The notes under the pieces: model-generated | Database searches by the model: none | What the model was told of the DNA's origin: nothing | The model's input: only the letters and a program-made list of their open reading frames with translations | Assembly: GCF_024494595.1 (NCBI RefSeq) | Contig: NZ_JANHDI010000014.1 | Location: 1-64,000 of the forward strand | Direction of reading: 5' to 3' | DNA length: 64,000 nucleotides | Source: Halobellus rarus | GTDB lineage: Archaea; Halobacteriota; Halobacteria; Halobacteriales; Haloferacaceae | Part shown: positions 1 through 64,000 of the stretch, in pieces | Numbering within the stretch: the first letter of the stretch is position 1 | Layout: every line of letters begins with the position of its first letter | Position numbers and translations under genes: made by a program

Positions 1-204
1 TGCCAGAGACATCGGTCTGGCGCAGCTCCACCTCGTCTACTTCAGTCCGCCGGCTTCGTGAACCGCTCTGCATCTTGGCCACAGGTTCCACGAACTATGG
101 CGATAGGAGTTGTGGGTAAGAGACAGCCGTAAACGGGTGGGCTTTCGCCTCGCTACCGCTGTAACCAACACACACCCGTTCTGTCCTACTCGTGTTGTAT
201 TTTC
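1..204. other. Left edge, no confident gene
   Basis: No gene can be supported here. On the minus strand a frame opens with ATG at 71-73 and stays open to the window edge (24 codons). It could be the start of a gene lying to the left, but there is no clear promoter and no recognisable motif, so it is only noted. Confidence 0.4.
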
Positions 205-600
205 TCAGCGTTCGGTGGGATCGTGGCTCAGGGAATACCCACCTGCGTAGAGTGTCTGCACAGCACTGTTGAACCCCGGTCCTGGGGCGAGTACCTCGTG
301 CTCGTCGACGTCCCACTCGACGATGCCAGCGTCGATGAGAGCAGACAAATGTGAGCGCTTGAGATTTGTCCGGATATTCGTCACCTGCCGCGTCGAGACC
401 GTACTGCGTTCACCGTCCGCTTCCAGCAGGCTAAGTACCTCGGCGAGTTGACGCAGGTGAACCCGACTCCAGGGTGCCATCGCGAGTGCGAGGATGACAG
501 CACGTTTGCGATGTTGACTGAGCAGGTGGAAAATGTCATTTTCACGATACAGCGGAAGATCATCTGGATTGCCCGGACCGTCATATGGCTCATCACTCAT
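205..600 (-). CDS. Winged-helix protein, DUF7344-like
   Basis: A 131-residue protein that looks like the small haloarchaeal winged-helix regulators of the DUF7344 type. Residues about 12-95 contain the helix beginning QHRKRAVILALAM, a second helix with HLRQLAEVL, and a C-terminal wing region (HLSALIDAGIVEW). Such proteins are presumed DNA-binding transcription regulators; the target is unknown. The ATG at 598-600 is preferred over the upstream ATG at 690 because it overlaps the stop of the preceding gene by 8 nt, the usual form of translational coupling, and because the extra 30 residues look like read-through of the other gene's frame. It forms a two-gene operon with the GWWR-motif gene upstream. 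Confidence 0.75.
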   Translation of the reverse strand: MSDEPYDGPGNPDDLPLYRENDIFHLLSQHRKRAVILALAMAPWSRVHLRQLAEVLSLLEADGERSTVSTRQVTNIRTNLKRSHLSALIDAGIVEWDVDEHEVLAPGPGFNSAVQTLYAGGYSLSHDPTER

Positions 601-910
601 CGGGATCGACCTCAGAGCCCACCATCCGAAGTTCGATGTCGTTGAGCACCTCACGGCCCACAGGTCGCCACTGACAGCCCGTCCACTCATCCTCGAAGCG
701 CCACCATCCGGGGCCGGTATGCCGTGGCTCGAATCGGTAGCGACGGCGTGGGCCTCGCTGGACGGTGAACCGAAGCTCTAAGCTGAACGGTTTCGCTACG
801 TGGGTGCTCTCGTGGTCGTGGGTGTCGCGGTGACTATTTCGGTGATTGAGAAAACGATACAACTTTTCGAGATCCACGACGAGCGTGGATGTGTCTCGTG
901 GGGAGTTCAT
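593..910 (-). CDS. Small GWWR-motif protein of unknown function (copy A)
   Basis: A 105-residue protein that I cannot assign to a named family. The C-terminal half has a basic, aromatic-rich segment (RRRYRFEPRH, then GWWRFEDEW, then QWRPVGREVLNDIE) that aligns with the protein at 8161-8451 in this window, so the two are paralogues. The N-terminal third is helical and polar (LEKLYRFLNHRN). It is the first gene of an operon; its stop overlaps the start of the winged-helix gene by 8 nt, which suggests the two products work together. A regulator/effector pair is possible but is only inference. Confidence 0.7.
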   Translation of the reverse strand: MNSPRDTSTLVVDLEKLYRFLNHRNSHRDTHDHESTHVAKPFSLELRFTVQRGPRRRYRFEPRHTGPGWWRFEDEWTGCQWRPVGREVLNDIELRMVGSEVDPDE

Positions 911-1020
911 CGGTGGCAGGCCGGAAATTCACCCAGCCCGCACCTCCATCGGGGGGTAAAAATCAGTCAAGAGTGAAATAATACAAGTCTCTTGGCGAGG
1001 GGAGCCCCCAGAACATAACC

Positions 1021-1359
1021 CTAGTCGAGTTCGTCTCGAACAGACCCGACCTGCGGTCCCAGCAATGGAATCTCTTCTTGGATTGTTGTCCAGACAATCC
1101 GTAGTTCGACGGTGGCGTATCCGTGAATGAGTTTATCACGCATCCCGGCCATTTCCGACCACGGTACATCACTGTACTCTTGGCGAACATCTTCCGGTAC
1201 GTTTTTCGCTGCCTCACCGATCACCTCGAAATTCCGGAGGACGGCGTCGATTGTCTTTGGATCCTCGACGAACTCCTCGTAGCCCATCTCGCTAGTGTAT
1301 CGTTCAATCTTTTCGACGGCTTCAAGAATGTCATCTAGATAATCAAGGACTTCCCTCAT
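1021..1359 (-). CDS. hepT: HepT-like HEPN ribonuclease toxin (DUF86)
   Basis: A 112-residue all-helical HEPN-domain protein. The signature R-x4-H-x-Y motif is present as RDKLIHGY (Arg74, His79, Tyr81), preceded by the usual VPW and GMRD context. In characterised HepT proteins this motif forms the RNase active site, and the tyrosine is the residue modified by the partner MntA. The start overlaps the stop of the mntA gene by 4 nt (ATGA at 1356-1359), so the two are translated from one message. Length and motif are normal for the family, so the toxin is probably functional. Cellular RNA target is not predictable from sequence. Confidence 0.9.
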   Translation of the reverse strand: MREVLDYLDDILEAVEKIERYTSEMGYEEFVEDPKTIDAVLRNFEVIGEAAKNVPEDVRQEYSDVPWSEMAGMRDKLIHGYATVELRIVWTTIQEEIPLLGPQVGSVRDELD

Positions 1360-1649
1360 ACGTATACGAGATCTTCAGTGACCCGGGATTTGATCCGTGG
1401 CTTCAGCGAGTCTTTTGTCACAAGATCGACCTTGATGCCAAGTTCGTCCGTTAGTTCATTTTCCAAGCGAACGAGATCGAACAACGTTACCGGCTTCTCG
1501 AATGCAACGAGGACATCGAGGTCGCTATCGGACTGCTGTTCACCGCGGGCGTACGAGCCGAAAATAGCCAACTCACTGATCGGATATTTTTGCTCAAGTT
1601 GCGGCTTGAGCTGTGCGAGGCGCGCAGAAATATCTTCGTCTGGGGTCAT
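1356..1649 (-). CDS. mntA: MntA-type minimal nucleotidyltransferase antitoxin
   Basis: A 97-residue minimal nucleotidyltransferase. It carries the G-S-x10-D-x-D motif (Gly31-Ser32, Asp43 and Asp45) in the segment FGSYARGEQQSDSDLD, the metal- and NTP-binding core of the family. MntA antitoxins neutralise HepT by adding AMP units to the HepT active-site tyrosine (established for other MntA/HepT pairs). Gene order antitoxin then toxin and the 4-nt overlap match that system. A 10-bp perfect palindrome (TAGTTAACTA, 1670-1679) lies 21-30 nt upstream of the start and could serve autoregulation. Confidence 0.9.
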   Translation of the reverse strand: MTPDEDISARLAQLKPQLEQKYPISELAIFGSYARGEQQSDSDLDVLVAFEKPVTLFDLVRLENELTDELGIKVDLVTKDSLKPRIKSRVTEDLVYV

Positions 1650-1737
1650 AGTATGCGGTTCGATTGCGTTAGTTAACTACATTATGGTCAGTCCAGTTCT
1701 GTTCGCTTCAATCTCGGCAAACACCGGACGGCAGCGC

Positions 1738-1757
1738 CTTGCAGGAAGTGCAAATAA
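1738..1757 (+). repeat. 20-bp direct repeat, copy 1
   Basis: CTTGCAGGAAGTGCAAATAA, identical to 4056-4075 and in the same orientation. The flanks differ. Read on the minus strand both copies can encode LFALPA, so they may be remnants of one coding sequence, or attachment/target sites bounding the 2.3-kb HNH-containing segment. Confidence 0.85.
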
Positions 1758-1779
1758 CTCCACTCCAGGCCATCCTTGG

Positions 1780-2172
1780 ATGATGACAGATCGAAGCTTC
1801 CGACAGAAAGTCATCGACGAGTACGGCAACGAGTGTCTGCTTTGTGGTCGCTCGCCCTCGGATGGATACGACCGCCGCCAGGGACTCTCAACGCATCACG
1901 TGAACGGTGACGCGTCGGATAATCGCCTCGAAAACGTGATTCCCGTCTGTCAGAGCTGTCATATCCATATTCATCGATCGGATACGCCACCATATCGAAA
2001 GTGGCATCGACAGCTCCCACTGGAGGCTCGAAACTACTGGAATCAATTCACGGAGCGGCCATATACGGGTCCGCAACTTTCGCGGGAGGAAGCCGAACGT
2101 CGCTTTGGTGATGCGGGTGGCACGCCTCGAGGAACGCGCTACTTTGACGCTGATGATGAACGTGGTCCGTGA
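1780..2172 (+). CDS. HNH endonuclease
   Basis: A 130-residue HNH nuclease. A zinc-binding knuckle is visible as CLLC (Cys19, Cys22) and CQSC (Cys57, Cys60). The catalytic stretch is THHVNGD (His39-His40), then NRLENVIPVC, then HIHIH (His61-His65), in the usual spacing of the beta-beta-alpha-metal fold. The frame is open far upstream to 1378, but that part overlaps mntA antisense and reads like a shadow; the ATG pair at 1780 and 1783 is the sensible start. Such small stand-alone HNH proteins are common in mobile and defence regions. The C-terminal half (after about residue 75) is polar and unassigned. Two small genes follow on the same strand. Confidence 0.85.
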   Translation: MMTDRSFRQKVIDEYGNECLLCGRSPSDGYDRRQGLSTHHVNGDASDNRLENVIPVCQSCHIHIHRSDTPPYRKWHRQLPLEARNYWNQFTERPYTGPQLSREEAERRFGDAGGTPRGTRYFDADDERGP

Positions 2173-2238
2173 GGACACACACGAGAACTATCAGATCGAC
2201 GTTCCCTCAAGGCATACAAATCGGGAGCAAAGACGAGA

Positions 2239-2463
2239 ATGGCCACGGAAACACCGTTGACCTGCTATATCTGTGGCGAGACCAGCGAAGAGTGGATAAC
2301 GGTGGATATGATCGGGTTATTCAGGGACCAAGCGGCCGCGCGTGGCCGGTTCGAAGAAAAACATGGCCGCGAGCCCGAAAGCTATCTGTTCGTCTGTCCC
2401 GACTGTGAGTCTGAAAATCCCTATCACGCCGAGAACAGTCGCAAAAAGTATGGAATGTACTGA
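2239..2463 (+). CDS. Small zinc-ribbon protein
   Basis: A 74-residue protein with two CxxC pairs, CYIC (Cys9, Cys12) and CPDC (Cys53, Cys56), which should bind one zinc ion. Between them lies an amphipathic helix (MIGLFRDQAAARGRFEEKHG). Beyond metal binding the role is unknown. It lies between the HNH nuclease gene and the next gene, 15 nt apart from the latter, so a three-gene operon is likely. Confidence 0.75.
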   Translation: MATETPLTCYICGETSEEWITVDMIGLFRDQAAARGRFEEKHGREPESYLFVCPDCESENPYHAENSRKKYGMY

Positions 2464-2478
2464 TCAGGAGAGCCAAGA

Positions 2479-2877
2479 ATGGGACTATTCGATCGAGTGA
2501 CGTTTGAGGATGGACTCGATGTTGCATTTCCAGAGATTGCTGCGGATCCCTTTGAGATCACCTGGCAGACGAAATCCATCCAGTACCGTCCGGCGATGGA
2601 GAACTACAAGGCCACCGCCGATGGTCGTCTCCTCAAAGAGAACGCCGAATACGACCACATCCCCGAGGAAGAACGCCCACGATACAACGACGAGCTCGAT
2701 GGGTTCGAGAGTTCAATCGAGAAAATGATCGGTAGTCGGAGGAAAGTACACCACGATTGGGTGGATACAGAGTACCACGGAACGTTCGAGTTCCATCGTG
2801 TTATTGACGACGAGTACGTGAGTCTCGAAGCGAGGTTTAGTGATGGAAAACTACTGGAAGTGAAATTGTCTCCCTAA
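2479..2877 (+). CDS. Conserved-looking hypothetical protein
   Basis: A 132-residue acidic protein with no motif I can name. It starts MGLFDRVTFEDGL, has a central hydrophilic segment rich in Glu and Asp, and ends in a beta-rich part (YHGTFEFHRV, SLEARFSDGKLLEV). No signal peptide or membrane segment. It follows the zinc-ribbon gene by 15 nt and the HNH gene lies upstream, so it could be a specificity or immunity factor for the nuclease; that is a guess from position only. Confidence 0.7.
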   Translation: MGLFDRVTFEDGLDVAFPEIAADPFEITWQTKSIQYRPAMENYKATADGRLLKENAEYDHIPEEERPRYNDELDGFESSIEKMIGSRRKVHHDWVDTEYHGTFEFHRVIDDEYVSLEARFSDGKLLEVKLSP

Positions 2878-2935
2878 CGGTAAAGGCGAAGACATCTACT
2901 CAATCTGCCCAAGTTTGACCGAAACAACCCGCTCG

Positions 2936-3367
2936 TCAACCACGCAAACCGTCCTCCGCGATGTGATCGATCACCGCCCGCTGCTGGCGACGAAGCGACT
3001 CGTGTTGCTCGTCAAATTTCTCTTCGATAGCTGTCCTGAACTGCTCGAATGCTTGTTGATCGCCACACAGGAGTTCACCGTTCATGGCATCGTGTGCGAC
3101 AGCCAGTGGAAGGGATTCGATATCAGAGACATCAATGAACGGGAGCGCCTCGTGCTGCAGATCACCAGAGAGGAAACAGTGCTTCTCGAATCGGTCACCC
3201 GCGGAGAGTTCATCTGCAAACTTGATTGCAAGGTCGAAATCGGACGACTGGGCCGACTCCCCCGAAATCTGTGAGCCAAACACGATAGCAAACACGATGT
3301 CCGGATCAGAGCACACTGTCTTCTCAAGAGTTGAGAGTACCTGTGAATGATCCGCACTCCTGTTCAT
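2936..3367 (-). CDS. Orphan MNT-type nucleotidyltransferase
   Basis: A 143-residue nucleotidyltransferase-fold protein. The G-S-x10-D-x-D motif is intact (Gly31-Ser32, Asp43, Asp45; FGSQISGESAQSSDFDLAI). It is longer than the MntA at 1356-1649 and has an extra helical C-terminal region (EQFRTAIEEKFDEQHESLRRQ), which may act as a built-in substrate-binding part. No HEPN gene lies next to it: the DNA on its 3' side up to 2877 is only about 60 nt. It is therefore an orphan or works with a distant partner. The ATG at 3365-3367 is chosen; a second one 12 nt upstream is possible. Confidence 0.8.
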   Translation of the reverse strand: MNRSADHSQVLSTLEKTVCSDPDIVFAIVFGSQISGESAQSSDFDLAIKFADELSAGDRFEKHCFLSGDLQHEALPFIDVSDIESLPLAVAHDAMNGELLCGDQQAFEQFRTAIEEKFDEQHESLRRQQRAVIDHIAEDGLRG

Positions 3368-3572
3368 AGATAAGAGCACGCCGTATCGTCACAAAAGAAT
3401 TCCGCTGGATCGAGTTCTTGTTCCGGCCTTGTGGACTCATAATGTATATTTGCGAATTGGTTTTATCCGATCAGGGGATCTAAAAAAACTACAAACAGTG
3501 GTATTGTTCTCCGAATGCGGTATCACAGAGGCACCCTCTGACGTTTCAACCCTCCACACTTTATTTCACTTC

Positions 3573-3617
3573 TCGTTCGGTGAATAAGCCGAGGGAACAA
3601 GCGTGCTTACCGAACGA
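3573..3617. repeat. 9-bp inverted repeat
   Basis: TCGTTCGGT at 3573-3581 and ACCGAACGA at 3609-3617 are perfect inverted copies separated by 27 nt. They lie just past the 3' end of the HalOD1 gene and could form a hairpin at its transcript end or mark an old element end. The rest of 3368-3619 shows no gene. Confidence 0.5.
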
Positions 3618-3619
3618 AT

Positions 3620-3901
3620 TTATTCACGTGAATATATCGTGATATCGTCGGGAGTGATACGCAGTGGGTATCCCCATACTTTTGTTCGCACTTCCAACTG
3701 TGGGTTATCCCAATTTAATCGTTTAAGTGCAAATGGGTCAATGAATTCCATCATCGGTACGTCTCGATTCTCTAAATCTGCTCCGGCTACCTCAAATGCC
3801 GTGAATAAATCATCTTCAAACGAGGTCTCCTCCTGTCGTTCGTAACTAACCAGTTCGCTTTTGTCCGTGAATTCAGTAGGATCAGATGATTTATTCGACA
3901 T
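3620..3901 (-). CDS. HalOD1 output-domain protein
   Basis: A 93-residue protein consisting almost only of a HalOD1 domain, a haloarchaeal output domain linked to signalling proteins. Diagnostic are the helix LFTAFEVAGADL, the IDPFALKRL segment and the closing strand pair ending GYPLRITPDDITIY. HalOD1 proteins are thought to pass on signals by protein contacts; no enzymatic residue is expected. It stands alone, with about 240 nt of gene-free DNA on either side. Two other HalOD1 proteins occur in the window (4585-5469 and 60703-61026). Confidence 0.8.
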   Translation of the reverse strand: MSNKSSDPTEFTDKSELVSYERQEETSFEDDLFTAFEVAGADLENRDVPMMEFIDPFALKRLNWDNPQLEVRTKVWGYPLRITPDDITIYSRE

Positions 3902-4055
3902 TAGGGGAGGGCTCTATCGCATACTTGTTGACAGCTAACCAATAATATTTGTTACGACATAGTGTTGTGAAGCTCGAATCAATTGTTCCCCTGTACTGAG
4001 AGATTCCCATTCAGGTATAGCAACTCTTCTATGACATCTTGGTGTACACTCTTAG

Positions 4056-4075
4056 CTTGCAGGAAGTGCAAATAA
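4056..4075 (+). repeat. 20-bp direct repeat, copy 2
   Basis: Identical to 1738-1757 and in the same orientation. The distance between the copies is 2318 bp. The surrounding DNA (3902-4143) has no gene that I can support. Confidence 0.85.
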
Positions 4076-4143
4076 TACGGTATCGCTTCTAGCAACTCGT
4101 ATGCGATCGACGATATCCAGTCCGTGTTTCAGGGAGGGAGCAC

Positions 4144-4398
4144 CTATGAATCCGGTGACTCCTCGTCTTCGAACGCTTTCACGAGATACTGGCCGTTTTC
4201 CGAAAGCTGGTAGATCTTCTTCCCGTCGCGTTCGGCGGCGATTTCGATCATCCCCGCGTCCCGGAGTTCGCGCAAGTGCGTGTAGATATAGCCGTGGCTG
4301 AGATCCAACTCGGCTGCGAGTGCGTAACCGTGCAGCGGTTCCGTTCGCAGTTGTCGTAAGATTTCCAACTTGGTGTCGCTGATCAGTCCGCCCATCAT
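4144..4398 (-). CDS. PadR-like winged-helix regulator
   Basis: An 84-residue winged-helix DNA-binding protein of the PadR type. Helix 1 is ISDTKLEILRQL, the PadR-like HGYALAAEL follows, then the recognition helix SHGYIYTHLRELRDAGMI and a wing with RDGKKIYQLSENG. Members usually repress their own and neighbouring genes. It is divergent from the HalOD1/DUF7504-type gene at 4585. The shared intergenic stretch has a TATA-rich run (4428-4438) for this gene and an imperfect inverted repeat at 4442-4459 that is a good operator candidate. Confidence 0.85.
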   Translation of the reverse strand: MMGGLISDTKLEILRQLRTEPLHGYALAAELDLSHGYIYTHLRELRDAGMIEIAAERDGKKIYQLSENGQYLVKAFEDEESPDS

Positions 4399-4441
4399 AC
4401 GGTGGATTCAGACCCATCAGGGGAAACATATATAATAGAAA

Positions 4442-4459
4442 CTGCTGACCGATCAGTAG
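4442..4459. promoter_or_regulatory. Probable PadR operator
   Basis: CTGCTGA-CCGA-TCAGTAG: seven-base arms matching at six of seven positions around a 4-nt centre. It lies just upstream of the TATA-rich stretch of the PadR gene and 125 nt before the gene at 4585. Operator function is inferred from symmetry and position. Confidence 0.5.
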
Positions 4460-4584
4460 AAACAAACAAGTCAACGGTTCAAGTAGAGTGATGTATCCCA
4501 GCACCGTTCGAGGTTCCAGTGTGCTGCTGTCGGACCGTCGCTCCCGAAATCGATCATCACCGACTACCCACCCAGACACAGACG

Positions 4585-5469
4585 ATGGATTCACAAACTG
4601 AGCCTGTTCTCAGGCCCTCCGAAGGAGACGCCCCGTTGAGTACTCGAGTCGCGACGACGGTTGCGTGGCTCGAAGGAGTCGAGCAGACTGCGCTCACACC
4701 GCTGCAGGACGTCATCGATGTGGATGCGCTGCAGGAGTTGCCCACCGATGCGGAACGCCCATCCGTTACAGCGGGGTTCGATTACGAGGGGTATCGTATC
4801 GACTTCAACAGTGACGGTACGATCACCGTCGACGGGACGCCGGCATCGACTGATGGAACGATTGCGCCCGGGACGAGCGTCTTGTGTATCGGACCCGCAG
4901 GCGACAGCACAGAGTACATCGAGTGGCCGACGTATACGATCGCTGGTCCGACCGATCATCAGGCGTGGCTTGAAGTGTTTGCCAAGGATGGGGATATCCC
5001 ATCTACCAACGAAGACGAAGCGGAACTGGAATTCACAGCGCCCACCACACGACAAACGCCCTTCGTCTGTGGGGCCGGTGAAGAGTCCGCGCAGATCGCA
5101 TCTCACCACAGACTCGGAGTCGATTACGATCACCCACAGCCGGAGAAGCAAGTCGTGAGAATCTCCGACTGTGGGGACCTCTCGACACTCGGTCAGCGGG
5201 TGAGCGACCAGCTGGCCGTCTGGGAAAGAGTCGGAGCGAATTCGGTCGTTCGGATCCACTCGCTTGCGCCATTTCTCGATGCGTCAGCGCTCTCACAGCT
5301 GTTTCAGTTTTTCCACCTGCTCATCGGACAGGTCGCTGCTACTGACACATTCTTACAGGTGCAGTGTGATGCTACTTTAGTTGCTGAACGGACAATCGAT
5401 ACTCTTGATCCGCTGTTCGATGTCGTGATCGAGTTCGATGCGGATGGGCGATTTTCAGTCTCCATTTGA
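4585..5469 (+). CDS. HalOD1 plus DUF7504-like signalling protein
   Basis: A 294-residue haloarchaeal signalling protein. Residues about 20-90 form a HalOD1 domain (TPLQDVIDVDALQEL, then FDYEGYRIDFNSDGTITVDG). The C-terminal part from about residue 200 (VVRISDCGDLSTLGQRVSDQL, LAPFLDASALSQLFQFFHLL, FDVVIEFD) resembles the DUF7504 domain found with HalOD1 in haloarchaea, a RecA-like fold without a P-loop. No membrane segment. The ATG at 4585 starts the conserved part; the frame extends 22 codons upstream without support. It is divergent from the PadR gene and 81 nt ahead of the RNA ligase gene. Confidence 0.75.
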   Translation: MDSQTEPVLRPSEGDAPLSTRVATTVAWLEGVEQTALTPLQDVIDVDALQELPTDAERPSVTAGFDYEGYRIDFNSDGTITVDGTPASTDGTIAPGTSVLCIGPAGDSTEYIEWPTYTIAGPTDHQAWLEVFAKDGDIPSTNEDEAELEFTAPTTRQTPFVCGAGEESAQIASHHRLGVDYDHPQPEKQVVRISDCGDLSTLGQRVSDQLAVWERVGANSVVRIHSLAPFLDASALSQLFQFFHLLIGQVAATDTFLQVQCDATLVAERTIDTLDPLFDVVIEFDADGRFSVSI

Positions 5470-5550
5470 ACGCTCAGAGCAATATCGAAACGCTCAGTAT
5501 CGCCTCCTACAGGTAGCTTGACAGCGAGAACGATCACGGGCTCTTAAACA

Positions 5551-6624
5551 ATGAAGGTATACCCAAAGATCCCCCGTCACGATCATCCTGTCGTTCCGGA
5601 GGCGTTCTTCGACTCCGAGGACCTGGTGGTCGTCGAGAAATTCGACGGGAGTGCGTTCCGATTCACGCTCTACGACGAGCGCTACGCCGATGTGTATCCT
5701 AAAATCGTCGTGGATGCCGCCGATGGCGATGGGAGCATCGTTTTCGGAACGCGGAAATCCATCAGAGGCTGTGCGAATGACAATCTCGAAGAGATCGATG
5801 GGGCCCTTCATCGTGCCGTCCGCTGTCTTCGCGAGGGCATCGAATCGGACGTCCTCCGGAGACTCCACGACGAATACAGCAGTCCACTGATCGTGTATGC
5901 GGAGAATCTCGTCTATTCGACGCTTGATTACGGTTACACGGACGGCTCTCTCCCAGCACTGATCGGTTTCGACGTCCTCCCGTATTCGGATGTCAAGACG
6001 ATGATGTCACCGGCAAATCCCTATGCCGAGACGTTCGATGGATTCCTTTCGACGACTGCGACCTGGAACGTCCTCGAGCAGATTCGTGATGAGAGGGCGC
6101 CGACCGAACACGCGTTCGTCCCAGCTACGATCCTCGCCGAGGCGGACGGGTTCGATCCCGAGAGCTACGAGTTCCCGACTTCCTCGCTTTCCGAGGACGT
6201 TCGCGTGGAAGGTGTCGTCGTCCGAAGCGACGCCCACGACCGACGTGTGAAACTCGTCCGCGAAGCGTTTCGGGAACTGAACCGCGAGCAGTTCGGTCAG
6301 CATCCCGACGAGACCGACACCGGTGCAGAGTATCTCGTCGCGGCGTACTGCACGCCTGCTCGAATTCGCACTGAAGTTCGATCGATGGTCATAGAAGAGG
6401 GACGGGAGTTCGGGATCCACCTCGCGGACGATCTCTATCCGCGCGTCGTCGAGGACATCTGGACCGAAAACTATCAAGAGATAATGCAGCTCAATATTGA
6501 ACTCACGCCTGCAGATGTCTATCCGCTCGTCGCCAAACGGTGTGTGGCAGAACTCCGGAAGATGGAGACGAACGCCGAATTGAACGCTGCCGATCCAACT
6601 ACGATCTGGCACCACCTCTCATAG
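5551..6624 (+). CDS. RNA ligase family protein
   Basis: A 357-residue protein of the nucleotidyltransferase RNA ligase family, which seals RNA nicks via a ligase-AMP intermediate. Motif I is EKFDGSAFRF with Lys30 as the predicted AMP-accepting residue. Other motifs are YAENL (about 116-120, motif III-like with Glu118), VEGVVVR (219-225, motif IV) and RRVKLV (231-236, motif V with Lys234). The C-terminal 110 residues are helical and unassigned. It follows the HalOD1/DUF7504-like gene in the same direction; the 81-nt gap contains a 9-bp direct repeat (AACGCTCAG at 5469 and 5489), which could be a regulatory site. RNA repair after damage by nucleases is the obvious role, but the substrate is unknown. 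Confidence 0.85.
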   Translation: MKVYPKIPRHDHPVVPEAFFDSEDLVVVEKFDGSAFRFTLYDERYADVYPKIVVDAADGDGSIVFGTRKSIRGCANDNLEEIDGALHRAVRCLREGIESDVLRRLHDEYSSPLIVYAENLVYSTLDYGYTDGSLPALIGFDVLPYSDVKTMMSPANPYAETFDGFLSTTATWNVLEQIRDERAPTEHAFVPATILAEADGFDPESYEFPTSSLSEDVRVEGVVVRSDAHDRRVKLVREAFRELNREQFGQHPDETDTGAEYLVAAYCTPARIRTEVRSMVIEEGREFGIHLADDLYPRVVEDIWTENYQEIMQLNIELTPADVYPLVAKRCVAELRKMETNAELNAADPTTIWHHLS

Positions 6625-6712
6625 CAACGATGGGCGACCGACCACGATCGGAGATCGGCAAGCGCGGAGGAAATCGAGACGCTATTAGCGGCCGCTATCG
6701 GGACTCACTCGA

Positions 6713-7144
6713 TCAGACTGATGCTGGTTGTGTATCCCCGAAATCGCCCTGCGAAATTCTGAACGAGAAGTCGAGAGTCTCGCTTCCTCCACGGAGGATC
6801 GGACGCTTTCGGCCGCCGCCCTCCTCGAATTCGATTACGCCCAACTCCTCGAGATCCTCTAGGTTTCGGTGGACCTCTCGGTAGTCTCGCTCGACGATTT
6901 CCGAAGTTTCCCGGATGCTTTCGGGGCGTTCGTCCACGATCGCCTCCAAGAGTTCCAGGTTCGACGTTCGCATCAGCCGCTCGACGTCGGTGAAATCTTC
7001 GAAGTTGAGGATGAACTGTGCATCCTGCTCGATCGTCTCGTTGGTCTCACCGGCCTCTGCGCGCTCCAAGCGCTTCCGAGCCGCCGTGCGGTGGTCGTCG
7101 GCCTGTCCGAACGTAATCTTAAGTGTGTTCGTGGTCGTGCTCAT
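6713..7144 (-). CDS. TumA-like HTH antitoxin (HVO_A0114 type)
   Basis: A 143-residue helix-turn-helix protein of the type paired with DUF6516 proteins in archaea. The winged helix covers about residues 62-120 (LELLEAIVDERPESIRETSEI, then VHRNLEDLEELGVIEF, and a basic wing). The N-terminal 60 residues include a polar helix likely to contact the toxin. The ATG at 7142-7144 overlaps the stop of the TumE-like gene by 4 nt, so toxin and antitoxin are co-translated with the toxin first. It probably also represses the operon through the two operators upstream of the toxin gene. Confidence 0.8.
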   Translation of the reverse strand: MSTTTNTLKITFGQADDHRTAARKRLERAEAGETNETIEQDAQFILNFEDFTDVERLMRTSNLELLEAIVDERPESIRETSEIVERDYREVHRNLEDLEELGVIEFEEGGGRKRPILRGGSETLDFSFRISQGDFGDTQPASV

Positions 7145-7422
7145 GGTAATTCTTCGATCTCCTCCAGGAACTGCTCTCGTAGCGCCATCATCCCTGGAAA
7201 CTTGATTTCTCTGATATCGTCGGTAGTGTGGCACTCGTGGCGTCCCGGTGTCTGGTTCTCGTTGTCGTAGCGGAGGATGGTGCCGCGCCCGTCAGTATAC
7301 CCGTAGTGGAGCGCGTAGCGGTACCCACTCGGAAATTTCTCATCATTGGTCCGGATGATCTTCCGGCGGATCACCCGATTGTCGACGCGGTCCTCCACAT
7401 CTTCGATGACCGCGTGCACCAT
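7141..7422 (-). CDS. tumE: TumE-family toxin (DUF6516)
   Basis: A 93-residue protein of the DUF6516 family, annotated in databases as toxin-antitoxin TumE. Typical are the beta-rich N-terminal half with RRKIIRT, the segment YALHYGYTDGRGTILRYDN, and the histidine-containing GRHECHTTDD followed by a helix. The biochemical activity of the family is not well defined. It is the first gene of a two-gene operon and its promoter is covered by a TATA-like AT run and two 16-bp palindromic sites. Confidence 0.85.
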   Translation of the reverse strand: MVHAVIEDVEDRVDNRVIRRKIIRTNDEKFPSGYRYALHYGYTDGRGTILRYDNENQTPGRHECHTTDDIREIKFPGMMALREQFLEEIEELP

Positions 7423-7431
7423 CGCTATATT

Positions 7432-7475
7432 ATGGTATCCATCCCATCAATATAATATTATGGGATTTATCCCAT
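7432..7475 (-). promoter_or_regulatory. Promoter of the TumE/TumA operon with two operators
   Basis: Two copies of one 16-bp palindrome lie 28 bp apart: ATGGTATCCATCCCAT at 7432-7447 (one mismatch in the arms) and ATGGGATTTATCCCAT at 7460-7475 (perfect 7-bp arms). Between them is an AT-only run (7451-7460), about 30-38 nt ahead of the toxin start at 7422, where a TATA box is expected. This is the layout of an autoregulated toxin-antitoxin promoter. Confidence 0.7.
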
Positions 7476-7564
7476 AGAAGTATTTACTCGCGTCCAGTCT
7501 TCGTGGGGGTCCTGCACTCGACTGGCAGCTCCCACGCGTCGACGATCTGGTACTTGAAACAGCA

Positions 7565-7598
7565 ATTATGCACGCGATAATATTATCGTCTGCATAAT
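7565..7598. promoter_or_regulatory. 34-bp palindrome over the ATPase start codon
   Basis: Arms ATTATGCA (7565-7572) and TGCATAAT (7591-7598) flank a perfect 14-bp palindrome CGATAATATTATCG (7575-7588); only the two base pairs between them do not match. The ATG of the following ATPase gene (7597-7599) overlaps the right arm. A repressor site that blocks promoter or start is likely; the AT-rich core could also be a TATA element. Confidence 0.7.
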
Positions 7599-8130
7599 GA
7601 TTGACCGGGATGCGGAACTGGACTGGTTGGGCTCACATCTTGCTCAGGACGACCGTCAGTTGCTCGTCCTGTATGGTCGCCGGCGTGTCGGAAAGACGAC
7701 ACTGGTGACGACAGCACTGGATGCGATCGACACACAATCAGTGTATTACCTCTGTGACCAGCGTGGATCCACACAGAATGCGGAACAGTTTGCGGCCCAC
7801 TGTGCCGATCGGTTCGACGACGTCACCCCGGCCGTCGACGGCTTCGTCGATGCGTTCCAGTATCTCACGAACCGCGTTGACGACGCCTGTGTGGTCGCCC
7901 TTGATGAGTTCCGAGAAAACGTCGGCGACCCGATACGCACGGCCGAATTCGTCGAACCAGGCGGTCGGTAGGGGTGTCCAAGACTGACACGGGGAATTTG
8001 AGTACATATCCAAACTGGAGAAACCGATCGAGCATTGCCTTCGCGAACTCATCGCGGAGACAGGGTGCAGCACCGAGTTTCCGATGAGTGGTCGCGCCGA
8101 GACCTGGGGTTTGAGAGGCCCAAGAGTACG
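7597..8130 (+). pseudogene. Broken archaeal ATPase of the DUF234 type
   Basis: The first 106 codons encode a normal start of an archaeal ATPase (MIDRDAELDWLG, P-loop GRRRVGKTTL at about 27-36, YYLCDQRG, and Walker B CVVALDEF near residue 98-105). After DEF the sequence departs from the family and the frame stops at 7971, whereas intact members have around 450 residues. From about 7990 another stretch reads FEYISKLEKP, then RELIAETG, which resembles the C-terminal DUF234 part, so an internal deletion plus frameshift is likely. The C-terminal match is tentative. Related genes are frequent in haloarchaeal accessory regions. Confidence 0.6.
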
Positions 8131-8160
8131 AGAATATTGTTCGTGAGACTGGAAAAATTT

Positions 8161-8451
8161 CTAGAGCACGTCGGGCTGAACGGGTCGGGACCACTGTTCG
8201 AAGTCGGCGATGAGGGTTCGATCGCACCTCTTCCAGCCGGTGTCGCCCCAGACCTCCTCGATTCGCCACCAGCCGGCCGTTTCCCGTGGGACGAACCGGA
8301 GGCGCCGACGCGAGCGGGCGCCACCGAATTCGATGATATGTTCACGGGGTGTTTTCGGGGTCATCGGCTGGGCGGTTTTCGCGGTGCTCTGCGGTTCGAT
8401 ACAGCTCGTCGCCTCCGAGGGCTGCTCGGAGTGGGAGAATGCGTCCGTCAT
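8161..8451 (-). CDS. Small GWWR-motif protein (copy B)
   Basis: A 96-residue protein whose C-terminal half aligns with the protein at 593-910: RSRRRLRFVPRE, then GWWRIEEVW, then GWKRCDRTLIADFE. The N-terminal 40 residues are polar and unrelated to copy A. Unlike copy A it is not followed by a winged-helix gene; the ATPase remnant lies on the opposite strand beside it. The ATG at 8449-8451 is chosen; another lies 15 nt upstream. Function unknown. Confidence 0.6.
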   Translation of the reverse strand: MTDAFSHSEQPSEATSCIEPQSTAKTAQPMTPKTPREHIIEFGGARSRRRLRFVPRETAGWWRIEEVWGDTGWKRCDRTLIADFEQWSRPVQPDVL

Positions 8452-8499
8452 TTTCTGTGGGGCCACCTACGAAGTGACCTCCACTCTCCTGGGGTGATA

Positions 8500-10600
8500 C
8501 AAATCAATCTAGCGCGGCTCAGGACCGTCTCGATAGTCATTTAGTCCTCGTGGTCGGTGTCGGACTGGCGTTCACGAGAGCATTTCCCTCGTGCGGCCCA
8601 TCAGAGCGCAATGTGTTCTGAGGCCGGGGCCAAACCGCCGGTACTCCTCTCTTCGGCACCGTTGATTCCGCCTGTTATTTTTGCCAGCACGGGTCAATGC
8701 TGTGTCAGCGGATTCGGAGTGATCTTCGAGGCTTGCTCAACCGACGGACACCGACGGATCCAAGGATTCATATTTACCACCTCGGAGGTTCGGATACTGT
8801 CTCATTGGGTGGCGGATCGATCCACTCCAACAGTCGTTCGAAATTCGTTCTGTTCCGACCTGATCGTGCTCTTTCTCAGGTGTATCTGGTATGTGCCTAC
8901 CGCTGTGTACAATGGTGGTCTCCAAGACACACATCAACCAGTCAACTCCGACTTTGAGTCGTTATACTCGTTCGTTAGACCCTTCAGAAACGGGTGTAAT
9001 CTAGTGGCACCGAATACTGGAAATACCCTGTGACGGGTGATGGTTACACCCGTCTTTCCCGACTGATAATAACAACAACAGACAGAGAACACCAAGTGGG
9101 CGACCTGGAAGATCAATGCTCGGAGTCCATCCAAAGGGGAACTCCAACCGACCGAGAACGGGTGCAGGCCGCGGGCCACACACGGAACAGTCCACGGAAC
9201 CTACTTGACTCGATCTGGTATAGACTCCCCGGTGGCAGTGGGTGTATCTGTGTTCTGTACCTGTTGAGCAGCATTACGTAGCTAATAGAACTTCGGCGTA
9301 ATTTGAGGTACCGCCTCCAGCCTCAAAGAGTGACACAACGAATGAGTTGGCCTGAAAGCATCCCGATCGTCTGGAGAACAACTGCACTCCGTTGACAATC
9401 ACATTGAATAGTGTATTCTCCAGAAAGACGACGCAAACTGTCTCAGGGGGTTCCCAAGCGGGTCGTGTTTGTTCCCGTTCCCTGTAGCGTATCGAGTGGG
9501 CACTCTTCGTATTGATGGGGGTCTCCGTCTGTCGACAGATCAATCTTAGCCGTCTCAGTTGCTATGAGATTCCGCTCGACTGCTGGAATTCTGGGGTTGT
9601 TTTCGGAGGATTGGTTCTGTACTTCGAGCGTTCGTATTGGGTCCTTGAATGGTCTCTTAGGACTGTCGAGTTGTGGGTGCTGCTCCACCCCACTGGGTGG
9701 CAGATTGGGTGCGCATCGGTGGAGACTCGTGGGGGAGAGCGTGCAGTCTCGCTGATCAACGAGTGATACCAATCTGCGGTAGGCTGTATTCCTCGGGGTG
9801 CGCATCTCTGTTGGCTGTTCCAGTGACTCTCTCAGGGCGACCCCAAAGAGAACTCTCTATGTATCGGTCCCTGTTGGTGGTCAGTTCGGGCTTCTTTTGC
9901 CCGATCCTTTTGGGCAACACGCTCGGCGCGCACGACCGTCCATAGGGAAGAGTCCGGACTATCGTTGGGGAGATTCAGCTAATTCGGTCCTGCATACGAG
10001 GGTGGCGACGCCCAACAAAAGTGATGAATCGAGTGGTTTCCTTTGGGTTCTCCTGTTTCCCTTCGCGGTTTCTTCTTCTATCAAATTGTATTTACTTTAG
10101 TGGTTTTCTGGCGGTGATCGGCCGCTAGCCGATAGTCAGTATTACGACCTTTGGATGACCATTGTTATTGTTATTATCAGTCGCAATGAAGCCCAATAAC
10201 GGATCGCAGTATGGCGATTATTTCTCAATTGGGTGTATTCTGGTTAGCGGGGGAAATTACAGGTATAACAGCGGTATTTCGGAGGACTATTCTATTGTAA
10301 ATCAAGTAATTATAATTATATGTTTCTAACGTGTTTTTGTGAATGTCTGAAATTGAGACGCTTCACTTTCGGTCGCCCGCATTGACACGAGAAAACAGCT
10401 CAATACGGTTCGGATCGCGACCGCTGGTTGCGCGATCGACGGCAAGAAGTTACAACAGTCCGATTAGAATATATTGTGAAACTCGCGTCTGTAGCCGACC
10501 AATAGCTGTCGACGTTCACTTGAAACAGTGGAGTCTCTCTCGGGTTTCGTATCCGGGTATCCTCCGCAATCAGCGATGACTTTCCGAGCCGGCAGTCGCG
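8500..10600. other. 2.1-kb stretch without a supported gene
   Basis: Many short frames are open on both strands but none has haloarchaeal coding character (acidic composition, GC-rich third positions), recognisable motifs or a plausible start region. The base composition falls toward the right, with AT-rich DNA from about 10040. A 12-bp perfect palindrome TAATTATAATTA lies at 10307-10318. I read the stretch as decayed accessory DNA plus the upstream region of the glycosylation island. Confidence 0.5.
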
Positions 10601-10632
10601 CGGTGAACGGGCCGGTATTCGAAACACAATCC

Positions 10633-10637
10633 TTATT
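10633..10637 (+). promoter_or_regulatory. TATA-like box of the aglG-type gene
   Basis: TTATT centred 28 nt upstream of the ATG at 10663, with a purine-rich GAAAC in front of it (10621-10625). The spacing predicts a leaderless transcript. Confidence 0.5.
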
Positions 10638-10662
10638 CGCGACTTCGAAGACGGGTTCGATA

Positions 10663-11601
10663 ATGAAGGTCTCTGTCGTCGTCTGTACGTACTCGATGGA
10701 TCGCTATGACCCTTTCTCCGAGTGCGTCGAGAGCGTGCTCGCCCAGGAGTACGAACCTCTGGAAGTCATCCTCGTCGTCGACGGCAACCCGGAGGTCTAC
10801 GAGCGTGTCCAGGCGGATTTTGGTCGCGAAGAGGATGTCGTGGTCCACAACAACGCCGAGAATCGTGGCATCTCCTTCAGCCGGACGAAGGGTGCCGAGT
10901 TGGCCTCAGGGGAGATCGTCGCATTCATCGACGACGACGCAACTGCGGAGCCCGATTGGGTGCAGCGGCTGGTCGACGTCTACGAATCGACCGATGCGAT
11001 CGCTGTTGGAGGTGATGTTCGGCCGGACTGGCAGACAGAGAAACCCGAATTCTTCCCCGAAGAGTTCTACTGGCTAGTAGGGTGTGTGGAACCGGGCTTT
11101 GCTGAGGACGGCGAGGTGGTCCGGAACACCTACGGCTCTAATATTTCGTATCGGCGCGAGGAGTTTTTGGAGGTGGGCGGCTACGATCCTAACACGGGTC
11201 GGAAGGGCGACAAGCACCTGCAGGCACACGAGGCTCCCGTGGGGATTCGTCTGCTGGAGGAGTACGGAAAGGGGATGGTGTTCACTACGGACGCGGTAGT
11301 GCACCACACGCTGTTTGAGTATCGCGGGGAGTTTCGGTGGTTGCTGTTCCGATCGTTCTGGCAGGGCTACTCCAAGCGCGTGATGGATTTATTGTATCCC
11401 GACGCTCCCGACGACAAGAGCGCGTATCTGAAGCAGTTACTGACGCACTTCGTGCCGAAGCGCTTCAAGCACCTCATTCGGTCGCCGTCGATTTCGGCGG
11501 TGAAGCAACTCGTTTCGATTTTCGTGTTCACGGCGGCTGTCGGATTGGGATATCTGTACGCTATCTTGACGCCCGACGTCGTGGAGAAGGCTAACGCCTA
11601 G
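10663..11601 (+). CDS. aglG: AglG/AglI-type dolichyl-phosphate glycosyltransferase
   Basis: A 312-residue GT2 glycosyltransferase that closely resembles the haloarchaeal AglG/AglI enzymes, which transfer glucuronic acid to a dolichol-linked glucose during S-layer glycan assembly. The GT-A fold begins MKVSVVVCTYSMDRYD, has VEVILVVDG-like strands, the metal site FIDDDA (about residue 88-93), an acceptor-site segment YGSNISYRREEFLEVGGYD, and a hydrophobic C-terminal helix that should bind the membrane. The ATG at 10663 fits the TATA-like box; the open frame extends 45 codons upstream without support. It converges with the two GT2 genes to its right. AglG versus AglI cannot be told apart from sequence alone. 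Confidence 0.8.
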   Translation: MKVSVVVCTYSMDRYDPFSECVESVLAQEYEPLEVILVVDGNPEVYERVQADFGREEDVVVHNNAENRGISFSRTKGAELASGEIVAFIDDDATAEPDWVQRLVDVYESTDAIAVGGDVRPDWQTEKPEFFPEEFYWLVGCVEPGFAEDGEVVRNTYGSNISYRREEFLEVGGYDPNTGRKGDKHLQAHEAPVGIRLLEEYGKGMVFTTDAVVHHTLFEYRGEFRWLLFRSFWQGYSKRVMDLLYPDAPDDKSAYLKQLLTHFVPKRFKHLIRSPSISAVKQLVSIFVFTAAVGLGYLYAILTPDVVEKANA

Positions 11602-12466
11602 GATCGGAGAGATCGCGTTCCTCCTCGAAGAGGAACTCGTAGTAGTAGCCCAGGCCGCGGCAGGCGAGCATCGCGACCGAGAGGAGTGCGAAGGCGATTT
11701 TCGTGGCGAGGGCATCGGGTTCGTCCGCGTTCTCGTTGGTCCCAGAGCCGCTCGGGGTCGGCGGGATACCGGGAGTCCCGTAGCGTTCGGGGTAGTAGCG
11801 CTGCTTCTGACAGAAGCCGCGGCCGACGCGGAAGTTTTTCTTCGCGAGCGCCTCGAAGGAGGTGCGCGCGGGGTGCGTGACGACCGCGTCCTCGGCGTAG
11901 CCCTGCTCGTAGCCCGCCTCGTGGACGCGCTGTCCGAACTCGATGTCGCCGCCGGAGACGAGGCGGCTGTCGAAGGGGCCGACGTCCTCGAAGACGTCTC
12001 TTCGGACGAGGAGGGCGCACGTGGGGGCGTAGTGTTGTTCTTCGAGGTATTGCTTGACTGGGAAGCCGGTCCGGCCGTCGTAGCGACCGACGAAGGTGTC
12101 TTCCGGGAGTGTGAGTTCGACGTTGCAACCGAGGTAGTCGACATTTTGGTCGTTCATCGCTGCTACAGCTTTTTCGAGCCAGTCTTTGTCTACGGTCTCG
12201 TCGGCGTCAAGGAAGGCTACTACGTCGCTGTCGGTGTTTTCGATCCCCTTGTTGCGGGCGGCGTAGGAGCCCTGGATTTCGTCTTCGTGGAGAAGAGTGA
12301 TCCGGTCGTCGTTGTACGAGCGAACAACTTCGGGGGTACGATCGGTGGAGTCGTTATCGACGACGAAAACCCGGAACTGGCGGTCTATCGATTGGGCGGA
12401 AAGTGATTCGATGGTAAACTGGATTCCGGCTGGATCGTTATAGACGGGGACAATAATTGAAACCAT
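11591..12466 (-). CDS. GT2 family glycosyltransferase (AglE-like)
   Basis: A 291-residue GT2 glycosyltransferase. It shows the nucleotide-sugar binding start MVSIIVPVYNDPAG, the DxD site FLDADET (about 86-92), the segment APTCALLVRRDVFEDVGPFD and a C-terminal hydrophobic helix (IAFALLSVAMLACRGLG) that should anchor it in the membrane. Its start overlaps the stop of the next upstream gene by 1 nt (TGATG). The two proteins are paralogues. In the Haloferax volcanii pathway AglE has a similar layout, but assignment to one sugar step is not possible here. The 3' end overlaps the end of the convergent aglG-type gene. Confidence 0.8.
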   Translation of the reverse strand: MVSIIVPVYNDPAGIQFTIESLSAQSIDRQFRVFVVDNDSTDRTPEVVRSYNDDRITLLHEDEIQGSYAARNKGIENTDSDVVAFLDADETVDKDWLEKAVAAMNDQNVDYLGCNVELTLPEDTFVGRYDGRTGFPVKQYLEEQHYAPTCALLVRRDVFEDVGPFDSRLVSGGDIEFGQRVHEAGYEQGYAEDAVVTHPARTSFEALAKKNFRVGRGFCQKQRYYPERYGTPGIPPTPSGSGTNENADEPDALATKIAFALLSVAMLACRGLGYYYEFLFEEERDLSDPRR

Positions 12467-13377
12467 CAGTTTTTTTCTCGTTCAGAACGATGTATTGCGA
12501 GTGACTCGTGGATTGTTCCGTATGTCTGCGTAAGCTTCAGGAGGTATTCCAAGAAGTAAAAGCAAATGAGTTCCGAGAGCGACGTGTCATAGCCGGAGAA
12601 TCGCCGCTTGAGACGAAATGGACTCGGCGGAAGATAATTTATTGGATGTAAGGGATGGAGATACGTACCGATTTCAGGATGATATCTACGTATCTGTGCT
12701 CGCCCACGGCCGATTCGGAGCGCTTTTGATTTGAGTTTGTCCCACGAGTCGCGTGCTGGATGATACGCGGTTACGTCGCTGGTATAGCACTGTTCGAATC
12801 TCGCTTGATACACGCGCTGACCAAATTCTTTGTCACCCCCCGATTCAAGCTGTTCGTCGAAAAGGCCTACCTTATCGAAAATATCGCAGCGAACAGCGAG
12901 AGCGCAGGTGGGAGCGAAGTGTTTGTCTTCGAGATAGGTCTTGACTGGGAAAGATAGGGCCTGTTCGTAGCGTTCGCTGAAGGTTGGTTCGTCGTTTGCG
13001 ACGAGTTTGACGTTACAGCCTAGGTAGTCACAATCGCGGGTTTCGAGGGCAGCCATCATCTCCTCAATCCAAGTGTCTGGGACCCACATATCAGCGTCCA
13101 GAAATAATATGACATCACCTTCAGCATATTTGACGCCAGTATTTCGGGCTGCGTAGGAGGATTGGATGTCTGTTTCCTCGAATGGGCGGATAACATCCGG
13201 ATAGTCTGTGACGAATTCAGCAATCACATCTCCGGTTTTATCTGTTGAATTATTGTCAACTGGGAGAACCTCGTAATTATTGGTGGTCTGAGAGACAAGC
13301 GCGTTAAGAGTCGTTTGGATCCCTTCCGCGTCATTGTAGACTGGTACTATAACTGAGATAGGTGTGGTACTGTTCAT
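12466..13377 (-). CDS. GT2 family glycosyltransferase, paralogue
   Basis: A 303-residue GT2 enzyme related to its downstream neighbour. Motifs: ISVIVPVYNDAEG at the start, FLDADMW (DxD), APTCALAVRCDIFDKVGLFD, SGGDKEFGQRVYQARFEQ. The C-terminal part lacks the strong membrane helix of the paralogue and ends in charged residues. The two probably arose by tandem duplication and then took on different donor sugars. Base composition is lower in GC than the downstream copy, as in the genes further right. Confidence 0.8.
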   Translation of the reverse strand: MNSTTPISVIVPVYNDAEGIQTTLNALVSQTTNNYEVLPVDNNSTDKTGDVIAEFVTDYPDVIRPFEETDIQSSYAARNTGVKYAEGDVILFLDADMWVPDTWIEEMMAALETRDCDYLGCNVKLVANDEPTFSERYEQALSFPVKTYLEDKHFAPTCALAVRCDIFDKVGLFDEQLESGGDKEFGQRVYQARFEQCYTSDVTAYHPARDSWDKLKSKALRIGRGRAQIRRYHPEIGTYLHPLHPINYLPPSPFRLKRRFSGYDTSLSELICFYFLEYLLKLTQTYGTIHESLAIHRSEREKN

Positions 13378-13425
13378 TGAAATTATTATCTATGATTAGT
13401 CATATATATATATATCACGGGGATG

Positions 13426-15252
13426 TTATGATAAATTATTTATGACAGGCATATACCCGAGTGTGAGTATTGAGTAAATGTTGCGCCAGTCTCCACCGTT
13501 AGCTGAGATCTCTTTATATAATTGATTGAACTCTGACATTTTTATATTTGACAGGGATTGCATATTCTCTTGAATTGCTTCTACTTCTTTATCGCCGAAT
13601 ACGTCGTATTGAAGAAGCTTCCCGTAATCAGGCCAAGGGGAATCCGTGAAATGAGGCCGTGGTACTTCGTTTGGAAAGAACTTCTCCTTGAATTTACGTA
13701 CGTTATTCATCATCCAATGGACTACATATGGGTGCTTCACCGGAGTCAATGTTGATGAATGCGGTATTTTAGCCAAATCATCATCTAATATAGAGATAGC
13801 ATCATTGATGATATCCTTTCTAAGTCGATATTGGTTTGGAACCGATAAATGAAACTCAATCATACGTTTGTCCAAGAAGGGTGTTCGATGTGGCGCTAGT
13901 TGAACGGAACTCTGATAGTGGAAATAATCTGGATCATTGGTAAGTGGATAATAGCTGGCTTGTTGGACAAGATCGGACAGGTTCTTGTAATGGATCCCGT
14001 GATGATTTATTCCATTATTAGACAGAATATTTTCTTCAAGAATCTCTCTTGTTGTATCAAAGCCTTCGTAATAATCTGGAACGGGTTGGCTCATTACATT
14101 TAGATATTTATCAAGTGTTTCTACCTTTTCCTTCATAGGCAAAAATATAGTATTGTTCAATATATTCAATTCTTTGAGCGGGAAGAGATGATCCTTGAAC
14201 AGAGCATCGCTAAACATTCCCAACAACGTCACATCCACCTTATTTGCGATCTCACCTCGAAATCCTAACGCGTGTCCTTCTTGAAAGTAGCCGTTGAAAT
14301 TATTTATGCTGCACGAAGTTTTAATTATATCATTGTAGTACGAATCACCACGCTGTAATAGATGAAGTTCACTATCAGCCGTATCAGCTACACGTTGGGC
14401 TAGACGAGCTTCTCTATTCATCCAATCACATATATGAAATGAGATTAGATTATTGTATAGAGATAAAATTAACCGGGAATCGCTACCGCCACTCAGCATT
14501 AGGCCATATTTCCTTTCGGGTTCGATACACTCCGTCAGCGACTTCCGGAATACGTCAATAAACTCTCTAACCACTTCTTGATAATTTTTCTTGGAACGTT
14601 TGAATGATGGATACCAATATTGAGTGTGTCGTTGACGTTGTTCTTGAAGATCGAATGTTTGTATCGATGCTGGGGGAACTTTTTGTATACCTTCAAGTGG
14701 AGTATGAATTCCAAAAACCCGATTATAGCAAATGTACTCACACAGGTATTTCTCGTTGAGCGACGTTGTGATTTCAGAGTATTCTGGAATCAGCTGAATT
14801 TGTGTGGACAAAACAAGTTCGTTATTGTCTCCACGGGCAACATAGATGGGCCTGGACCCTAGTTGGTCAGTAAATATATGTACGGTCTCCGATTGATGGT
14901 TGTAGATTATTCCTGCAAACTCTCCGTTTAATTTACTTACAAAATCCAGTCCGAACTTGTTGTACAGTTGTACACAGAGTTCCGCCTTCCCGGTATTCTT
15001 ATCACGAGATCGGTACTTGTTTCCAGCTTCGTGACCCTTGAGGTCTCCCCAGATCCAGATGAGAACATCTTCGCTGGCCGTTACTGGTTGTCTTTCCGAG
15101 AAGTAATCGTGAAATGAAATTTTCACTTCCGCTTTTTCTCCAGAGTAGTCGTATATTATTTCATTTCCTGTCCAGCAAAGGTGATCATCAATTAAATTAT
15201 CGGGTGATTCAATGTCCTGTTGTGAACTAAATATAGCACTAAAACCAACCAT
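13426..15252 (-). CDS. Asparagine-synthase-like amidotransferase without glutaminase cysteine
   Basis: A 608-residue protein with the two-domain layout of asparagine synthase. The N-terminal class II glutamine-amidotransferase-like domain spans about 1-190 (GEFAGIIYNH, TDQLGSRPIY), but the catalytic Cys2 is absent: the protein starts MVGFSAIF instead of MCG. The C-terminal synthetase domain has the PP-loop LMLSGGSDSRLILSLYN (about 253-268). Ammonia must therefore come from elsewhere or the reaction differs. In bacterial glycan clusters such proteins convert hexuronic acids to amides, which fits the location between glycosyltransferase and AglQ genes. The gene is clearly AT-rich compared with the core chromosome. 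Confidence 0.8.
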   Translation of the reverse strand: MVGFSAIFSSQQDIESPDNLIDDHLCWTGNEIIYDYSGEKAEVKISFHDYFSERQPVTASEDVLIWIWGDLKGHEAGNKYRSRDKNTGKAELCVQLYNKFGLDFVSKLNGEFAGIIYNHQSETVHIFTDQLGSRPIYVARGDNNELVLSTQIQLIPEYSEITTSLNEKYLCEYICYNRVFGIHTPLEGIQKVPPASIQTFDLQEQRQRHTQYWYPSFKRSKKNYQEVVREFIDVFRKSLTECIEPERKYGLMLSGGSDSRLILSLYNNLISFHICDWMNREARLAQRVADTADSELHLLQRGDSYYNDIIKTSCSINNFNGYFQEGHALGFRGEIANKVDVTLLGMFSDALFKDHLFPLKELNILNNTIFLPMKEKVETLDKYLNVMSQPVPDYYEGFDTTREILEENILSNNGINHHGIHYKNLSDLVQQASYYPLTNDPDYFHYQSSVQLAPHRTPFLDKRMIEFHLSVPNQYRLRKDIINDAISILDDDLAKIPHSSTLTPVKHPYVVHWMMNNVRKFKEKFFPNEVPRPHFTDSPWPDYGKLLQYDVFGDKEVEAIQENMQSLSNIKMSEFNQLYKEISANGGDWRNIYSILTLGYMPVINNLS

Positions 15253-15267
15253 CGTTCTGTAAAGTTC

Positions 15268-16569
15268 CTACTGTGATAGATGTAATTTGATATCTGAAAT
15301 AAGTTCCTTCTGGAGCGTAGTTATCCGCTCAGAGGACTGTTCAATTATACTTTCTCGATCCTTAATGATTTCTTTGAGTCGTCTCTTTGCCTTTTTTGTA
15401 TCCATCGTTCCAATTTGTATGACGTACCGACTTAATCCAAGCATAGCCATAATCCCTTCAGTTTTGTGAGTATACGAGATTGCAAGAGCTGGTGCACCAC
15501 CGACAAACGAAAAAATTGCCGAATGCATCCGCGTTCCAATCATCACCTTCGCTTTGCCGTACAGTTCAGACTGTGTTTGTGGTGAGAGATCCTTATCAAT
15601 GATAACGGCTTTATCTGAATGGCTCATACGTTCATATATACTATTAATCGGCTTACTGTCATCCTCATGTGGCTGATGAGTGCCATTATTGTGAACGACT
15701 AGAGCAACGTTTGTTACGTACTCTTCAGCCACGAGCCAGTCAGCTATTTCTGCCATTTCAGACAAGTAATTGTCATAAAGTTGCGGAACTTCCGTCCGAT
15801 CGTACTTCGGAAAGTCCCACTGGCGTGCAGTAAAAATGGCAAACTCGTCCTCCGTAAGTGAATTCTCATTAACCACCTTTTTCGCACCCTCATCGGTCTC
15901 AAGATTCATTGCAAAGGCTGTATCTGCGTTTAGATTGTACTGATTCCCTCCCAACTGTTCAATGATATCAAGCGAGCGGATCTCCCTTGCACTCGTATAC
16001 GACGCGTGGTGCAGCACATAACGTGTGAGTAATTTTGCGGCATAGTTGTTGAATGGGCCGAATGAATGCGAGACAATAGCGAGCGGTTTTTGAAGTCGTA
16101 TGGTCAGTAAGAGAGTATACAGCTTGTGATATGCGGAAAAGTAGGCTCGAAGCGAGTTTTTATCTTGGAACTGATAAAAGTGACCGCCTTTACTAATTAC
16201 ATAATCCGCATTTCTGATTGCATGTACACCAGAGCGCTGTGATAATTGTGGTAGAACCAGTATTACTAACGAAGTGAGGATTATTTTCAGAGCATACAAG
16301 TAATTCACTAGCGATTTGTTAGGCCAACTGGTTGAAATCGTTTGCCCGTGCGTCTGTATGTTCCGATACCGCACATTAGTATGTCTGTCGGCATCTGAAA
16401 TTCGAGAATCACCATCAGAGAAGCGATATACGACGTCTATTTCGATATCTGACTCCTCTTGTTTCTCAATATCATATAGGATGTCAATCACACCTGCTAA
16501 AATACCTGCACCCCCCCGATCAGAATCGTGATATGCGTCTACAATAGCGACTTTTTTTTTGGAACTCAT
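15268..16569 (-). CDS. Polysaccharide pyruvyltransferase family protein
   Basis: A 433-residue protein of the polysaccharide pyruvyltransferase (WcaK/AmsJ-like) family, which attaches a pyruvate ketal or a similar group to glycans. Family features are the start KKVAIVDAYHDSDRGGAGIL, the SKGGHFYQF segment, SHSFGPFNNYAAKLLTRYVL, and the C-terminal donor site KVMIGTRMHSAIFSFVGGAPALAISY. The ATG at 16567-16569 begins directly before the first strand; another ATG lies 33 nt upstream. It is followed by the asparagine-synthase-like gene 15 nt on, so both modify the same glycan in all likelihood. AT-rich. Confidence 0.8.
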   Translation of the reverse strand: MSSKKKVAIVDAYHDSDRGGAGILAGVIDILYDIEKQEESDIEIDVVYRFSDGDSRISDADRHTNVRYRNIQTHGQTISTSWPNKSLVNYLYALKIILTSLVILVLPQLSQRSGVHAIRNADYVISKGGHFYQFQDKNSLRAYFSAYHKLYTLLLTIRLQKPLAIVSHSFGPFNNYAAKLLTRYVLHHASYTSAREIRSLDIIEQLGGNQYNLNADTAFAMNLETDEGAKKVVNENSLTEDEFAIFTARQWDFPKYDRTEVPQLYDNYLSEMAEIADWLVAEEYVTNVALVVHNNGTHQPHEDDSKPINSIYERMSHSDKAVIIDKDLSPQTQSELYGKAKVMIGTRMHSAIFSFVGGAPALAISYTHKTEGIMAMLGLSRYVIQIGTMDTKKAKRRLKEIIKDRESIIEQSSERITTLQKELISDIKLHLSQ

Positions 16570-16657
16570 TAAATCAATACCTGGTTTAGTACCAATAAAC
16601 AAAAAGGTTTTTATGTGTCCTGAGTTGTCCGCGAATTCAGCTAAATTGATTCAACTA

Positions 16658-17878
16658 TTAAAGTGATAGTTGTATATTAGGAAAGTCGACAAGTAGTGAT
16701 ATCCGTGCGGCTTGGTTGTGCTGATTGGAGCCATCAGAGTACAATAAATATGACTCTCTATCCAGATTCTTAGAAACGTCTATACTTACTAATTCACACA
16801 ATTCTTCGGAAGACCTGTTTCCGAGCCAGTATAATGTTTTTGCCGTTGCAACACCTGGTAATCCTGACCCGTGTTTTGTGTCTATCTTTGTTATAAGTTC
16901 CTCTTTATTGATCAATAAAAATTTTAGGCTTCGTTTGATCGTATTGCTCTCCCAAATGCTATGCTCCCCGAATGAACGTTTGATACGAGATAATGCGGAT
17001 AAATTTACTGTGTGATATCCGCGTTCTTTTTTCCTCCGTTCGTCTGATCGCGAGTAGTAGTGGTAAACAAGTTCGTTTATGATCATTTCGTAATGGCGCG
17101 GAGTATAGAGTACTTTCTGGATGACATCAATCGGTGGCGGTCGAACGTAGTGTTTAATTAGACCATCCGAATGAAGTCGCATATTTGTCTCTAAATTATT
17201 AAGAAAAGCCTCAACCCGATCATTGACTAGGTCTGATTCTGAAGCTAGTTTGCTACCTGCAGCTGCAAATAGGACCTGATGGTTCAATGTCCTATCAAAC
17301 GAGAGTTTCTTGCCATTGATCTCTACACGTTCCCACAAACCGAGATCTGGGTTAAACGGATGGAGTGCGAAGACTTCTATTGCTGTTTCGATGGCATCTT
17401 TTCGTCCGAGTATCGGTCCCGCATAGCTAAGTGCCCTAATCGGACCTCCCTGTCCGACTACTCCATTGCATTGGTCCTTATCTGTAGCGTCTCGGCAGTG
17501 AAAGGTATACCCGTATGGACGAACTTCGTCACTAAGAAGATAGTCTATAGCTGCATTAGCAGCTTTCTGAAATATATCTTCACCTGTTATTTTGTATACT
17601 TCTGATAGAGTTACCGCCCAGTGTGACGTCGTTCGGACAGGAGTCTCTGGCTCATCATAAGTATAGTTTCGTCCTGCCGGAAAGGATCCATCTTCTCGCT
17701 GAATATTGAGTGCAGATTGAGCACTCTTTTCAAGCAACTGGTGTATAGTGATATTTTTACGATCAGATTCCGCCATCTCTACTTTCGTATTCGCATCTAA
17801 AATAAAAACCTCTCGAATCATTATCAGTATTCCATCAGAATTGAATATGTCGTTTAGATAGTAGAAATTAATTAACAA
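16658..17878 (-). CDS. aglQ: AglQ-like glycan cluster protein
   Basis: A 406-residue soluble protein resembling AglQ of the Haloferax volcanii N-glycosylation cluster. It has an alpha/alpha-toroid look: repeated helices with QREDGSFPAGRNYTYDEPET, RTTSHWAVTLSEVYKITG, GPIRALSYAGPILGR and LGLWERVEINGKKLSFDRTL. AglQ is needed for a normal pentasaccharide; its reaction is not firmly settled (a sugar isomerase or hydrolase has been proposed). The start is uncertain: an ATG nearer the conserved part, at about residue 20 or 34 (MAESDRKN), is equally possible. It is the first gene of the AT-rich minus-strand block 13426-17878. Confidence 0.75.
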   Translation of the reverse strand: MLINFYYLNDIFNSDGILIMIREVFILDANTKVEMAESDRKNITIHQLLEKSAQSALNIQREDGSFPAGRNYTYDEPETPVRTTSHWAVTLSEVYKITGEDIFQKAANAAIDYLLSDEVRPYGYTFHCRDATDKDQCNGVVGQGGPIRALSYAGPILGRKDAIETAIEVFALHPFNPDLGLWERVEINGKKLSFDRTLNHQVLFAAAGSKLASESDLVNDRVEAFLNNLETNMRLHSDGLIKHYVRPPPIDVIQKVLYTPRHYEMIINELVYHYYSRSDERRKKERGYHTVNLSALSRIKRSFGEHSIWESNTIKRSLKFLLINKEELITKIDTKHGSGLPGVATAKTLYWLGNRSSEELCELVSIDVSKNLDRESYLLYSDGSNQHNQAARISLLVDFPNIQLSL

Positions 17879-17995
17879 TGAGAGATTATTAATCCAATTC
17901 GAGGGGGAAAATTACAGTAACAACAAGTAATAGTTCAATAGTAATAGATGTACTCTGTTGAATAAATGCTGAGTCACGGTTAGAGCAGCTCACAG

Positions 17996-18629
17996 CTATT
18001 TTATGTTAATAAGGGCGAACATCAGGACAATTTCACGGAACTGTCGTACCAGCCAAGCGCTCGCACGGCGATGCCGTGCGAGCGCTTCGTTATCGAGTAC
18101 GACATTTCTGCTATCCAGCGCTGAGAGTAGCCTTTTGCCCGGATGAGCGAGTTCTTTGCAACTGCGTTCGGTGACGACCCGCGGTAGTGAACGAGATACT
18201 TGACGTCAAGCGCGGCAACCTCGTACTCAGTGTGCCAGTCTTGGAATCCGTTGTCGGCAGCCACGGACTGCAGGTCGTCCGCGTTCCGGCGGACGACCTG
18301 CGGTCCGGTCTTCGTATCGTGTTTCCAGCGTGCTATGATATGGACGTCGAGAATAGCGAGTGACTCCATATCAGTTGATTTAGCTACTTTCAGCGTCTAT
18401 GAATACTTTCTGACCGCTGGCAGAAGTACGAGGAAGCGCAGCGGTGGTCGGAGAACGTGCTGTCGAGAGCGGCGTGTCCAGACTGTGAGTGTTGCTGCGC
18501 TGAAACGCGCAGCAACGCCCGCCAGACCCACATTTTCAGCTGGTCGAACGACTTGTAGATCGTGCTGTAGTCGGAAAGATCGTCCCGATCAAGACCGGGT
18601 GCGTTACGAACCTCGGTTAGATACTTCAC
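17996..18629 (-). pseudogene. IS5-family transposase remnant
   Basis: A decayed transposase of the haloarchaeal IS5 type read in pieces on the minus strand. The first piece (18390-18629) has LSDYSTIYKSFDQLKMWVW, the first catalytic aspartate region HAALDSTF and SSYFCQR. The second (18022-18369) has LAILDVHI, RRNADDLQSVAADNGF and VRALGWY. A third frame gives the end (QFREIVLMFALINIK, stop at 17996-17998). At least two frameshifts separate them and the N-terminus is missing, so it is inactive. Confidence 0.8.
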
Positions 18630-18649
18630 CGATTCGACGTTTCACGGTA

Positions 18650-18900
18650 GCTGTGGCCTTCTTCGAGCCGAAAGCAGTGCAGAACGACGTGGACCCATCG
18701 GGCGAACCCGGCCTGTGGCCAGAGCTGGCTTCAGATTTCAAACTGAACGCAATGGAAACCGGAACGCCATCGAACGCATTTTTCGAGAGTTCAAGCGCAG
18801 AACGTCCTCCTTCTCAAACTGTTTCAGCCACGGTGAGCCGCAAACTGCCGAAAATTGGCTCCAAGCATTTGCTGCCTGGCTCAATGCTCCAAACTAAACA
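18650..18900 (+). pseudogene. IS6-family transposase C-terminal remnant
   Basis: About 60 codons at 18715-18897 read FRFQTERNGNRNAIERIFRE, then FKRRTSSFSNCFSH and TAENWLQAFAAWLN, the C-terminal catalytic region of haloarchaeal IS6-type transposases including the last catalytic glutamate. The upstream half is missing, apparently lost where the IS5 remnant meets it. Inactive. Confidence 0.65.
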
Positions 18901-18931
18901 CGACCCGTGATTAATTGAATTAAATACACCT

Positions 18932-20210
18932 ACTCAGCTTTGCACGTTGAAGTAGGAGCGTGACGTAGGCGGACGCAAAGACGAATGATGCCGATCACGG
19001 ACTTCCTGTCGTGTACACGCGTGTTCGACGAGTTCGACTCGCTATCACCAGCACAACGGCGTCACGCCAAAACCTACGCCACAGGTCTTGTTGCGGCCAG
19101 CAACAAGACCGTGGCGGGCATCGCACGCGAAGTTCTTCCAGCCAGCGGCAAACGCGCTCTCAACAAGTTCCTCACCGAGTACGACTGGGACGAACAGGAG
19201 TTCAACCACGAACGCCTCGAAGAGCTTCAGAAACACGGCGAAACGCGCTGGTCGAAAGACAGCTACATCATCCTTGACGACACGATCACCGAGAAAGCCG
19301 GGGACGAAGTCCCCGGCGTCGGTCGGTTCTACGATCACGCCGAAGGCGACACTGTCTGGGGCCAAGACCTCATCTACGTCTTCTACGCTGACGACAAAAC
19401 CGCCTATCCCCTCACCTTCCGCCTCTACGAACAGCACGACGACGAAGACGACGACCACGATACCAAATACGATTTAGCCCGAGAGATAGTCACCGAACTC
19501 GAAGAAGAGGTAGGTGTGCCCGCGGACACCTACCTCTTCGACTCGTGGTTCGCTCACGATTCTGGCCTTCCTGACCACATCGAATCCTACAACAAGGACT
19601 GGATCGGTCCGCTTCGGAGCAATCGGAAGGTGACCTACGCTGGCGAAGAACTCCGCGTCGATGCGCTGGCCGAGCGCATCGACACGGTTGAGCGCGATGT
19701 CAATGACGACACCTACCACATCTGGACGAAGAAGTTTCCCGTCTCCCAGCTGGGAGACGTGAAGTTGGTCATCGCAGGGAAAGAGACCGACGAAGACGAA
19801 GAGAACCCGGTCAAGTACCTTGCCACGAACAAAATCGACGCCCCGACCGAGCACGTGATTCGCTCCTACGGAATGCGATGGCACATCGAGACGTTCTTCG
19901 AGGACTCGAAGCAGAATCTCGGCCTAGGAGAGTGCGAGATGCAGATCGACGAAGGTGCCAGTCGGCACTGGCACCTTCTTATGGCTGCCTACAGTCTCGT
20001 TCGTCTTGATCCTGAATCGAGCGCCTTGGGAACGGTTCACTCGAAGGCGTCATCGCTTCGAGCGAACCTCGAACATTCCCTGAAGGAAGCAGTGTACAAC
20101 CTTCTCTCGTGGGTTCGAGACAACAATGATCGTGGCGTCGATGACCTTATGGAAGAGATCGACCACCTCTTCGTTCACTCAACTGCCGACGCTAACGTGC
20201 AAAGCTGAGT
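18932..20210 (+). mobile_element. Complete insertion sequence, IS701/IS4-like
   Basis: A 1279-bp element. Perfect 17-bp terminal inverted repeats lie at 18932-18948 (ACTCAGCTTTGCACGTT) and 20194-20210. A 6-bp direct repeat ACACCT flanks it (18926-18931 and 20211-20216), the expected target duplication. It contains one full-length transposase gene. The right copy of the duplication contains part of the stop codon of the gene at 20215-21195, so insertion happened exactly at that gene's 3' end without breaking it. Perfect ends and duplication suggest recent insertion. Confidence 0.9.
18985..20208 (+). CDS. DDE transposase of the insertion sequence
   Basis: A 407-residue transposase with an RNase H-like DDE core. 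Candidate catalytic aspartates lie in YIILDDTITEKAG (about residue 90-100) and TYLFDSWFAHD (about 182-190); the glutamate is in RWHIETFFEDSKQNLGLGE (about 297-315). The layout resembles haloarchaeal IS701/IS4-type enzymes; the exact family is not certain. The frame is intact and fills the element, with the stop inside the right inverted repeat. Confidence 0.85.
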   Translation: MMPITDFLSCTRVFDEFDSLSPAQRRHAKTYATGLVAASNKTVAGIAREVLPASGKRALNKFLTEYDWDEQEFNHERLEELQKHGETRWSKDSYIILDDTITEKAGDEVPGVGRFYDHAEGDTVWGQDLIYVFYADDKTAYPLTFRLYEQHDDEDDDHDTKYDLAREIVTELEEEVGVPADTYLFDSWFAHDSGLPDHIESYNKDWIGPLRSNRKVTYAGEELRVDALAERIDTVERDVNDDTYHIWTKKFPVSQLGDVKLVIAGKETDEDEENPVKYLATNKIDAPTEHVIRSYGMRWHIETFFEDSKQNLGLGECEMQIDEGASRHWHLLMAAYSLVRLDPESSALGTVHSKASSLRANLEHSLKEAVYNLLSWVRDNNDRGVDDLMEEIDHLFVHSTADANVQS

Positions 20211-20214
20211 ACAC

Positions 20215-21195
20215 CTATAGATATCCTAGATCCTCAAGGTGATCCTCAATAACTGTGTTATTGCTTGCGTTATGTGAGTGATCAATCGTAGGCTCATACG
20301 TTTCCTTGTCTGATGCCGCAGACTCCACCCAGGGGATTTTCTTAATACAGGGCAAAAGCATCCCTTCGGGATGACCATAAATCGAGTACTTGCCGAACGC
20401 ATTCCCGTGATCGGCAATCATAAGGACATTTTCGGCATCAACATTCTCCAGTAATAGATCGACTTCGTCAAGCACAAGCCGCAGGTTCTCCTCGTAGAGT
20501 TGCCAAACCTTATCATAATCTGCTTCCCCCGATTCGAGCAGCTTCCACCCCTTCGCTTCTACGTCAGTCGGCGTCCGATCCTCTGCCAGCACCTCGGCGA
20601 TGTAGGGAATATGCGGCTGCATATAGTGGGCGATCATCCGATCGTAATCCGATTCGCGTGCAATTTCGACGGTTCGATCCGTGATTGCACGCGGAGGAAC
20701 GCCGAGCTTGTCTTGGTGTGCGGTCTCCCAGAGCATATCCAATTGACCGAACACCTCTGTCCCGACTGTCTGCCACTTCGGCCAACAGAACGGGACAGTC
20801 TCGTCCGGCGGGTAGTCCTGCTCGATGAACGTTTCGTGTGTGTGCCCGTTACCGCTGACGTAAGCAGTGTTCGCGATCTCGTCCGAGTATTCCTTACAAA
20901 ACGTCTTCGTGAGCCATTCGTGAGAGTGGCTGCCGATAGACCACCGCGACTCCACGGACTCGATGAAACTGTATTCGTCGGCGACGTCTTCGAGAACGTC
21001 TACCCGGCACGCGTCGAGAATCACAAGCAGATCCCAGTCCTCGTCGTAAATGTGTGTCTCGGGGGACCAACGTGACGTAATCGTATACCAGAGTCCGAGG
21101 TACGTCGTGAAAGCCGCGTGCATCAGACCGCGAACCGGATCGGACGAGATTTGTTCGCCGTGTTCCCCCAACCAGTCCCGGAATGAGCCATCCAT
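20215..21195 (-). CDS. Sulfatase/alkaline-phosphatase superfamily protein
   Basis: A 326-residue protein of the alkaline phosphatase superfamily, as found in many haloarchaeal glycan clusters. The first metal-binding strand is WDLLVILDACRVDVLEDV (about 53-70), the possible nucleophile region is SIGSHSHEWLTKTF, and the second metal site is VLMIADHGNAFGKY near residue 260-275. No signal peptide. It may cleave or transfer a sulfate or phosphate ester on the glycan; the substrate is unknown. It is divergent from the second sulfatase-like gene at 21355. The insertion sequence abuts its stop codon, but the reading frame is complete. Confidence 0.75.
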   Translation of the reverse strand: MDGSFRDWLGEHGEQISSDPVRGLMHAAFTTYLGLWYTITSRWSPETHIYDEDWDLLVILDACRVDVLEDVADEYSFIESVESRWSIGSHSHEWLTKTFCKEYSDEIANTAYVSGNGHTHETFIEQDYPPDETVPFCWPKWQTVGTEVFGQLDMLWETAHQDKLGVPPRAITDRTVEIARESDYDRMIAHYMQPHIPYIAEVLAEDRTPTDVEAKGWKLLESGEADYDKVWQLYEENLRLVLDEVDLLLENVDAENVLMIADHGNAFGKYSIYGHPEGMLLPCIKKIPWVESAASDKETYEPTIDHSHNASNNTVIEDHLEDLGYL

Positions 21196-21354
21196 CGTTC
21201 GTAGAGAGCTATTGGTACGTGACTAAAACGGTGCTGATTCGAGCCCGAGACTCAATCGGTTCCAAATCGACTGGCTTTACTCATCTGAGAGGGCTGTAGT
21301 ATCACAAAATTCCCATTCAAAAAGGCTAATTGGCTCACTCGAATCTCCTACGCT

Positions 21355-22698
21355 ATGAGTGTCCAGAACGAATCTTCCCCGGCGGACGAACTCGATAATA
21401 TCATTCTCTTGTCCGCGGACTCCCTGCGGTTCGACCGTATCCACGCGACCCGAAACGGTGAACCACTAACGCCGACGCTAGATGAGCTCGCCGAAGACGC
21501 GATCGAGTTCCAACCTGGCGTCGCACCCGGTCCCTCGACGCGAGATTCGATCCCATCGATGCTCACCGGCAAGTATCCGTCCGAATTTGACGAGTACGGC
21601 TTACCCAAATCAGGGACACAGCCGCTGACGATCGCCGAGGAACTCGCTGATCGGGGCTTCGCTACTGCCGGGTTCAGTCACAACAACTTCACGGCACGGC
21701 GGTACAATATCGACCGCGGATTCGACATATTCGATGACGTCAGTCGAGAGGCCCGGGAAGAGAATAATCGTGGTGTGTGGCGACTCAAGGTCCGTGATCT
21801 GATTGAAGATACGTCGCTGATGCAGGTGGCACACCGCACGAACACCCTCGCTATGGAACTTCTCGGCCGTAGTCTCTTTTTGAGAAATGAGGGGGCAGAA
21901 GTTATCACAGATAGAGCAGTGGACTGGCTGTCCGATATCGACGGAAAGCGATTCCTATGGATGCATTATATGGATACTCATCACCCGTATCTGTCGCCAG
22001 AGCGCATCCAACAGCAATACGGCCGAGTCTACTCGAAGGAGCGGATCAAACGACTCTCTCAGAAGACTAGGAGTGCCCAGGACGAAATCACCGACGAAGA
22101 CATCCCCGAGATGGAGTATGTCTATGACTGCTCAGTTCGGTACGTCGACGAGCAGATTGGCCGTATCGTCGACTACCTCCGTGCTGAGGGAGAACTCGAA
22201 AGCTCTCTCATCATCGTGACCGGCGACCATGGGGAGGGATTCGGTGAATTCGGTAAGTTCGGCCACGCAGACGAACTGTGGGACACGCTCATCGCTGTTC
22301 CACTCATCGTCTATCATCCGAATAAACCGTCGAAATCTGTCGATGGGCAGGCACCGCTCCGACTATTGAAGGAATCAATCGTAGATGGAACGGGCCTCTT
22401 CGAGCTCACAGACAGTGGCTCAGAGTACGCCTACGCCGAAGTTCCAAACTACCGTGATGAACTTAGCGGGGTTCGAGGAACCGAATACAAACTGATCGAC
22501 AGAGGCGGGGAGCGTCTCGCGACGCGTATTACAAACGGTGATGAAGAGATCATCCCGGTCGAAGAAATATCAAAGGCGGAACGTGAACGGTTAAAAAAAG
22601 AACTCAACCGAGACTTCAACCCCGTCAGAGTCGCTTCCGACGTGGACAGACGCGAATTCCGCAAGGACTTGGCTGCACTGGGATACTTGGACGAGTAA
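21355..22698 (+). CDS. Sulfatase-like protein without the modified cysteine
   Basis: A 447-residue sulfatase-family protein. The N-terminal metal site is IILLSADSLRFDRI, followed by the nucleophile region APGPSTRDSIPSMLTGKYP; here the classical C-x-P-S-R cysteine is missing, so a serine or threonine would have to act, as in phosphotransferases of the superfamily. The second metal site is IIVTGDHGEGFGEFG, followed by GHADELWDTLIAVPLIVY. It precedes the aglR flippase gene by about 110 nt in the same direction, supporting a role in finishing or remodelling the lipid-linked glycan. A TATA-like CTAATT lies about 27 nt upstream. Confidence 0.8.
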   Translation: MSVQNESSPADELDNIILLSADSLRFDRIHATRNGEPLTPTLDELAEDAIEFQPGVAPGPSTRDSIPSMLTGKYPSEFDEYGLPKSGTQPLTIAEELADRGFATAGFSHNNFTARRYNIDRGFDIFDDVSREAREENNRGVWRLKVRDLIEDTSLMQVAHRTNTLAMELLGRSLFLRNEGAEVITDRAVDWLSDIDGKRFLWMHYMDTHHPYLSPERIQQQYGRVYSKERIKRLSQKTRSAQDEITDEDIPEMEYVYDCSVRYVDEQIGRIVDYLRAEGELESSLIIVTGDHGEGFGEFGKFGHADELWDTLIAVPLIVYHPNKPSKSVDGQAPLRLLKESIVDGTGLFELTDSGSEYAYAEVPNYRDELSGVRGTEYKLIDRGGERLATRITNGDEEIIPVEEISKAERERLKKELNRDFNPVRVASDVDRREFRKDLAALGYLDE

Positions 22699-22811
22699 TC
22701 GAAGTATCGTTTCGGATCAACCTGATAAACCTCGACCGGTGATTGTGTGCCGAGGTGACACTCCAGAATCGAAGAGGAGGCCTTATTGTCCTTACCCTCG
22801 GCAGTGAACGT

Positions 22812-24263
22812 ATGCGGTTAGGTCAGACGTCAATCATTCATTTCGTATCTCGACTTCTGGCGTCTGCTCTGGGGTTCGTCGCAACGATCGCTATTGCCCG
22901 AATTCTCGGCTCTGATTCGCTCGGAATTTATTATCTCATTATCTCAATGGTGTCCTGGCTTGGGATTGCCGTCACGATGGGTGTTCGGGGTGCTGTAACG
23001 AAACGCATCAGTGATAGCGAAGACGAGGCCGCCTATGCGATCGCCGGGGGGACAGTCAGCACGGGACTGTTCTTGGTTATGTCTGCAGTCGTCCTCATTT
23101 TTCAGCAGCAGGTAAACGATTACATCGGGTACTCTGCCGCAGAAGTCGTGATACTATTTCTGTTCGTCAACCTCGCGCAATCGATAGTAAATGCGGTACT
23201 GAATGGTCAACACCTCGTTCACATCTCTGGTGCTCTAACTCCGGTCAGAATCGGGACCCGCAGTATCGTGCAAATCACTGCCCTCCTCGCCGGGGTCGGC
23301 ATCACAGGTCTGTTTATTGGATATGCTGTCGGATATCTACTCGTTGCGGTAGTTGGACTCTGGATTATCATCCGCAATCTGACGGAGATCTCGTTTCCAC
23401 GTCGCAAGCACTACCGTGATCTCTTCTCTTACGCAAAATACTCTTGGCTCGGTTCGCTCCGTTCGCGCGCGTTCAATTGGGTTGACATCGCAGTACTCGG
23501 ATTTTTCGTATCGTCGTCGATTATCGGGGTGTATACTGCCGCGTGGAATATTGCGGTTTTTTTGATGCTGTTTGGCGGATCGCTAAGTCAGACACTGTTC
23601 CCCGAGATGAGTTCGATCTCAGCCGAAGACGATCCGCAATCGGTGGCAGGGTTATTCGAGACGGCACTCGCGTATGCGGGCCTGATTTTGATTCCAGGGT
23701 TAGTTGGTGGAATCCTTCTTGGTGAACACCTCCTTCGAGTATACGGCGATGAATTCACACAGGGAGCGGCTGTCCTCTCGGTTCTCATCGTTGCCACCCT
23801 CATCCAGGGTTACCAGCGACAGTTCACGACTACCCTCAACGCTATCGACAGACCAGATATCGCATTTCGAATCAACGCTATCTTCATTGTCGCAAACGTG
23901 ATCTTGAACGTCGGACTGATTCCTTCCTATGGAATCATCGGCGCAGCAGTCGCGACTGCCTCATCAGTTGCGATAAGCCTTGGAGTCGCGTACACATATC
24001 TCTCGTCTCTCATCGACTTTTCTATTCCTACTGGCGATATTGCGAGGCAGTGGACTGCAGCCGGGGTTATGGGTGCCGCTGTGTATCTCAGTTTATGGCT
24101 TGAATCGGCCTATCTGAATGTAAGTAATAATACCGCACTGGTATTAACGCTCGTTACTGTGGGTGCAGCAGTGTATTTCCTCGTTCTGTTTGGAATTTCA
24201 CCTCGGTTCCGAACAACAGTCACCGACAATCTGCCTTCGAGTCGCCTTCTTGCTGACCGATAG
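22812..24263 (+). CDS. aglR: AglR-like oligosaccharide flippase
   Basis: A 483-residue polytopic membrane protein of the MATE-like flippase (Wzx/polysaccharide biosynthesis) superfamily with about 14 hydrophobic segments. It starts MRLGQTSIIHFVSRLLAS, the typical amphipathic first helix of the family, and shows GALTPVRIGTRSIVQI and the pair of helices around NLTEISFPRRKHYRDLFSYA. In Haloferax AglR helps move dolichol-linked sugar across the membrane. The ATG at 22812 marks the family start; the open frame continues 23 codons upstream with no support. Its right neighbour aglF is convergent. Confidence 0.85.
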   Translation: MRLGQTSIIHFVSRLLASALGFVATIAIARILGSDSLGIYYLIISMVSWLGIAVTMGVRGAVTKRISDSEDEAAYAIAGGTVSTGLFLVMSAVVLIFQQQVNDYIGYSAAEVVILFLFVNLAQSIVNAVLNGQHLVHISGALTPVRIGTRSIVQITALLAGVGITGLFIGYAVGYLLVAVVGLWIIIRNLTEISFPRRKHYRDLFSYAKYSWLGSLRSRAFNWVDIAVLGFFVSSSIIGVYTAAWNIAVFLMLFGGSLSQTLFPEMSSISAEDDPQSVAGLFETALAYAGLILIPGLVGGILLGEHLLRVYGDEFTQGAAVLSVLIVATLIQGYQRQFTTTLNAIDRPDIAFRINAIFIVANVILNVGLIPSYGIIGAAVATASSVAISLGVAYTYLSSLIDFSIPTGDIARQWTAAGVMGAAVYLSLWLESAYLNVSNNTALVLTLVTVGAAVYFLVLFGISPRFRTTVTDNLPSSRLLADR

Positions 24264-24319
24264 CCCCTTATCAGACAAACGTGAATCCGGCAAGACACAT
24301 AGAACTGCCTTTTTAATGA

Positions 24320-25051
24320 TCAGGATGCGACTTGGTCACGTTCCGCTTCCAACCGCTCTTCTGCCTCGTCCCGATCTTCGGGATACCCGACGTCAATCCG
24401 CCAGCCGTCCATCGGAATCGCATCGATCGTCCGCCCGCTTTGAATCAAGAGGTCAATAGCGTCAGAAAGCTCGTACTCTCCTCTACCAGATGGCTGGACA
24501 AGTTTACACGCGTGGAAAATAGCCGGAGAGAACGTGTAGAATCCGGTCATCACCAGATTCGACGGCGGATCGTTGGGTTTCTCAACGACCTCCTGAATCT
24601 CCCCGTAATCATTCGTATCACACACGCCGTACCGACTGGCTTCCTCCCACTCCACCTCCTCAACCAAAAACGCCGCATCCGCCCGATCTTCCTGTTGCCG
24701 ATTGACTACGTCTGCCAGATTTGCCTGGAAGATGTTGTCGCCGAGCATCAGCATAAAGTCGTCCTCGACGTGCTCTTCGGCCTTCAGGAGTGCGTGCGCC
24801 AGACCCTGCTGCTCGCGCTGGTGGGCATAAGTAATAGGAACACCCTCGAACTCGTCGCCGTAGTGGCTGATGATATTCTGCTTCCTGTAGCCGACGATCA
24901 CCACGAGTTTGTCGGCTCCCAGCTCCACCAGTTGCTCAAAGCAGTGTGTGAGGATCGGCTTGTCCGCAACTTCGACCATTCCCTTGGGTTTGTCTTCCGT
25001 GAGGGGTCGAAGGCGCGTTCCTTCTCCTGCTGCGAGAACGACTGCTTGCAT
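24320..25051 (-). CDS. aglF: Glucose-1-phosphate uridylyltransferase AglF
   Basis: A 243-residue sugar nucleotidyltransferase that activates glucose-1-phosphate for the glycan pathway. It has the signature LAAGEGTRLRPLTEDKPKGM (residues 6-25) with the catalytic Arg and Lys, the LMLGDNIF strand binding the metal, VEEVEWEEASRYGVC and VEKPNDPPSNLVMTGFYTF. In Haloferax AglF makes UDP-glucose (the precursor of UDP-glucuronate made by AglM). Length is normal. It is divergent from aglB with 114 nt between them. Confidence 0.9.
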   Translation of the reverse strand: MQAVVLAAGEGTRLRPLTEDKPKGMVEVADKPILTHCFEQLVELGADKLVVIVGYRKQNIISHYGDEFEGVPITYAHQREQQGLAHALLKAEEHVEDDFMLMLGDNIFQANLADVVNRQQEDRADAAFLVEEVEWEEASRYGVCDTNDYGEIQEVVEKPNDPPSNLVMTGFYTFSPAIFHACKLVQPSGRGEYELSDAIDLLIQSGRTIDAIPMDGWRIDVGYPEDRDEAEERLEAERDQVAS

Positions 25052-25135
25052 ACCGCGGAGTTGCGTATCGGCCGTTAAATAGGTTTCACTCGCCTAGATA
25101 GAAAGCAGATACGCCGAAAACACGCATCACAAGGC

Positions 25136-25140
25136 TTATG
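25136..25140 (+). promoter_or_regulatory. TATA-like box of aglB
   Basis: TTATG centred 28 nt upstream of the aglB ATG, following a purine-rich AAGG. The spacing predicts a leaderless aglB transcript. Confidence 0.5.
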
Positions 25141-25165
25141 AACGTATTAGCAGTCGTTCGGAACA

Positions 25166-28100
25166 ATGAGTGAGTCGCAGGGAGAAAACTCGCCCTCCGT
25201 CGTAGACCTTCTCCGTGATCACTACCCGAAAGCCGTCCTCTCAGCGGTCATCGCTGTGATGCTCTGGATTCGACTCCAGACGTACGACAGCTTCCTTCGG
25301 GACGGAGAGGTGTACTTTGCGGGCAACGACGCGTGGTACCATCTCCGACAGGTGAATTATACAGTTCGGAACTGGCCCTCGACGATGCCATTCGACCCGT
25401 GGACTGGGTTCCCATACGGGAACCTAGCGGGTCAGTTTGGGACGCTCTACGATCAACTGATCGCGACAGTCGCGCTGACTGTTGGCCTCGGCGATCCCTC
25501 CCAAGAGCTGATCGCCAAGACGCTACTGGTCGCACCCCCGGTGTTCGGCGCGTTGGTTGCGCTCCCGACCTATGCGGTCGGCAAGCGCCTCGGCGGAAAG
25601 CTGGGTGGTGTCTTCGCGGCGATCATCCTAATGCTGCTGCCTGGGGTGTTCCTCCGGCGGGGACTCGTCGGCTTCGCCGACCACAACGTCGCCGAGCCGC
25701 TGTTTATGATGACGGCTGTCTTCACGACGATGATCGCGCTCACCGTCGCTGAACGTGACCGCCCCGTCTGGGAACTCGTCGTCGACAGAGACCTCGACGG
25801 GCTCCGCGATTCCCTGAAGTGGTCCGCGCTCGCTGGCGTCGCGATTGCGATGTATATGTGGGTGTGGCCGCCGGGCATCCTGCTCGTCGGGATCGCCGGC
25901 GTCTACTTCCTGATCCAGATGGTCGCCTCGTTCATCCAGGGCGACTCCCCCGAGCACGTCGCCTTCGTAGCGGGCATCTCAATGATCGTCGCTGGGATCC
26001 TGATGGTCGTCAGAATCAACGAGCCTGGGTTCGGCGTCACAGGGTTCACGCTCCTACAGGTGATTCTCCCGGTGGCTGTCGGCGTCGGTGCCATCTTCCT
26101 CGCTGGCCTCGCGCGACTGTGGGAGTCCAACGAGATCGACGACCGCGGCTACCCAGTCGCGGTCTTCGGGATCGTCGCCGTTTCGCTCGGTATCTTCTCG
26201 CTCGTGCTCCCGAACGTGTTCGGAAGCATCCTCTCGAACCTCCTCAATACGGTTGGGTTCAGCGCCACGGCTGGAACGCGAACTATCGGCGAGGCGCAAC
26301 CGTTCCTCGATCCGGGTACCCTCCAGCGACGGGGGCTGACCGCGAGCGGTCGAATCATCAGCGAGTACGGGTTCACGTTCTTCTCCGGGCTCGCCGCGGC
26401 GATCTGGCTCGCCGCGAAGCCGCTCGTCAAGAGCGGCGACACGCGGGAACTCGGCTACGTCGCGGGCGCGCTCGGCGTCATCGCCGTCATCTTCCTTGTG
26501 CCCGCCATCCCCGACGGAATCAGCGGCGCGCTCGGGATCGAGTCCTCACTCGTCAGCCTAGTGATCGTCACCGCGCTCATCGTCGGGGCGATTCTACAAG
26601 CCGACTACGACGCGGAGAAGCTTTTTGTCCTCGTCTGGATCGCCTTCATCACCTCCGCCGCGTTCACGCAGGTGCGGTTCAACTACTACCTCGCGCCCGG
26701 CGTCGCGGTGATGAACGCCTATCTCGTCGGCCAAGTCGTTAACTCGAAGTACCTCGGACTCCCCGAGATCGACGGCTTCAACGACATCGATGGTTACCAG
26801 GTGCTCGCGGTCGTTGCCACGATACTCCTGATTCTCGGACCAGTGTTGGCGGTTCCGATCACCGTTGGAAACGCCCAAACTCAGACCCAGACTGCGACGG
26901 CGTGGCAGTCCGCACAGAACAATGACCCTGGAGCGGTCACTGTCTGGGACGAGTCGTTCGAGTGGATGCAAGGGAACACCCCCGAAGAGGGGAACCTCGG
27001 CGGTGCGGGGAACGAAGGTGAAATGGAGTACTACGGCACCTACGAGTACACCGACGACTTCGACTACCCGGACGGGGCCTACGGCGTGATGTCGTGGTGG
27101 GACTACGGCCACTGGATCACCGTCAACGGCGAGCGGATCCCGAACGCGAACCCGTTCCAGCAAAACGCGGACGTAGCCGCGAACTTCCTGCTCGCACCGA
27201 ACGAGACCCAGTCCGAAGAGGTCCTTACCTCACAGAGCGACGAGGGCGATCAGACCCGCTACGTAATGGTCAACTGGGAGATGGCGACGCCCGGGTCCGA
27301 GTTCGGCGCGCCGACGGTGTTCTACGACGCCGAGGATAACGTCTCGCGCGACGACTTCCTTCGGACGCTCTACCGCTTCGACGACGAGAACGAGGGGCAG
27401 TTCGTCGGGACCGCCTCGGTCCGAACTGACCGCTTCTACGACAGCACGATGACGCGGCTGTACTACTACCACGGGAGCGCCCAGGAGCCCTCGCCCGTCG
27501 TCGTCGACTGGGAGGACCGCCGGGTCCAGGCCGCCGGTGGCGACGAGGTGACCGTCCCCTCGAACCCGCAGGGCGAGCGGACGTTCGTGCGGACCTTCGA
27601 CAATATGAGCGCCGCCGAGTCGTACGTCGAAGAAGACGGGAGTGCACAGATCGGCGGCGTCGGCGAGTTCCCGACCGAGCGCGTCGAGGCGTTAGAACAC
27701 TACCGACTCGCACACGCGACCGAGAGTTCAGCGGCGAACTCCATCCTTCGTACGACGGGACGCAACTCGCAGATTCTGGGGGTCAGCCCGCAGGCGGCTG
27801 TTCCGAGCAACTCCGCGTGGGTGAAGACCTTCGAGCGCGTCCCCGGTGCGACGGTCGAGGGCAGCGGCGCGCCCGCGAACGCGACCGTGACCGCCCAGAC
27901 CGAGCTTCGGATGCCGAACGCGAACTCGACGTTCACCTACACCCAGCGCGCGCAGACCGACGAGAACGGGGAGTTCGAGATGACGCTGCCGTACGCGACG
28001 ACCGGCTACGACGAGTACGGGCCGGAGAACGGTTACACGAACGTCAGCGTGCGCGCGACGGGGCCGTACACGGTCTCGACGCCCGCGTCGCTCAACGACA

Positions 28101-28372
28101 GCGGCTCGATCGTCACCTATCAGTCGAACCTCTCAGTCTCCGAGGGCGACGTCAACGGTGACGAGGACGGCACCGTGAGCGTCGAACTCGAACGGGACAG
28201 TCAGGAACTCCAGATTGGTGGCGGCTCCGGTGACGGCGAGTCCACCGACGAATCGGGGAGTACCGACGGATCGGACGGCAGCACCGACGGCTCGACCGAC
28301 GGTTCGACGTCCGACACGCAGTCGAGTCTGAGCGCGTCGGCGATCCAGACCGACGTCGCGCGGGCGAGCTAA
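25166..28372 (+). CDS. aglB: Oligosaccharyltransferase AglB (STT3 family)
   Basis: A 1068-residue archaeal oligosaccharyltransferase that moves the completed lipid-linked glycan to asparagine in N-x-S/T sites outside the cell. The N-terminal 600 residues have about 13 membrane segments; the first outer loop carries the metal-binding GNDAWYHLRQ. The catalytic WWDYG motif is at residues 644-648, followed by GHWITVNGERIPNANPFQ. The extracellular C-terminal region has immunoglobulin-like parts and ends in a Ser/Thr/Gly/Asp-rich tail with several STDG repeats (about 1025-1060), a likely surface spacer. Length is normal for haloarchaea. It closes the agl cluster; core genes follow. Confidence 0.95.
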   Translation: MSESQGENSPSVVDLLRDHYPKAVLSAVIAVMLWIRLQTYDSFLRDGEVYFAGNDAWYHLRQVNYTVRNWPSTMPFDPWTGFPYGNLAGQFGTLYDQLIATVALTVGLGDPSQELIAKTLLVAPPVFGALVALPTYAVGKRLGGKLGGVFAAIILMLLPGVFLRRGLVGFADHNVAEPLFMMTAVFTTMIALTVAERDRPVWELVVDRDLDGLRDSLKWSALAGVAIAMYMWVWPPGILLVGIAGVYFLIQMVASFIQGDSPEHVAFVAGISMIVAGILMVVRINEPGFGVTGFTLLQVILPVAVGVGAIFLAGLARLWESNEIDDRGYPVAVFGIVAVSLGIFSLVLPNVFGSILSNLLNTVGFSATAGTRTIGEAQPFLDPGTLQRRGLTASGRIISEYGFTFFSGLAAAIWLAAKPLVKSGDTRELGYVAGALGVIAVIFLVPAIPDGISGALGIESSLVSLVIVTALIVGAILQADYDAEKLFVLVWIAFITSAAFTQVRFNYYLAPGVAVMNAYLVGQVVNSKYLGLPEIDGFNDIDGYQVLAVVATILLILGPVLAVPITVGNAQTQTQTATAWQSAQNNDPGAVTVWDESFEWMQGNTPEEGNLGGAGNEGEMEYYGTYEYTDDFDYPDGAYGVMSWWDYGHWITVNGERIPNANPFQQNADVAANFLLAPNETQSEEVLTSQSDEGDQTRYVMVNWEMATPGSEFGAPTVFYDAEDNVSRDDFLRTLYRFDDENEGQFVGTASVRTDRFYDSTMTRLYYYHGSAQEPSPVVVDWEDRRVQAAGGDEVTVPSNPQGERTFVRTFDNMSAAESYVEEDGSAQIGGVGEFPTERVEALEHYRLAHATESSAANSILRTTGRNSQILGVSPQAAVPSNSAWVKTFERVPGATVEGSGAPANATVTAQTELRMPNANSTFTYTQRAQTDENGEFEMTLPYATTGYDEYGPENGYTNVSVRATGPYTVSTPASLNDSGSIVTYQSNLSVSEGDVNGDEDGTVSVELERDSQELQIGGGSGDGESTDESGSTDGSDGSTDGSTDGSTSDTQSSLSASAIQTDVARAS

Positions 28373-28462
28373 CGCGGGCCCGGTCGCTCTTTTCGGCGGC
28401 AATTCATCGCGGTCGAGACCGCCCTCGCGGAGCGAAGAATAGCGAGTTGCGTACGACGTCGC

Positions 28463-29578
28463 TTACGAAACCCCAATCGCGACGTCGCCTGTCTCCAGAA
28501 ACGCCGTCTCGTAGCCGTCGTGGCGAGCGATCTGCGGGGGCGTCGTCACGGAGAGCGTCAGTTCGTCGCCCGTCCGGACGGCGACGTCGACGCCGGCCGC
28601 GCCGTAGTGATACCCGAGGTCCGGATCGAGCGTCGACGTCAGTCGCGCGTCCGAGACCGTCTCGCCGTCCCGGCTCACCGTCGCTTCGAGGCCCATCATC
28701 GGGAGGACGATCCCGTTGTGCCGCGTCCGCGCGGAGACGTACAGATACGGGTCGGCGTCGAACCGACCGTCCAGTTCCTCACTGTCGACGGCAAACGCCT
28801 CGAAGACGACGTCGCCGACGCTCCCGCCTCCGAGGTGTCGCCCGGGCAGGGAGTCGGCGTCGGGCGCGCGGCCGACGGGCACGTCGCCCATCTCCATCGG
28901 GGGGACCGCGCCGCGCTCGCCGCCGTTCTCGGTCTCGGTGATTTCGATCGCCGACAGCTGGTCGGGATCGAACTCGAACTCTATCGTGGCCGTTGCCGCC
29001 GACTCGAAGGCCTGCGCGAAGCCGCCCGTCCGACGGGGCGAGACGCCGCCGATCTGTACCCGCGCCTCGTAGGTCCCGACGCCGTCGAGCGCGTAGTTGT
29101 CGCCGTAGTGCATCCCCATCTGCTGGGAGAGCATCGGATAGGCGATTTCCTGGGAGACGAGTCCCGCCTCGTTTCGGATCTCGATCGACAGTCCGGAGTC
29201 GATCGGGAGGGCCATCCCGGTCTCGGTGTCCCACAGCGACGCCATCAGGTGTACGTCGTCGTCGGCCTCGACGACCGTCTTCGACTTTTCGTCTCCAGTC
29301 AGCGTCCAGAATCGGTGCGGATAGGAGTACGTGAGCGCGACGCCGTACCGACCGGCGGTCGCGCGACCGTACATCCCCATCCCCTCGGTGACCGCGGGGA
29401 CGTAGACCGCGTCGGGGCGATCCTCGGCCAGCGGCGGGTCCCGCCAGAGGGACTGCCGCCGGAACCCGAGCGTCTGGAGACAGCCGGCCGTCCCGAGCAG
29501 TCCGCCGGCCGCGACGCTCCCGAGGAACGCGCGCCGGGTCCGCCCCGAGTGAGTCCGCGTCGGAGGTGAAGGTGCCAT
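28463..29578 (-). CDS. Tat-exported lipoprotein, P19-like iron-binding protein
   Basis: A 371-residue exported protein. The N-terminus has a Tat-type signal (TRRAFLGSVAAGGLLGTAGC) with a lipobox cysteine at residue 33, so it should be anchored at the outer face of the membrane. The middle part (MGMYGRA, YSYPHRFWTLTG, HLMASLWDTETGM, QQMGMHYGDNY) has the Met/His-rich pattern of the P19/Tp34 iron-transport family (Pfam 10634 type). It probably binds and helps take up ferrous or cupric ions. The C-terminal 150 residues (LPGRHLGGGSVGDV onward) are a second unassigned beta-rich domain. No partner permease is adjacent. Confidence 0.75.
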   Translation of the reverse strand: MAPSPPTRTHSGRTRRAFLGSVAAGGLLGTAGCLQTLGFRRQSLWRDPPLAEDRPDAVYVPAVTEGMGMYGRATAGRYGVALTYSYPHRFWTLTGDEKSKTVVEADDDVHLMASLWDTETGMALPIDSGLSIEIRNEAGLVSQEIAYPMLSQQMGMHYGDNYALDGVGTYEARVQIGGVSPRRTGGFAQAFESAATATIEFEFDPDQLSAIEITETENGGERGAVPPMEMGDVPVGRAPDADSLPGRHLGGGSVGDVVFEAFAVDSEELDGRFDADPYLYVSARTRHNGIVLPMMGLEATVSRDGETVSDARLTSTLDPDLGYHYGAAGVDVAVRTGDELTLSVTTPPQIARHDGYETAFLETGDVAIGVS

Positions 29579-29660
29579 CGTCTCTCTCGAACTTGCGACT
29601 CGACGGTGATGACGGTTCCGAACGTCGACCGGATGGAGCGAATCGAGCGACGGGACGGTC

Positions 29661-30098
29661 TTACCGCACGTCCTCGCGCGTGAGCCACTCGTACTCCGCG
29701 TCGGCGTGCTTTCGCTCCTCCTCGCGGATTCCCCCGTAGTTGGCGATCAAGTCCGTCGTCGAGACGACGCCGACGACGTCGATACCGTCGACGACGACGA
29801 GGCGGTGGACGTCGCGCTCGCGCATCTGCTTGGCCGCTCGCCGGAGTGAGGCGGACGGGCCGATCGTGACGAGCGGCGCGCTGGCCGCGCGCCTGACGTC
29901 GATCGACGACAGCGGCTGGTCACTCCGGTGCGTCGCTTCGAGCACGTCGCTCTCGGTGACGATCCCGCCGGGGGCCCCGTCGTCGGTGACGACCGCGCTC
30001 CCGACGTCGGCGTCGAGCATCCGGCCGACGGCCTCGGCGAGCGAGGCGTCGACGTCGACGGTCACGACCGACGAGGAGCAGATATCGCTGACGCGCAT
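29661..30098 (-). CDS. CBS-domain pair protein
   Basis: A 145-residue protein of two CBS domains (about 1-60 and 66-125), which together form a module that binds adenine nucleotides or similar ligands. Visible are MRVSDICSSSVVTVDVDASL, VGSAVVTDDGAPGGIVTESD for the first and SAPLVTIGPSASLRRAAKQM, HRLVVVDGIDVVGVVSTTDL for the second. The ATG at 30096-30098 begins the first domain directly. A stand-alone regulator; the target is unknown. It is downstream of sucCD by about 90 nt and could be on the same transcript. Confidence 0.9.
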   Translation of the reverse strand: MRVSDICSSSVVTVDVDASLAEAVGRMLDADVGSAVVTDDGAPGGIVTESDVLEATHRSDQPLSSIDVRRAASAPLVTIGPSASLRRAAKQMRERDVHRLVVVDGIDVVGVVSTTDLIANYGGIREEERKHADAEYEWLTREDVR

Positions 30099-30190
30099 AG
30101 TGGCCGAAGACGCCCGGAATACAAAAAGACCGCACTGGGTCGGCGGCGGGGCGAGAGCCGTCTCGGCCGGCGCCGACGTCCGCCTCGCGC

Positions 30191-31060
30191 CTACAGGAAG
30201 TCTTCGACGTACTCGGCGACCTCGTTGGGGGTGTCGCCGACGGGGACGCCCGCGTTGTTGAGCGCGTCGATCTTCGACTGAGCGGTCCCCGTTCCGGAGC
30301 CGGAGACGATCGCACCGGCGTGACCCATCCGCTTGCCCGGCGGCGCGGTCCGGCCGGCGATGAAGCCCGCGACGGGCGTGTCCATGTTCTGTGCGATGAA
30401 CTTCGCGGCCTGCTCCTCGTCCTCGCCGCCGATCTCGCCGCACATCACGACCGCCTTCGTGTCCGGGTCGGACTCGAAGGCGTCGAGGGCGTCGACGAAC
30501 GACGTCCCGATGATCGGGTCGCCGCCGATGCCGATCGCGGTGGTCTGGCCGAGCCCTCTCTCGGTCAGGTTCGAGACGACCTGGTAGGTCAGCGTCCCCG
30601 AGCGAGAGACGAGGCCGACGTCGCCCGACTCGAAGATGTTGCCCGGGAGGATGCCCAACTTCGCCTCGCCGGGGGTGATGATCCCGGGGCAGTTCGGGCC
30701 GATGAGGCGGGTGTCCGTCTCGGAGAGGCGCTTGTTCACCTTCGCCATGTCCTGCGTCGGGATGCCCTCCGTGATCGCGACCACGAGGTCGAGATTCGTA
30801 TCTAAGGCCTCGAAGACCGCGTCGCCGGCGAACGCCGGCGGGACGAAGATCACGGAGGCGTCGGCGTCCTCGGCCTCGACGGCCCCGTCGACGGTGTCGT
30901 AGACGGGAACGCCGGCGACCTCCTGGCCGCCCTTGCCGGGGACCGCGCCCGCGACGACGTTCGTGCCGTACTCGATCATCTGTTCGGTGTGGAACTTGCC
31001 CTCCCCACCGGTGATTCCCTGTACCACGACTCGCGTGTCGTCGTCGACGAAGATGCTCAT
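30191..31060 (-). CDS. sucD: Succinyl-CoA synthetase alpha subunit
   Basis: A 289-residue alpha subunit of ADP-forming succinate-CoA ligase, the TCA-cycle enzyme that makes ATP from succinyl-CoA. The CoA-binding start is [20 protein letters not shown], the phosphohistidine loop is [20 protein letters not shown] with the active-site histidine in MGHAGA, and [14 protein letters not shown] is typical. It overlaps sucC by 4 nt (31057-31060), so the two subunits are made from one message. Confidence 0.95.
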
Positions 31061-32202
31061 TGGGATGCCTCCTGTGCGTTCTCGACCGCTCGCTGTACCG
31101 CGTCCTCCAGCGTCGCCTCGACGTCGACGAGGTCGGTGTTGAGGATCTCCATTCCCTCCTCGGCGTTCGTGCCGGCCAGTCGGACGACGACCTTCTTCGG
31201 GATCTCCTCGAAGGATTCGAGCGCCTCGTTGATCCCCTTCGCGACCTCGTCGCCGCGGGTGATGCCGCCGAAGATGTTGAAGACGACCGCGTCGACGTTC
31301 TCGTCGGAGAAGACCATGTCCAGGGCGTTCGCGACGCGCTCGGCCTTCGCGCCGCCGCCGATGTCGAGGAAGTTCGCGGGCTGCCCGCCGAAGTGATCGA
31401 CGAGGTCGAGCGTCGTCATCACGAGGCCCGCGCCGTTGCCGATGATGCCGACGTTACCCGAGAGGCGGACGTAGTCGAAGCCGTACTCGTTGGCCTTCGC
31501 CTCGAGGTCGTCGGCGGCCGCCTCGTCCTCCATCTCCGCGAGTTCGGGCTGGCGGAACAGCGCGTCCTCGTCGATGTTCATCACGGCGTCGGCCGCGATG
31601 ACCTCTCGATCCGCGGTGACCATCACGGGGTTGATCTCGATCTCGGAGGCGTCCTTCGACTCGTAGAGGTCGTAGAGCGTCGAGAGGATCGACGCGACGT
31701 CGCCGGCGACGTCCTTCGGAATGCCGGCGTCGTAGACGACTTTCCGGGCCTGATAGGGGTGCAGGCCGAACGCGGGGTCGATGTGCTCGCGGGCGATCGC
31801 CTCCGGCGTCTCCTCGGCGACGGACTCGATGTCGACGCCGCCCTCCGTGGAGACCATCGCGACGGGTTCGCCCTCGCCGCGGTCCATCGTGATCCCGACG
31901 TACAGTTCGTTCTCGAAGTCGACGCCCTCCTCGACGAGGACCTTCTCGACCGTGTAGCCCTTCAGGTCCATCCCGAGGATGTCCTCGGCGTACTGGCGGG
32001 CCTCTTCCTCGCTGGTCGCGATCTTGATCCCGCCGGCCTTCCCGCGCCCGCCGACGTGTACCTGTGCTTTGATCGCCGCCGGGAAGCCGATCTCCGAGAC
32101 GGCCTCGACGACCTCCTCGACGGTCGTCGCGAGGTGCGACTCGGGGACGGGTACCCCGGCATCGGCGAAGACATCCTTCGCCTGATATTCGTGTAAGCGC
32201 AT
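31057..32202 (-). CDS. sucC: Succinyl-CoA synthetase beta subunit
   Basis: A 381-residue beta subunit carrying the ATP-grasp domain. Signatures are [20 protein letters not shown] at the start, [37 protein letters not shown] and [14 protein letters not shown]. The ATG at 32200-32202 is the family start; the open frame extends further upstream without sense. It heads the sucCD operon. Confidence 0.95.
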
Positions 32203-32368
32203 CGTCCGAGAGAGGGGCGCGCGCCCGCATAAAGCCCGTCGATATCCGTCTCCGCGATGGGGCGGATCACGTCGATACGCAGCGGAGTCCCGCGACCCCA
32301 GAACACCCGGTGCGGGGGCTCGCTCGCTTCGATATCCTTTATCACTCTCCGCCCGGAAGCGCATCCCA

Positions 32369-33325
32369 ATGCGCGCAGTCAGATTCCACGAGCACGGCGG
32401 CCCCGAGGTACTGACGGTCGACGAGGTCGACGACCCCGAACCCGGCCACGACCAGGTACTCGTCGACGTCGAGGCCGCCGCGGTGAACCCGGTGGACACG
32501 TACTTCCGCGAGGGCGAGTATCCCGTGCCGCACCTGCCGTTCGTCGGCGGGTCCGACGTCGCGGGCACCGTCGCCGCGGTCGGCGAGGGCGTCGAGCACT
32601 TCGCGGTCGGCGACCGCGTGTTCGGAACGGGCCTCGGCAACGGAATGCCCGGATCGTACGCCGAACGCGTCGCCGCGCCCGCGGACTTCCTCGCGCACCT
32701 CCCCGAGGAAGTCGGCTTCGACACGGCCGCGGCGCTCGCGCTCGTCGGGACGACCGCGTGGCAGGGGCTCGTCCACCACGCCGCGGTCGAACCGGGCGAG
32801 ACGGTGCTCGTCCACGGCGGCAGCGGCGGCGTCGGCCACGTCGCGATCCAGCTCGCGGAGACGATGGGGGCACGCGTCCTCGCGACCGCCTCGCCCGATC
32901 ACGCCGACGAACTCGAATCCCTCGGCGCGGACGCGGTCTTCGACTACGCCCGCGAGGACCTCGACGCCGCCGTCGTCGACGCCGGCGGCGCGGACGTGAT
33001 CGTCGACCTGCACATGGATCAGTACCTCCAGTTCAACGCGGACGTCGCGAACGCGGGCGCGCGAGTGATCGGCATCGGCAACGACACCGCCGAGGGAGGC
33101 TTCACGGACATCGGCGTCACGAAGAGCAAGGAGATCCGGTACCAGTTCATGTCGATGTACAACGCCGACGACATCGGCGCGGTACTCGCTCGGCTGGCGG
33201 ACCTCTGCGTCCGCGAGGAAATCGCGCCCGTGATCTACGAGACCTACGAACTCGACGAGACGGGCGAGGCCCAGCGCGCGGTCCTGGAGGACAGCTTCGT
33301 CGGGAAGCTCGTGGTGACACCGTAG
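32369..33325 (+). CDS. NADPH:quinone reductase-like oxidoreductase
   Basis: A 318-residue member of the zinc-free quinone oxidoreductase branch of the medium-chain dehydrogenases. It has the GroES-like N-terminal domain (GGPEVLTVDEVDDPEPG, GSDVAGTVAAVGEGVEHF) and the Rossmann domain with VLVHGGSGGVGHVAIQLA at about 142-160. The zinc-binding cysteines of alcohol dehydrogenases are absent. Likely reduces small quinones or enals with NADPH. A TATA-like TTTATC about 30 nt upstream supports the start. It is divergent from sucCD. Confidence 0.9.
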   Translation: MRAVRFHEHGGPEVLTVDEVDDPEPGHDQVLVDVEAAAVNPVDTYFREGEYPVPHLPFVGGSDVAGTVAAVGEGVEHFAVGDRVFGTGLGNGMPGSYAERVAAPADFLAHLPEEVGFDTAAALALVGTTAWQGLVHHAAVEPGETVLVHGGSGGVGHVAIQLAETMGARVLATASPDHADELESLGADAVFDYAREDLDAAVVDAGGADVIVDLHMDQYLQFNADVANAGARVIGIGNDTAEGGFTDIGVTKSKEIRYQFMSMYNADDIGAVLARLADLCVREEIAPVIYETYELDETGEAQRAVLEDSFVGKLVVTP

Positions 33326-33568
33326 GAGCGTCAGGTCCGAGAGCGCGCCGCCCACGGCAACGCCACGACGGGCACCGGGAGGAACGGTCCGAAGGCGACG
33401 GCGATCTCATCGACGGCCAACGGGGGTGGCACGAACGGCCGGTCGAGCGAGTTTCGCCTACGTCTGTACAAAAATGTCACTCCAGAGCCAGTCGTGTACA
33501 TTTCTCTCGCGATATTCGGCCGATAATCGCGCATCTTATCACTTGCCCGTCGACTACGCCGAGACAGT

Positions 33569-34942
33569 ATGAGTCAACGAGAGACGTGGGCGACGCGCGC
33601 GGGGTTCATCCTCGCCGCCGTCGGCTCGGCGGTGGGCCTCGGAAACATCTGGCAGTTCCCGTTCAAGACCTCCGAGTACGGCGGGGCGACGTTCCTCGTC
33701 GTCTATCTGGTCGCCGCGATCGGAATCGGACTGCCGGCGATGCTCGCGGAGTTCGTCATCGGCCGGAAGAGCAACCTGAACGCCATCGGCGCGTTCGAGA
33801 AACTCGGGTTCAGTAACTGGAAGTGGGTCGGCGTCCTCGGCGTCGGCACCGGCTTCTGGATCCTCTCGTACTACAGCGTCGTCGGCGGGTGGGTCCTCCG
33901 CTACATCGGCGGCAGCGTCACCGGGGCGTACTTCGCCGATCCGGCCGCCTACTTCGGACAGGTCTCGGCCGGCCTCGACGCGCTTGCACTCCACGCGCTG
34001 TTCATGATCCTCGTCGTCGCCATCGTCGCGAGCGGCGTCGAAGATGGAATTGAAAAGGCGACCAAACTGATGGTTCCGAGTATCGTCGTCATCCTCGGCG
34101 TCCTCGCCGTCTGGGTGTTCACGCTCCCCGGCGCGACTCCGGGGTACGGCTACTTCCTCTCGCCCGATCTCTCACAGCTCAGTTTGAGTATCAGCTTCGA
34201 TCCGTTGCCCTCCTTTAGCGGTCCGCTCACGGAGATCATTCCCTTCGCGGTGAGTCAGGCGTTCTTCTCGCTGTCGCTCGGGATGGGTGCGATGATCACC
34301 TACGCGTCCTACGTCGGGGACGACCAGAGCCTCTTCGGCGACAGCATCACCGTCGTCGTGCTCAACAGCGCGGTCGGCATCCTCGCCGGACTCGTGGTCA
34401 TTCCGCTCCTGTTCGTCCAGGGGATCGAACCCGGCAGCGGCGGCGCGGGCGCGCTGTTCGTCAGCCTCGCGACGGCGTTCGCCGAACTCCCGGCCGGCCG
34501 CCTCGTCGGCGCGGTCTTCTTCGCCGTCGTCCTCATCGCGGCGCTGTCGTCGGCGATCAGCCTGCTCGAAGTGGTCGTCTCCTACGCCGTCGACAACCAC
34601 GGCGCGCGCCGACCGCAGGTCGCCACCGCCCTCGGCGGACTCATCTTCCTGCTCGGGATTCCCTCGGCGTGGGACACGCCGTGGCTCACCTGGTTCGACA
34701 CGCTCGCGTACCAACTCCTGCTCCCCCTGTCGGTGCTCGGCGTGCTCCTCTTCATCGGGTGGGTGTACGGTCGCCCCGCCGTCGCCGAACTGCTCAGCGG
34801 CTCCTCGCTGGGCGGCGGCGTCGGGATGACGTGGCTGTGGCTCGTCCGGACGGTCGTCGTCCTCGGCGTGGTTCTCACCCTCGCACTCGGCGTGCAGACG
34901 CTGTTCTTCGCCGAGAACCCGGCGATCGTCCCGCCGCTATAA
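33569..34942 (+). CDS. Sodium-dependent transporter, NSS/SNF family
   Basis: A 457-residue membrane protein of the neurotransmitter:sodium symporter family (LeuT fold) with about 11-12 hydrophobic segments. The first helix holds the ion-binding signature FILAAVGSAVGLGNIWQFP (residues 12-30). It should import an amino acid or related solute with Na+. A second copy (36503-37936) lies 1.6 kb downstream with a TrkA-like gene between. A TATA-like CTTATC lies about 30 nt ahead of the ATG. Confidence 0.9.
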   Translation: MSQRETWATRAGFILAAVGSAVGLGNIWQFPFKTSEYGGATFLVVYLVAAIGIGLPAMLAEFVIGRKSNLNAIGAFEKLGFSNWKWVGVLGVGTGFWILSYYSVVGGWVLRYIGGSVTGAYFADPAAYFGQVSAGLDALALHALFMILVVAIVASGVEDGIEKATKLMVPSIVVILGVLAVWVFTLPGATPGYGYFLSPDLSQLSLSISFDPLPSFSGPLTEIIPFAVSQAFFSLSLGMGAMITYASYVGDDQSLFGDSITVVVLNSAVGILAGLVVIPLLFVQGIEPGSGGAGALFVSLATAFAELPAGRLVGAVFFAVVLIAALSSAISLLEVVVSYAVDNHGARRPQVATALGGLIFLLGIPSAWDTPWLTWFDTLAYQLLLPLSVLGVLLFIGWVYGRPAVAELLSGSSLGGGVGMTWLWLVRTVVVLGVVLTLALGVQTLFFAENPAIVPPL

Positions 34943-35150
34943 GCGAGACTCCGAGCGAGTTTTCATCCGAGAGTACCTTCGGTGAGAAGTATCAGAGAAC
35001 ACTTCGGAGGGTGTTGTTTTCATAGTTTTCCGGCCGAACCAGCCGTGAGAACCTGCGTGCTGCCCGGTGGGAATTCCGCCAGTTCAAAGATACTTTCCAG
35101 CGGTGTTCGAGACGTAACTCAACGGAACACGCGACCGACAGTGGATTCGT

Positions 35151-35351
35151 TCACGCGTCGAATCCGTTCCGCCTGAGTGCCTCCGCCAGCTCACCGTCAG
35201 GGTCGGCCGTAAATTCAACCAACGATGACTCTGGTCTCGTCGTCGTGTAGAGTTCAGAGTCAATGTTGTCGGGGATCTCGTTCGCGTGCGTCTCATCTAC
35301 AACTGCGACTGATATTTTCGGCCTCGCGTCCGCGTCTTTTGACTCGCTCAT
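35151..35351 (-). CDS. Small acidic hypothetical protein
   Basis: A 66-residue acidic protein with no recognised family. It begins MSESKDADARPKISVAVVDE and ends LAEALRRNGFDA. The composition is haloarchaeal and the frame is the best in the gap between the transporter and the TrkA-like gene. Without an alignment it remains a moderate-confidence call. Confidence 0.45.
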   Translation of the reverse strand: MSESKDADARPKISVAVVDETHANEIPDNIDSELYTTTRPESSLVEFTADPDGELAEALRRNGFDA

Positions 35352-35595
35352 TGACCGATGGTACGGGGGAGCGACGTTTGGCCTTTGCCATTCGAAATGT
35401 GAAATGCTGTTTCCGACAAGGGCGTTTGACCGGACGAACTACGACAACCGCGCAATACGCGCACAATCTGTGCTGACCGTCCGCGGTCCGATCGACACCG
35501 ACGGTCTCACCGGAAGCCAGCGCTTCACGCCAGCGACGAAGCGAGCGGTTCACCGGCGGGGTCTGACGTTTTTCGAACCGGCTAAACGGTGTGAG

Positions 35596-36240
35596 TTATG
35601 CTGATCGGCACTGCTCGATGACCTCGCCGACGACGTCGCGGTCGGCCGCGATGAGGTAGCGACGCCCCTCGATCAGTTTCGTCGAGTGCTGGACGGCGAC
35701 GTGACCGCCCGACTCGGCGATGACCACGGACCCTTCCGGGAGGGCGTCCGACACCACCGCTCCGGCGGCCGGCGCGTCGTAGTCGATCCGGACGTCGAGC
35801 ACTTCCAACTCGCCGGTGACCTCCTCCAGCGTGCGGACGTCGCTCCCGGTGAGCGCGTTGACCGCCGCGCGGACGCTGGCGCGCTCGGGAAAGTACACCT
35901 CGTCGACGTACGCCTCGTACTCGTCGCCGGCGCGGTCCTCGATGCGAGCGACGGTCCGAAGCCCCGTGGCGTACCGCTTCGCCGCCATACAGACGACGAG
36001 GTTCGTGTCCTCTTTGTCCGTCAGCGCGCCGACGACACCCGTCTGGTCGGTGATGGCCGCTTCGAGCACCGACGGCTTCGTCGCGTCGCCCTGAACGGTT
36101 TCGACGTCGTCGCCCTCGAACTCCCCGACCGGATCGGGATCGATGACGGTGACCGATCGACCGCGGTCGGCGAAGTGCTGTGCGACTCGGTGCCCGACCC
36201 GTCCGCTCCCGGCGATCACGACGTGCTCCGTATCAGTCAT
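35596..36240 (-). CDS. TrkA-type NAD-binding regulatory protein
   Basis: A 214-residue protein with an RCK/TrkA layout: a Rossmann NAD-binding domain (VVIAGSGRVGHRVAQHFADR, residues 6-25; a D at the end of strand 2; ETVQGDATKPSVL) and a C-terminal TrkA-C-like domain (EVLDVRIDYDAPAAGAVVSD and the closing LIEGRRYLIAADRD). Such subunits gate potassium channels or transporters according to nucleotide state. No channel gene is next to it; it sits between two NSS transporters on the opposite strand. Confidence 0.85.
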   Translation of the reverse strand: MTDTEHVVIAGSGRVGHRVAQHFADRGRSVTVIDPDPVGEFEGDDVETVQGDATKPSVLEAAITDQTGVVGALTDKEDTNLVVCMAAKRYATGLRTVARIEDRAGDEYEAYVDEVYFPERASVRAAVNALTGSDVRTLEEVTGELEVLDVRIDYDAPAAGAVVSDALPEGSVVIAESGGHVAVQHSTKLIEGRRYLIAADRDVVGEVIEQCRSA

Positions 36241-36502
36241 ATACGTTCATTATAGTAGTACCAAATAAGCCTCGGCCCGGGTCACTGGTGGCTTTCAAGT
36301 GGGCGACTCCTGTGGAGGAGAAATCGACGCGGCGACTGCTGCCCACACCTCGCGGGGGGCGATCACTTCCACCGGGTTCCAGCGCCGTCCCGCGTGGGTG
36401 TCCCGACGATACCCGAATTCGTCACGAACGTCCGTTGTATCGGCGATTTGAGAGAGATACGGTCCGAAAGCCACTTACTCCCGAGCGAGGGAGTGAGAGC
36501 CA

Positions 36503-37936
36503 ATGGCACGAGAGACGTGGGCGACGCGGGCGGGGTTCATTCTCGCCGCCGCGGGATCGGCGGTGGGACTCGGGAACATCTGGCGCTTCCCGTGGGTGAC
36601 GGCGGACAACGGCGGGAGCGCCTTTCTACTGGTCTATCTCGGAATCGTACTGCTCGTCGGGGTCCCCGGCCTGCTCGGAGAGTTCGTCGTCGGCCGACGA
36701 GGAAAGAAGAGCCCGGTGGGCGCGCTGCGAGACCTCTCCGGATCCCGCGCGTGGGGTCTCTGGGGCGTCTTCTACGTCGTCACCGCGATCGCGCTGATCT
36801 CCTTTTACAGCGTCGTCGGCGGGTGGATCCTCCGGTACTTCGGCGAGAGCGCGCTCGGACTCGCGGGCGCGCGACCCGCGTACTTCGCCGCGCCGGGGGA
36901 GTACTTCGGCGGGGCCGCCGCCGGCCTCGACGCGCTCGGCTTTCACCTGCTGTTTCTCGGCCTGACGGCGCTCGTCGTCTACGCCGGCGTCCGTCGCGGG
37001 ATCGAACTGGGGACGAAAGTGATGATGCCCGCGGTGCTGGCGCTCCTCATCGGCCTCGCGGTCTGGGCCGGCACGCGACCGGGCGCGGCCGAGGCGTACG
37101 CGTTCTACCTCCGGTTCGACCTCGCGACCGTCCGTGCGAACTTCTTCGACGTGCTCGCACCCGCGGCGGGACAGGCGCTCTTCACCCTCTCGCTCGGTGC
37201 GGGGACGATGATCACCTACGCCTCGTACATCGACGAGGACCGCTCGCTGCCGTTCGACGGGACGGTCATCGCGGTGCTGAACACGCTCGTCGGCGTGCTC
37301 GCGGGACTGGTCGTCTTTCCGCTGCTGTTCTCCCTCGGCGTCGATCCCTCTCAGACCGCGCCCGGTCCGGGCGCGCTGTTCGTCGGTCTCGCCGGCGCGT
37401 TCTCCCAACTACCCGCTGGCTCACTCGTCGCGACGGCGTTCTTCGGCGTCGTCGTCCTCGCGGCGCTGTCCTCTTCGATCAGTATGCTCGAAATCCCCGT
37501 CTCGTTCCTCGTCGACGAGTACGGCCTCTCGCGGCAGCGCGCGGTGGCGCTCGTCACGACCGCCGTCGTGGTGACCGGCGGCGTCTGCGCCATCAACCCG
37601 ACCATCGCCGGGACCGGCGTGTTCGGCTTCGTCGCGGGCCCGCTCGTCGACACCCTCTTGACCGCCGGGCTGACCGCGGTGCTCGTCTTCGTCGGCTGGG
37701 TGATGGGTCGCGACGCCGTCGCGGAGTTCCGCTCCGGTGCGGGGAGCTTCTCGGCCGCGCTCGCGACGCCGTGGCTGCTGGCCACCGGCGTCGCACTCCC
37801 GATCTTCCTCCTCTTCACGCTGCTCACGACGTTCGGCGTCGACGCCAGCCTCGGCTTCTGGCCGACGGTGCTCGTCGCCGTCCTCGCCGGCGCTGTCGCG
37901 TTCGTCGGGCTCCGGACCGAGCGATCGCTGGTCTGA
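36503..37936 (+). CDS. Sodium-dependent transporter, NSS/SNF family, second copy
   Basis: A 477-residue paralogue of the transporter at 33569, with the same N-terminal signature (RETWATRAGFILAAAGSAVG, then LGNIWRFPW). About 12 membrane segments; helix 6 region LFTLSLGAGTMITYASYI resembles the substrate-binding unwound helix of LeuT. The substrate may differ from that of its neighbour. A TATA-like run near 36475 lies about 27 nt upstream of the ATG. Confidence 0.9.
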   Translation: MARETWATRAGFILAAAGSAVGLGNIWRFPWVTADNGGSAFLLVYLGIVLLVGVPGLLGEFVVGRRGKKSPVGALRDLSGSRAWGLWGVFYVVTAIALISFYSVVGGWILRYFGESALGLAGARPAYFAAPGEYFGGAAAGLDALGFHLLFLGLTALVVYAGVRRGIELGTKVMMPAVLALLIGLAVWAGTRPGAAEAYAFYLRFDLATVRANFFDVLAPAAGQALFTLSLGAGTMITYASYIDEDRSLPFDGTVIAVLNTLVGVLAGLVVFPLLFSLGVDPSQTAPGPGALFVGLAGAFSQLPAGSLVATAFFGVVVLAALSSSISMLEIPVSFLVDEYGLSRQRAVALVTTAVVVTGGVCAINPTIAGTGVFGFVAGPLVDTLLTAGLTAVLVFVGWVMGRDAVAEFRSGAGSFSAALATPWLLATGVALPIFLLFTLLTTFGVDASLGFWPTVLVAVLAGAVAFVGLRTERSLV

Positions 37937-38004
37937 TTGCCCGACCGTGCCCGGGTTCGCTCGGATGAGAGAGTAACGGTGAGCTTCCGCGCGCCTCGCT
38001 CAGT

Positions 38005-38202
38005 TCACGGTCCGAGAGAAATCGTCCGGCGACGGATCGACCCACAGCTCGGACAGATGTGTCGGTACTGAACCACCCCGCCGGTCGTCACCGCCTGCCA
38101 CTCGCCGTCGGCGTCGTCGTAGCCGCACTTCGGACAGACCAGATCGACCTCGCTGTACTGGTTCCGAAGCCGCTCGAACGGAGATCTGTTCGTACTCGCC
38201 AT
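38005..38202 (-). CDS. HVO_0649-type zinc finger protein
   Basis: A 65-residue zinc-ribbon protein matching the small haloarchaeal HVO_0649-type family. Start MASTNRSPFERLRNQYSEVD, then LVCPKCGYDDADGEW and RHICPSCGSIRRRTISLG, so four cysteines bind one zinc. The ATG at 38200-38202 is preferred over the one 18 nt upstream because it gives the family start. Function unknown; small zinc-finger proteins of this kind affect diverse traits in haloarchaea. It is divergent from pccB across an AT-rich stretch that probably contains both promoters. Confidence 0.85.
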   Translation of the reverse strand: MASTNRSPFERLRNQYSEVDLVCPKCGYDDADGEWQAVTTGGVVQYRHICPSCGSIRRRTISLGP

Positions 38203-38371
38203 TGTGTTAATTGTTACCACGCTGTCCTAGGCAATAAATATAATTATCGTTCATTTATATCTCTGCCAAGAGTTTCGACGTTCGACGAACCGTTCTTTGT
38301 CGGATTGCGGAAACCCTTTTGCCTCCCGTCGGTACGTACGGGACGATGATCGGAGGTGGTCCGACGTGACG

Positions 38372-39916
38372 ATGGAGGACCGTATCGAGGAGCTGCGCGA
38401 AAAGCGCGAGCGCGCGCTGAAAGGTGGCGGCCAAGAACGCATCGACGCCCAGCACGAGAAGGGGAAGATGACCGCCCGCGAGCGCATCGACTACTTCCTC
38501 GACGACGGGAGTTTCAACGAGATCGACCAGCTCCGGACCCACCGGAACCACAACTTCGGGATGGAGGAAAAACAGCTCCCGGGCGACGGCGTCGTGACCG
38601 GCTACGGCGAAGTGGACGGGCGAAAGACGTTCGTCTTCGCCCACGACTTCACCGTCTTCGGGGGCTCGCTCGGCGAGGTCCTCGCCGAGAAGATCACGAA
38701 GGTGATGGACAAGGCCGTCGAGGTCGGGGCGCCGGTCGTCGGCCTCAACGACTCCGCCGGCGCGCGGATCCAGGAGGGCGTCCAGTCGCTCGCGGGATTC
38801 GCGGAGATCTTCCGCCGGAACACGGAGGCCTCCGGCGTCGTCCCCCAGATCTCGGCGATTATGGGACCCTGTGCCGGCGGCGCGGTCTACTCGCCGGCGC
38901 TCACTGACTTCACGTTCATGGTGAAGGACACGAGCCACATGTTCATCACCGGCCCCGACGTGATCAAGACCGTGACTGGCGAGGAGGTGAGCTTCGAGGA
39001 GCTCGGCGGCGCGGTCACGCACGCCTCCACCTCGGGCGTCGCGCAGTTCGCCTGCGAGAGCGAGGAGGCGGCGCTCGACGACATCCGACGGCTCCTGTCG
39101 TATCTCCCGCCGAACAACGTCGAGGACCCGCCGCGCGTCGAACCGTGGGACGACCCCGAGCGCGCCGACGAAACGCTGAACTCCGTCGTCCCCGACGAGC
39201 CCAGAAAACCCTACGACATGCGCGACGTCTTCGAGGGCGTCCTCGACGAGGGGTCGTTCTTCGAGGTCCACGAGGGCTTCGCGAAGAACGTCCTCGTCGG
39301 CTTCGCCCGACTGGACGGCCACTCCGTCGGCGTCGTCGCGAACCAGCCCCGAGTCAACGCCGGCACGCTCGACATCGAGGCCTCCGAGAAGGCCTCACGT
39401 TTCGTCCGCATCTGCGACTCGTTCAACGTCCCGATCGTCACCTTCGTCGACGTCCCCGGCTTCCTCCCCGGCACGGACCAAGAACACGACGGGATCATCC
39501 GCCACGGCGCGAAACTGCTGTACGCCTACTCGGAGGCGACCGTCCCGCTGCTTACCGTAATCACCCGGAAGGCCTACGGCGGCGCCTACGACGTGATGGC
39601 CTCGAAACACCTCGGAGCCGACGTCAACTACGCGTGGCCGACCGCCGAGATCGCGGTGATGGGACCACAGGGCGCGGTCAACATCCTCTACAGCGACGAA
39701 CTCGCCGCCGCCGAAGACCCCGAGGAGCGCCGCGACGAGTTGATCGAGGAGTACCGCGAGGAGTTCGCGAACCCCTACACGGCGGCGGATCGCGGCTTCG
39801 TCGACGCCGTGATCGAACCGCCGGAGACGCGCTCTCGGCTCGTTTCGGACCTCGAGATGCTCCGCTCGAAGCGGGGGTCCCTGCCCGACAAGAAACACGG
39901 AAACCTCCCGATCTGA
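38372..39916 (+). CDS. pccB: Acyl-CoA (propionyl-CoA) carboxylase carboxyltransferase subunit
   Basis: A 514-residue biotin-dependent carboxyltransferase that moves CO2 from carboxybiotin to propionyl-CoA or acetyl-CoA. Signatures: the opening [69 protein letters not shown] in the N-domain, and [20 protein letters not shown] and [16 protein letters not shown] in the C-domain. The ATG at 38372 gives the family N-terminus. pccX follows 6 nt after the stop. The biotin-carrying subunit is not in the window. Confidence 0.95.
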
Positions 39917-39922
39917 CCGACG

Positions 39923-40243
39923 ATGGGAACCGAGACTGATCTCTCTGACGACGACGCCGGCGCGAACCTCCCCGACGTCGCGGACTATCTGTCGCTGCCC
40001 GACGACGCCACCGACGAGGAGGCGGCGGCTATCGTCGCGGCGATCGCAGCCCACGTCGCCGACGGCGAGCGAGCGGCGGCCGCCGTGGCGGCCGCGGCGG
40101 CCCGATCGGAACCGACGTGGGAGGGCGAGAAGTGGACGTTCGCCGGGCGCGTGACCGCAACGAGCGGCCGACGGCTCCGGCGCGTCCCCGACGGCGCACC
40201 GCGCGAGAAGTGGACGGCCGCGGCGCGCGCGGACCGGTTCTGA
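39923..40243 (+). CDS. pccX: PccX-like small carboxylase subunit
   Basis: A 106-residue acidic, Ala-rich small protein directly after pccB. It has a helical middle ([21 protein letters not shown] cut by Ala runs) and a Trp-containing C-terminal part ([15 protein letters not shown]). In Haloferax mediterranei the propionyl-CoA carboxylase needs a small third subunit, PccX, encoded with pccB; position and size here fit that. Identity rests mainly on context. Confidence 0.7.
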
Positions 40244-40319
40244 CGAGCGGTGTCGCCACAGCCGTCGCTCCCACACTCGGGAGCGAGGTCTCGCAGCGTC
40301 GACGACTCCGAAGGGGAAC

Positions 40320-40523
40320 TTACGCCGAGGAGGAGGGCTTGTTGCCGCCGCTCTTCTTGCGCGTGATGTAACCCGCGATCCGGTTTCGGACGCCCTTCGA
40401 TTCGACGTTCGTGAGCGTCGAGACGCTCTCTTTGTTCGTCTCGAAGTCCGTGTTGAACGCGTCCGGATACTTCTCTAAGAGCAGCTTCCCCAGCTGTTTG
40501 ACGTACTTGGGTTTGATCGCCAT
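40320..40523 (-). CDS. rps17e: 30S ribosomal protein S17e
   Basis: A 67-residue archaeal S17e, part of the small ribosomal subunit. The start MAIKPKYVKQLGKLLLEKYP is preceded by a TATA-like run about 25 nt upstream, and the body TNVESKGVRNRIAGYITRKK is typical. It ends in a short Ser-rich tail. Single gene; the preceding 75 nt to pccX hold nothing else. Confidence 0.95.
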   Translation of the reverse strand: MAIKPKYVKQLGKLLLEKYPDAFNTDFETNKESVSTLTNVESKGVRNRIAGYITRKKSGGNKPSSSA

Positions 40524-40783
40524 ATGGCCTCTACTACTCGGCGAGTTTAGTAAAGTTTCGTCTTCGTCCGACCGAGGGGGAGCAGACGCAGTATGGACCG
40601 TCCCGAAGGCGGGTTTCGATCGTCCTCCACGACAGCTGAATCGTCGTGCATCCCCGTTCGCACACGCGGACAGGTTCGGATTGTGATCTATTTGAATAGT
40701 TCCTCGGTAACGGTGACGCCGAATGGCGTTTGCAATGGAATAACAATCGGCTACTCCGGTGAATATGAGATTGATTGACGAGT

Positions 40784-42220
40784 ATGATCGATTCATCGAA
40801 GGCCGTCGCAATCGGAATCGCCACCGTCGTGTTACTCGCCGGTGGAGGCTACGTGGCAGCGACCGATATCGGCGGAACGAACGGGTTGCAGATCGCCTCG
40901 CCGGCGCAATCCCAAGAGGACGTAGCCGGTGGAGAACCGGCGGCCACCGCGGAGGGGTCGGGATCTACCGATGGTGCCGATTACTCGTCGGGTAGCGAGG
41001 GCGACGACCCGACGGAAACGGTCGACGACAGCGACGAGACCGAGTCCGGAACGGTCACTGCCGGACCCACGAACGCGGCACCGTCGGCCGACGCCGGCGG
41101 AGACCGCACGGTCCCCGAGGGAAGAGTCACGGAGCTCGACGCGAGCGGATCAACCGATCCCGACGGCGAAATACACTCGTACGCGTGGCGACAGGCCGAC
41201 GGACCGAACGTGACGATTGACGATCGGGAGACGCGGACTCCCTCGTTCACCGCACCATCGATCGACGCGGAACGAACGAACCTCACGTTCGTGCTTACCG
41301 TCCGTGACGACGATGGTGCGACCGCTACGGATACCGTCAGCGTCACGGTGAGTCGGCGGGCCGAAGACTCGGACGACGGCGACCACCGCCCGCCGTCGGC
41401 CGAGACCGGGAGCGATCAGACCGTTTCCGAAGACGCGAACGTGACGCTCGACGCGACGGCGTCCTCGGACCCGGACGGCAGCATCGAGTCGTACGCGTGG
41501 ACGCAGACGTCCGGTCCGAACGTTACCCTCTCGGATACGGCGTCCGCTTCACCCACGTTCACGGCTCCGTCCGTCGACGTAGTGACCGATCTCTCGTTCG
41601 AGGTTGCGGTCACCGATCACGAGGGGGGGACCGACACTGACGGCGTCGTCGTCACCGTCGAGCCCGTCACCCGAGAGGACGCGTTCCCGGACCACGACGA
41701 AGCCCACACGCGCGGAGCGATTGCCCGAGCGAAGTACGACGCGAACTTCAGCGATCTGGGGACCGACCGGGCGCGCCAGGTCGAAGAACTGTACCTCCGA
41801 CAACCGTTCGCCAACGAGACGCCACCGGGTGACGTCCGGACGCGCGACGAACTCGCGAACGAACGGTACGGTAACGATTTCGACGGGCTGAACCGGAACC
41901 GGACCGTCGACGTGCAACGGGCTTTCGACGAGCAGTTCGGCGCGGCAGAGACGGAGAGCGAGTACACTCGCGACGACATATCCCTGGCAAAGTACGGCTA
42001 CCGCTTCAGTGATCTGAGCACGGAAACGGCCGGCGAGATGGAAGAACTCTACAACCGACAGCCGTTCGCCGACGGAATCACTCCCGGCGACGTTCGAACG
42101 CGCATCGAGATCGCGGACGACCAATACGGAGAGCCGCTCGACGAACTGAGCCGCGAGACGCGACTCGAAATCGAAAACGAGTACCACGAGCAGTTTGCGT
42201 CCAACGACAGCGCCTCCTGA
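40784..42220 (+). CDS. Exported PKD-domain protein with four C-terminal repeats
   Basis: A 478-residue surface or secreted protein. One hydrophobic segment at about 7-27 (AVAIGIATVVLLAGGGYVAA) acts as signal or anchor. A disordered Ser/Thr/Asp/Glu-rich linker follows to about residue 98. Then two PKD-type beta domains (about 100-190 and 203-295) each with a SYAWxQxxGPNV core. The last 175 residues hold four repeats of 44, 42 and 44 codons' period starting at nt 41711, 41843, 41969 and 42101; repeats 1 and 3 share KYxxxFSDL and RQPFA, repeats 2 and 4 are closer to each other. The repeats are helical and unassigned; cell-surface binding is likely. Confidence 0.8.
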   Translation: MIDSSKAVAIGIATVVLLAGGGYVAATDIGGTNGLQIASPAQSQEDVAGGEPAATAEGSGSTDGADYSSGSEGDDPTETVDDSDETESGTVTAGPTNAAPSADAGGDRTVPEGRVTELDASGSTDPDGEIHSYAWRQADGPNVTIDDRETRTPSFTAPSIDAERTNLTFVLTVRDDDGATATDTVSVTVSRRAEDSDDGDHRPPSAETGSDQTVSEDANVTLDATASSDPDGSIESYAWTQTSGPNVTLSDTASASPTFTAPSVDVVTDLSFEVAVTDHEGGTDTDGVVVTVEPVTREDAFPDHDEAHTRGAIARAKYDANFSDLGTDRARQVEELYLRQPFANETPPGDVRTRDELANERYGNDFDGLNRNRTVDVQRAFDEQFGAAETESEYTRDDISLAKYGYRFSDLSTETAGEMEELYNRQPFADGITPGDVRTRIEIADDQYGEPLDELSRETRLEIENEYHEQFASNDSAS

Positions 42221-42270
42221 CCGAATCCTCCGACGATCGGTCACCACTCGGTCGGGCTCTCAGCGTCGGT

Positions 42271-42693
42271 CTACGGCGACCGGCCGAGGCGCTCGTCGAG
42301 AATCAGCCGCGTCTTCGTGTTCTTCACCTCGTCGAGTTCCCGCGCGCGGGTGATGAGTTGATTCACCGCGCGCGTGTCGGCGGCGTCGACGACGAGGACG
42401 ACGTCCTCCTCGCCGGAGACCTGCCAGACGAAGTCGACCTGCTCCCACTCGGTCATCTGCTCCGTTATCTCGGTGGTGTCGACGTCGACTTTCACTGACA
42501 CCTCGATCATCGCCTTGATGTTCCCGGTCCGCGTGGAAACGGTGAATCGCTCGATAATACCCTCCTCGGTCAACCGCTCGACGCGATTCCTGACCGTCCC
42601 CTCGGAGGTTCCCACTCGCGAGGCGATCTCCGTGTAGGGGGTCCGAGCGTCTCGCCGCAGGATGTCGAGGATCTGCCGGTCGAGGTCGTCCAT
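42271..42693 (-). CDS. Lrp/AsnC family transcription regulator
   Basis: A 140-residue Lrp-type regulator: N-terminal winged helix (DDLDRQILDILRRDARTPYT, GTSEGTVRNRVERLTEEGII) and C-terminal RAM ligand-binding domain (IKAMIEVSVKVD, WQVSGEEDVVLVVDAAD). These proteins form dimers and octamers and sense amino acids. It is divergent from carA. The intergenic region has a perfect dyad (42725-42739) suited to control both genes. Confidence 0.9.
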   Translation of the reverse strand: MDDLDRQILDILRRDARTPYTEIASRVGTSEGTVRNRVERLTEEGIIERFTVSTRTGNIKAMIEVSVKVDVDTTEITEQMTEWEQVDFVWQVSGEEDVVLVVDAADTRAVNQLITRARELDEVKNTKTRLILDERLGRSP

Positions 42694-42724
42694 AGCGGCC
42701 CAACGGCCCCCGGGGGCTTACCGA

Positions 42725-42764
42725 TTACGAAAATCGTAACTGAGCTACGAAAGTAACACTTATG
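42725..42764. promoter_or_regulatory. Lrp operator and carA promoter
   Basis: TTACGA-AAA-TCGTAA (42725-42739) is a perfect inverted repeat with a second related site TACGAAAGTA at 42746-42755. CTTATG (42759-42764) is a TATA-like box 29 nt upstream of the carA ATG. The dyad lies 32-46 nt upstream of the lrp start, so it would cover the lrp promoter as well. Function is inferred from symmetry and position. Confidence 0.65.
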
Positions 42765-42790
42765 CCCCCGGATCGCGTGCGTTTCTCGTA

Positions 42791-43855
42791 ATGTCGGACG
42801 CCTATCTGGCCCTGGAGGACGGCCGCGTGATCGAGGCTCGTGGTCGCGCTCCGGGACGGACCCGCGGCGAGTTAGTGTTCACGACCGCCTACACCGGCTA
42901 CGAGGAGAGCCTGACGGACCCCTCCTACGAGGAGCAGGTCCTCACGTTCTCGTACCCGCTCATCGGCAACTACGGCGTCCGAGAAGAGCGATTCGAGTCC
43001 GATCGCGTCCACCCGCGCGCAGCCATCTCTCACGAGTTCACCGAGGACGTCGTCGAGTGGCTCGAGGCGGAGAACGTCCCCGCGATCGATCACATCGACA
43101 CCCGGGACCTCGTCACCTCCATTCGCGAGGAGGGGGCGATGAAGTGCGGCATCGCGGTCGGCGAGGACGTCACTCCGGAGGACGCGAAGGCCGAACTGGA
43201 AGAGTGCAAGGGGATGAGCGAGCACGTCGACATCGGCGAGCGCGTCTCGACCGTCGAACACACGACCTACGGTGACGGCGATACGGACGTCGCGCTCGTC
43301 GACTGCGGCGCGAAGATGTCGATCGTCGAGTCGCTCGTCGAACGGAACGCCACCGTCCACGTGCTCCCGTACGACACGACCCCCGAGGAACTCGCCGCGG
43401 TCGATCCCGACCTCCTGTTCATCTCGAACGGGCCGGGCGACCCGGCGAACTTCGAGGCCGCACAGGAACTCGTCGAAGAGCACGTCGGCGAGGTGCCCAT
43501 CGCGGGCATCTGTCTCGGCCAGCAGGTCGTCGCGCGCGCGCTCGGCGGCACCACCGAGAAGATGGACTTCGGCCACCGCGGCGTCAACCAGCCCGTCCGC
43601 GACCTCGACTCGGGGAGGGTCGTGATGACGACGCAGAACCACGGCTACACCGTCGGCGAACCCGGCGACGAACTCGACGTCAAGCAGGTCAACGTCAACG
43701 ACGGCACCGCCGAGGGCCTCGCGAACGACGAACTCGACGTCATCACCCGGCAGTACCACCCCGAGGCACACCCCGGCCCGCACGACTCGCTCGACTTCTT
43801 CGACGACGTCCTCGCGATGACCGCGAGCGGACAGCACGTCGTCGCCGACGACTGA
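42791..43855 (+). CDS. carA: Carbamoyl-phosphate synthase small subunit
   Basis: A 354-residue glutamine amidotransferase subunit that supplies ammonia for carbamoyl phosphate (arginine and pyrimidine synthesis). The N-terminal CPSase domain has FTTAYTGYEESLTDPSYEEQ, the class I amidotransferase domain has the nucleophile Cys241 in GICLGQQVVARALGG and the catalytic His in YHPEAHPGP near the C-terminus. Length is normal. carB is not adjacent. Confidence 0.95.
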   Translation: MSDAYLALEDGRVIEARGRAPGRTRGELVFTTAYTGYEESLTDPSYEEQVLTFSYPLIGNYGVREERFESDRVHPRAAISHEFTEDVVEWLEAENVPAIDHIDTRDLVTSIREEGAMKCGIAVGEDVTPEDAKAELEECKGMSEHVDIGERVSTVEHTTYGDGDTDVALVDCGAKMSIVESLVERNATVHVLPYDTTPEELAAVDPDLLFISNGPGDPANFEAAQELVEEHVGEVPIAGICLGQQVVARALGGTTEKMDFGHRGVNQPVRDLDSGRVVMTTQNHGYTVGEPGDELDVKQVNVNDGTAEGLANDELDVITRQYHPEAHPGPHDSLDFFDDVLAMTASGQHVVADD

Positions 43856-43882
43856 TTGCGCCGCTGTACCTGGCGTCGTAAC

Positions 43883-44473
43883 TCAGCAACCGCAGCCGCA
43901 ATCCGATTCATCGTCGCCGGAGCTTTCGAAAAAGCCCCGAACGTTCGACGAAAGCTGATACGCCTGGCTCTCGCCCGGGTCATCAAACTGCATTCCGTTC
44001 GGCGCAAGGGCGCGAACTAATTTCTCGACGAGTAGTCCGACAGGCGCTGTCGAGTGTTCCTCACCGCGGTATCGCCAGCGGCGGCAATCGACAGCACCCT
44101 CACACGCACAGAGGTCACCGCACGATTCGCAGGTGTTTTCGAGATACTCGGGTTGAATGTCCCGGCCACCGATACGAATCGTCGGCGACACGGCGAGTTG
44201 CGCCGCTTCCGCGGCCGCCAGCGTCGAGACGTGGACGTCTCTGACAGTGATACCGACGTCCAGCGCATCGAGGATTGGTCCGACACGTCGGAGTGCCGTC
44301 TCGAGCGCTGCTTCGGTCCCCATGCATCGGTCGCAGGATTCGTTGTTCAGATAGAGGAAATCGACGGTGACCGTCCGCCGGGCGTACTCTTCGGGCGTTG
44401 GCCGGACAATCGAGACAGCCTCGCTGTCTGTGGGATCGTTCATCGCATCTCGAAGTGCGTCCTGACGAGGCAT
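43883..44473 (-). CDS. DUF2703-type thioredoxin-fold protein with cysteine-rich tail
   Basis: A 196-residue protein. The central domain has a thioredoxin-like layout with CDRC near residue 48-51 (FLYLNNESCDRCMGTE), the strand VRDVHVSTLAAAEAA, a cis-Pro-like VSPTIRIGGRDI, and a second cysteine cluster CESCGDLCACEG. This is the DUF2703 pattern. The C-terminus ends in DCGCGC, a likely metal-binding tail. The divergent regulator also ends in a cysteine-rich tail. A role in metal or metalloid (mercury or arsenic) handling is plausible but inferred. Confidence 0.75.
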   Translation of the reverse strand: MPRQDALRDAMNDPTDSEAVSIVRPTPEEYARRTVTVDFLYLNNESCDRCMGTEAALETALRRVGPILDALDVGITVRDVHVSTLAAAEAAQLAVSPTIRIGGRDIQPEYLENTCESCGDLCACEGAVDCRRWRYRGEEHSTAPVGLLVEKLVRALAPNGMQFDDPGESQAYQLSSNVRGFFESSGDDESDCGCGC

Positions 44474-44495
44474 ATATTAGTCAGTGATAAAACAT

Positions 44496-44512
44496 ATACG
44501 AGGTTATCGTAT
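44496..44512. promoter_or_regulatory. Dyad 1 between DUF2703 and HxlR genes
   Basis: ATACGA-GGTTA-TCGTAT, a perfect inverted repeat 23-39 nt upstream of the DUF2703 gene start, so over its expected TATA region. Confidence 0.6.
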
Positions 44513-44538
44513 CGAAACCCCCCGGGGTGCAAGAAGGG

Positions 44539-44553
44539 ATACGACGAACGTAT
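44539..44553. promoter_or_regulatory. Dyad 2 between DUF2703 and HxlR genes
   Basis: ATACG-ACGAA-CGTAT, a perfect inverted repeat with the same half-site as dyad 1, 30-44 nt upstream of the HxlR gene start. Each divergent gene thus has one copy over its promoter. Confidence 0.6.
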
Positions 44554-44582
44554 ATGACGCTACGGCCGCTAACGTCGATGTA

Positions 44583-44993
44583 ATGGGCGAAAGTGAGCAG
44601 TGGCAAGCGAAATGGCACGGGTTGCAGGATGTCCTCGGGCCCAAATGGACCCTGCACATCCTCCGACTCCTCTCGGACGATCCCTACGGGTTCAACGCCA
44701 TCCAGCGCGAACTCGATGGCCTGACCGCACCGATGTTGTCTCGACGGCTCAAAGAGCTTCGGTGCCACGGGCTCGTCGAGCGGACGGTCGCGGACACGAC
44801 CCCGCCCGAAACGACGTACTCACTGACCGAACAGGGAACTGAAATCGCCACTCGGCTTCGAGAGTTGGAACCGCTCTTCGAGTTGCACGATCAAGAAGCG
44901 GAAAACGCAACCATCGACTGTTCAACTCCCTCCCAAGAGTGTCGAGGCGAAGCACTCGAAAACGGCTGCGTGACGGTCACTGATCGATGTTGA
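44583..44993 (+). CDS. HxlR-type regulator with cysteine-rich tail
   Basis: A 136-residue winged-helix regulator of the HxlR family (LGPKWTLHILRLLSDDPYGF, QRELDGLTAPMLSRRLKEL, and a wing with TTYSLTEQG). The last 30 residues contain four cysteines (DCS, EC, GC and a C-terminal Cys), which may bind a metal ion or sense thiol stress. It is divergent from the DUF2703 gene and shares two matching dyads with it, so it probably regulates both. The ATG at 44583 starts the conserved part. Confidence 0.85.
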   Translation: MGESEQWQAKWHGLQDVLGPKWTLHILRLLSDDPYGFNAIQRELDGLTAPMLSRRLKELRCHGLVERTVADTTPPETTYSLTEQGTEIATRLRELEPLFELHDQEAENATIDCSTPSQECRGEALENGCVTVTDRC

Positions 44994-45095
44994 ATCCGAA
45001 CTGAGGCAGTCAGTCTCGACTGTGGACTGTTTCACGCGCTACCCCCCGCGAACAATACCCACGGATTTATGATCGAACGGGCGGAGAACGGATCT

Positions 45096-46520
45096 ATGAG
45101 CCAACCGGAGATCGTCCAGGCCGACCTCGCCGACGAGGACGTGGTCGCGCGAGTCGACCTCGGCGGCGAGGACGAACTGTACGTGACGCCGACGCGGACC
45201 CTGCTCTATCGTGCGGAGGGACTGCTCTCCGACGAATCCGTCGAGGAGTACCCCCACGAGGCCGAGCGGGTCACCGTCTCGGAGGGCCGCCGCAAGGCGA
45301 AGGTGAAGCTCGACTACGGTCTCGACGGCGAGAAGACGATCTCGCTGCCGGCGAAGCGACTCGAACGGGCGCTCCAGCCGATCGTCGAGGGCGTGCTCAA
45401 GGCCAACGGCGTCCTCGAAGCCGACGAACCGATGGAGCGGCTCTTCCGGTTCAGCGAACTCACCATCGCGATCGCGGGCGAGCGCGTCGTCCGCCACATC
45501 GGCGCGAGCCTGTGGGACGAGGACTGCGAGACCTACCACTACGGCGACGTGAGCGACCTCGACTTCGAGGACGGCAGCGTCGCCACCTCCGTCGTCCTGA
45601 CGGTGAACGGCCGACAGGAGCGGTTCAAGGCCCCGAACGACGAGGCCCGCGCGGTCCGGGCCGCCCTGGAGACGTCGCTTCTGTCCTACTGGGGGGTCGA
45701 CTCGGTCGAGGAACTCCGCGCCGCCGCCGAACCCGACGAGGACGAGCCGGAGGAGGCGGCCGACGACGCTCAGGGACGGGACGTCTCCTTCGGCGACGGT
45801 CCCGATCCGCTGATCGCCGATCCCGCCGAGCCCGAGGAACTGCCGGAGAACGCGACGCGCTCGGAGGACGCGGGCGAGAGCGGATCGGAACCGCCGGCCG
45901 GAACCCCCGACGCCGTCGCTCAGCAGGTCGAACGACCGACAGAGTCGGAAGCCGAGACCGACCCGCTCTCGGCGGAGCAGGCGACGGGCAGCGCCAAGGA
46001 CGCGCCGTCGAGAAACGAGCCGGAATCGCCATCGGAACGCCAGCCGAGAGCGACATCGGAGAGTCAGACGGGGCAGGAGAGGGATTCGACCACCGGAGCG
46101 AGCGCTGAGGCCGAAGAGACCGATCCCGGCGACGCCGTGGCCTCGTGGTCGGAACCACCACGGGAGGCCGAAGAGGGTCGGACGACACCGGCCTCCGAAG
46201 CGACTGGACCCGCCGCAGCCGACCCGGCCCGGGAGCCCTCCGAGGACGCGAGCCACGGCGAACGCTCGGACGCGAGTGCAGGGGGTACCGGAACAGCCCC
46301 GGGCCAGGAGCGGCCGGATCAGGAGGCGACTCCGGCGCAGCGCCGAGCGGACGCCGGCTTCGCGGGATCGGGCTTCGAATCGGCTGCGCCCGCGGCCGAC
46401 GAGCGGATCCTCGACGAACTGGCGGACCTGCGCGAGACGGTCGAGCGCCAGAACGCGGAGTTGCAGGCGCAGCGCGAACTGGTCGAACAGCTCATCGAAG
46501 AGCTCCGACGCGGCCGGTAA
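45096..46520 (+). CDS. DUF7115-like haloarchaeal protein with disordered linker
   Basis: A 474-residue acidic protein. Residues about 1-200 form a folded beta-rich part (EIVQADLADEDVVARVDLGG, LYVTPTRTLLYRAEGLLSDE, RERLFRF-like segments) of the haloarchaeal DUF7115 type. About 210-435 are a long low-complexity linker of Glu, Asp, Ala, Ser and Pro. The last 35 residues are a predicted coiled coil (LADLRETVERQNAELQAQRE, then LVEQLIEEL) for oligomerisation. Role unknown. The ATG at 45096 is preferred over the one 27 nt upstream. Confidence 0.75.
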   Translation: MSQPEIVQADLADEDVVARVDLGGEDELYVTPTRTLLYRAEGLLSDESVEEYPHEAERVTVSEGRRKAKVKLDYGLDGEKTISLPAKRLERALQPIVEGVLKANGVLEADEPMERLFRFSELTIAIAGERVVRHIGASLWDEDCETYHYGDVSDLDFEDGSVATSVVLTVNGRQERFKAPNDEARAVRAALETSLLSYWGVDSVEELRAAAEPDEDEPEEAADDAQGRDVSFGDGPDPLIADPAEPEELPENATRSEDAGESGSEPPAGTPDAVAQQVERPTESEAETDPLSAEQATGSAKDAPSRNEPESPSERQPRATSESQTGQERDSTTGASAEAEETDPGDAVASWSEPPREAEEGRTTPASEATGPAAADPAREPSEDASHGERSDASAGGTGTAPGQERPDQEATPAQRRADAGFAGSGFESAAPAADERILDELADLRETVERQNAELQAQRELVEQLIEELRRGR

Positions 46521-46560
46521 CCGCTCACCGCCGCACACGGCCGTTCACCCCGCCCGAAGT

Positions 46561-47163
46561 TCACCCCCGTCCGAGGATCTTCCGCACGCAAGACGGACCG
46601 AACGGGCCGAGTTCGCCCGATTCGAATCTGACGAAGTGCCCCGTCGAGAGGCCGGCCCCACAGCGGCGGCACTCGTAGTCTCCCTCGCGCTCTACGACCT
46701 GCCGTTCGAACCGGACGAAGGTGCCGCCCCGTCGCGTCCGGAGCCGACCCTCCTCGCGTTCGATGACGCCGCGAAGCTCCGCGGTGTCGAGGATCTCTCG
46801 GGTCAACGCGGGATTCGTCGTCACCGACTCGATTCGATCGACCGCCTCCGACAGCGACAGCGACTCCCGCTCGACGTGCGCGAGCAGGTCGACGCCGAGT
46901 TCGACGCGCTCGCCGCGGTCGAGTTCCGAGACGGGGCGGACGCTCGCGGCACCGGAGACGTCGGTTTCGGCGGCGCCCTCGGTGTCGTCACCGGCGTCTC
47001 CGGTGTCGCTGGCGTCCTCGGTGTCCTTGACGTCTCCGGCGTGACGCTCGGCTCCCTCCTCGACGGTGTCGGCGTCGCCCACGTCGCCCTCGGCATCGGC
47101 CGAACCGCTCTCGGCGTCGCCAGTCTCGAACGCCGAGAGGTCCGGCTGTTCGTCGTCGGCCAC
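46561..47163 (-). CDS. DUF5830-like protein with zinc site
   Basis: A 200-residue protein starting with GTG (47161-47163). The first 70 residues are an acidic low-complexity segment. The folded part (VSELDRGERVELGVDLLAHV, AVDRIESVTTNPALTREILD) matches the haloarchaeal DUF5830 family, and the end has ECRRCGAGLSTGHFVRFE and GPFGPSCVRKILGRG, with three cysteines in a zinc-ribbon-like arrangement. The frame is open further upstream, but GTG before ADDEQPDLS gives the natural acidic start. Function unknown. Confidence 0.75.
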   Translation of the reverse strand: MADDEQPDLSAFETGDAESGSADAEGDVGDADTVEEGAERHAGDVKDTEDASDTGDAGDDTEGAAETDVSGAASVRPVSELDRGERVELGVDLLAHVERESLSLSEAVDRIESVTTNPALTREILDTAELRGVIEREEGRLRTRRGGTFVRFERQVVEREGDYECRRCGAGLSTGHFVRFESGELGPFGPSCVRKILGRG

Positions 47164-47233
47164 GGTTCGACCGTCCGTCGGGGCCACAGCGACAAAATAA
47201 CTGTTATGCCCGCCCGGGAGCGACGCGGACACG

Positions 47234-47923
47234 ATGGATCGGTCTCGTTTACGCGTGCGCGTCGTCGCCGGGGCCGCGCTCGCTGTCGTCATCGTGGGCG
47301 CGCTCCTCGTCTCCCCGGACGCGGTGCTCTCCCGCGCGTCGTGGCTCGTGTCCGATCCGATGCGACTCGTCGCGACGTCCGTCGCGCTCGCCGCGGTCAG
47401 GCCGCTGCTCGCGTGGCCGACGACGCTCCTGGCGGTGCTCTTGGGCTACGGACTCGGCCCAGCGGGGTTCCCGCTGGCGCTCGCGCTCGTCGCGCTCACG
47501 AGCGTCCCGCCGTTTCTCCTGGCCCGACGCTTCGGCCGCGGCGGCGGGCTCGCGGACGCGGGCGAGGCGTTCGTCGACCGGACGGGCGGAATCCGGAGCG
47601 TCGTCGCCAGCCGACTGGTTCCCGCGCCTTCCGACGTCGTGAGCGTCGCCGCGGGCATCGCCGGCGTTCGGCTCTCGACGTTCCTCGTCGGGACGGCGAT
47701 CGGCGAAGTCCCGTGGGTGGTCGCCGGCGTGCTCGCCGGATCCTCCGCCGAGACGCTCGCCGCCGGCGACGTCGCGGGGGCGGCCGACCTCCGCCTCGTC
47801 GCGGCCGCGGGGATCGCAGCCGCGTTGTTGCTCGGCCCGACCGCCTACGAGTGGTATCGCGATCGGACCGGCGGTAGCAGCGTCGACGTGGACACGGGCG
47901 ACGCCGCTGACGGGGACCCGTGA
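47234..47923 (+). CDS. VTT/DedA-like membrane protein
   Basis: A 229-residue membrane protein with about five to six hydrophobic segments and the VTT (SNARE-associated) pattern: AVRPLLAWPTTLLAVLLGYG, the conserved FLLARRFGRGGGL region, and RLVPAPSDVVSVAAGIAGVR. DedA/TVP38-type proteins act in membrane lipid handling; the archaeal substrate is unknown. Divergent from the DUF5830-like gene. Confidence 0.8.
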   Translation: MDRSRLRVRVVAGAALAVVIVGALLVSPDAVLSRASWLVSDPMRLVATSVALAAVRPLLAWPTTLLAVLLGYGLGPAGFPLALALVALTSVPPFLLARRFGRGGGLADAGEAFVDRTGGIRSVVASRLVPAPSDVVSVAAGIAGVRLSTFLVGTAIGEVPWVVAGVLAGSSAETLAAGDVAGAADLRLVAAAGIAAALLLGPTAYEWYRDRTGGSSVDVDTGDAADGDP

Positions 47924-47982
47924 TCCCGACGCGCATACGTACGGAGCGGGCGACGGCCTCGCCGTCGTCGGACTTGCGAAGG

Positions 47983-47988
47983 TTTAAG
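47983..47988 (+). promoter_or_regulatory. TATA box of the tRNA-Met gene
   Basis: TTTAAG centred about 29 nt upstream of the tRNA 5' end at 48015. Confidence 0.55.
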
Positions 47989-48014
47989 AACGTCATCGGC
48001 CAACGGTGAGACGA

Positions 48015-48169
48015 GCCCGGGTGGCTTAGCTGGACATAGCGCCGCACTCATAGGGTTTCCTGAGATTCGGTGCGGTACGCCTTGGAAGCCTCCGCCGCTC
48101 CCCACGGGGCCCGCCGAGCCTCGGACCTGGGACATGCGGAGATCGTGGGTTCGGAGCCCACCCCGGGCA
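48015..48169 (+). tRNA. Elongator tRNA-Met (CAU) with an 81-nt intron
   Basis: Acceptor strands GCCCGGG (48015-48021) and CCCGGGC (48162-48168) pair fully, with A as discriminator. T arm GTGGG/CCCAC (48145-48149, 48157-48161). The anticodon stem is CCGCA (48042-48046) with TGCGG (48135-48139); the loop is CTCATA with anticodon CAT, interrupted after position 37. The intron spans about 48053-48133 (81 nt), at the canonical 37/38 site. Haloarchaeal elongator tRNA-Met is known to carry an intron at this place (75 nt in Haloferax volcanii). CCA is not encoded. Confidence 0.9.
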
Positions 48170-48251
48170 CTCATCGCTTTTCGAGTTCTAGTCGAGCAGT
48201 GCCTTCCGCGAGGGCGTTCCGCGGGGAACGGCTTCCAACGAAGTCGGACCG

Positions 48252-49688
48252 TCAGCGCCCCCGTTTGTATTCGTTGACAAGCGCTTGCATCGAATCTCTC
48301 GCGTCACCGAAGAGCATCAGCGCGTTGTCCATCGCGAACAGCGGGTTCGGAATGCCCGCGTACCCGGGGCTCAGGCTTCGTTTGTTGACGACGACGGTCT
48401 GGGCCTCCCAGACGTCCAGGACGGGCATCCCCGCGATCGGGCTCGCGCTGTCGGAGTAGGCGGTCGGATTCACGACGTCGTTCGCGCCCGTGACGAGGAC
48501 CAGATCCGTCTGCGAAAACGTCGGATTGATCTCCGAGAGCTCCCGCATCCGCTCGTAGGGGACGTTCGCCTCGGCCAGCAGGACGTTCATGTGACCGGGC
48601 AACCGGCCCGCGACGGGATGAATGCCGAACACGACGTCCACGCCGTCGTCCTCGAGTAGCTGTGCTAACTCGGCGACGGCGTGTTGGGCCTGTCCCACGG
48701 CCATCCCGTAGCCCGGCACGATCACCACGCGCCGAGCGGTCTCGAGGAGCATTACCACCTCCTCCGGAGACGTCGATACGACGTTCCCCTCGTAGATATC
48801 CGCCTCAGCCCCGCTCGTCGCAGTCGGTCCACCGTGGCCACCGAAGAGCACGTTCACCAGCGAGCGGTTCATCGACCGGCACATAATCCTCGTCAGGATG
48901 AGTCCAGACGCCCCGACGAGCGTCCCGGCGATGATGAGAACGCTGTTGTTCAACACGAAGCCCGTCGAGGCGGCCGCCAGTCCGGAGAAGGCGTTCAGCA
49001 GTGCGATCACGACGGGCATATCCGCACCGCCGATCGGGACGACCAACAGCACGCCGAGAACCGAAGCCACGGCAAGTAACGCCCAGTAGGGTGCGACCAG
49101 CTCCCCCATCGGCACCAGGTCGATCCGGGTAACGAGCACCAGTCCGGCGCTCACCGCGACGCTCAGAACCCCGACTTTGATCGCGTTCTCGGCGGGGTAG
49201 TGAATCGGATTTTCGTAGATCCCGTGCAGTTTCCCGGCGGCGACGAGACTGCCGCAGAACGTGACTGCGCCGATCAATCCGGTAACGGCGGCGGCTCCCG
49301 TCGCCGTGGCCGAGAGTCCACTCGCTCCGAGTGCGCCGACCTGACCGACGAGTTCCGCGCCCGCAACGAGTGCGGACGCTCCGCCACCGAACCCGTTGAA
49401 AACCCCGATCAACTGGGGCATCTCAGTCGTCTCGACGGAAACTGCCAGCCAGGTACCGATACCGGCGCCCACCAGCAGCGCGGCCCCCAGCACGAGCGGT
49501 TCGAGGATCTCGAACCAGAGAACGGTGACCCCGACGGCGAGCGCCATCCCAGTCGCCGAGATGAGGTTGCCTTGTTCGGCCGTTCGCGGGTGCGTCAGTT
49601 TCCGAAGGCCGACGATGAACAGCACGCCGGATACGAGGTACACGAGGGGGAGCGTGTCCTGCGGAAGGCCATCGAGGAGTCCCGCCAT
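48252..49688 (-). CDS. pntB: NAD(P) transhydrogenase beta subunit
   Basis: A 478-residue subunit of the proton-translocating transhydrogenase, which exchanges hydride between NADH and NADP+. The N-terminal part has about eight to nine membrane helices (VTVLWFEILEPLVLGAALLV, FNGFGGGASALVAGAEL), and the C-terminal NADP-binding domain has VIVPGYGMAVGQAQHAVAEL, FGIHPVAGRLPGHMNVLLAE, VLVTGANDVVNPTAY and KRSLSPGYAGIPNPLF. It ends the four-gene operon SDR, pntA, pntA2, pntB. Confidence 0.95.
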   Translation of the reverse strand: MAGLLDGLPQDTLPLVYLVSGVLFIVGLRKLTHPRTAEQGNLISATGMALAVGVTVLWFEILEPLVLGAALLVGAGIGTWLAVSVETTEMPQLIGVFNGFGGGASALVAGAELVGQVGALGASGLSATATGAAAVTGLIGAVTFCGSLVAAGKLHGIYENPIHYPAENAIKVGVLSVAVSAGLVLVTRIDLVPMGELVAPYWALLAVASVLGVLLVVPIGGADMPVVIALLNAFSGLAAASTGFVLNNSVLIIAGTLVGASGLILTRIMCRSMNRSLVNVLFGGHGGPTATSGAEADIYEGNVVSTSPEEVVMLLETARRVVIVPGYGMAVGQAQHAVAELAQLLEDDGVDVVFGIHPVAGRLPGHMNVLLAEANVPYERMRELSEINPTFSQTDLVLVTGANDVVNPTAYSDSASPIAGMPVLDVWEAQTVVVNKRSLSPGYAGIPNPLFAMDNALMLFGDARDSMQALVNEYKRGR

Positions 49689-49691
49689 CGG

Positions 49692-49985
49692 TCACTCACC
49701 CCTCCGGCGGCCGAAATTCCGGAGCATCTGGTGGCTGACGAGGTAGCCGCCGACGACGTTGACGGTTGCCAAGACGACCGCGAAGAAGCCGAGAACGGAT
49801 GCGAGCGTCGAGTGTCCCGATCCGGCGACGACGACGGAGCCGATCAGCGTGATCCCCGAGATCGCGTTCGTCCCCGAGATGAGCGGCGTGTGCAGCGTCG
49901 CCGGGATCTTGGTGATAAGTTCGTACCCGAGGAAGCCGGCGAGGACGAACAGCGTCAGATTCTCCACGAACGCCATCACGGCCAC
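49692..49985 (-). CDS. pntAB: NAD(P) transhydrogenase alpha-2 (membrane) subunit
   Basis: A 97-residue membrane subunit that corresponds to the C-terminal part of the bacterial alpha chain, here a separate gene as in many archaea and bacteria with split alpha. It has three hydrophobic segments (LTLFVLAGFLGYELITKIP, ISGITLIGSVVVAGSG, LGFFAVVLATVNVVGGYLVS). Translation ends 4 nt before the pntB start. Confidence 0.9.
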   Translation of the reverse strand: MAVMAFVENLTLFVLAGFLGYELITKIPATLHTPLISGTNAISGITLIGSVVVAGSGHSTLASVLGFFAVVLATVNVVGGYLVSHQMLRNFGRRRGE

Positions 49986-49994
49986 CTCCGCGGG

Positions 49995-51143
49995 TTATGC
50001 GGCATCGATCTCACCTGTCCTGTGTGGCGTTCGGATCGTTCCCTCGTGCGTGAGGAGCGTCGCGTCGACGATCTCGTCTGTGACGTCGACAGAGAGTTGT
50101 TCATCTTCGAGCAGATTATCGAGAAAGTTGGTGGCGTTGTTCGCGAAGAGCCGACTGGCCGTGTGAGAGACCGTTGCGGGAAGGTTCGTAGGACCGAGGA
50201 TCGTGACGCCATCGTACTCGACCGTCTCACCCGGCCGGGTCGGCTCACAGTTCCCGCCGCCGTCGGCCGCGAGGTCGACGACGACGGAGCCGGCGTCCAT
50301 CCCCTGGATCATCTCCGCCGTGACGAGCGTCGGAGCCGTCCGACCCGGAACTGCGGCCGAAGTGACCACGACATCCGCGTTCCCGACCGCCGCGGTCATC
50401 GCCTCCCGCTGTCGGCGATAGAACGTTTCGTCCTGTGCCCTCGCGTACCCGCTCTCGGCCGCGGTCTCGGCCGTCTCGAGATCGAGTTCGAGAAAGTCCG
50501 CCCCGAGACTCTCGACCTCCTCTTTGACGGCCGGTCGGATGTCGTACGCGCGCACCCGTGCACCGAGGCGTTTGGCGGTGGCGATGGCCTGTAACCCCGC
50601 GACTCCCGCGCCGACGACGAAGACGTCGGCGGGGCGCACCGTCCCCGCAGCGGTCATCTGCATCGGGAACAGGCTCGGCAACGCATCTGCACCCATCACG
50701 ACCGATTTGTACCCGGCCACACTCGCCATCGACGTCAGGACGTCCATACTCTGCGCTCGGCCGGTTCGCGGGACGAGTTCCAGCGCGAACGCACTGATTC
50801 GACGCTCCGCGAGAACCTCGAACGTCTCGTCGCCGATGTTGTAGGGGCCGAGGAGACCGATGACGGTTTGTCCGTCTCGATACGGATCGATCGACGTCTC
50901 GGGGAGACTCCCCAGGGCACGGACCTGCAGGACGACTTCCGATCGTTCGAAGACCTCCGCACGGCTCTCGACGACGTCGCAACCGACTGCGGAGTACTGC
51001 GTGTCGCTCCAATCGGTGCCGGTCCCCGCGCCGGCCGCCAGTGTCACCTCGTGACCGCGGTCGACGAGTTTCTCCGCAACCGGTGGGACCAGCGCGACGC
51101 GCGATTCGTCCGCGGCTGTTTCACCCGGGACGCCGATCCTCAT
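49995..51143 (-). CDS. pntAA: NAD(P) transhydrogenase alpha-1 (NAD-binding) subunit
   Basis: A 382-residue soluble subunit of the alanine dehydrogenase/PNT fold. MRIGVPGETAADESRVALVP starts the N-domain; the NAD-binding domain has VFVVGAGVAGLQAIATAKRL (about 172-191), RAYDIRPAVKEEVESLGADF, and the typical AEMIQGMDAGSVVVDLAADG. It overlaps the upstream SDR gene by 4 nt (51140-51143). Confidence 0.95.
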   Translation of the reverse strand: MRIGVPGETAADESRVALVPPVAEKLVDRGHEVTLAAGAGTGTDWSDTQYSAVGCDVVESRAEVFERSEVVLQVRALGSLPETSIDPYRDGQTVIGLLGPYNIGDETFEVLAERRISAFALELVPRTGRAQSMDVLTSMASVAGYKSVVMGADALPSLFPMQMTAAGTVRPADVFVVGAGVAGLQAIATAKRLGARVRAYDIRPAVKEEVESLGADFLELDLETAETAAESGYARAQDETFYRRQREAMTAAVGNADVVVTSAAVPGRTAPTLVTAEMIQGMDAGSVVVDLAADGGGNCEPTRPGETVEYDGVTILGPTNLPATVSHTASRLFANNATNFLDNLLEDEQLSVDVTDEIVDATLLTHEGTIRTPHRTGEIDAA

Positions 51144-51919
51144 CGCCAGCTCGTCCAGCCGCCGTCGACCACGAGCGATTCACCGGTAACGTAGCTCGCC
51201 AGGTCACTCGCCAAGAACGTCGCGGCGCCGGAGACGTCCTCCGGTTGTCCGTATCTCCCGAGCGGAACCATCTGCGTGAACTGTCGAGCCTGTTCGGCCG
51301 CCGCCTCCGGCTCCGAAGCCTCGCCGGCGATCATCGTCTGAATCCCGCCGGGGTGGATCGCGTTCACCCGGATCCCGTGTCCCCCGAGTTTGTGCGCGAG
51401 GGAGTACGTCAGCGTCGTCAGCCCGCCCTTCGATGCGGAATACGTCGGCCACCCTCCGTTGCCGAACAGTCCCGCGATACTGGAGACGTTGACGATGGCG
51501 CCGCCCTCCTCGTTCTCGATCATCCGCTCGGCGGCGATTTGCGAGCCGAAGTACGCGCCCGCGAGGTTGATGTCCATCATCCGCCGATACTCGTCTTCGG
51601 TCACCTCGAAGAACTCCTCCGAGCGCCAGATGCCCGCGTTGTTCACCATAACGTCGATACCGCCGGCGGCCTCGGCGGCCTCGACCGCCTCGGTCAGGTC
51701 CGACCGACTCGTGACGTCACACTCCACGAATACCGAGACGGTGTCGGTTTCGGCTTCGAGCAGTTCGTGGGTCGCGACGCCGCCCTCTTTCGGTTCCTCG
51801 CGGACGTCGGCTACGATGACCGCCGCAGCACCGTGTTCTGCGAAGCCGCGTGCGATCCCTCGGCCGATCCCGGAACTACCGCCGGTGACGACCGCCGTTG
51901 TTCCGTCGAGAAGTGACAT
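51140..51919 (-). CDS. Short-chain dehydrogenase/reductase, first gene of the pnt operon
   Basis: A 259-residue SDR enzyme: the TGGSSGIGRGIARGF glycine-rich cofactor loop (about 12-26), NNAGIW, the catalytic Ser in VNVSSIAG and Tyr-x3-Lys in YSASKGG, and a GGHGIRVNAIHPGGI segment. Substrate unknown. The 4-nt overlap with pntAA shows it is part of the transhydrogenase operon, so it is probably linked to NADPH supply or use. An AT-rich TATA-like box lies about 34 nt upstream of the start. Confidence 0.85.
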   Translation of the reverse strand: MSLLDGTTAVVTGGSSGIGRGIARGFAEHGAAAVIVADVREEPKEGGVATHELLEAETDTVSVFVECDVTSRSDLTEAVEAAEAAGGIDVMVNNAGIWRSEEFFEVTEDEYRRMMDINLAGAYFGSQIAAERMIENEEGGAIVNVSSIAGLFGNGGWPTYSASKGGLTTLTYSLAHKLGGHGIRVNAIHPGGIQTMIAGEASEPEAAAEQARQFTQMVPLGRYGQPEDVSGAATFLASDLASYVTGESLVVDGGWTSWR

Positions 51920-52063
51920 CCGTATTTCACCACTGTGATAGAGGTGACTATTTGGTATAAATATGAAGTGCGTACCGTCCGGGTCGGCGCATCACGACCG
52001 GATCGCTGACGGAACCAGTACCGACTACCAACGTCTTTACCGGACGACGAGTAACTCGGGAGT

Positions 52064-53008
52064 ATGGATTCGATCAACCGGATGGCCATCGAGCTGATCG
52101 ACGAGGCCATCGACTTCGCGGAGGAACTCCGCGTCGCGCCGCACGAACTGGAGTCGGGGGCGACCGTCCTCGACTTCGGCGTCGACGCCCAGGGCGGCGT
52201 CGAGGCCGGGATGCTGCTGGCCGAGGTCCAGACGGCAGGACTCTCCACGGTTCAGACCCGGATGGACGACGTCGCGGGCGCGCCGACCCCCCACGTCGAA
52301 CTGCAGACCGACAACCCCGCGCTCTCGCTTCTCTGCTCGCAGAAGGCCGGCTGGGAGCTCACCTTCGAAGACCCGCCGTACGACGGCCTCGGCTCCGGCC
52401 CGGCCCGCGCGCTCGTCGCCGAGGAGGACGAGTTCCACGAGTTGGACTACTTCGACGAGTTCGACCTCACGGTCCTCTCGGTCGAGGGCATCGACCTCCC
52501 GGGCGACCGCATCGCCGAGCACGTCGCAGAGCGCGCGGGCGTCGAACCCTCGGGCGTCTTCCTCCCCGCCTACGCCACGGGCTCGACCGTTGGGAGCGTC
52601 ACCGCGGCCGCTCGCGCGGCCGAACTCGCGCTCTTCCGCCTCTTCGAGCTCGGCTACGACGTCCGCAACGTCCAGTCGGCGTTCGGCTCAGCCCCGATCG
52701 CGCCGGTCAGCTACGACGAGAGCGTCGCGATGGCCCGGACGAACGACGCCGTCGCCTACGGCGGCGAGGTCCACCTCACCGTCGCCGAGGACTTCGAGGC
52801 GTTCGACCGCGTCCCATCGAGCGCGCGCGAGGAGTACGGGACGCCGTTCGAGGAGATCTTCGACGACGCCGGCTGGGACTTCTACGAGGTTCCAGAGACG
52901 ATTTTCGCACCCGCGGCGGTGACGATCGACGTCGTCGACGGGCCGACGCGCGTCCTCGGCGAGACCGACGAGGAGCTCCTCGCGGAGTCGTTCGGCTACC
53001 GCTCGTAG
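52064..53008 (+). CDS. mch: Methenyltetrahydromethanopterin cyclohydrolase
   Basis: A 314-residue Mch, which interconverts methenyl- and formyl-tetrahydromethanopterin or, in haloarchaea, a related one-carbon carrier. Signatures are MDSINRMAIELIDEAIDFAE at the start, VLDFGVDAQGGVEAGMLLAE, GSGPARALVAEEDEFHEL-like LGSGPARAL, and GVEPSGVFLPAYATGSTVGS. Length is normal. A TATA-like CTTTACC lies about 27 nt upstream. The next gene follows 6 nt after the stop. Confidence 0.95.
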   Translation: MDSINRMAIELIDEAIDFAEELRVAPHELESGATVLDFGVDAQGGVEAGMLLAEVQTAGLSTVQTRMDDVAGAPTPHVELQTDNPALSLLCSQKAGWELTFEDPPYDGLGSGPARALVAEEDEFHELDYFDEFDLTVLSVEGIDLPGDRIAEHVAERAGVEPSGVFLPAYATGSTVGSVTAAARAAELALFRLFELGYDVRNVQSAFGSAPIAPVSYDESVAMARTNDAVAYGGEVHLTVAEDFEAFDRVPSSAREEYGTPFEEIFDDAGWDFYEVPETIFAPAAVTIDVVDGPTRVLGETDEELLAESFGYRS

Positions 53009-53014
53009 GGACCC

Positions 53015-53503
53015 GTGCGATTCAAACTCCTCCCCGAGGCCCCGAAGTCGCTCGACGTCGTCGTCGACGCGCAGCGCGCGGTCCCGCTCGTGCCGGCCTC
53101 GGAAGACGACTGCTGCGCCCGCCTGCTGCGACGCCTCGACTTCCCCAGTCGCGACGTCGCGCGGACGTGGCTCACGTTCCTGCGCGCGCTCGAACTGGCG
53201 TCGGAGACGCCGTCGGGGTTCGTCCGCGAATCGACGGAGCCGACGACCCAGCACCTCCGATCGGCGTTCGAGCGGCGGATCTACGGCGCTCGCGAGGTGC
53301 TGGACGCGCTCGACGCCGACGAACCGCGCACGGTCGAAGCGGTGTTCGCGGAGTTCGAGGATCGCGTCCCCGTCTGGGAGACCCACCGCGCGGCCGGCGA
53401 CTGGCGCGACGTGTGGCGCGAGCGCGTCGAGCGGATCCTGGCGTGGGCCGTCGTCCTCGATCTGGCCGCCGAGCGCGACGAGGGATACGTCCGCGTCGAG
53501 TGA
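53015..53503 (+). CDS. Haloarchaeal hypothetical protein downstream of mch
   Basis: A 162-residue protein starting with GTG, 6 nt after mch. It looks like a small conserved haloarchaeal protein: RFKLLPEAPKSLDVVVDAQ, two adjacent cysteines (DDCCARLL), a helical middle (DVARTWLTFLRALELA) and a helical C-terminus ending ERDEGYVRVE. No family I can name. The spacing suggests it is co-transcribed with mch. Confidence 0.7.
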   Translation: MRFKLLPEAPKSLDVVVDAQRAVPLVPASEDDCCARLLRRLDFPSRDVARTWLTFLRALELASETPSGFVRESTEPTTQHLRSAFERRIYGAREVLDALDADEPRTVEAVFAEFEDRVPVWETHRAAGDWRDVWRERVERILAWAVVLDLAAERDEGYVRVE

Positions 53504-53519
53504 AGCCACGGCCGACCCG

Positions 53520-54830
53520 CTACGCCGCCGGCGGGACGTCCGGCCCGCGTTCGTCGCCTGCAACGCCCTCATCTCCACCATCGTCGCCGTACTGCTCCCG
53601 GAGCCGACGGATCCGCTCGGGGATGGGCGGGTGCGTCAGGTGGAACGCGGCGTAGGCCGGGTGCGGGAAGGGATTGCTCAGGTTCTCGCCCGCGAGCGTC
53701 TCCAGCGCTCGCGTCATCGACCCCGCCTCGCCCATCGTCTCCGCGGCGAAGTCGTCGGCCTCCCGTTCGTGGGCCAGCGAGAGGCGGTTCGTCAGCGGCG
53801 CGGTGAGCGTGAGGACGGGGCCGGCGTACAGCAGTCCGATCCCGAGCGCGGCGTAGACCTCGCTCGGCAGGCCGAACGCCGCGTACACCCACTGGGAGGT
53901 CGTCACCCACCACAGGAAGGCGAAGACGACGGCCATCTGCACCGCGGAGGCCGCCAGCTGCTTCCAGATGTGGGACTTCTTCCAGTGGGCGAGTTCGTGG
54001 GCTAACACCGCCTGGATCGCTTCGCGGTCCATCTGCTCGACGAGCGTGTCGAACAGGACCACGCGCTTGGCCCGCCCGAAGCCGACGAAGTAGGCGTTCG
54101 AGTGCGAGGAGCGACGGCTCGCGTCCATCTCGTAGACCTGCTCGCACTCGAAGCCCGCGCGCTCGAAGACGTCCTCGACGGCGTCCCGAAGCTTCCCGGC
54201 CGCGACCGGCTCGAAGTCGTTGAAGAGCGGCGCGATCACGCGCGGGTACACGATCATCATCAGGAGCGAGAAGCCGACCACGAGCGCCCAGCCGACGACC
54301 GGCCAGAGCGCGGGCAGCGCCTCGACCGCCAGGAGGATCGCGCCGCCGACGAGGCCGCCGAGCGCGAGCGCGACGACCGTCCCGATCAGGAGGTCCCGGA
54401 GCCATAATGCGACGGTCTGGTTGTTGAAGCCGAAGCGCTCCTCGACGACGAACGTCTCGTAGGCGTCGAACGGCGCGGAGAGCAGCCGTCCGGCGACGAC
54501 CGCGCCGGCGAGGAGGACGACGCCCTGGGCGACGCTCGGGAGGCCGGTCTGAGACAGGACCGTCGCGATGTCGCCGTACAGCCCCGAGACGACGATAGCG
54601 ACGACGGCGAGGACGCCGAGCCAGGACTGGACTCCGGAGAGGATCGTCTTCGAGCGCTGATACGCCAGCATCTCCTCGGGATCGTCGACGTCGAGCGCGT
54701 TCCGCACCCACTCGTCGGCGTCGCGGACGGCGTCGGCGCCGTACTGGAGGTTCAGATAGTCGAGTCCCGTCTCCAGCAACTGTACCCCGACGAGGAGTCC
54801 GGCGAGCGCGAGCGCGGCAGTTGCGACCAT
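53520..54830 (-). CDS. Ste24-type M48 membrane metalloprotease
   Basis: A 436-residue zinc protease of the CAAX prenyl protease 1 type. About six to seven membrane helices surround the zinc site HELAHWKKSH (His278, Glu279, His282), and a third ligand glutamate lies in HEREADDFAAE near residue 360. EERFGFNNQTVALWLRD is typical. Archaeal members act in membrane protein quality control; the physiological substrate is not known. It converges with the mch-linked gene, whose stop lies 17 nt away. Confidence 0.9.
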   Translation of the reverse strand: MVATAALALAGLLVGVQLLETGLDYLNLQYGADAVRDADEWVRNALDVDDPEEMLAYQRSKTILSGVQSWLGVLAVVAIVVSGLYGDIATVLSQTGLPSVAQGVVLLAGAVVAGRLLSAPFDAYETFVVEERFGFNNQTVALWLRDLLIGTVVALALGGLVGGAILLAVEALPALWPVVGWALVVGFSLLMMIVYPRVIAPLFNDFEPVAAGKLRDAVEDVFERAGFECEQVYEMDASRRSSHSNAYFVGFGRAKRVVLFDTLVEQMDREAIQAVLAHELAHWKKSHIWKQLAASAVQMAVVFAFLWWVTTSQWVYAAFGLPSEVYAALGIGLLYAGPVLTLTAPLTNRLSLAHEREADDFAAETMGEAGSMTRALETLAGENLSNPFPHPAYAAFHLTHPPIPERIRRLREQYGDDGGDEGVAGDERGPDVPPAA

Positions 54831-54915
54831 TACGTCCCAGTCGGGCCCCGCGGGACTTCAACGTCGCGGCGCGGTTCGCAGGCGACTGCTCGCGGAGGTG
54901 AGCGGTCGCTACCGA

Positions 54916-56538
54916 CTACCGGTCGCCGTCGTCGTCGACGTCCAGCACCGTCCCGACACCCTTCGATTGGCCCTCGCGGAAGACGAACCGCTGGCCCTCC
55001 CTGACGAGATACGGCCGGAACTTGAACTCGACCGTCGCCGTCCCGGTATCGCCCGGGAGCAACTGCCCGCCCTCGGGTCGAAAGACGACCGCCTCGCTCA
55101 CCGTCTCCAGGTGCACGACGGGCTCGTACCCCTCGCGGATCCGGGTAGGATGATTCAACACCATCACCTCGGCCTCGAAGGAGCGGACCGCCCGCGGGTC
55201 GTCGTCGACCGGGAGCAGCGCCATCCCGCGTTCGATCTCCGCCTCGCTGACGCCCTTGAGCGCGATGCCGACGATGCGGCCGGCCTTCGCCCGGTCGACG
55301 CGGTGGTGGTGCATCTCGATCGAGCGGACCTCGACCTCGCGGAAGGAGCCGTCCGGCATCGGCCCGATCTGCAGTTCGTCGCCGGCCTCGACGCTCCCGG
55401 AATTCACGGTTCCGGAGGCGACCGCGCCGACGCCCGTCACCGAGTACGTCCGGTCGACGTACATCCGGAAGTCGCCGCCGGACTCCCGCGTCGTCTTCGG
55501 GAGCCGTTCGAACATCGAATCGAGGTCGTCGAGGCCGTCCATCGTGACCGCGCTGGTCCCCAGTATCGGGACGACCGAGTCGCCCAGCTCCTCGACGGCC
55601 GCGTCGACGCCGTGTCTGTCGACACGGAGCGGCGTCCGCCCGACGTCTCGAAGCAGCCGTTCGACCTCGCGTTCGACGTCCTCGAGTCGGTCGGCGTCGA
55701 CGACGTCCGCCTTCGTGATCGCGACGACCGTCGGGAGTTCCATCGCGAGCAGGATCCCGAGGTGCTCGCGGGTGGTCTTCGTCGGCCCGTCGTCGGCGGC
55801 GACCACGAGGAGGCCGTAGTCGAGTCGCTGCCCGACGAGTCCCCGGATCGTCGTCCGCAGCCAGGGCTCGTGTCCTACGGTGTCGACGAAGGAGACCAGC
55901 CGATCCGACTCCTCGACGACGCGGGCGCGATCAGACTTGCGATGCGGGTTGTCCAGGTGGACCGGGCCGTCGTCGGTGAACCCGTAGACGGCGTAGGAGA
56001 GATCCGCCGAGAGCCCGCGTTCGACCTCGTGGGGCTGGACGTCGAGGAAGCCGCGGGTCTGGCCCTGGCCGTCGTCGGCGGTCCCGGTGACCAGCGAGCC
56101 GACGAGCGTCGACTTGCCGTGGTCGACGTGGCCGGCGGTCCCGACGACGATGTGGTCGTCGTCGACGTCGAGGACGGCTCCCTCCGTGACCGTCGCGACG
56201 CCGACGAGCCCCCGGTCGCCGTCGTCGCCGACGCCCCAGGTCTCGACGTCGTCGATGTGCGCGCCCGCCTCCTCGGCCAGGATCGAGAGGACGTCCATCG
56301 ACTCGGAGAACTCCTCCGGCGTGATGCCGGCGATACCGCCGTCGTCGGTGACACCGACGACGTAGGTCGCCGTGCCGTCGCCGGAGAGCACGCGGTGGCG
56401 CAGTTGCGCCGCGAGGCTTTCCAGCCGACCGTCGGCGAGGTGGAGCTCTCGCGAGAGCCGCTCTTTGAACTCGACGCTGCCGCCCTCCTCCTCGCCGCGC
56501 TCGAGGGCCGATTCCAGTACGGCCCGGTCAGCGCTCAT
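54916..56538 (-). CDS. GTPBP1-like translational GTPase
   Basis: A 540-residue GTP-binding protein of the GTPBP1/2 type related to elongation factor EF-Tu. G1 is VVGTAGHVDHGKSTLVGSL (GHVDHGKST at 136-144), G3 is FVDTVGHEPWL, G4 is TKAD. Domains II and III follow (GTVNSGSVEAGDELQIGPMP, VEVMVLNHPTRIREG, TATVEFKFRPYLVREGQRFV). An N-terminal domain of about 130 residues is typical for this group. The role in archaea is likely in ribosome rescue or mRNA handling. Confidence 0.9.
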   Translation of the reverse strand: MSADRAVLESALERGEEEGGSVEFKERLSRELHLADGRLESLAAQLRHRVLSGDGTATYVVGVTDDGGIAGITPEEFSESMDVLSILAEEAGAHIDDVETWGVGDDGDRGLVGVATVTEGAVLDVDDDHIVVGTAGHVDHGKSTLVGSLVTGTADDGQGQTRGFLDVQPHEVERGLSADLSYAVYGFTDDGPVHLDNPHRKSDRARVVEESDRLVSFVDTVGHEPWLRTTIRGLVGQRLDYGLLVVAADDGPTKTTREHLGILLAMELPTVVAITKADVVDADRLEDVEREVERLLRDVGRTPLRVDRHGVDAAVEELGDSVVPILGTSAVTMDGLDDLDSMFERLPKTTRESGGDFRMYVDRTYSVTGVGAVASGTVNSGSVEAGDELQIGPMPDGSFREVEVRSIEMHHHRVDRAKAGRIVGIALKGVSEAEIERGMALLPVDDDPRAVRSFEAEVMVLNHPTRIREGYEPVVHLETVSEAVVFRPEGGQLLPGDTGTATVEFKFRPYLVREGQRFVFREGQSKGVGTVLDVDDDGDR

Positions 56539-56653
56539 GGCCGCGGATAGGGAATCACTTGATAAAACCCTTTTCGTGGTGTGAGTTCCCGTGTCACAGT
56601 AGCGCTACGGAGACCCGATACTCGGGTTGCAGCGTCACGACGTCGTATCGACC

Positions 56654-57223
56654 CTACTCTTTGAGCCGTTCGTAGGCGCGGTTGACGCGCTTGAACTGCT
56701 CCTCGTCGCCGTCGTCGGTGTCGGGGTGGACGGCCTTCACCCGCTCGCGATAGGCGGCCTTCACCGCCGTCTGGTCCGCGTCGGCGTCCAGGCCCAGCGT
56801 TCGATACGCCTCCGCCCGCGTGGGCCGGTCCGAGTCGCGTTGCTGCCGTCGCCGACGATCTCCCCACTGCTGGCTACCGGCCGCTCCGCGGCCGTCCGCA
56901 CGACGCTCCCACCCGGTGTCCGACCGCCGCTCGCGCCCGGAGCCGGCCGCTCGGCGTCCGGGGCCGAACCCGTCGAAGTCTCCCGGTCCCCGTGAGGCCG
57001 CGTTCGCCCGGCGTCGTCGCCGCTCGCGTGCGCTCCCGGCAGTTCTCCTGACTCGCTCGCCGAGGCGGCCGCTCGCGTGGTACCACAGGAGGTACGTCGC
57101 GATCGCGAAGATCGTCGCGAAGAGGAACAGCAGCGGCTGATAGACGAAACCGAGGACGGCGAACAGCACCGTCGTCCCGGCGAACACCGCGGCGATGCCG
57201 ATGACGAGTCCGTCTTCGTCCAC
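56654..57223 (-). CDS. DnaJ-domain membrane protein
   Basis: A 189-residue protein with two N-terminal membrane segments (about 6-25 and 28-47), an Arg-rich, low-complexity linker (about 60-125) and a C-terminal J domain (TRAEAYRTLGLDADADQTAV, AYRERVKAVHPDTDDGDEEQ) with the HPD triad. J domains stimulate Hsp70 (DnaK). The membrane anchor suggests recruitment of DnaK to the inner face. Confidence 0.85.
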   Translation of the reverse strand: MDEDGLVIGIAAVFAGTTVLFAVLGFVYQPLLFLFATIFAIATYLLWYHASGRLGERVRRTAGSARERRRRRANAASRGPGDFDGFGPGRRAAGSGRERRSDTGWERRADGRGAAGSQQWGDRRRRQQRDSDRPTRAEAYRTLGLDADADQTAVKAAYRERVKAVHPDTDDGDEEQFKRVNRAYERLKE

Positions 57224-57365
57224 GTCCGGGTGGAGGGCGTCGATAACCGTAAGCCTCCCGGCACGTTGGCCGACTGGTCACCCGGGCGTTCGGCGGACAG
57301 ACCGACCCGACCGCCGGTGGAACCGAGACGACAGAACGATTATCCGCGTGGAGAGATAGCCAGCT

Positions 57366-57824
57366 GTGATCGCGCTCGAAGACACGTACATCGAGAACCG
57401 GGTACTGGTCCAGCCGAACGACACCAACAACAACGACACGGCCCACGGCGGCAACGTCGTCAAGTGGATGGACGAGGTCGGCGCGATGTCGGCGATGCGG
57501 TTCGCCGGCGAGACCGTCGTCACCGCCCAGATGGAGGGCGTCGACTTCCACCGGCCGATCCCCCGCGGCAACACCGCGCTCATCGAGTCCTACGTCTACG
57601 ACGCCGGGACGACGAGCGTGAGCGTCTACCTCCGCGTGTTCAGCGAGGACCCGCTCTCGGGCGAGACCGAACTCACGACCGAATCGCACTTCGTCTACGT
57701 CGCCATCGACGAGGACAACGCGCCGACGCCCGTCCCCGACCTCGACGTCTCCTCCGAGCGGGCGATCGAACTCAGAGACGCCGCCAACGGCGACGTCACA
57801 GACGAGCGCGTCGACGAGCAGTGA
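57366..57824 (+). CDS. Hotdog-fold acyl-CoA thioesterase
   Basis: A 152-residue thioesterase starting with GTG. The family pattern NDTNNNDTAHGGNVVKWMDE holds the catalytic Asn/Asp and His region; then RFAGETVVTAQMEGVDFHRP and LIESYVYDAGTTSVSVYLRV follow. Probably hydrolyses acyl-CoA to free acid and CoA. Convergent with the SDR gene to its right. Confidence 0.9.
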   Translation: MIALEDTYIENRVLVQPNDTNNNDTAHGGNVVKWMDEVGAMSAMRFAGETVVTAQMEGVDFHRPIPRGNTALIESYVYDAGTTSVSVYLRVFSEDPLSGETELTTESHFVYVAIDEDNAPTPVPDLDVSSERAIELRDAANGDVTDERVDEQ

Positions 57825-57870
57825 ACCGAGCAATCCGTTGGGCGGAACGCCCCGTAACGGACCCCGACGG

Positions 57871-58635
57871 TCACCGACTCAGATAGCCGCCCTCGACGCC
57901 GAGCGCTTCGCCCGTGACGAACGACGCCTCGTCCGAGCAGAGCCAGCAGACCGCGTCGGCGACCTCCTGGGGCGTACCGAGTCGATTCATCGCGTGCAGG
58001 CTCTCGATCTGCGAACGCATCTCGGGGTCGGACGTGATGCCGCCCGCTTCCAAGAGCGGCGTCTCGATGAACCCCGGGCAGACGGCGTTGACGCGCACGC
58101 CCGTCTCGCCGTTCTCCAGTGCGGCCGTCTTCGTCAACCCCAACAGCCCGTGCTTCGCGGCGACGTATCCCGAGGACGTCTCGAACCCGACCTTCCCGAG
58201 GATCGAGGAGTTGTTGACGACCGCGCCCCCGCCGTCTTGGGCCTGCATCTGTTCGATCTCGGGTTGCAGGCAATTGAACACCCCGATCAGGTTCACGTCG
58301 ATGACGGCGCGCCAGTCCTCGGGATCGTAGTCGGTGACCGGGGTCTGCTCGCCGCCGATTCCGGCGTTGTTGAACGCGTAGTCCAGTCGACCGTACGCGT
58401 CGACGGCGACGTCGACCATCGCCCGCGTCGCCGCCGGATCGGTGACGTCGGTCTCGACGAACCGCGCCCGTCCGCCGGCGTCTTCGATCTCCGCGACGGT
58501 CTCCTCGCCGCCCGCCACGTCGACGTCGGCGACGACGACGTTCGCCCCTCGATCCGCGAACTCCAAGGCGGTCGTCTGTCCGATACCCGATCCGCCGCCG
58601 GTGACCACCGCGACCGCGTCTGTGAACGAACCCAT
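57871..58635 (-). CDS. Short-chain dehydrogenase/reductase
   Basis: A 254-residue SDR enzyme. VVTGGGSGIGQTTALEFADR is the cofactor loop, ANVVVADVDVAGGEE with an Asp favours NAD; NNAGIGG, NSSILGKVG and YVAAKHGLLG are the active-site parts; the end YLSR is usual. A 3-oxoacyl-ACP reductase or similar alcohol dehydrogenase role is likely; substrate unknown. Confidence 0.9.
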   Translation of the reverse strand: MGSFTDAVAVVTGGGSGIGQTTALEFADRGANVVVADVDVAGGEETVAEIEDAGGRARFVETDVTDPAATRAMVDVAVDAYGRLDYAFNNAGIGGEQTPVTDYDPEDWRAVIDVNLIGVFNCLQPEIEQMQAQDGGGAVVNNSSILGKVGFETSSGYVAAKHGLLGLTKTAALENGETGVRVNAVCPGFIETPLLEAGGITSDPEMRSQIESLHAMNRLGTPQEVADAVCWLCSDEASFVTGEALGVEGGYLSR

Positions 58636-58804
58636 ACACGGACTTCACAACGAGCTATCAAAAGCGCAGCGTCGGAACGAGGGGGACGAGATCGTTCAGC
58701 GTGGCGTTCTCTGTCTCGAAATCACATAGTTAACTCGAATAATCACAATTTCATTCGGCGTGAATTTGTCCACACGTTAGGATGCTGTGGCACCACGACG
58801 ACGT

Positions 58805-59152
58805 ATGAGCGAGCAGATTTCTGTGGCGTCTTTCGATTCGCAACTGGAGGCGATATCAGATCCCGAACGTCGGCGACTGCTCCTTGCGCTGCTGGAGACG
58901 ACGAGAACCGGTGAGATCCCGATCGACGCCGGTGCGATCGAATCCGACGGCGACGAGCGGGCACTCGATATCCGGATGGCCCACGTCCACCTCCCGAAGT
59001 TGGAGGCGCTCGGCTACGTCGATTCGTATGTGGAGGACGACTCGAACCGCGGCCGACGTCTCGTGGCTGACGGCCCCCAGTTCGACGGCATCAGGCCGCT
59101 CTTGGAACTGCTCGAAGACAACGAGGCGCTGCTGCCGGACGACCTGCGGTGA
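58805..59152 (+). CDS. DUF7344-like winged-helix protein
   Basis: A 115-residue protein with the haloarchaeal DUF7344-type fold: an opening helix ISDPERRRLLLALLETT and the recognition part RMAHVHLPKLEALGYVDSYV. It is related in layout to the protein at 205-600. Presumed DNA-binding regulator with unknown target. It stands alone between two regulator/oxidoreductase genes. Confidence 0.8.
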   Translation: MSEQISVASFDSQLEAISDPERRRLLLALLETTRTGEIPIDAGAIESDGDERALDIRMAHVHLPKLEALGYVDSYVEDDSNRGRRLVADGPQFDGIRPLLELLEDNEALLPDDLR

Positions 59153-59162
59153 CGAGGGTCCG

Positions 59163-59969
59163 TTACTCCTCGCGCGGATCGCGACCGGGAAACAGCCCCT
59201 GCGACAGCAGTCGCCGCGCGATCACGATGAGCCCGTTCCGGAAGCCGCCGCCGAAGATCGCCTGCTCTTCGAGCGTCCCGGCGACGATCGTGCTCACGAG
59301 GATGTTCGACCGGTCCACGAGCAGGAGTCGGCCGATCGACAACTCGTCACCGGACCCCTCCTGGGGGCGGAACCATTCGAGGCCGGAGACGAACGTCGTG
59401 GCTCTCGGGAGCGACGCCTGAATCTGTGCTTCCAGTGACTCGCTAACCGCGCCGACGAGCACGTCCACCTCATCGTCGAGACCACCGATTGTGGCGGTCA
59501 GCTCGTCGGTCAGTAGCGAATCGTCGCCGAGCACCAGGACGACCTCCTCGGCGGCGTTCGTGAGAAGTTGATTCGCCCGGTTCGCGATCGCCTCGCCCCC
59601 GGAGAGGGCCCACATCTCCTGTACCGGGCCCTCGTCTTTGGGTTCCATCTCGCCGGCGGCCCGAAGCGCGTTGCTCAGACGGTCCACGCGCGTCTCGTAC
59701 TGGTCCCGAAGCGTCTCGGTCGCCTCTTCCAGCGGGACCGCCCGGAACCGCTGTGGGCTCGAGTGCTGGATCTCGACGAGTCCCTGTGCTTCCAGCACCC
59801 GAACGGCGTCGTACACGCGCGTCCGTGGAACGTCGGTGATCTCGCTGAGCTGTTTCGCCGTACCCGTCGACAGCCGCGAGAGGCCGACGAAACACTGTGC
59901 CTCGTACTCCTTCAGCCCCAGTTGCTGGAGCACCTCCGTTGCCTCCTCCAACGCGTTGTCCGTGCTCAT
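59163..59969 (-). CDS. TrmB family transcription regulator
   Basis: A 268-residue TrmB-type regulator. The N-terminal winged helix has LQQLGLKEYEAQCFVGLSRL, EITDVPRTRVYDAVRVLEAQ and a wing with GLVEIQHSSPQRFRAVPLEE. The C-terminal domain (EEVVLVLGDDSLLTDELTAT, LLLVDRSNILVSTIVAG) is PLD-like and may sense a ligand. The ATG at 59967-59969 is preferred; another is 9 nt upstream. Confidence 0.85.
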   Translation of the reverse strand: MSTDNALEEATEVLQQLGLKEYEAQCFVGLSRLSTGTAKQLSEITDVPRTRVYDAVRVLEAQGLVEIQHSSPQRFRAVPLEEATETLRDQYETRVDRLSNALRAAGEMEPKDEGPVQEMWALSGGEAIANRANQLLTNAAEEVVLVLGDDSLLTDELTATIGGLDDEVDVLVGAVSESLEAQIQASLPRATTFVSGLEWFRPQEGSGDELSIGRLLLVDRSNILVSTIVAGTLEEQAIFGGGFRNGLIVIARRLLSQGLFPGRDPREE

Positions 59970-59978
59970 ATGTCCCAA

Positions 59979-60702
59979 CTCACAGCCCGGGGTATCCCCA
60001 GGTCGTCAGCACATCTCGTCGCTGGACTGATAGGCGTTGTTACTGTGCGAGCGGCCGTGTTTCGTTAGTCAGTTGCCCCCCAGAGAGGGACGTCGTCGGG
60101 CGGCTTCAGGTCTTCTCCGCCGCCCCGGGAGGCTGCGAGTGTCGCGATTCTTCCGTTGTTACTGAGAGATTCACGAGCGGTGCAAAATCTTTCCAGTGGA
60201 GAGAGACCGGATACTGATCGTCGCTGGTGAGTCACTCGGTTAATCACAAAATGGTTATACGGGAGGGGAGGTACCCTACAGTTGGCGCGCCCAGGATTTG
60301 TGTCCCAACCACAACCCGCGCGCCGACTCAGTCATCTCTATGGCTGAGTTTCGAAGCGTCAGAGGCACATACGATGGACACTGATTCGCGCGACATACCT
60401 CGGTCTGTAGTGGCGGATCACACCGGGGAGGCTTTCCTCGCGGAAGGTCGGACCGTCCTGAGCGGATGCCCGGGTAATCGTTCGAGAGGCGGGTCCCGAC
60501 CACCGACCTGATACGGGGAACAGTCGGTACTGATATCTGCACACCGTCGCCCACTCGATCGCACGACGGCATCGGTCGGATGCACAATCCGTTGCGGGCG
60601 GTACGTACTATCCCGTCGCAATAGCACTTGAAGGACTGCAACTGCACCGTAACACCAACCAACAGCAATGGATCGAAGCGAAACATCACCGAAGAGGACG
60701 AA
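59979..60702. other. 0.7-kb gap without a supported gene
   Basis: Short frames are open on both strands but none has plausible composition or motifs. Probably it contains the promoters of the TrmB gene and the HalOD1 gene. Confidence 0.5.
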
Positions 60703-61026
60703 ATGAGCGAAAACCGAAGCGGGGCACCGACTGACTCGGATCCGGATCGTACCGACGAACCGGTCCGCGCCCACTACGAGTGGGAGTCGACGCCGCCGTC
60801 GACGGCGGTCGTCGAGACCGTTGCCAAAGCGACCGGCAGCGAGCCGACGTCGCTCGGACCGCTGTACGACTCGCTGGACCCCGACGCGTTGAACGCGCTC
60901 GTGGCGTCGATTCCGCCGTCGGCCGTCGGGCGGGACATCTGTATCTCTCTGGCTCTCGACGGACACCGGGTCACGATTTACGGAGACGGCGAGGTCGTCG
61001 TTCGCACCGGTGCGACGAGGGTGTGA
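60703..61026 (+). CDS. HalOD1 output-domain protein
   Basis: A 107-residue protein formed by a HalOD1 domain (SAVVETVAKATGSEPTSLG-like helix, LYDSLDPDALNALV, and the closing LDGHRVTIYGDGEVVVR). It starts MSENRSGAPTDS; 25 codons of open frame upstream look random. Signalling role presumed. One of three HalOD1 proteins in the window. Confidence 0.8.
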   Translation: MSENRSGAPTDSDPDRTDEPVRAHYEWESTPPSTAVVETVAKATGSEPTSLGPLYDSLDPDALNALVASIPPSAVGRDICISLALDGHRVTIYGDGEVVVRTGATRV

Positions 61027-61082
61027 CCGCGCCCCCCAACAGACCCGATTTATATATCGTGAAATGCGGTGTATAACCGGGG

Positions 61083-61295
61083 ATGGGCGACCGAATCAGT
61101 ATCTTCAACACCAGCGGTGCCGAACCGGTGGGTATGAGCCTCGAACGCGAGTACGAGTGCCCCGAGTGCGGACATAACGGATTCTGGAAGACGGCGTCGA
61201 TGACACTCCACCTCGGGACGAAGACGAAGTGGAGCTGCAACGAGTGCGGCTACGGCTTCATCGAAATCAACGGCATCAGCACCGCGAAAGCGTAG
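61083..61295 (+). CDS. Small zinc-ribbon protein
   Basis: A 70-residue protein with two CxxC knuckles, YECPECG (Cys26, Cys29) and WSCNECG (Cys52, Cys55), for one zinc ion. No named family that I can be sure of. The ATG follows an AT-rich TATA-like stretch (TTTATAT, 61049-61055) about 30 nt upstream, so it is a leaderless gene. It is convergent with gcvPB. Confidence 0.8.
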   Translation: MGDRISIFNTSGAEPVGMSLEREYECPECGHNGFWKTASMTLHLGTKTKWSCNECGYGFIEINGISTAKA

Positions 61296-61310
61296 GCGGC
61301 CGACGAATAA

Positions 61311-62735
61311 CTACTCCTCTTCGCCGAGTGCGCGCCAGGAGAGTTGCGGGTTCCGCGCCGCGTCTGCCTGATCGATCCGCCGCGCCGTCGTCTTCGACGG
61401 CGCGGCTTCGAGTTCTTCCTCGGAGTCGGCCATCGCGGCGTCGAAGGCGTTCGCGAGGTCGTCCAGCGAGGCTTTGCTCTCGGCTTCAGTCGGCTCTGTG
61501 AGCATCGCCTCCGGGACGAACTCGGGCCACTTCGTCGTCGGCGGGTGAACCCCGTAATCAAGCATCCCCTTCGCGACGTCGGCGGCGTCGCGCTCGCCCG
61601 CCGTCGCGGCGAACTCGTGGTGGAACGGGCTGTACGGGATGTCGTAGTCGATCCGCTCGGCGAGGTAGTTCGCGTTCAACACGGCCTTCGCCGAGGTGTC
61701 TTTCAGTCCCGAATCCCCGAGTCGAGCGATGTAGGCGTACGCTTTCACGAGGACGAGCCAGTTCCCCTGGTAGCCGTGGACCTTTCCGATGCTCCGCTCG
61801 GGATCGTACAGTTCGTAGCGGCCGTCGCGCTCGCGGACGTGGGGTCGGGGAAGGAACTCGGCGAGTTCCTCGGTGACGCCGACCGGACCCGCGCCGGGAC
61901 CGCCGCCGCCGTGCGGCGTCGCGAACGTCTTGTGCACGTTGTAGTGCATCACGTCGAAGCCCATGTCGCCGGGGCGGGCCCGCCCGAGCAACGCGTTGAG
62001 ATTCGCGCCGTCGTAGTACAGCAGGCCGCCCGCGTCGTGGACGATGTCGGCGATCTCGGCGATGTCGCGCTCGAAGAGCCCGACGGTGTTGGGGTTCGTC
62101 AGCATCAGCGCCGCCGTCTCCTCGGAGACGGCCGCTTCGAGGGCGTCGAGGTCGACGCGGCCGTCCTCGCCGGAGGGCAGCTCGACGACGTCGTAGCCGG
62201 CCATCGCCGCGCTCGCGAAGTTCGTTCCGTGCGCCGACGCGGGCACGATCACCTCCGATCGGGGATCGCCGCGGGCCTCGTGACACGCCTTCGCGATCAT
62301 AATCCCGGTGAACTCACCGGCCGCGCCCGCGGGCGGCTGCAGCGTCACCGCGTCCATCCCGCCGATCCGCGCGAGGTAGTCCTGGAGGCCGTAGAGGAGT
62401 TCGAGCGTCCCCTGGACGCTCTCCTCGGAGCGGTCGGGGTGGACGCTCCCGTTCGGGTCGGCCGCGACGTCCTCGGTGAACGAGGGGTTGTACTTCATCG
62501 TGCACGACCCGAGCGGGTACGGCCCGGTCTCGACGCTCCAGTTCATCTGCGAGAGCCGGGTGTAGTGCCTCGACAGCTCCGGCTCGGAGAGCCCGGGCAG
62601 TTCGAGACTGTCTCGGGTCAGATCGTCGGGCAGCGGCGACTTCCCGTCGACCTCGACGGTCGTCGTGTCCTTCTCGGAGAGCAGCGATTCGTACCGGTCG
62701 TCGTCGCCGTAGCGTGCCTGATCGTGGTTCATCAT
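61311..62735 (-). CDS. gcvPB: Glycine dehydrogenase (decarboxylating) subunit 2
   Basis: A 474-residue P-protein half of the glycine cleavage system that carries the PLP lysine (Lys269 in [15 protein letters not shown]). Other signatures are [39 protein letters not shown] and [19 protein letters not shown]. The ATG at 62733-62735 overlaps the stop of gcvPA by 4 nt; both subunits form the decarboxylase. Confidence 0.95.
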
Positions 62736-64000
62736 AGTGCCTCCTCGAACGCCGCGACGAGCGCGTCCGCCGCCTCGGCGTTCACGTCGGTGACACAGAC
62801 CTGCAGCCGGTGGTCGCCGACGACGTGGACCGCGAAGCCGTCCGCTTCGAGGTCCCGCGCGATCGCCGGGGCCGGCTGGTCGGTCCGGACGAGGAACTCC
62901 CGGAAGTGGTGTCGGTCGTGGACCGGCGCCTTGAGTCCCGGGAGTTCGTTCAACCGCGTCGCGAGCGACGCCGCCTCGCGAACGCACTGGCTCGCGAGGT
63001 CGACGAGGCCGTCCGGACCGAGCCAGGCGAGGTGCATCGCGGTCCGCAGCGCCACCCACGCCTGGTTCGTGCAGATGTTCGAGGTGGCGCGCTCCTTGCG
63101 GATGTGCTGCTCTCTGGTCTGCAGCGTGAGCGTGTACGCGCGCTTGCCGCCGGCGTCCTCGCCGGCCCCGACGAGCCGTCCGGGGACCTGTCTGAGGAAG
63201 TCCTCCCGCGTCGCAAAGAGCCCTAGCCCCATCCCGTAGGCCGTCGGCAGCCCCAGCGCGTCGGCCTCGCCGACGACGACGTCGGCACCGACGCTCGCCG
63301 GCTCTTCGAGCAGGCCGAGCGCGACGGTGTCGGTTCCGAGACAGAACAGCGCGCCCGCCTCGTCGGCGACGTCGCCGATGTCGGAGAGGTTGGCTTCGAT
63401 CGTCCCGTGAACCGTCGGGTTCTCGGCGTAGATCATCGCCGCGTCCCCGTCTGCGAGTTCCGAAAGCGCGTCGACGTCGACGGTCCCGTCGGCCATCGGA
63501 TACGTCTCGACCGCCAGATCGGTGCCGTCGACGTAGTTTTCGAGCACCGCGCGCTTGTTCTCGTGGAGGATTTCGGGAATCCACACGACGGATCCGGACA
63601 CCTTCCGGACCCGATCGGCGAGCCTGGCCGCCTCACCCAGCGCCGTCGCGGCGTCGTACATCGAGCAGTTCGCGACCGGGAGCCCGGTCAGCTCGACGAC
63701 GAGCGACTGGTACTCGAAGAGCGCCTGCAGGAACCCCTGGGCGATCTCCGGCTGGTACTGCGTGTACGAGGTCAGGAACTCGGCTCGCTGAGAGAGGTCG
63801 TCGACGACCGACGGGACGTAGTGTGAGTGGTGATCGCGTCCGAGGAACTCGGTCAGGTCGTCGTTCTTCGCGAGCGCCGACGTCAGCTCCGCGCGGAGTT
63901 CGCGCTCGCTCCGGGGCTCGATTCCGAGGTCGCCGTCGAACCGAACTTCGGATGGAACGTCGAAGAGATCCGCCTCGCTGTCGACGCCGACCGCCGCGAG
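62732..64000 (-). CDS. gcvPA: Glycine dehydrogenase (decarboxylating) subunit 1, truncated by the window edge
   Basis: About 422 codons of the other P-protein half; the 5' end lies outside the window. The part visible starts [19 protein letters not shown] and contains [56 protein letters not shown] and the end VAAFEEAL. A full-length subunit is about 440-450 residues, so only about 20 residues are missing. The upstream neighbours (gcvT, gcvH are common there) are not visible. Confidence 0.95.

Follow-up and report, generated by a model that had tools for sequence, protein, structure and literature searches.

What is known of RNA repair after damage by toxins comes mostly from bacteria and phages. 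In bacteria, repair of ribotoxin damage has been shown for the Pnkp1-Rnl-Hen1 (PMC4411300) and RtcB2-PrfH (PMC9223846) modules; among archaea, ligases of the Rnl3 type have been tied to HARP (PMC12153264), and the halovirus HGTV-1 has been reported to carry two ligases of the Rnl2 family (PMC8651126). A published survey has further described HalOD1 domains fused to divergent KaiC-like domains (PMC5847659). Here we set these systems beside a locus in a 64,000-nucleotide stretch of Halobellus rarus DNA (the window), which is part of a haloarchaeal genome of 3.66 Mb (25 contigs). With moderate confidence, we read its central gene as an accessory Rnl2-type RNA ligase that elsewhere belongs to a variable RNA-repair cassette and that in the window stands orphaned beside an unrelated module.

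The ligase gene (LIG; 5551..6624, + strand, 357 aa) is assigned to the Rnl2 type by its match to PF09414 (RNA_ligase; 30.6 bits, above the curated Pfam cut-off of 27), by phrog_548, by its invariant motifs and by a predicted-fold match. The earlier note, made from the window sequence, had described an intact RNA ligase with Lys30, a KxDG motif and later motifs, and this description is borne out: the catalytic K30 (codon 5638-5640) lies within EKFDG and is followed on the same strand by E118 of motif III (5902-5904), D141 of motif IIIa (5971-5973), E220 of motif IV (6208-6210) and K234 of motif V (6250-6252). We aligned the window protein with 16 orthologues, 12 shorter relatives (the L2 form discussed below) and two viral sequences; E29, K30, D32, R68, E118, D141, E220, R232 and K234 are invariant in 17/17 LIG rows (window plus orthologues), in which the catalytic Lys and motifs Ia, III, IIIa, IV and V are all intact, so that the conservation of the Lys in relatives, set as a check by the same note, is complete. 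An AlphaFold model from the 31-sequence alignment (mean pLDDT 82) finds full-length T4 Rnl2 as its top PDB match (E 3e-7), with trypanosome REL1, a Naegleria ligase and T4 Rnl1 next in the ranking. Against T4 Rnl2 the TM-score is only ~0.4 (rmsd 18 A over the whole chain), and the match of the C-terminal domain is for this reason not firm. A PDB search with the single LIG sequence returned no match, a profile search returned weak matches only, to Rnl3-type structures (2vug, 3qwu), and PADLOC models matched neither the ligase nor the HalOD1 protein encoded upstream of it. The ligase most likely seals RNA breaks.

Distribution of the ligase is patchy: of 391 genomes in the haloarchaeal class, 37 (~9%) have it, and many copies are broken. 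For comparison of gene contexts, 29 named loci were combined with others from whole genomes and duplicates were removed, leaving 48 distinct ligase sequences besides that of the window (38 full length, 10 partial or broken); that 10/48 sampled loci are partial indicates that the ligase is often dispensable. Branching in the ligase tree departs from the family classification, a pattern suggestive of horizontal movement, and transfer of this kind has probably taken place. The window copy clusters (91/87) with copies from Halarchaeum, Haloglomus and the genome G305, all of which have a gene of one short family, A, upstream.

Indeed, genes of two short families that match nothing in Pfam are repeatedly found directly upstream of the ligase: A (~80 aa, charged, probably helical) at 20/48 loci and B (~88 aa) at 13/48, with about half of the 48 loci having neither. 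A second PF09414 ligase (L2), which LIG exceeds by ~70 residues through insertions, lies near LIG at ~6/48 loci; a seventh candidate, in L092, proved to be a partial second copy of LIG, and matches labelled X at +989..+1072 of the ligase are out-of-frame overlaps with the ligase end, not genes. Gene order varies between genomes, being A-B-LIG in Halorubrum and Haloglomus, A-LIG in Halarchaeum and G222, and A-L2-LIG in G305 as well as in Halorientalis salina and persicus, where L2 and LIG overlap by ATGA. Furthermore, a divergent RtcB (RtcB2; ~185-206 bits against PF01139, canonical RtcB scoring ~550) lies within 4 kb of the ligase in five genomes (Halorhabdus, Halorientalis, Salinibaculum, Halococcus and Natronomonas), a linkage with P of about 1e-10 to 3e-10 under a uniform null; all five also have the canonical RtcB. 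An A-RtcB pair is found ~9 kb from the ligase in G189, and A precedes L2 without LIG in two genomes. A is present in 20 of 242 genomes and B in 12; no ligase adjoins 7/20 A genes and 5/12 B genes in these class samples. The window genome yielded neither A nor B, and the window copy is therefore best read as an orphan.

Several further arrangements were seen among these families. In Halarchaeum acidiphilum (L072, L073) the ligase is present twice, in diverged copies that lie on different contigs and both have A upstream. In two genomes (L187:5162-6525, L188:6294-7657), B directly precedes an AspBHI-N/HNH endonuclease of methylation-dependent-restriction type, which may tie B to defence. Seven genomes, including Haloquadratum (G009, G011, G012, G017, G024, G091, G107), yielded the divergent RtcB but no canonical one.

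The window ligase sits among toxin-antitoxin genes, as the earlier note had suspected when it placed probable RNA-cutting toxins of the HepT and TumE-like kinds within 6 kb. Pfam confirms both, HepT at 1021-1359 (- strand; PF01934, 109 bits; also supported by NCBIfam), ~4.2 kb from the ligase, and TumE at 7141-7422 (- strand; PF20126, 45 bits), ~0.5 kb from it; their partners are MntA (1356-1649, -; Pfam and NCBIfam) and an HTH protein of the HVO_A0114 type (6713-7144, -; Pfam). These two pairs are neighbours of the ligase, and any functional tie to it is putative. Elsewhere, HTH genes of the DUF7342 type lie near the ligase at 15/48 loci, and behind several of these HTH genes comes a gene with weak TumE similarity (21 bits in one case). 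With per-genome counts as the toxin-antitoxin background, DUF7342 genes occur within 6 kb of the ligase in 11/22 genomes against 0.99 expected (P ~5e-10), although this uniform null overstates any specific ligase-toxin-antitoxin linkage because toxin-antitoxin genes cluster; the enrichment shows residence in toxin-antitoxin islands, not a dedicated link. An enrichment of canonical TumE was considered and rejected, since among the loci compared only the window has it close to the ligase.

Other features of these surroundings may be recorded here. A second MntA-like nucleotidyltransferase (2936-3379, -) has no HepT partner in the window, and one also lies beside a ligase remnant in L035. A truncated ATPase_2-type gene of 124 aa (7597-7971, +) has full-length relatives (~460-480 aa) near several other ligase loci. 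In Haloarchaeobius (L093:7893-9590, the same locus as L148), the ligase frame continues in frame into a DUF7342-type domain, an apparent ligase-antitoxin fusion that is followed by a TumE-like gene.

By the chemistry of its family, the ligase would adenylate itself on Lys30 at the expense of ATP, pass the AMP to a 5'-phosphate RNA end and then seal that end to a 3'-OH; its targets may be nicked or broken RNAs, for instance tRNA or rRNA cut by a nuclease, and in this way it could be linked to RNA damage. Elsewhere it appears to travel with A and/or B, a second PF09414 ligase and an extra RtcB inside toxin-antitoxin-rich islands, and the likely benefit of such a cassette would be survival of RNA cleavage by toxins or viruses. 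HEPN-type RNases generally leave a cyclic phosphate and a 5'-OH, ends that Rnl2 enzymes cannot seal, so their cuts would need end-healing enzymes before sealing. No such enzyme was recognised among the neighbours scanned, and it is this need above all that leaves a gap in the case for repair of toxin damage. Some relatives have an extra RtcB, which could work directly on cyclic-phosphate/5'-OH ends. The window locus taken alone is ordinary, and the other partners lend the repair theme partial support.

We consider it unlikely that the ligase instead works in ordinary RNA processing, for example in making circular RNA, in intron joining or in the maturation of tRNA. Archaeal Rnl3 does circularise RNA and is linked to protein-only RNase P (PMC12153264), and the Rnl2-type ligases of HGTV-1 have been suggested to act on tRNA introns (PMC8651126); however, a gene that is found in only ~9% of genomes and is often broken, and whose context is toxin-antitoxin-rich islands, fits such a role poorly, and the window genome has the canonical RtcB, the usual tRNA-splicing ligase. 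Still more doubtful, in our judgement, is that the ligase is a counter-defence gene of a virus or mobile element left in the chromosome, comparable to the T4 ligases that undo cuts by host anticodon nucleases. A distant homologue exists in HGTV-1 (gene 217; 27%, E 1e-15) and L2 is related to two viral contigs, but the ligase has no close relative in phage records or, with the patterns used for scanning, in viral contigs, and its relatives were found in cellular assemblies, where their other neighbours are of host type. An accessory ligase with a putative part in RNA repair remains our preferred reading, which leaves the genes upstream of it to be placed.

Upstream of the ligase, the window encodes a HalOD1-DUF7504 signalling-type protein (4585..5469, +, 294 aa; HalOD1 62 bits, DUF7504 56 bits by Pfam), whose ORF spans 4519-5469 with ATG 4585 as its likely start, and a divergent PadR/ArsR-like winged-helix repressor (4144..4398, -, 84 aa; HTH_5 37 bits, PadR 35 bits by Pfam). 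The PadR promoter (4405..4460) has a TATA-like stretch (~4428-4437) flanked by two CTGACC-N2-TCAG-type sites, at 4409-4420 (one mismatch) and 4445-4456, which are kept in three other genomes. Over the whole window the motif count is not above chance, so that support for these sites as operators comes from their conservation; they fit an autoregulated repressor. A signalling-type HalOD1/DUF7504-like gene ahead of the ligase and a divergent PadR regulator with its own operator are thus both upheld from the earlier note, and all the genes have open reading frames at the positions given. The divergent pair also occurs in G002 (94 and 73% identity), G113 and G036 (81 and 35%), three genomes in which no ligase was found. 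An HNH endonuclease-like frame in the window (1813-2172, +) has weak ZorE similarity (24 bits) and is 92% identical in G002, where it lies beside the PadR-HalOD1 pair.

That these three genes form one regulated RNA-repair unit, as the earlier note had proposed, is not sustained by the comparison of genomes. Neither PadR nor HalOD1 lies within 4 kb of the ligase at any of the 48 other distinct loci, so that the ligase stands in other genomes without these neighbours when the three genes are sought side by side. Between the window and G002 (blastn against L061), 82% identity extends over 4055 to 5476 and then gives way to divergence, 7 bp past the HalOD1 stop and before the ligase start, and the remaining shared blocks are rearranged; the junction itself (5470..5550) has no similarity to DNA upstream of other ligases. 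The break and the rearranged blocks indicate that the ligase was either brought next to an independent module or taken away from one; in the direction we infer, it would have lost or left its partners, and recombination would have put it next to PadR and HalOD1-DUF7504. Together with the ligase-less pairs and the 0/48 loci, the homology break rules out a conserved three-gene unit: PadR and HalOD1 are a separate module, their adjacency to the ligase is by chance, and regulation of the ligase by either is unsupported, as is a response of the ligase to damage. A dedicated operon in which PadR represses, HalOD1-DUF7504 senses a signal and the ligase is switched on is thus very improbable, even though HalOD1 and ligase share a strand with 81 bp from stop to start, making read-through possible, and the PadR promoter has conserved operators, given that no other ligase locus shares these neighbours, that the pair recurs where the ligase was not found and that homology breaks between HalOD1 and ligase. 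The lesson of the window is corrective, in that adjacency alone suggested a regulated unit and genome comparison removes it. The broader suggestion of an RNA-repair ligase among RNA-cutting toxins finds support at the level of the family, through A, B, the second Rnl, the extra RtcB and the DUF7342 enrichment, and fails for the PadR and HalOD1 partners.

Compared with known systems, the module resembles the haloarchaeal HalOD1-KaiC-like proteins in its HalOD1 domain, and DUF7504 may correspond to the divergent KaiC-like domain of the published survey (PMC5847659); it differs in that its HalOD1 gene is paired with a divergent PadR gene and with operators conserved in four genomes. The ligase shares motifs I, III, IIIa, IV and V with the T4 Rnl2 family (including trypanosome REL1 and the HGTV-1 Rnl2-type enzymes), and its overall predicted fold is similar, with a tentative match over the helical C-terminal region, but identity to T4 Rnl2 over the structural match is only 14%, and the context of A, B, L2 and RtcB2 sets it apart. 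With archaeal Rnl3 (the Pab1020 family) it has the nucleotidyltransferase core in common, as in the weak profile matches above; the structural match to Rnl3 (E 2e-3 to 4e-3) is weaker than that to Rnl2, the four enzymes named above rank higher, and its neighbours differ from the HARP association of Rnl3, so that we do not assign it to that family. No description of the LIG family or of A/B was found in the literature, of which the subscription part was partly covered. We tentatively propose a modular RNA-repair cassette of haloarchaea, so far undescribed, with A and B as escorts of interchangeable ligases (long Rnl2-type LIG, short L2, extra RtcB) in toxin-antitoxin-rich islands, which would protect cells from RNA-cleaving toxins or viruses; if so, A/B-ligase-RtcB cassettes would extend toxin-damage RNA repair to archaea and give a testable role to A and B. 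These loci resemble bacterial Pnkp1-Rnl-Hen1 and RtcB2-PrfH in having an RNA ligase or an extra RtcB within a small cluster. Pnkp, Hen1 and PrfH were not recognised by Pfam in the subset of window and relative neighbours scanned, and the haloarchaeal partners A and B have no Pfam match; the comparison suggests that the cassette seen across the family is an undescribed variation on RNA-repair clusters of a known kind.

Follow-up and report, generated by a model that had tools for sequence, protein, structure and literature searches.

A divergent DUF2703–HxlR gene pair in Halobellus rarus and a candidate family of cysteine-tailed haloarchaeal regulators

HxlR regulators with cysteine-rich C-terminal tails may form an undescribed family of metal(loid) switches in haloarchaea. 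One of them is encoded in the 64,000-nt stretch of Halobellus rarus DNA analysed here (the window), where its gene and a DUF2703 gene are divergent neighbours (Pfam scan). It appears moderately probable that such regulators are activators, each controlling one divergent thiol-rich effector via a GGTTTC-N6-GAAACC dyad 64–67 nt from the effector start, with the effector swapped and the regulator, the site and the spacing kept.

For the pair itself, the favoured reading is a two-gene unit in which the HxlR protein responds to As(III) or another soft metal(loid), or to oxidation, and switches on the gene of the thiol-rich DUF2703 protein. We place its likelihood just above even. The original prediction concerned this pair and overlooked that, judged by sequence, it belongs as one branch to a wider set of Cys-tailed HxlRs, most others of which face tiny Cys-rich open reading frames (ORFs).

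The gene pair, its cysteines and its history

The DUF2703 gene occupies 43883–44443 on the minus strand and encodes 186 residues from a corrected start. Its product, compared in alignments of 8 and of 5 homologues, matches PF10865 with 76 bits (cut-off 23.6). The HxlR winged-helix regulator gene lies at 44583–44993 on the plus strand and encodes 136 residues that match PF01638 with 66.7 bits (cut-off 20.8); this protein was studied by alignment, tree and tail comparison. The adjoining genes are carA, named from its sequence with no scan, on one side and a DUF7115 gene on the other, so no ars gene is next to the pair.

Both products end in Cys-rich tails, as had been noticed originally. Such tails occur in relatives as well, so the pair withstands one of the refuting conditions set originally, their absence there. 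The HxlR protein ends in CSTPSQECRGEALENGCVTVTDRC, with a tail spacing of C113-x6-C120-x8-C129-x6-C136, and has C61 within the DNA-binding domain. All these five cysteines are invariant in six of six aligned sequences, and the tail count is 4–5 in 12 of the 13 loci with the pair and 3 in genome G335.

The DUF2703 protein has a CxxC motif (C37/C40), a second cluster (C105–C120) and a CGCGC tail, ending in ...SDCGCGC. The CxxC motif is invariant in 8 of 8 aligned homologues. In the same alignment, the second cluster is missing in G174 and the tail is variable, being CGCGC in the window and CC or CES in the most distant rows. Elsewhere, 10 of 28 DUF2703 proteins, namely those that a script recognised in 31 loci (29 from a phylum search and two plasmids), have two or more cysteines among their last 12 residues. 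The DUF2703 tail is recurrent, not unique.

In the Pfam scan, the DUF2703 protein has no match to the ArsD domain at E 0.1. A fold model from five close sequences has an element order that fits beta-alpha-beta-alpha-beta-beta-alpha but is poor, with a pLDDT of 48. Its Foldseek comparison with known structures gave no match at E 0.001, and several thioredoxin-fold chains are among the weak matches.

The HxlR model is fair in the domain and disordered in the tail, where the pLDDT is about 30–40. By sequence, YodB (4.5e-11), YybR, YdzF and others come closest among solved structures, QsrR and HxlR rank lower, and these matches end by residue 102, short of the Cys tail. The protein scores below the cut-offs of the ArsR/SmtB models PF01022 (14.2 bits, cut-off 22) and NF033788 (17.9 bits, cut-off 55).

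The divergent pairing is conserved. It was found in 12 of 392 genomes of the order, and Halorientalis persicus provides a 13th case. Across the order, the DUF2703 family alignment matches in 15 genomes, and HxlR at E 1e-15 gives 95 matches in 91 genomes. The 12 strongest HxlR matches (at least 158 bits) are exactly the 12 that stand head-to-head with DUF2703, and the arrangement is kept down to 46% identity of both proteins.

Other DUF2703 loci are arranged differently. The Halohasta salina gene (G275, L013) has its 5′ end cut with a transposase-like ORF adjoining, and no HxlR match is found on its contig. G174 has an ArsP–DUF2703–ArsR arrangement without HxlR. The G201 match, a short fragment, seems to be the pNG700 gene of Haloarcula marismortui. 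G400 (L102), from another family of the phylum, holds a more distant divergent pair, with an HxlR lacking the Cys tail and a DUF2703 protein ending in CC.

In the HxlR tree, a weakly supported fork (83/85) unites the 13 haloarchaeal pair members and one non-pair row (G359), and the G400 HxlR is apart from the others on a very long branch. This tree does not establish a single origin of the pair HxlRs.

The pair looks like a recent arrival between carA and the DUF7115 gene, judged by its lower GC3 and by congeners in which these two genes are separated by a short gap or by another gene. Among the 12 congeners searched, they are 77–174 bp apart in four (alignment gaps) with no gene between them, and in two (G355 and G596, L176 and L177) a potassium-channel NAD-binding-like gene, identified by reading with no family scan, lies between them. 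In the remaining six, they are apart or carA alone matched. The pair's GC3 is 0.67–0.68 and that of the flanks 0.85–0.90. In congener G216, the pair is at another place, beside an ArsE–ArsP–ArsR module.

These signs of insertion speak for the two genes being chance neighbours, brought together by horizontal transfer with no regulatory link. Such a chance pairing is very improbable, as the divergent order recurs in 13 loci, in mostly different surroundings where these were read, together with a conserved dyad. The search for viral carriers of the pair gave one weak DUF2703 fragment and no HxlR, and that for a defence link just weak helix-turn-helix matches such as Csa3.

As a side observation, the gap between carA and the DUF7115 gene may be an insertion-tolerant spot.

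Promoters, dyads and the sense of control

Judged from relatives and the TATA position, the DUF2703 gene most likely starts at 44443 and not at 44473. The start equivalent to 44443 is present in all 13 pair loci and the upstream in-frame ATG in only four (the window, G168, G367 and G216), so the former is preferred. The ATG at 44473 is in frame but is part of the TATA element, as TATATG, and nine of the 13 loci are without it; it is the less likely start.

The DUF2703 TATA-like element, TATATA on the minus strand at 44472–44477, has its centre about 31 nt upstream of the ATG. Many of the 13 loci have a similar element at this position, and in G208 and G291 it is not clear. On the plus strand, the HxlR gene has a BRE/TATA-like element, CGAACGTATAT, at 44545–44555, with its TATA about 30 nt from the start. 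The HxlR promoter element GAACGTATAT is found in 8 of the 13 loci.

The original prediction placed an ATACG/CGTAT dyad over each promoter. Both dyads are in the sequence, dyad 1 as ATACG-N7-CGTAT at 44496–44512 and dyad 2 as ATACG-N5-CGTAT at 44539–44553. Their placement over the promoters is not supported: dyad 1 misses the DUF2703 TATA element, and CGAACGTATAT itself includes the right arm of dyad 2.

As operators, both dyads were rejected for being at chance level and poorly conserved. The intergenic DNA contains three perfect dyads with 5-bp arms against 1.28 expected, and 17% of the resampled copies contain at least three. Among the 13 pair loci, the window alone has exact copies with spacers of 5 or 7 bases, and G193 has one with a 9-base spacer. 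With one mismatch allowed, dyad 2 occurs in none of the other 12 loci. Dyad 1 so relaxed (AAACG...CGTAT) is at the same position in four other loci, which counts in its favor, and it overlaps the site preferred here.

The better conserved site is this overlapping dyad, GGTTATCGTATCGAAACC, of the form GGTT-N10-AACC at 44502–44519, which we propose as the HxlR operator. An 18-bp element of the type GGTTNN-N6-NNAACC shows this better conservation across the 13 intergenic regions. From outside to inside, its nine position pairs are complementary in 6, 9, 13, 11, 6, 7, 3, 5 and 13 of the 13 loci.

Against GGTTTC/GAAACC, the dyads of the pair loci score 7–12 of 12 letters, with at least 10 in eight of the 13. 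Those of G184, G362 and G216 (9 of 12) are borderline, reached by 2–7% of resampled sequences, and those of G239 (7 of 12) and H. persicus (8 of 12) are not above resampled sequence.

The pattern GGTTNNCGTANNGAAACC has one zero-mismatch match in the entire H. rarus genome. The search for further operator copies gave near matches, among them one in the window at 25407 that falls within a coding frame, and none was seen directly ahead of the ArsR–ACR3 genes. Across 243 genomes, exact GGTTTC-N6-GAAACC was counted 67 times, in 52 of them, and the pattern read backwards twice. By our reading, eight of the 67 copies have one of the order-wide HxlR matches beside them, so the motif is not diagnostic by itself.

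From the dyad centre to the DUF2703 start, there are 67 nt in 12 of the 13 pair loci and 65 nt in G193. The distance from this centre to the HxlR start is 61–84 nt in all 13 and 67–75 nt in ten. This HxlR-side spacing is also fairly even, so the view that the spacing is fixed to the target alone would rest mainly on the sister loci described below together with G208, G291 and G335.

HxlR-family regulators have dimer-type dyad sites and target genes nearby. The family includes repressors, and Bacillus HxlR is an activator. For the window protein, we infer DNA binding, the ligand, activation over repression and the biochemical role of DUF2703.

An HxlR dimer would bind the GGTT-N10-AACC dyad between the two promoters. 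Its C-terminal Cys tail, with C61, would bind a thiol-reactive ion, As(III) or a different soft metal(loid) being the likeliest, or become oxidised. The ligand-bound protein, sitting about 36 nt upstream of the DUF2703 TATA element, would then activate that gene, and HxlR probably tunes its own gene as well. DUF2703 may buffer or chaperone the ion with its thiols, or may be the thiol reductant that arsenate reductase uses.

Alternatively, HxlR could repress both genes from the shared dyad and be released by the ligand in the ArsR manner. The dyad is central between the two promoters, 67 and 72 nt from the DUF2703 and HxlR starts, and repressors known in the family would give this reading a precedent. 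We consider it unlikely, as the window dyad is clear of both core promoters and the spacing is tighter to the target than to HxlR. Activation is preferred since the site is upstream and clear of the target core promoter, with the tightest spacing to the target.

Arsenic neighbours and the nature of the signal

Arsenic genes neighbour the pair in other genomes. In 4 of 12 paired loci, those of H. persicus, N. mahii (G184), G216 and G239, an ArsP_1 permease, an ArsE-type thioredoxin and ArsR are no more than about 5 kb away. The search covered 11 paired loci with about 9 kb of flanks and H. persicus with 4–6 kb, the families being scanned on the N. mahii genes, and the ars seeds had no match in the other eight loci. 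Beside the pair, there is an ACR3–ArsC remnant in N. mahii and a double ArsC in G239.

On the N. mahii contig of L011, a single open frame (L045:2-745) comprises part of ACR3 and the C-terminal part of ArsC. It is apparently what a deletion left of an acr3–arsC cluster.

In the phylum search, DUF2703 matched in 41 of 246 genomes. ACR3, ArsP or ArsC matches (E 1e-3), some of them weak, lie within about 1.5 kb in 18 of the 29 DUF2703 loci fetched. Five plasmid records had a DUF2703 match: in two, from Peptoclostridium and Bacillaceae JMAK1, it is inside an annotated ars cluster, and the other three are Haloarcula fragments. In Rhodococcus aetherivorans BCP1, As(V) is reported to induce a DUF2703–arsO unit, by less than tenfold (PMC6514093).

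A link of DUF2703 to arsenic genes is thus seen in bacteria, in other archaea of the phylum and in some haloarchaea. The ArsP-like permeases of the relatives score below the cut-offs of the SaoE model and of the Cu/Zn exporter model, and the open-licence literature on SaoE gave nothing related among the matches listed. In the window genome, ArsP_1 was not found, and the single ACR3 detected lies at a distance of 28 kb, next to an ArsR-like gene without such a dyad before it.

The idea of a self-contained metal or metalloid response pair survives as a conserved divergent unit of a Cys-rich regulator and its putative target, located beside ars genes in some relatives, and is not supported in its assignment of the operators. 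The pair was also taken originally to be undescribed in haloarchaea. This agrees with the open-licence literature on HxlR, DUF2703 and haloarchaeal metallothionein, where neither the HxlR–DUF2703 pair nor a Cys-tailed HxlR family is described among the matches listed.

The HxlR family is known mainly for redox and aldehyde sensing. The window protein might accordingly be a thiol or quinone redox switch, a sensor of disulfide, quinone or aldehyde stress like YodB, QsrR or HypR, with DUF2703 as a thioredoxin that repairs thiols and the arsenic neighbours secondary. That YodB, YybR and YdzF are among its best solved-structure matches speaks for this, and so does the placement of DUF2703 in the thioredoxin-like clan (PMC3091736).

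We regard a redox switch as quite unlikely. YodB and QsrR have a reactive N-terminal cysteine for sensing, which is absent here, as no cysteine precedes C61. The cysteines are instead in the C-terminal tail (3–6 in each of 39 tailed loci), and most other tailed HxlRs face genes for Cys-rich, metallothionein-like peptides. The preferred reading remains the sensing of a soft metal(loid), or oxidation, at this tail.

The window regulator thus shares the HxlR winged-helix domain with YodB, QsrR, HypR and Bacillus HxlR, but differs from them in lacking the N-terminal cysteine, having the C-terminal Cys tail and facing a gene for a Cys-rich protein. Its partner has the same Pfam domain as the ars-cluster DUF2703 proteins of R. 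aetherivorans BCP1, Peptoclostridium and the Bacillaceae JMAK1 plasmid. The latter are beside ArsR-type genes, whereas the window DUF2703 is in a stand-alone unit beside a Cys-tailed HxlR.

A CxxC motif is reported also for the Rhodococcus protein (PMC6514093). The ArsD metallochaperone and ArsE thioredoxin-like proteins share the arsenic gene context, and their relation to DUF2703 is by clan and context only. Membership in the thioredoxin-like clan has been proposed for both DUF2703 and ArsD (PMC3091736).

Sister loci with tiny cysteine-rich ORFs

The survey beyond the pair comprised 62 loci: all 46 with HxlR matches of at least 92 bits, of which 12 are pairs and 34 are not, H. persicus, and, as controls, 15 of the 49 weaker matches. 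Cys-tailed HxlRs were defined by at least three tail cysteines, and 39 loci are so classed, with 3–6 each. The 49 non-pair loci comprise 26 tailed and 23 tail-less ones.

A tiny Cys-rich ORF, defined as divergent, 20–90 aa long, with at least six cysteines (12% or more) and a start within 320 nt, faces the HxlR gene in 19 of the 26 tailed non-pair loci versus none of the 23 tail-less ones. Fisher's test gives p 3.5e-8, to be taken with caution since the loci are related, and the rate in resampled DNA is 0.2%. Examples are MSDDCCVTDTDCCIDTDQIVVCCCGSGCC and MAENHCCDVDAESLADLFETTVEIPVGIVLAGGCCCCRCC, and the ORFs read have about 29–67 residues with 8–17 cysteines.

The same type of dyad recurs in these loci. 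At 10–12 of 12 letters, it is upstream of 15 of the 26 non-pair Cys-tailed HxlRs, in some as perfect GGTTTC-N6-GAAACC. With the 8 of 13 pairs, 23 of the 39 tailed loci have a dyad of at least 10 letters, as do 3 of the 23 tail-less HxlRs (L166, L175 and L184). Both dyad and tiny ORF are present in 15 sister loci (L064–L071, L073, L074, L160, L161, L164, L167 and L168).

In 13 of these 15, a possible tiny-ORF start is 64–67 nt from the dyad centre, and the exceptions are L064 (105) and L068 (86). Both ATG and GTG were allowed as starts, and with more than one to choose from in several loci, the spacing is not wholly constrained. In the sister loci, the dyad and the aligned HxlR start are between 45 and 135 nt apart. 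L072, L165 and L171 have the tiny ORF with a dyad of just 7–8 of 12 letters, and L159 with one of 9.

The codon evidence for the tiny ORFs is mixed. The differences at codon positions 1, 2 and 3 are coding-like at 2, 1 and 10 between L069 and L073 and at 11, 4 and 21 between L069 and L159. They are 7, 12 and 19 between L067 and L071, and 9, 3 and 5 between L065 and L067, the latter not coding-like. A cation-efflux-type transporter lies beside the tiny ORF in L064, L066, L068 and L074 (Pfam on L064 only).

Seven Cys-tailed HxlRs (L057–L063) have neither the GGTTTC-type dyad nor a tiny ORF. Their neighbours are an Rdx/SelW-like protein in all seven (ending in SPGCC where read), a YlbF-like protein in five and arsM in three, by family scans of one member each; the arsM neighbours are a further point for the metal(loid) link. 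By eye, L057 and L058 show a different dyad before HxlR, GATAC-N6-GTATC or GACAC-N6-GTGTC.

The sister tiny ORFs are candidate archaeal metallothionein-like proteins. They resemble the haloarchaeal C(P)XCG zinc-finger microproteins (PMC11241148) in being small and Cys-rich. Unlike those, the sister ORFs read lie opposite a Cys-tailed HxlR, and their cysteines form CC, CCC or CCCC clusters instead of paired C(P)XCG motifs.

In summary, the H. rarus pair gives a candidate operator, a start site and a putative target for a DUF that recurs in arsenic loci, and it points to tiny Cys-rich ORFs of haloarchaea that may have a built-in handle on their regulation. If true, the proposal made here would extend the HxlR family by a Cys-tailed branch that senses metals, and would provide candidate archaeal metallothionein-like proteins.
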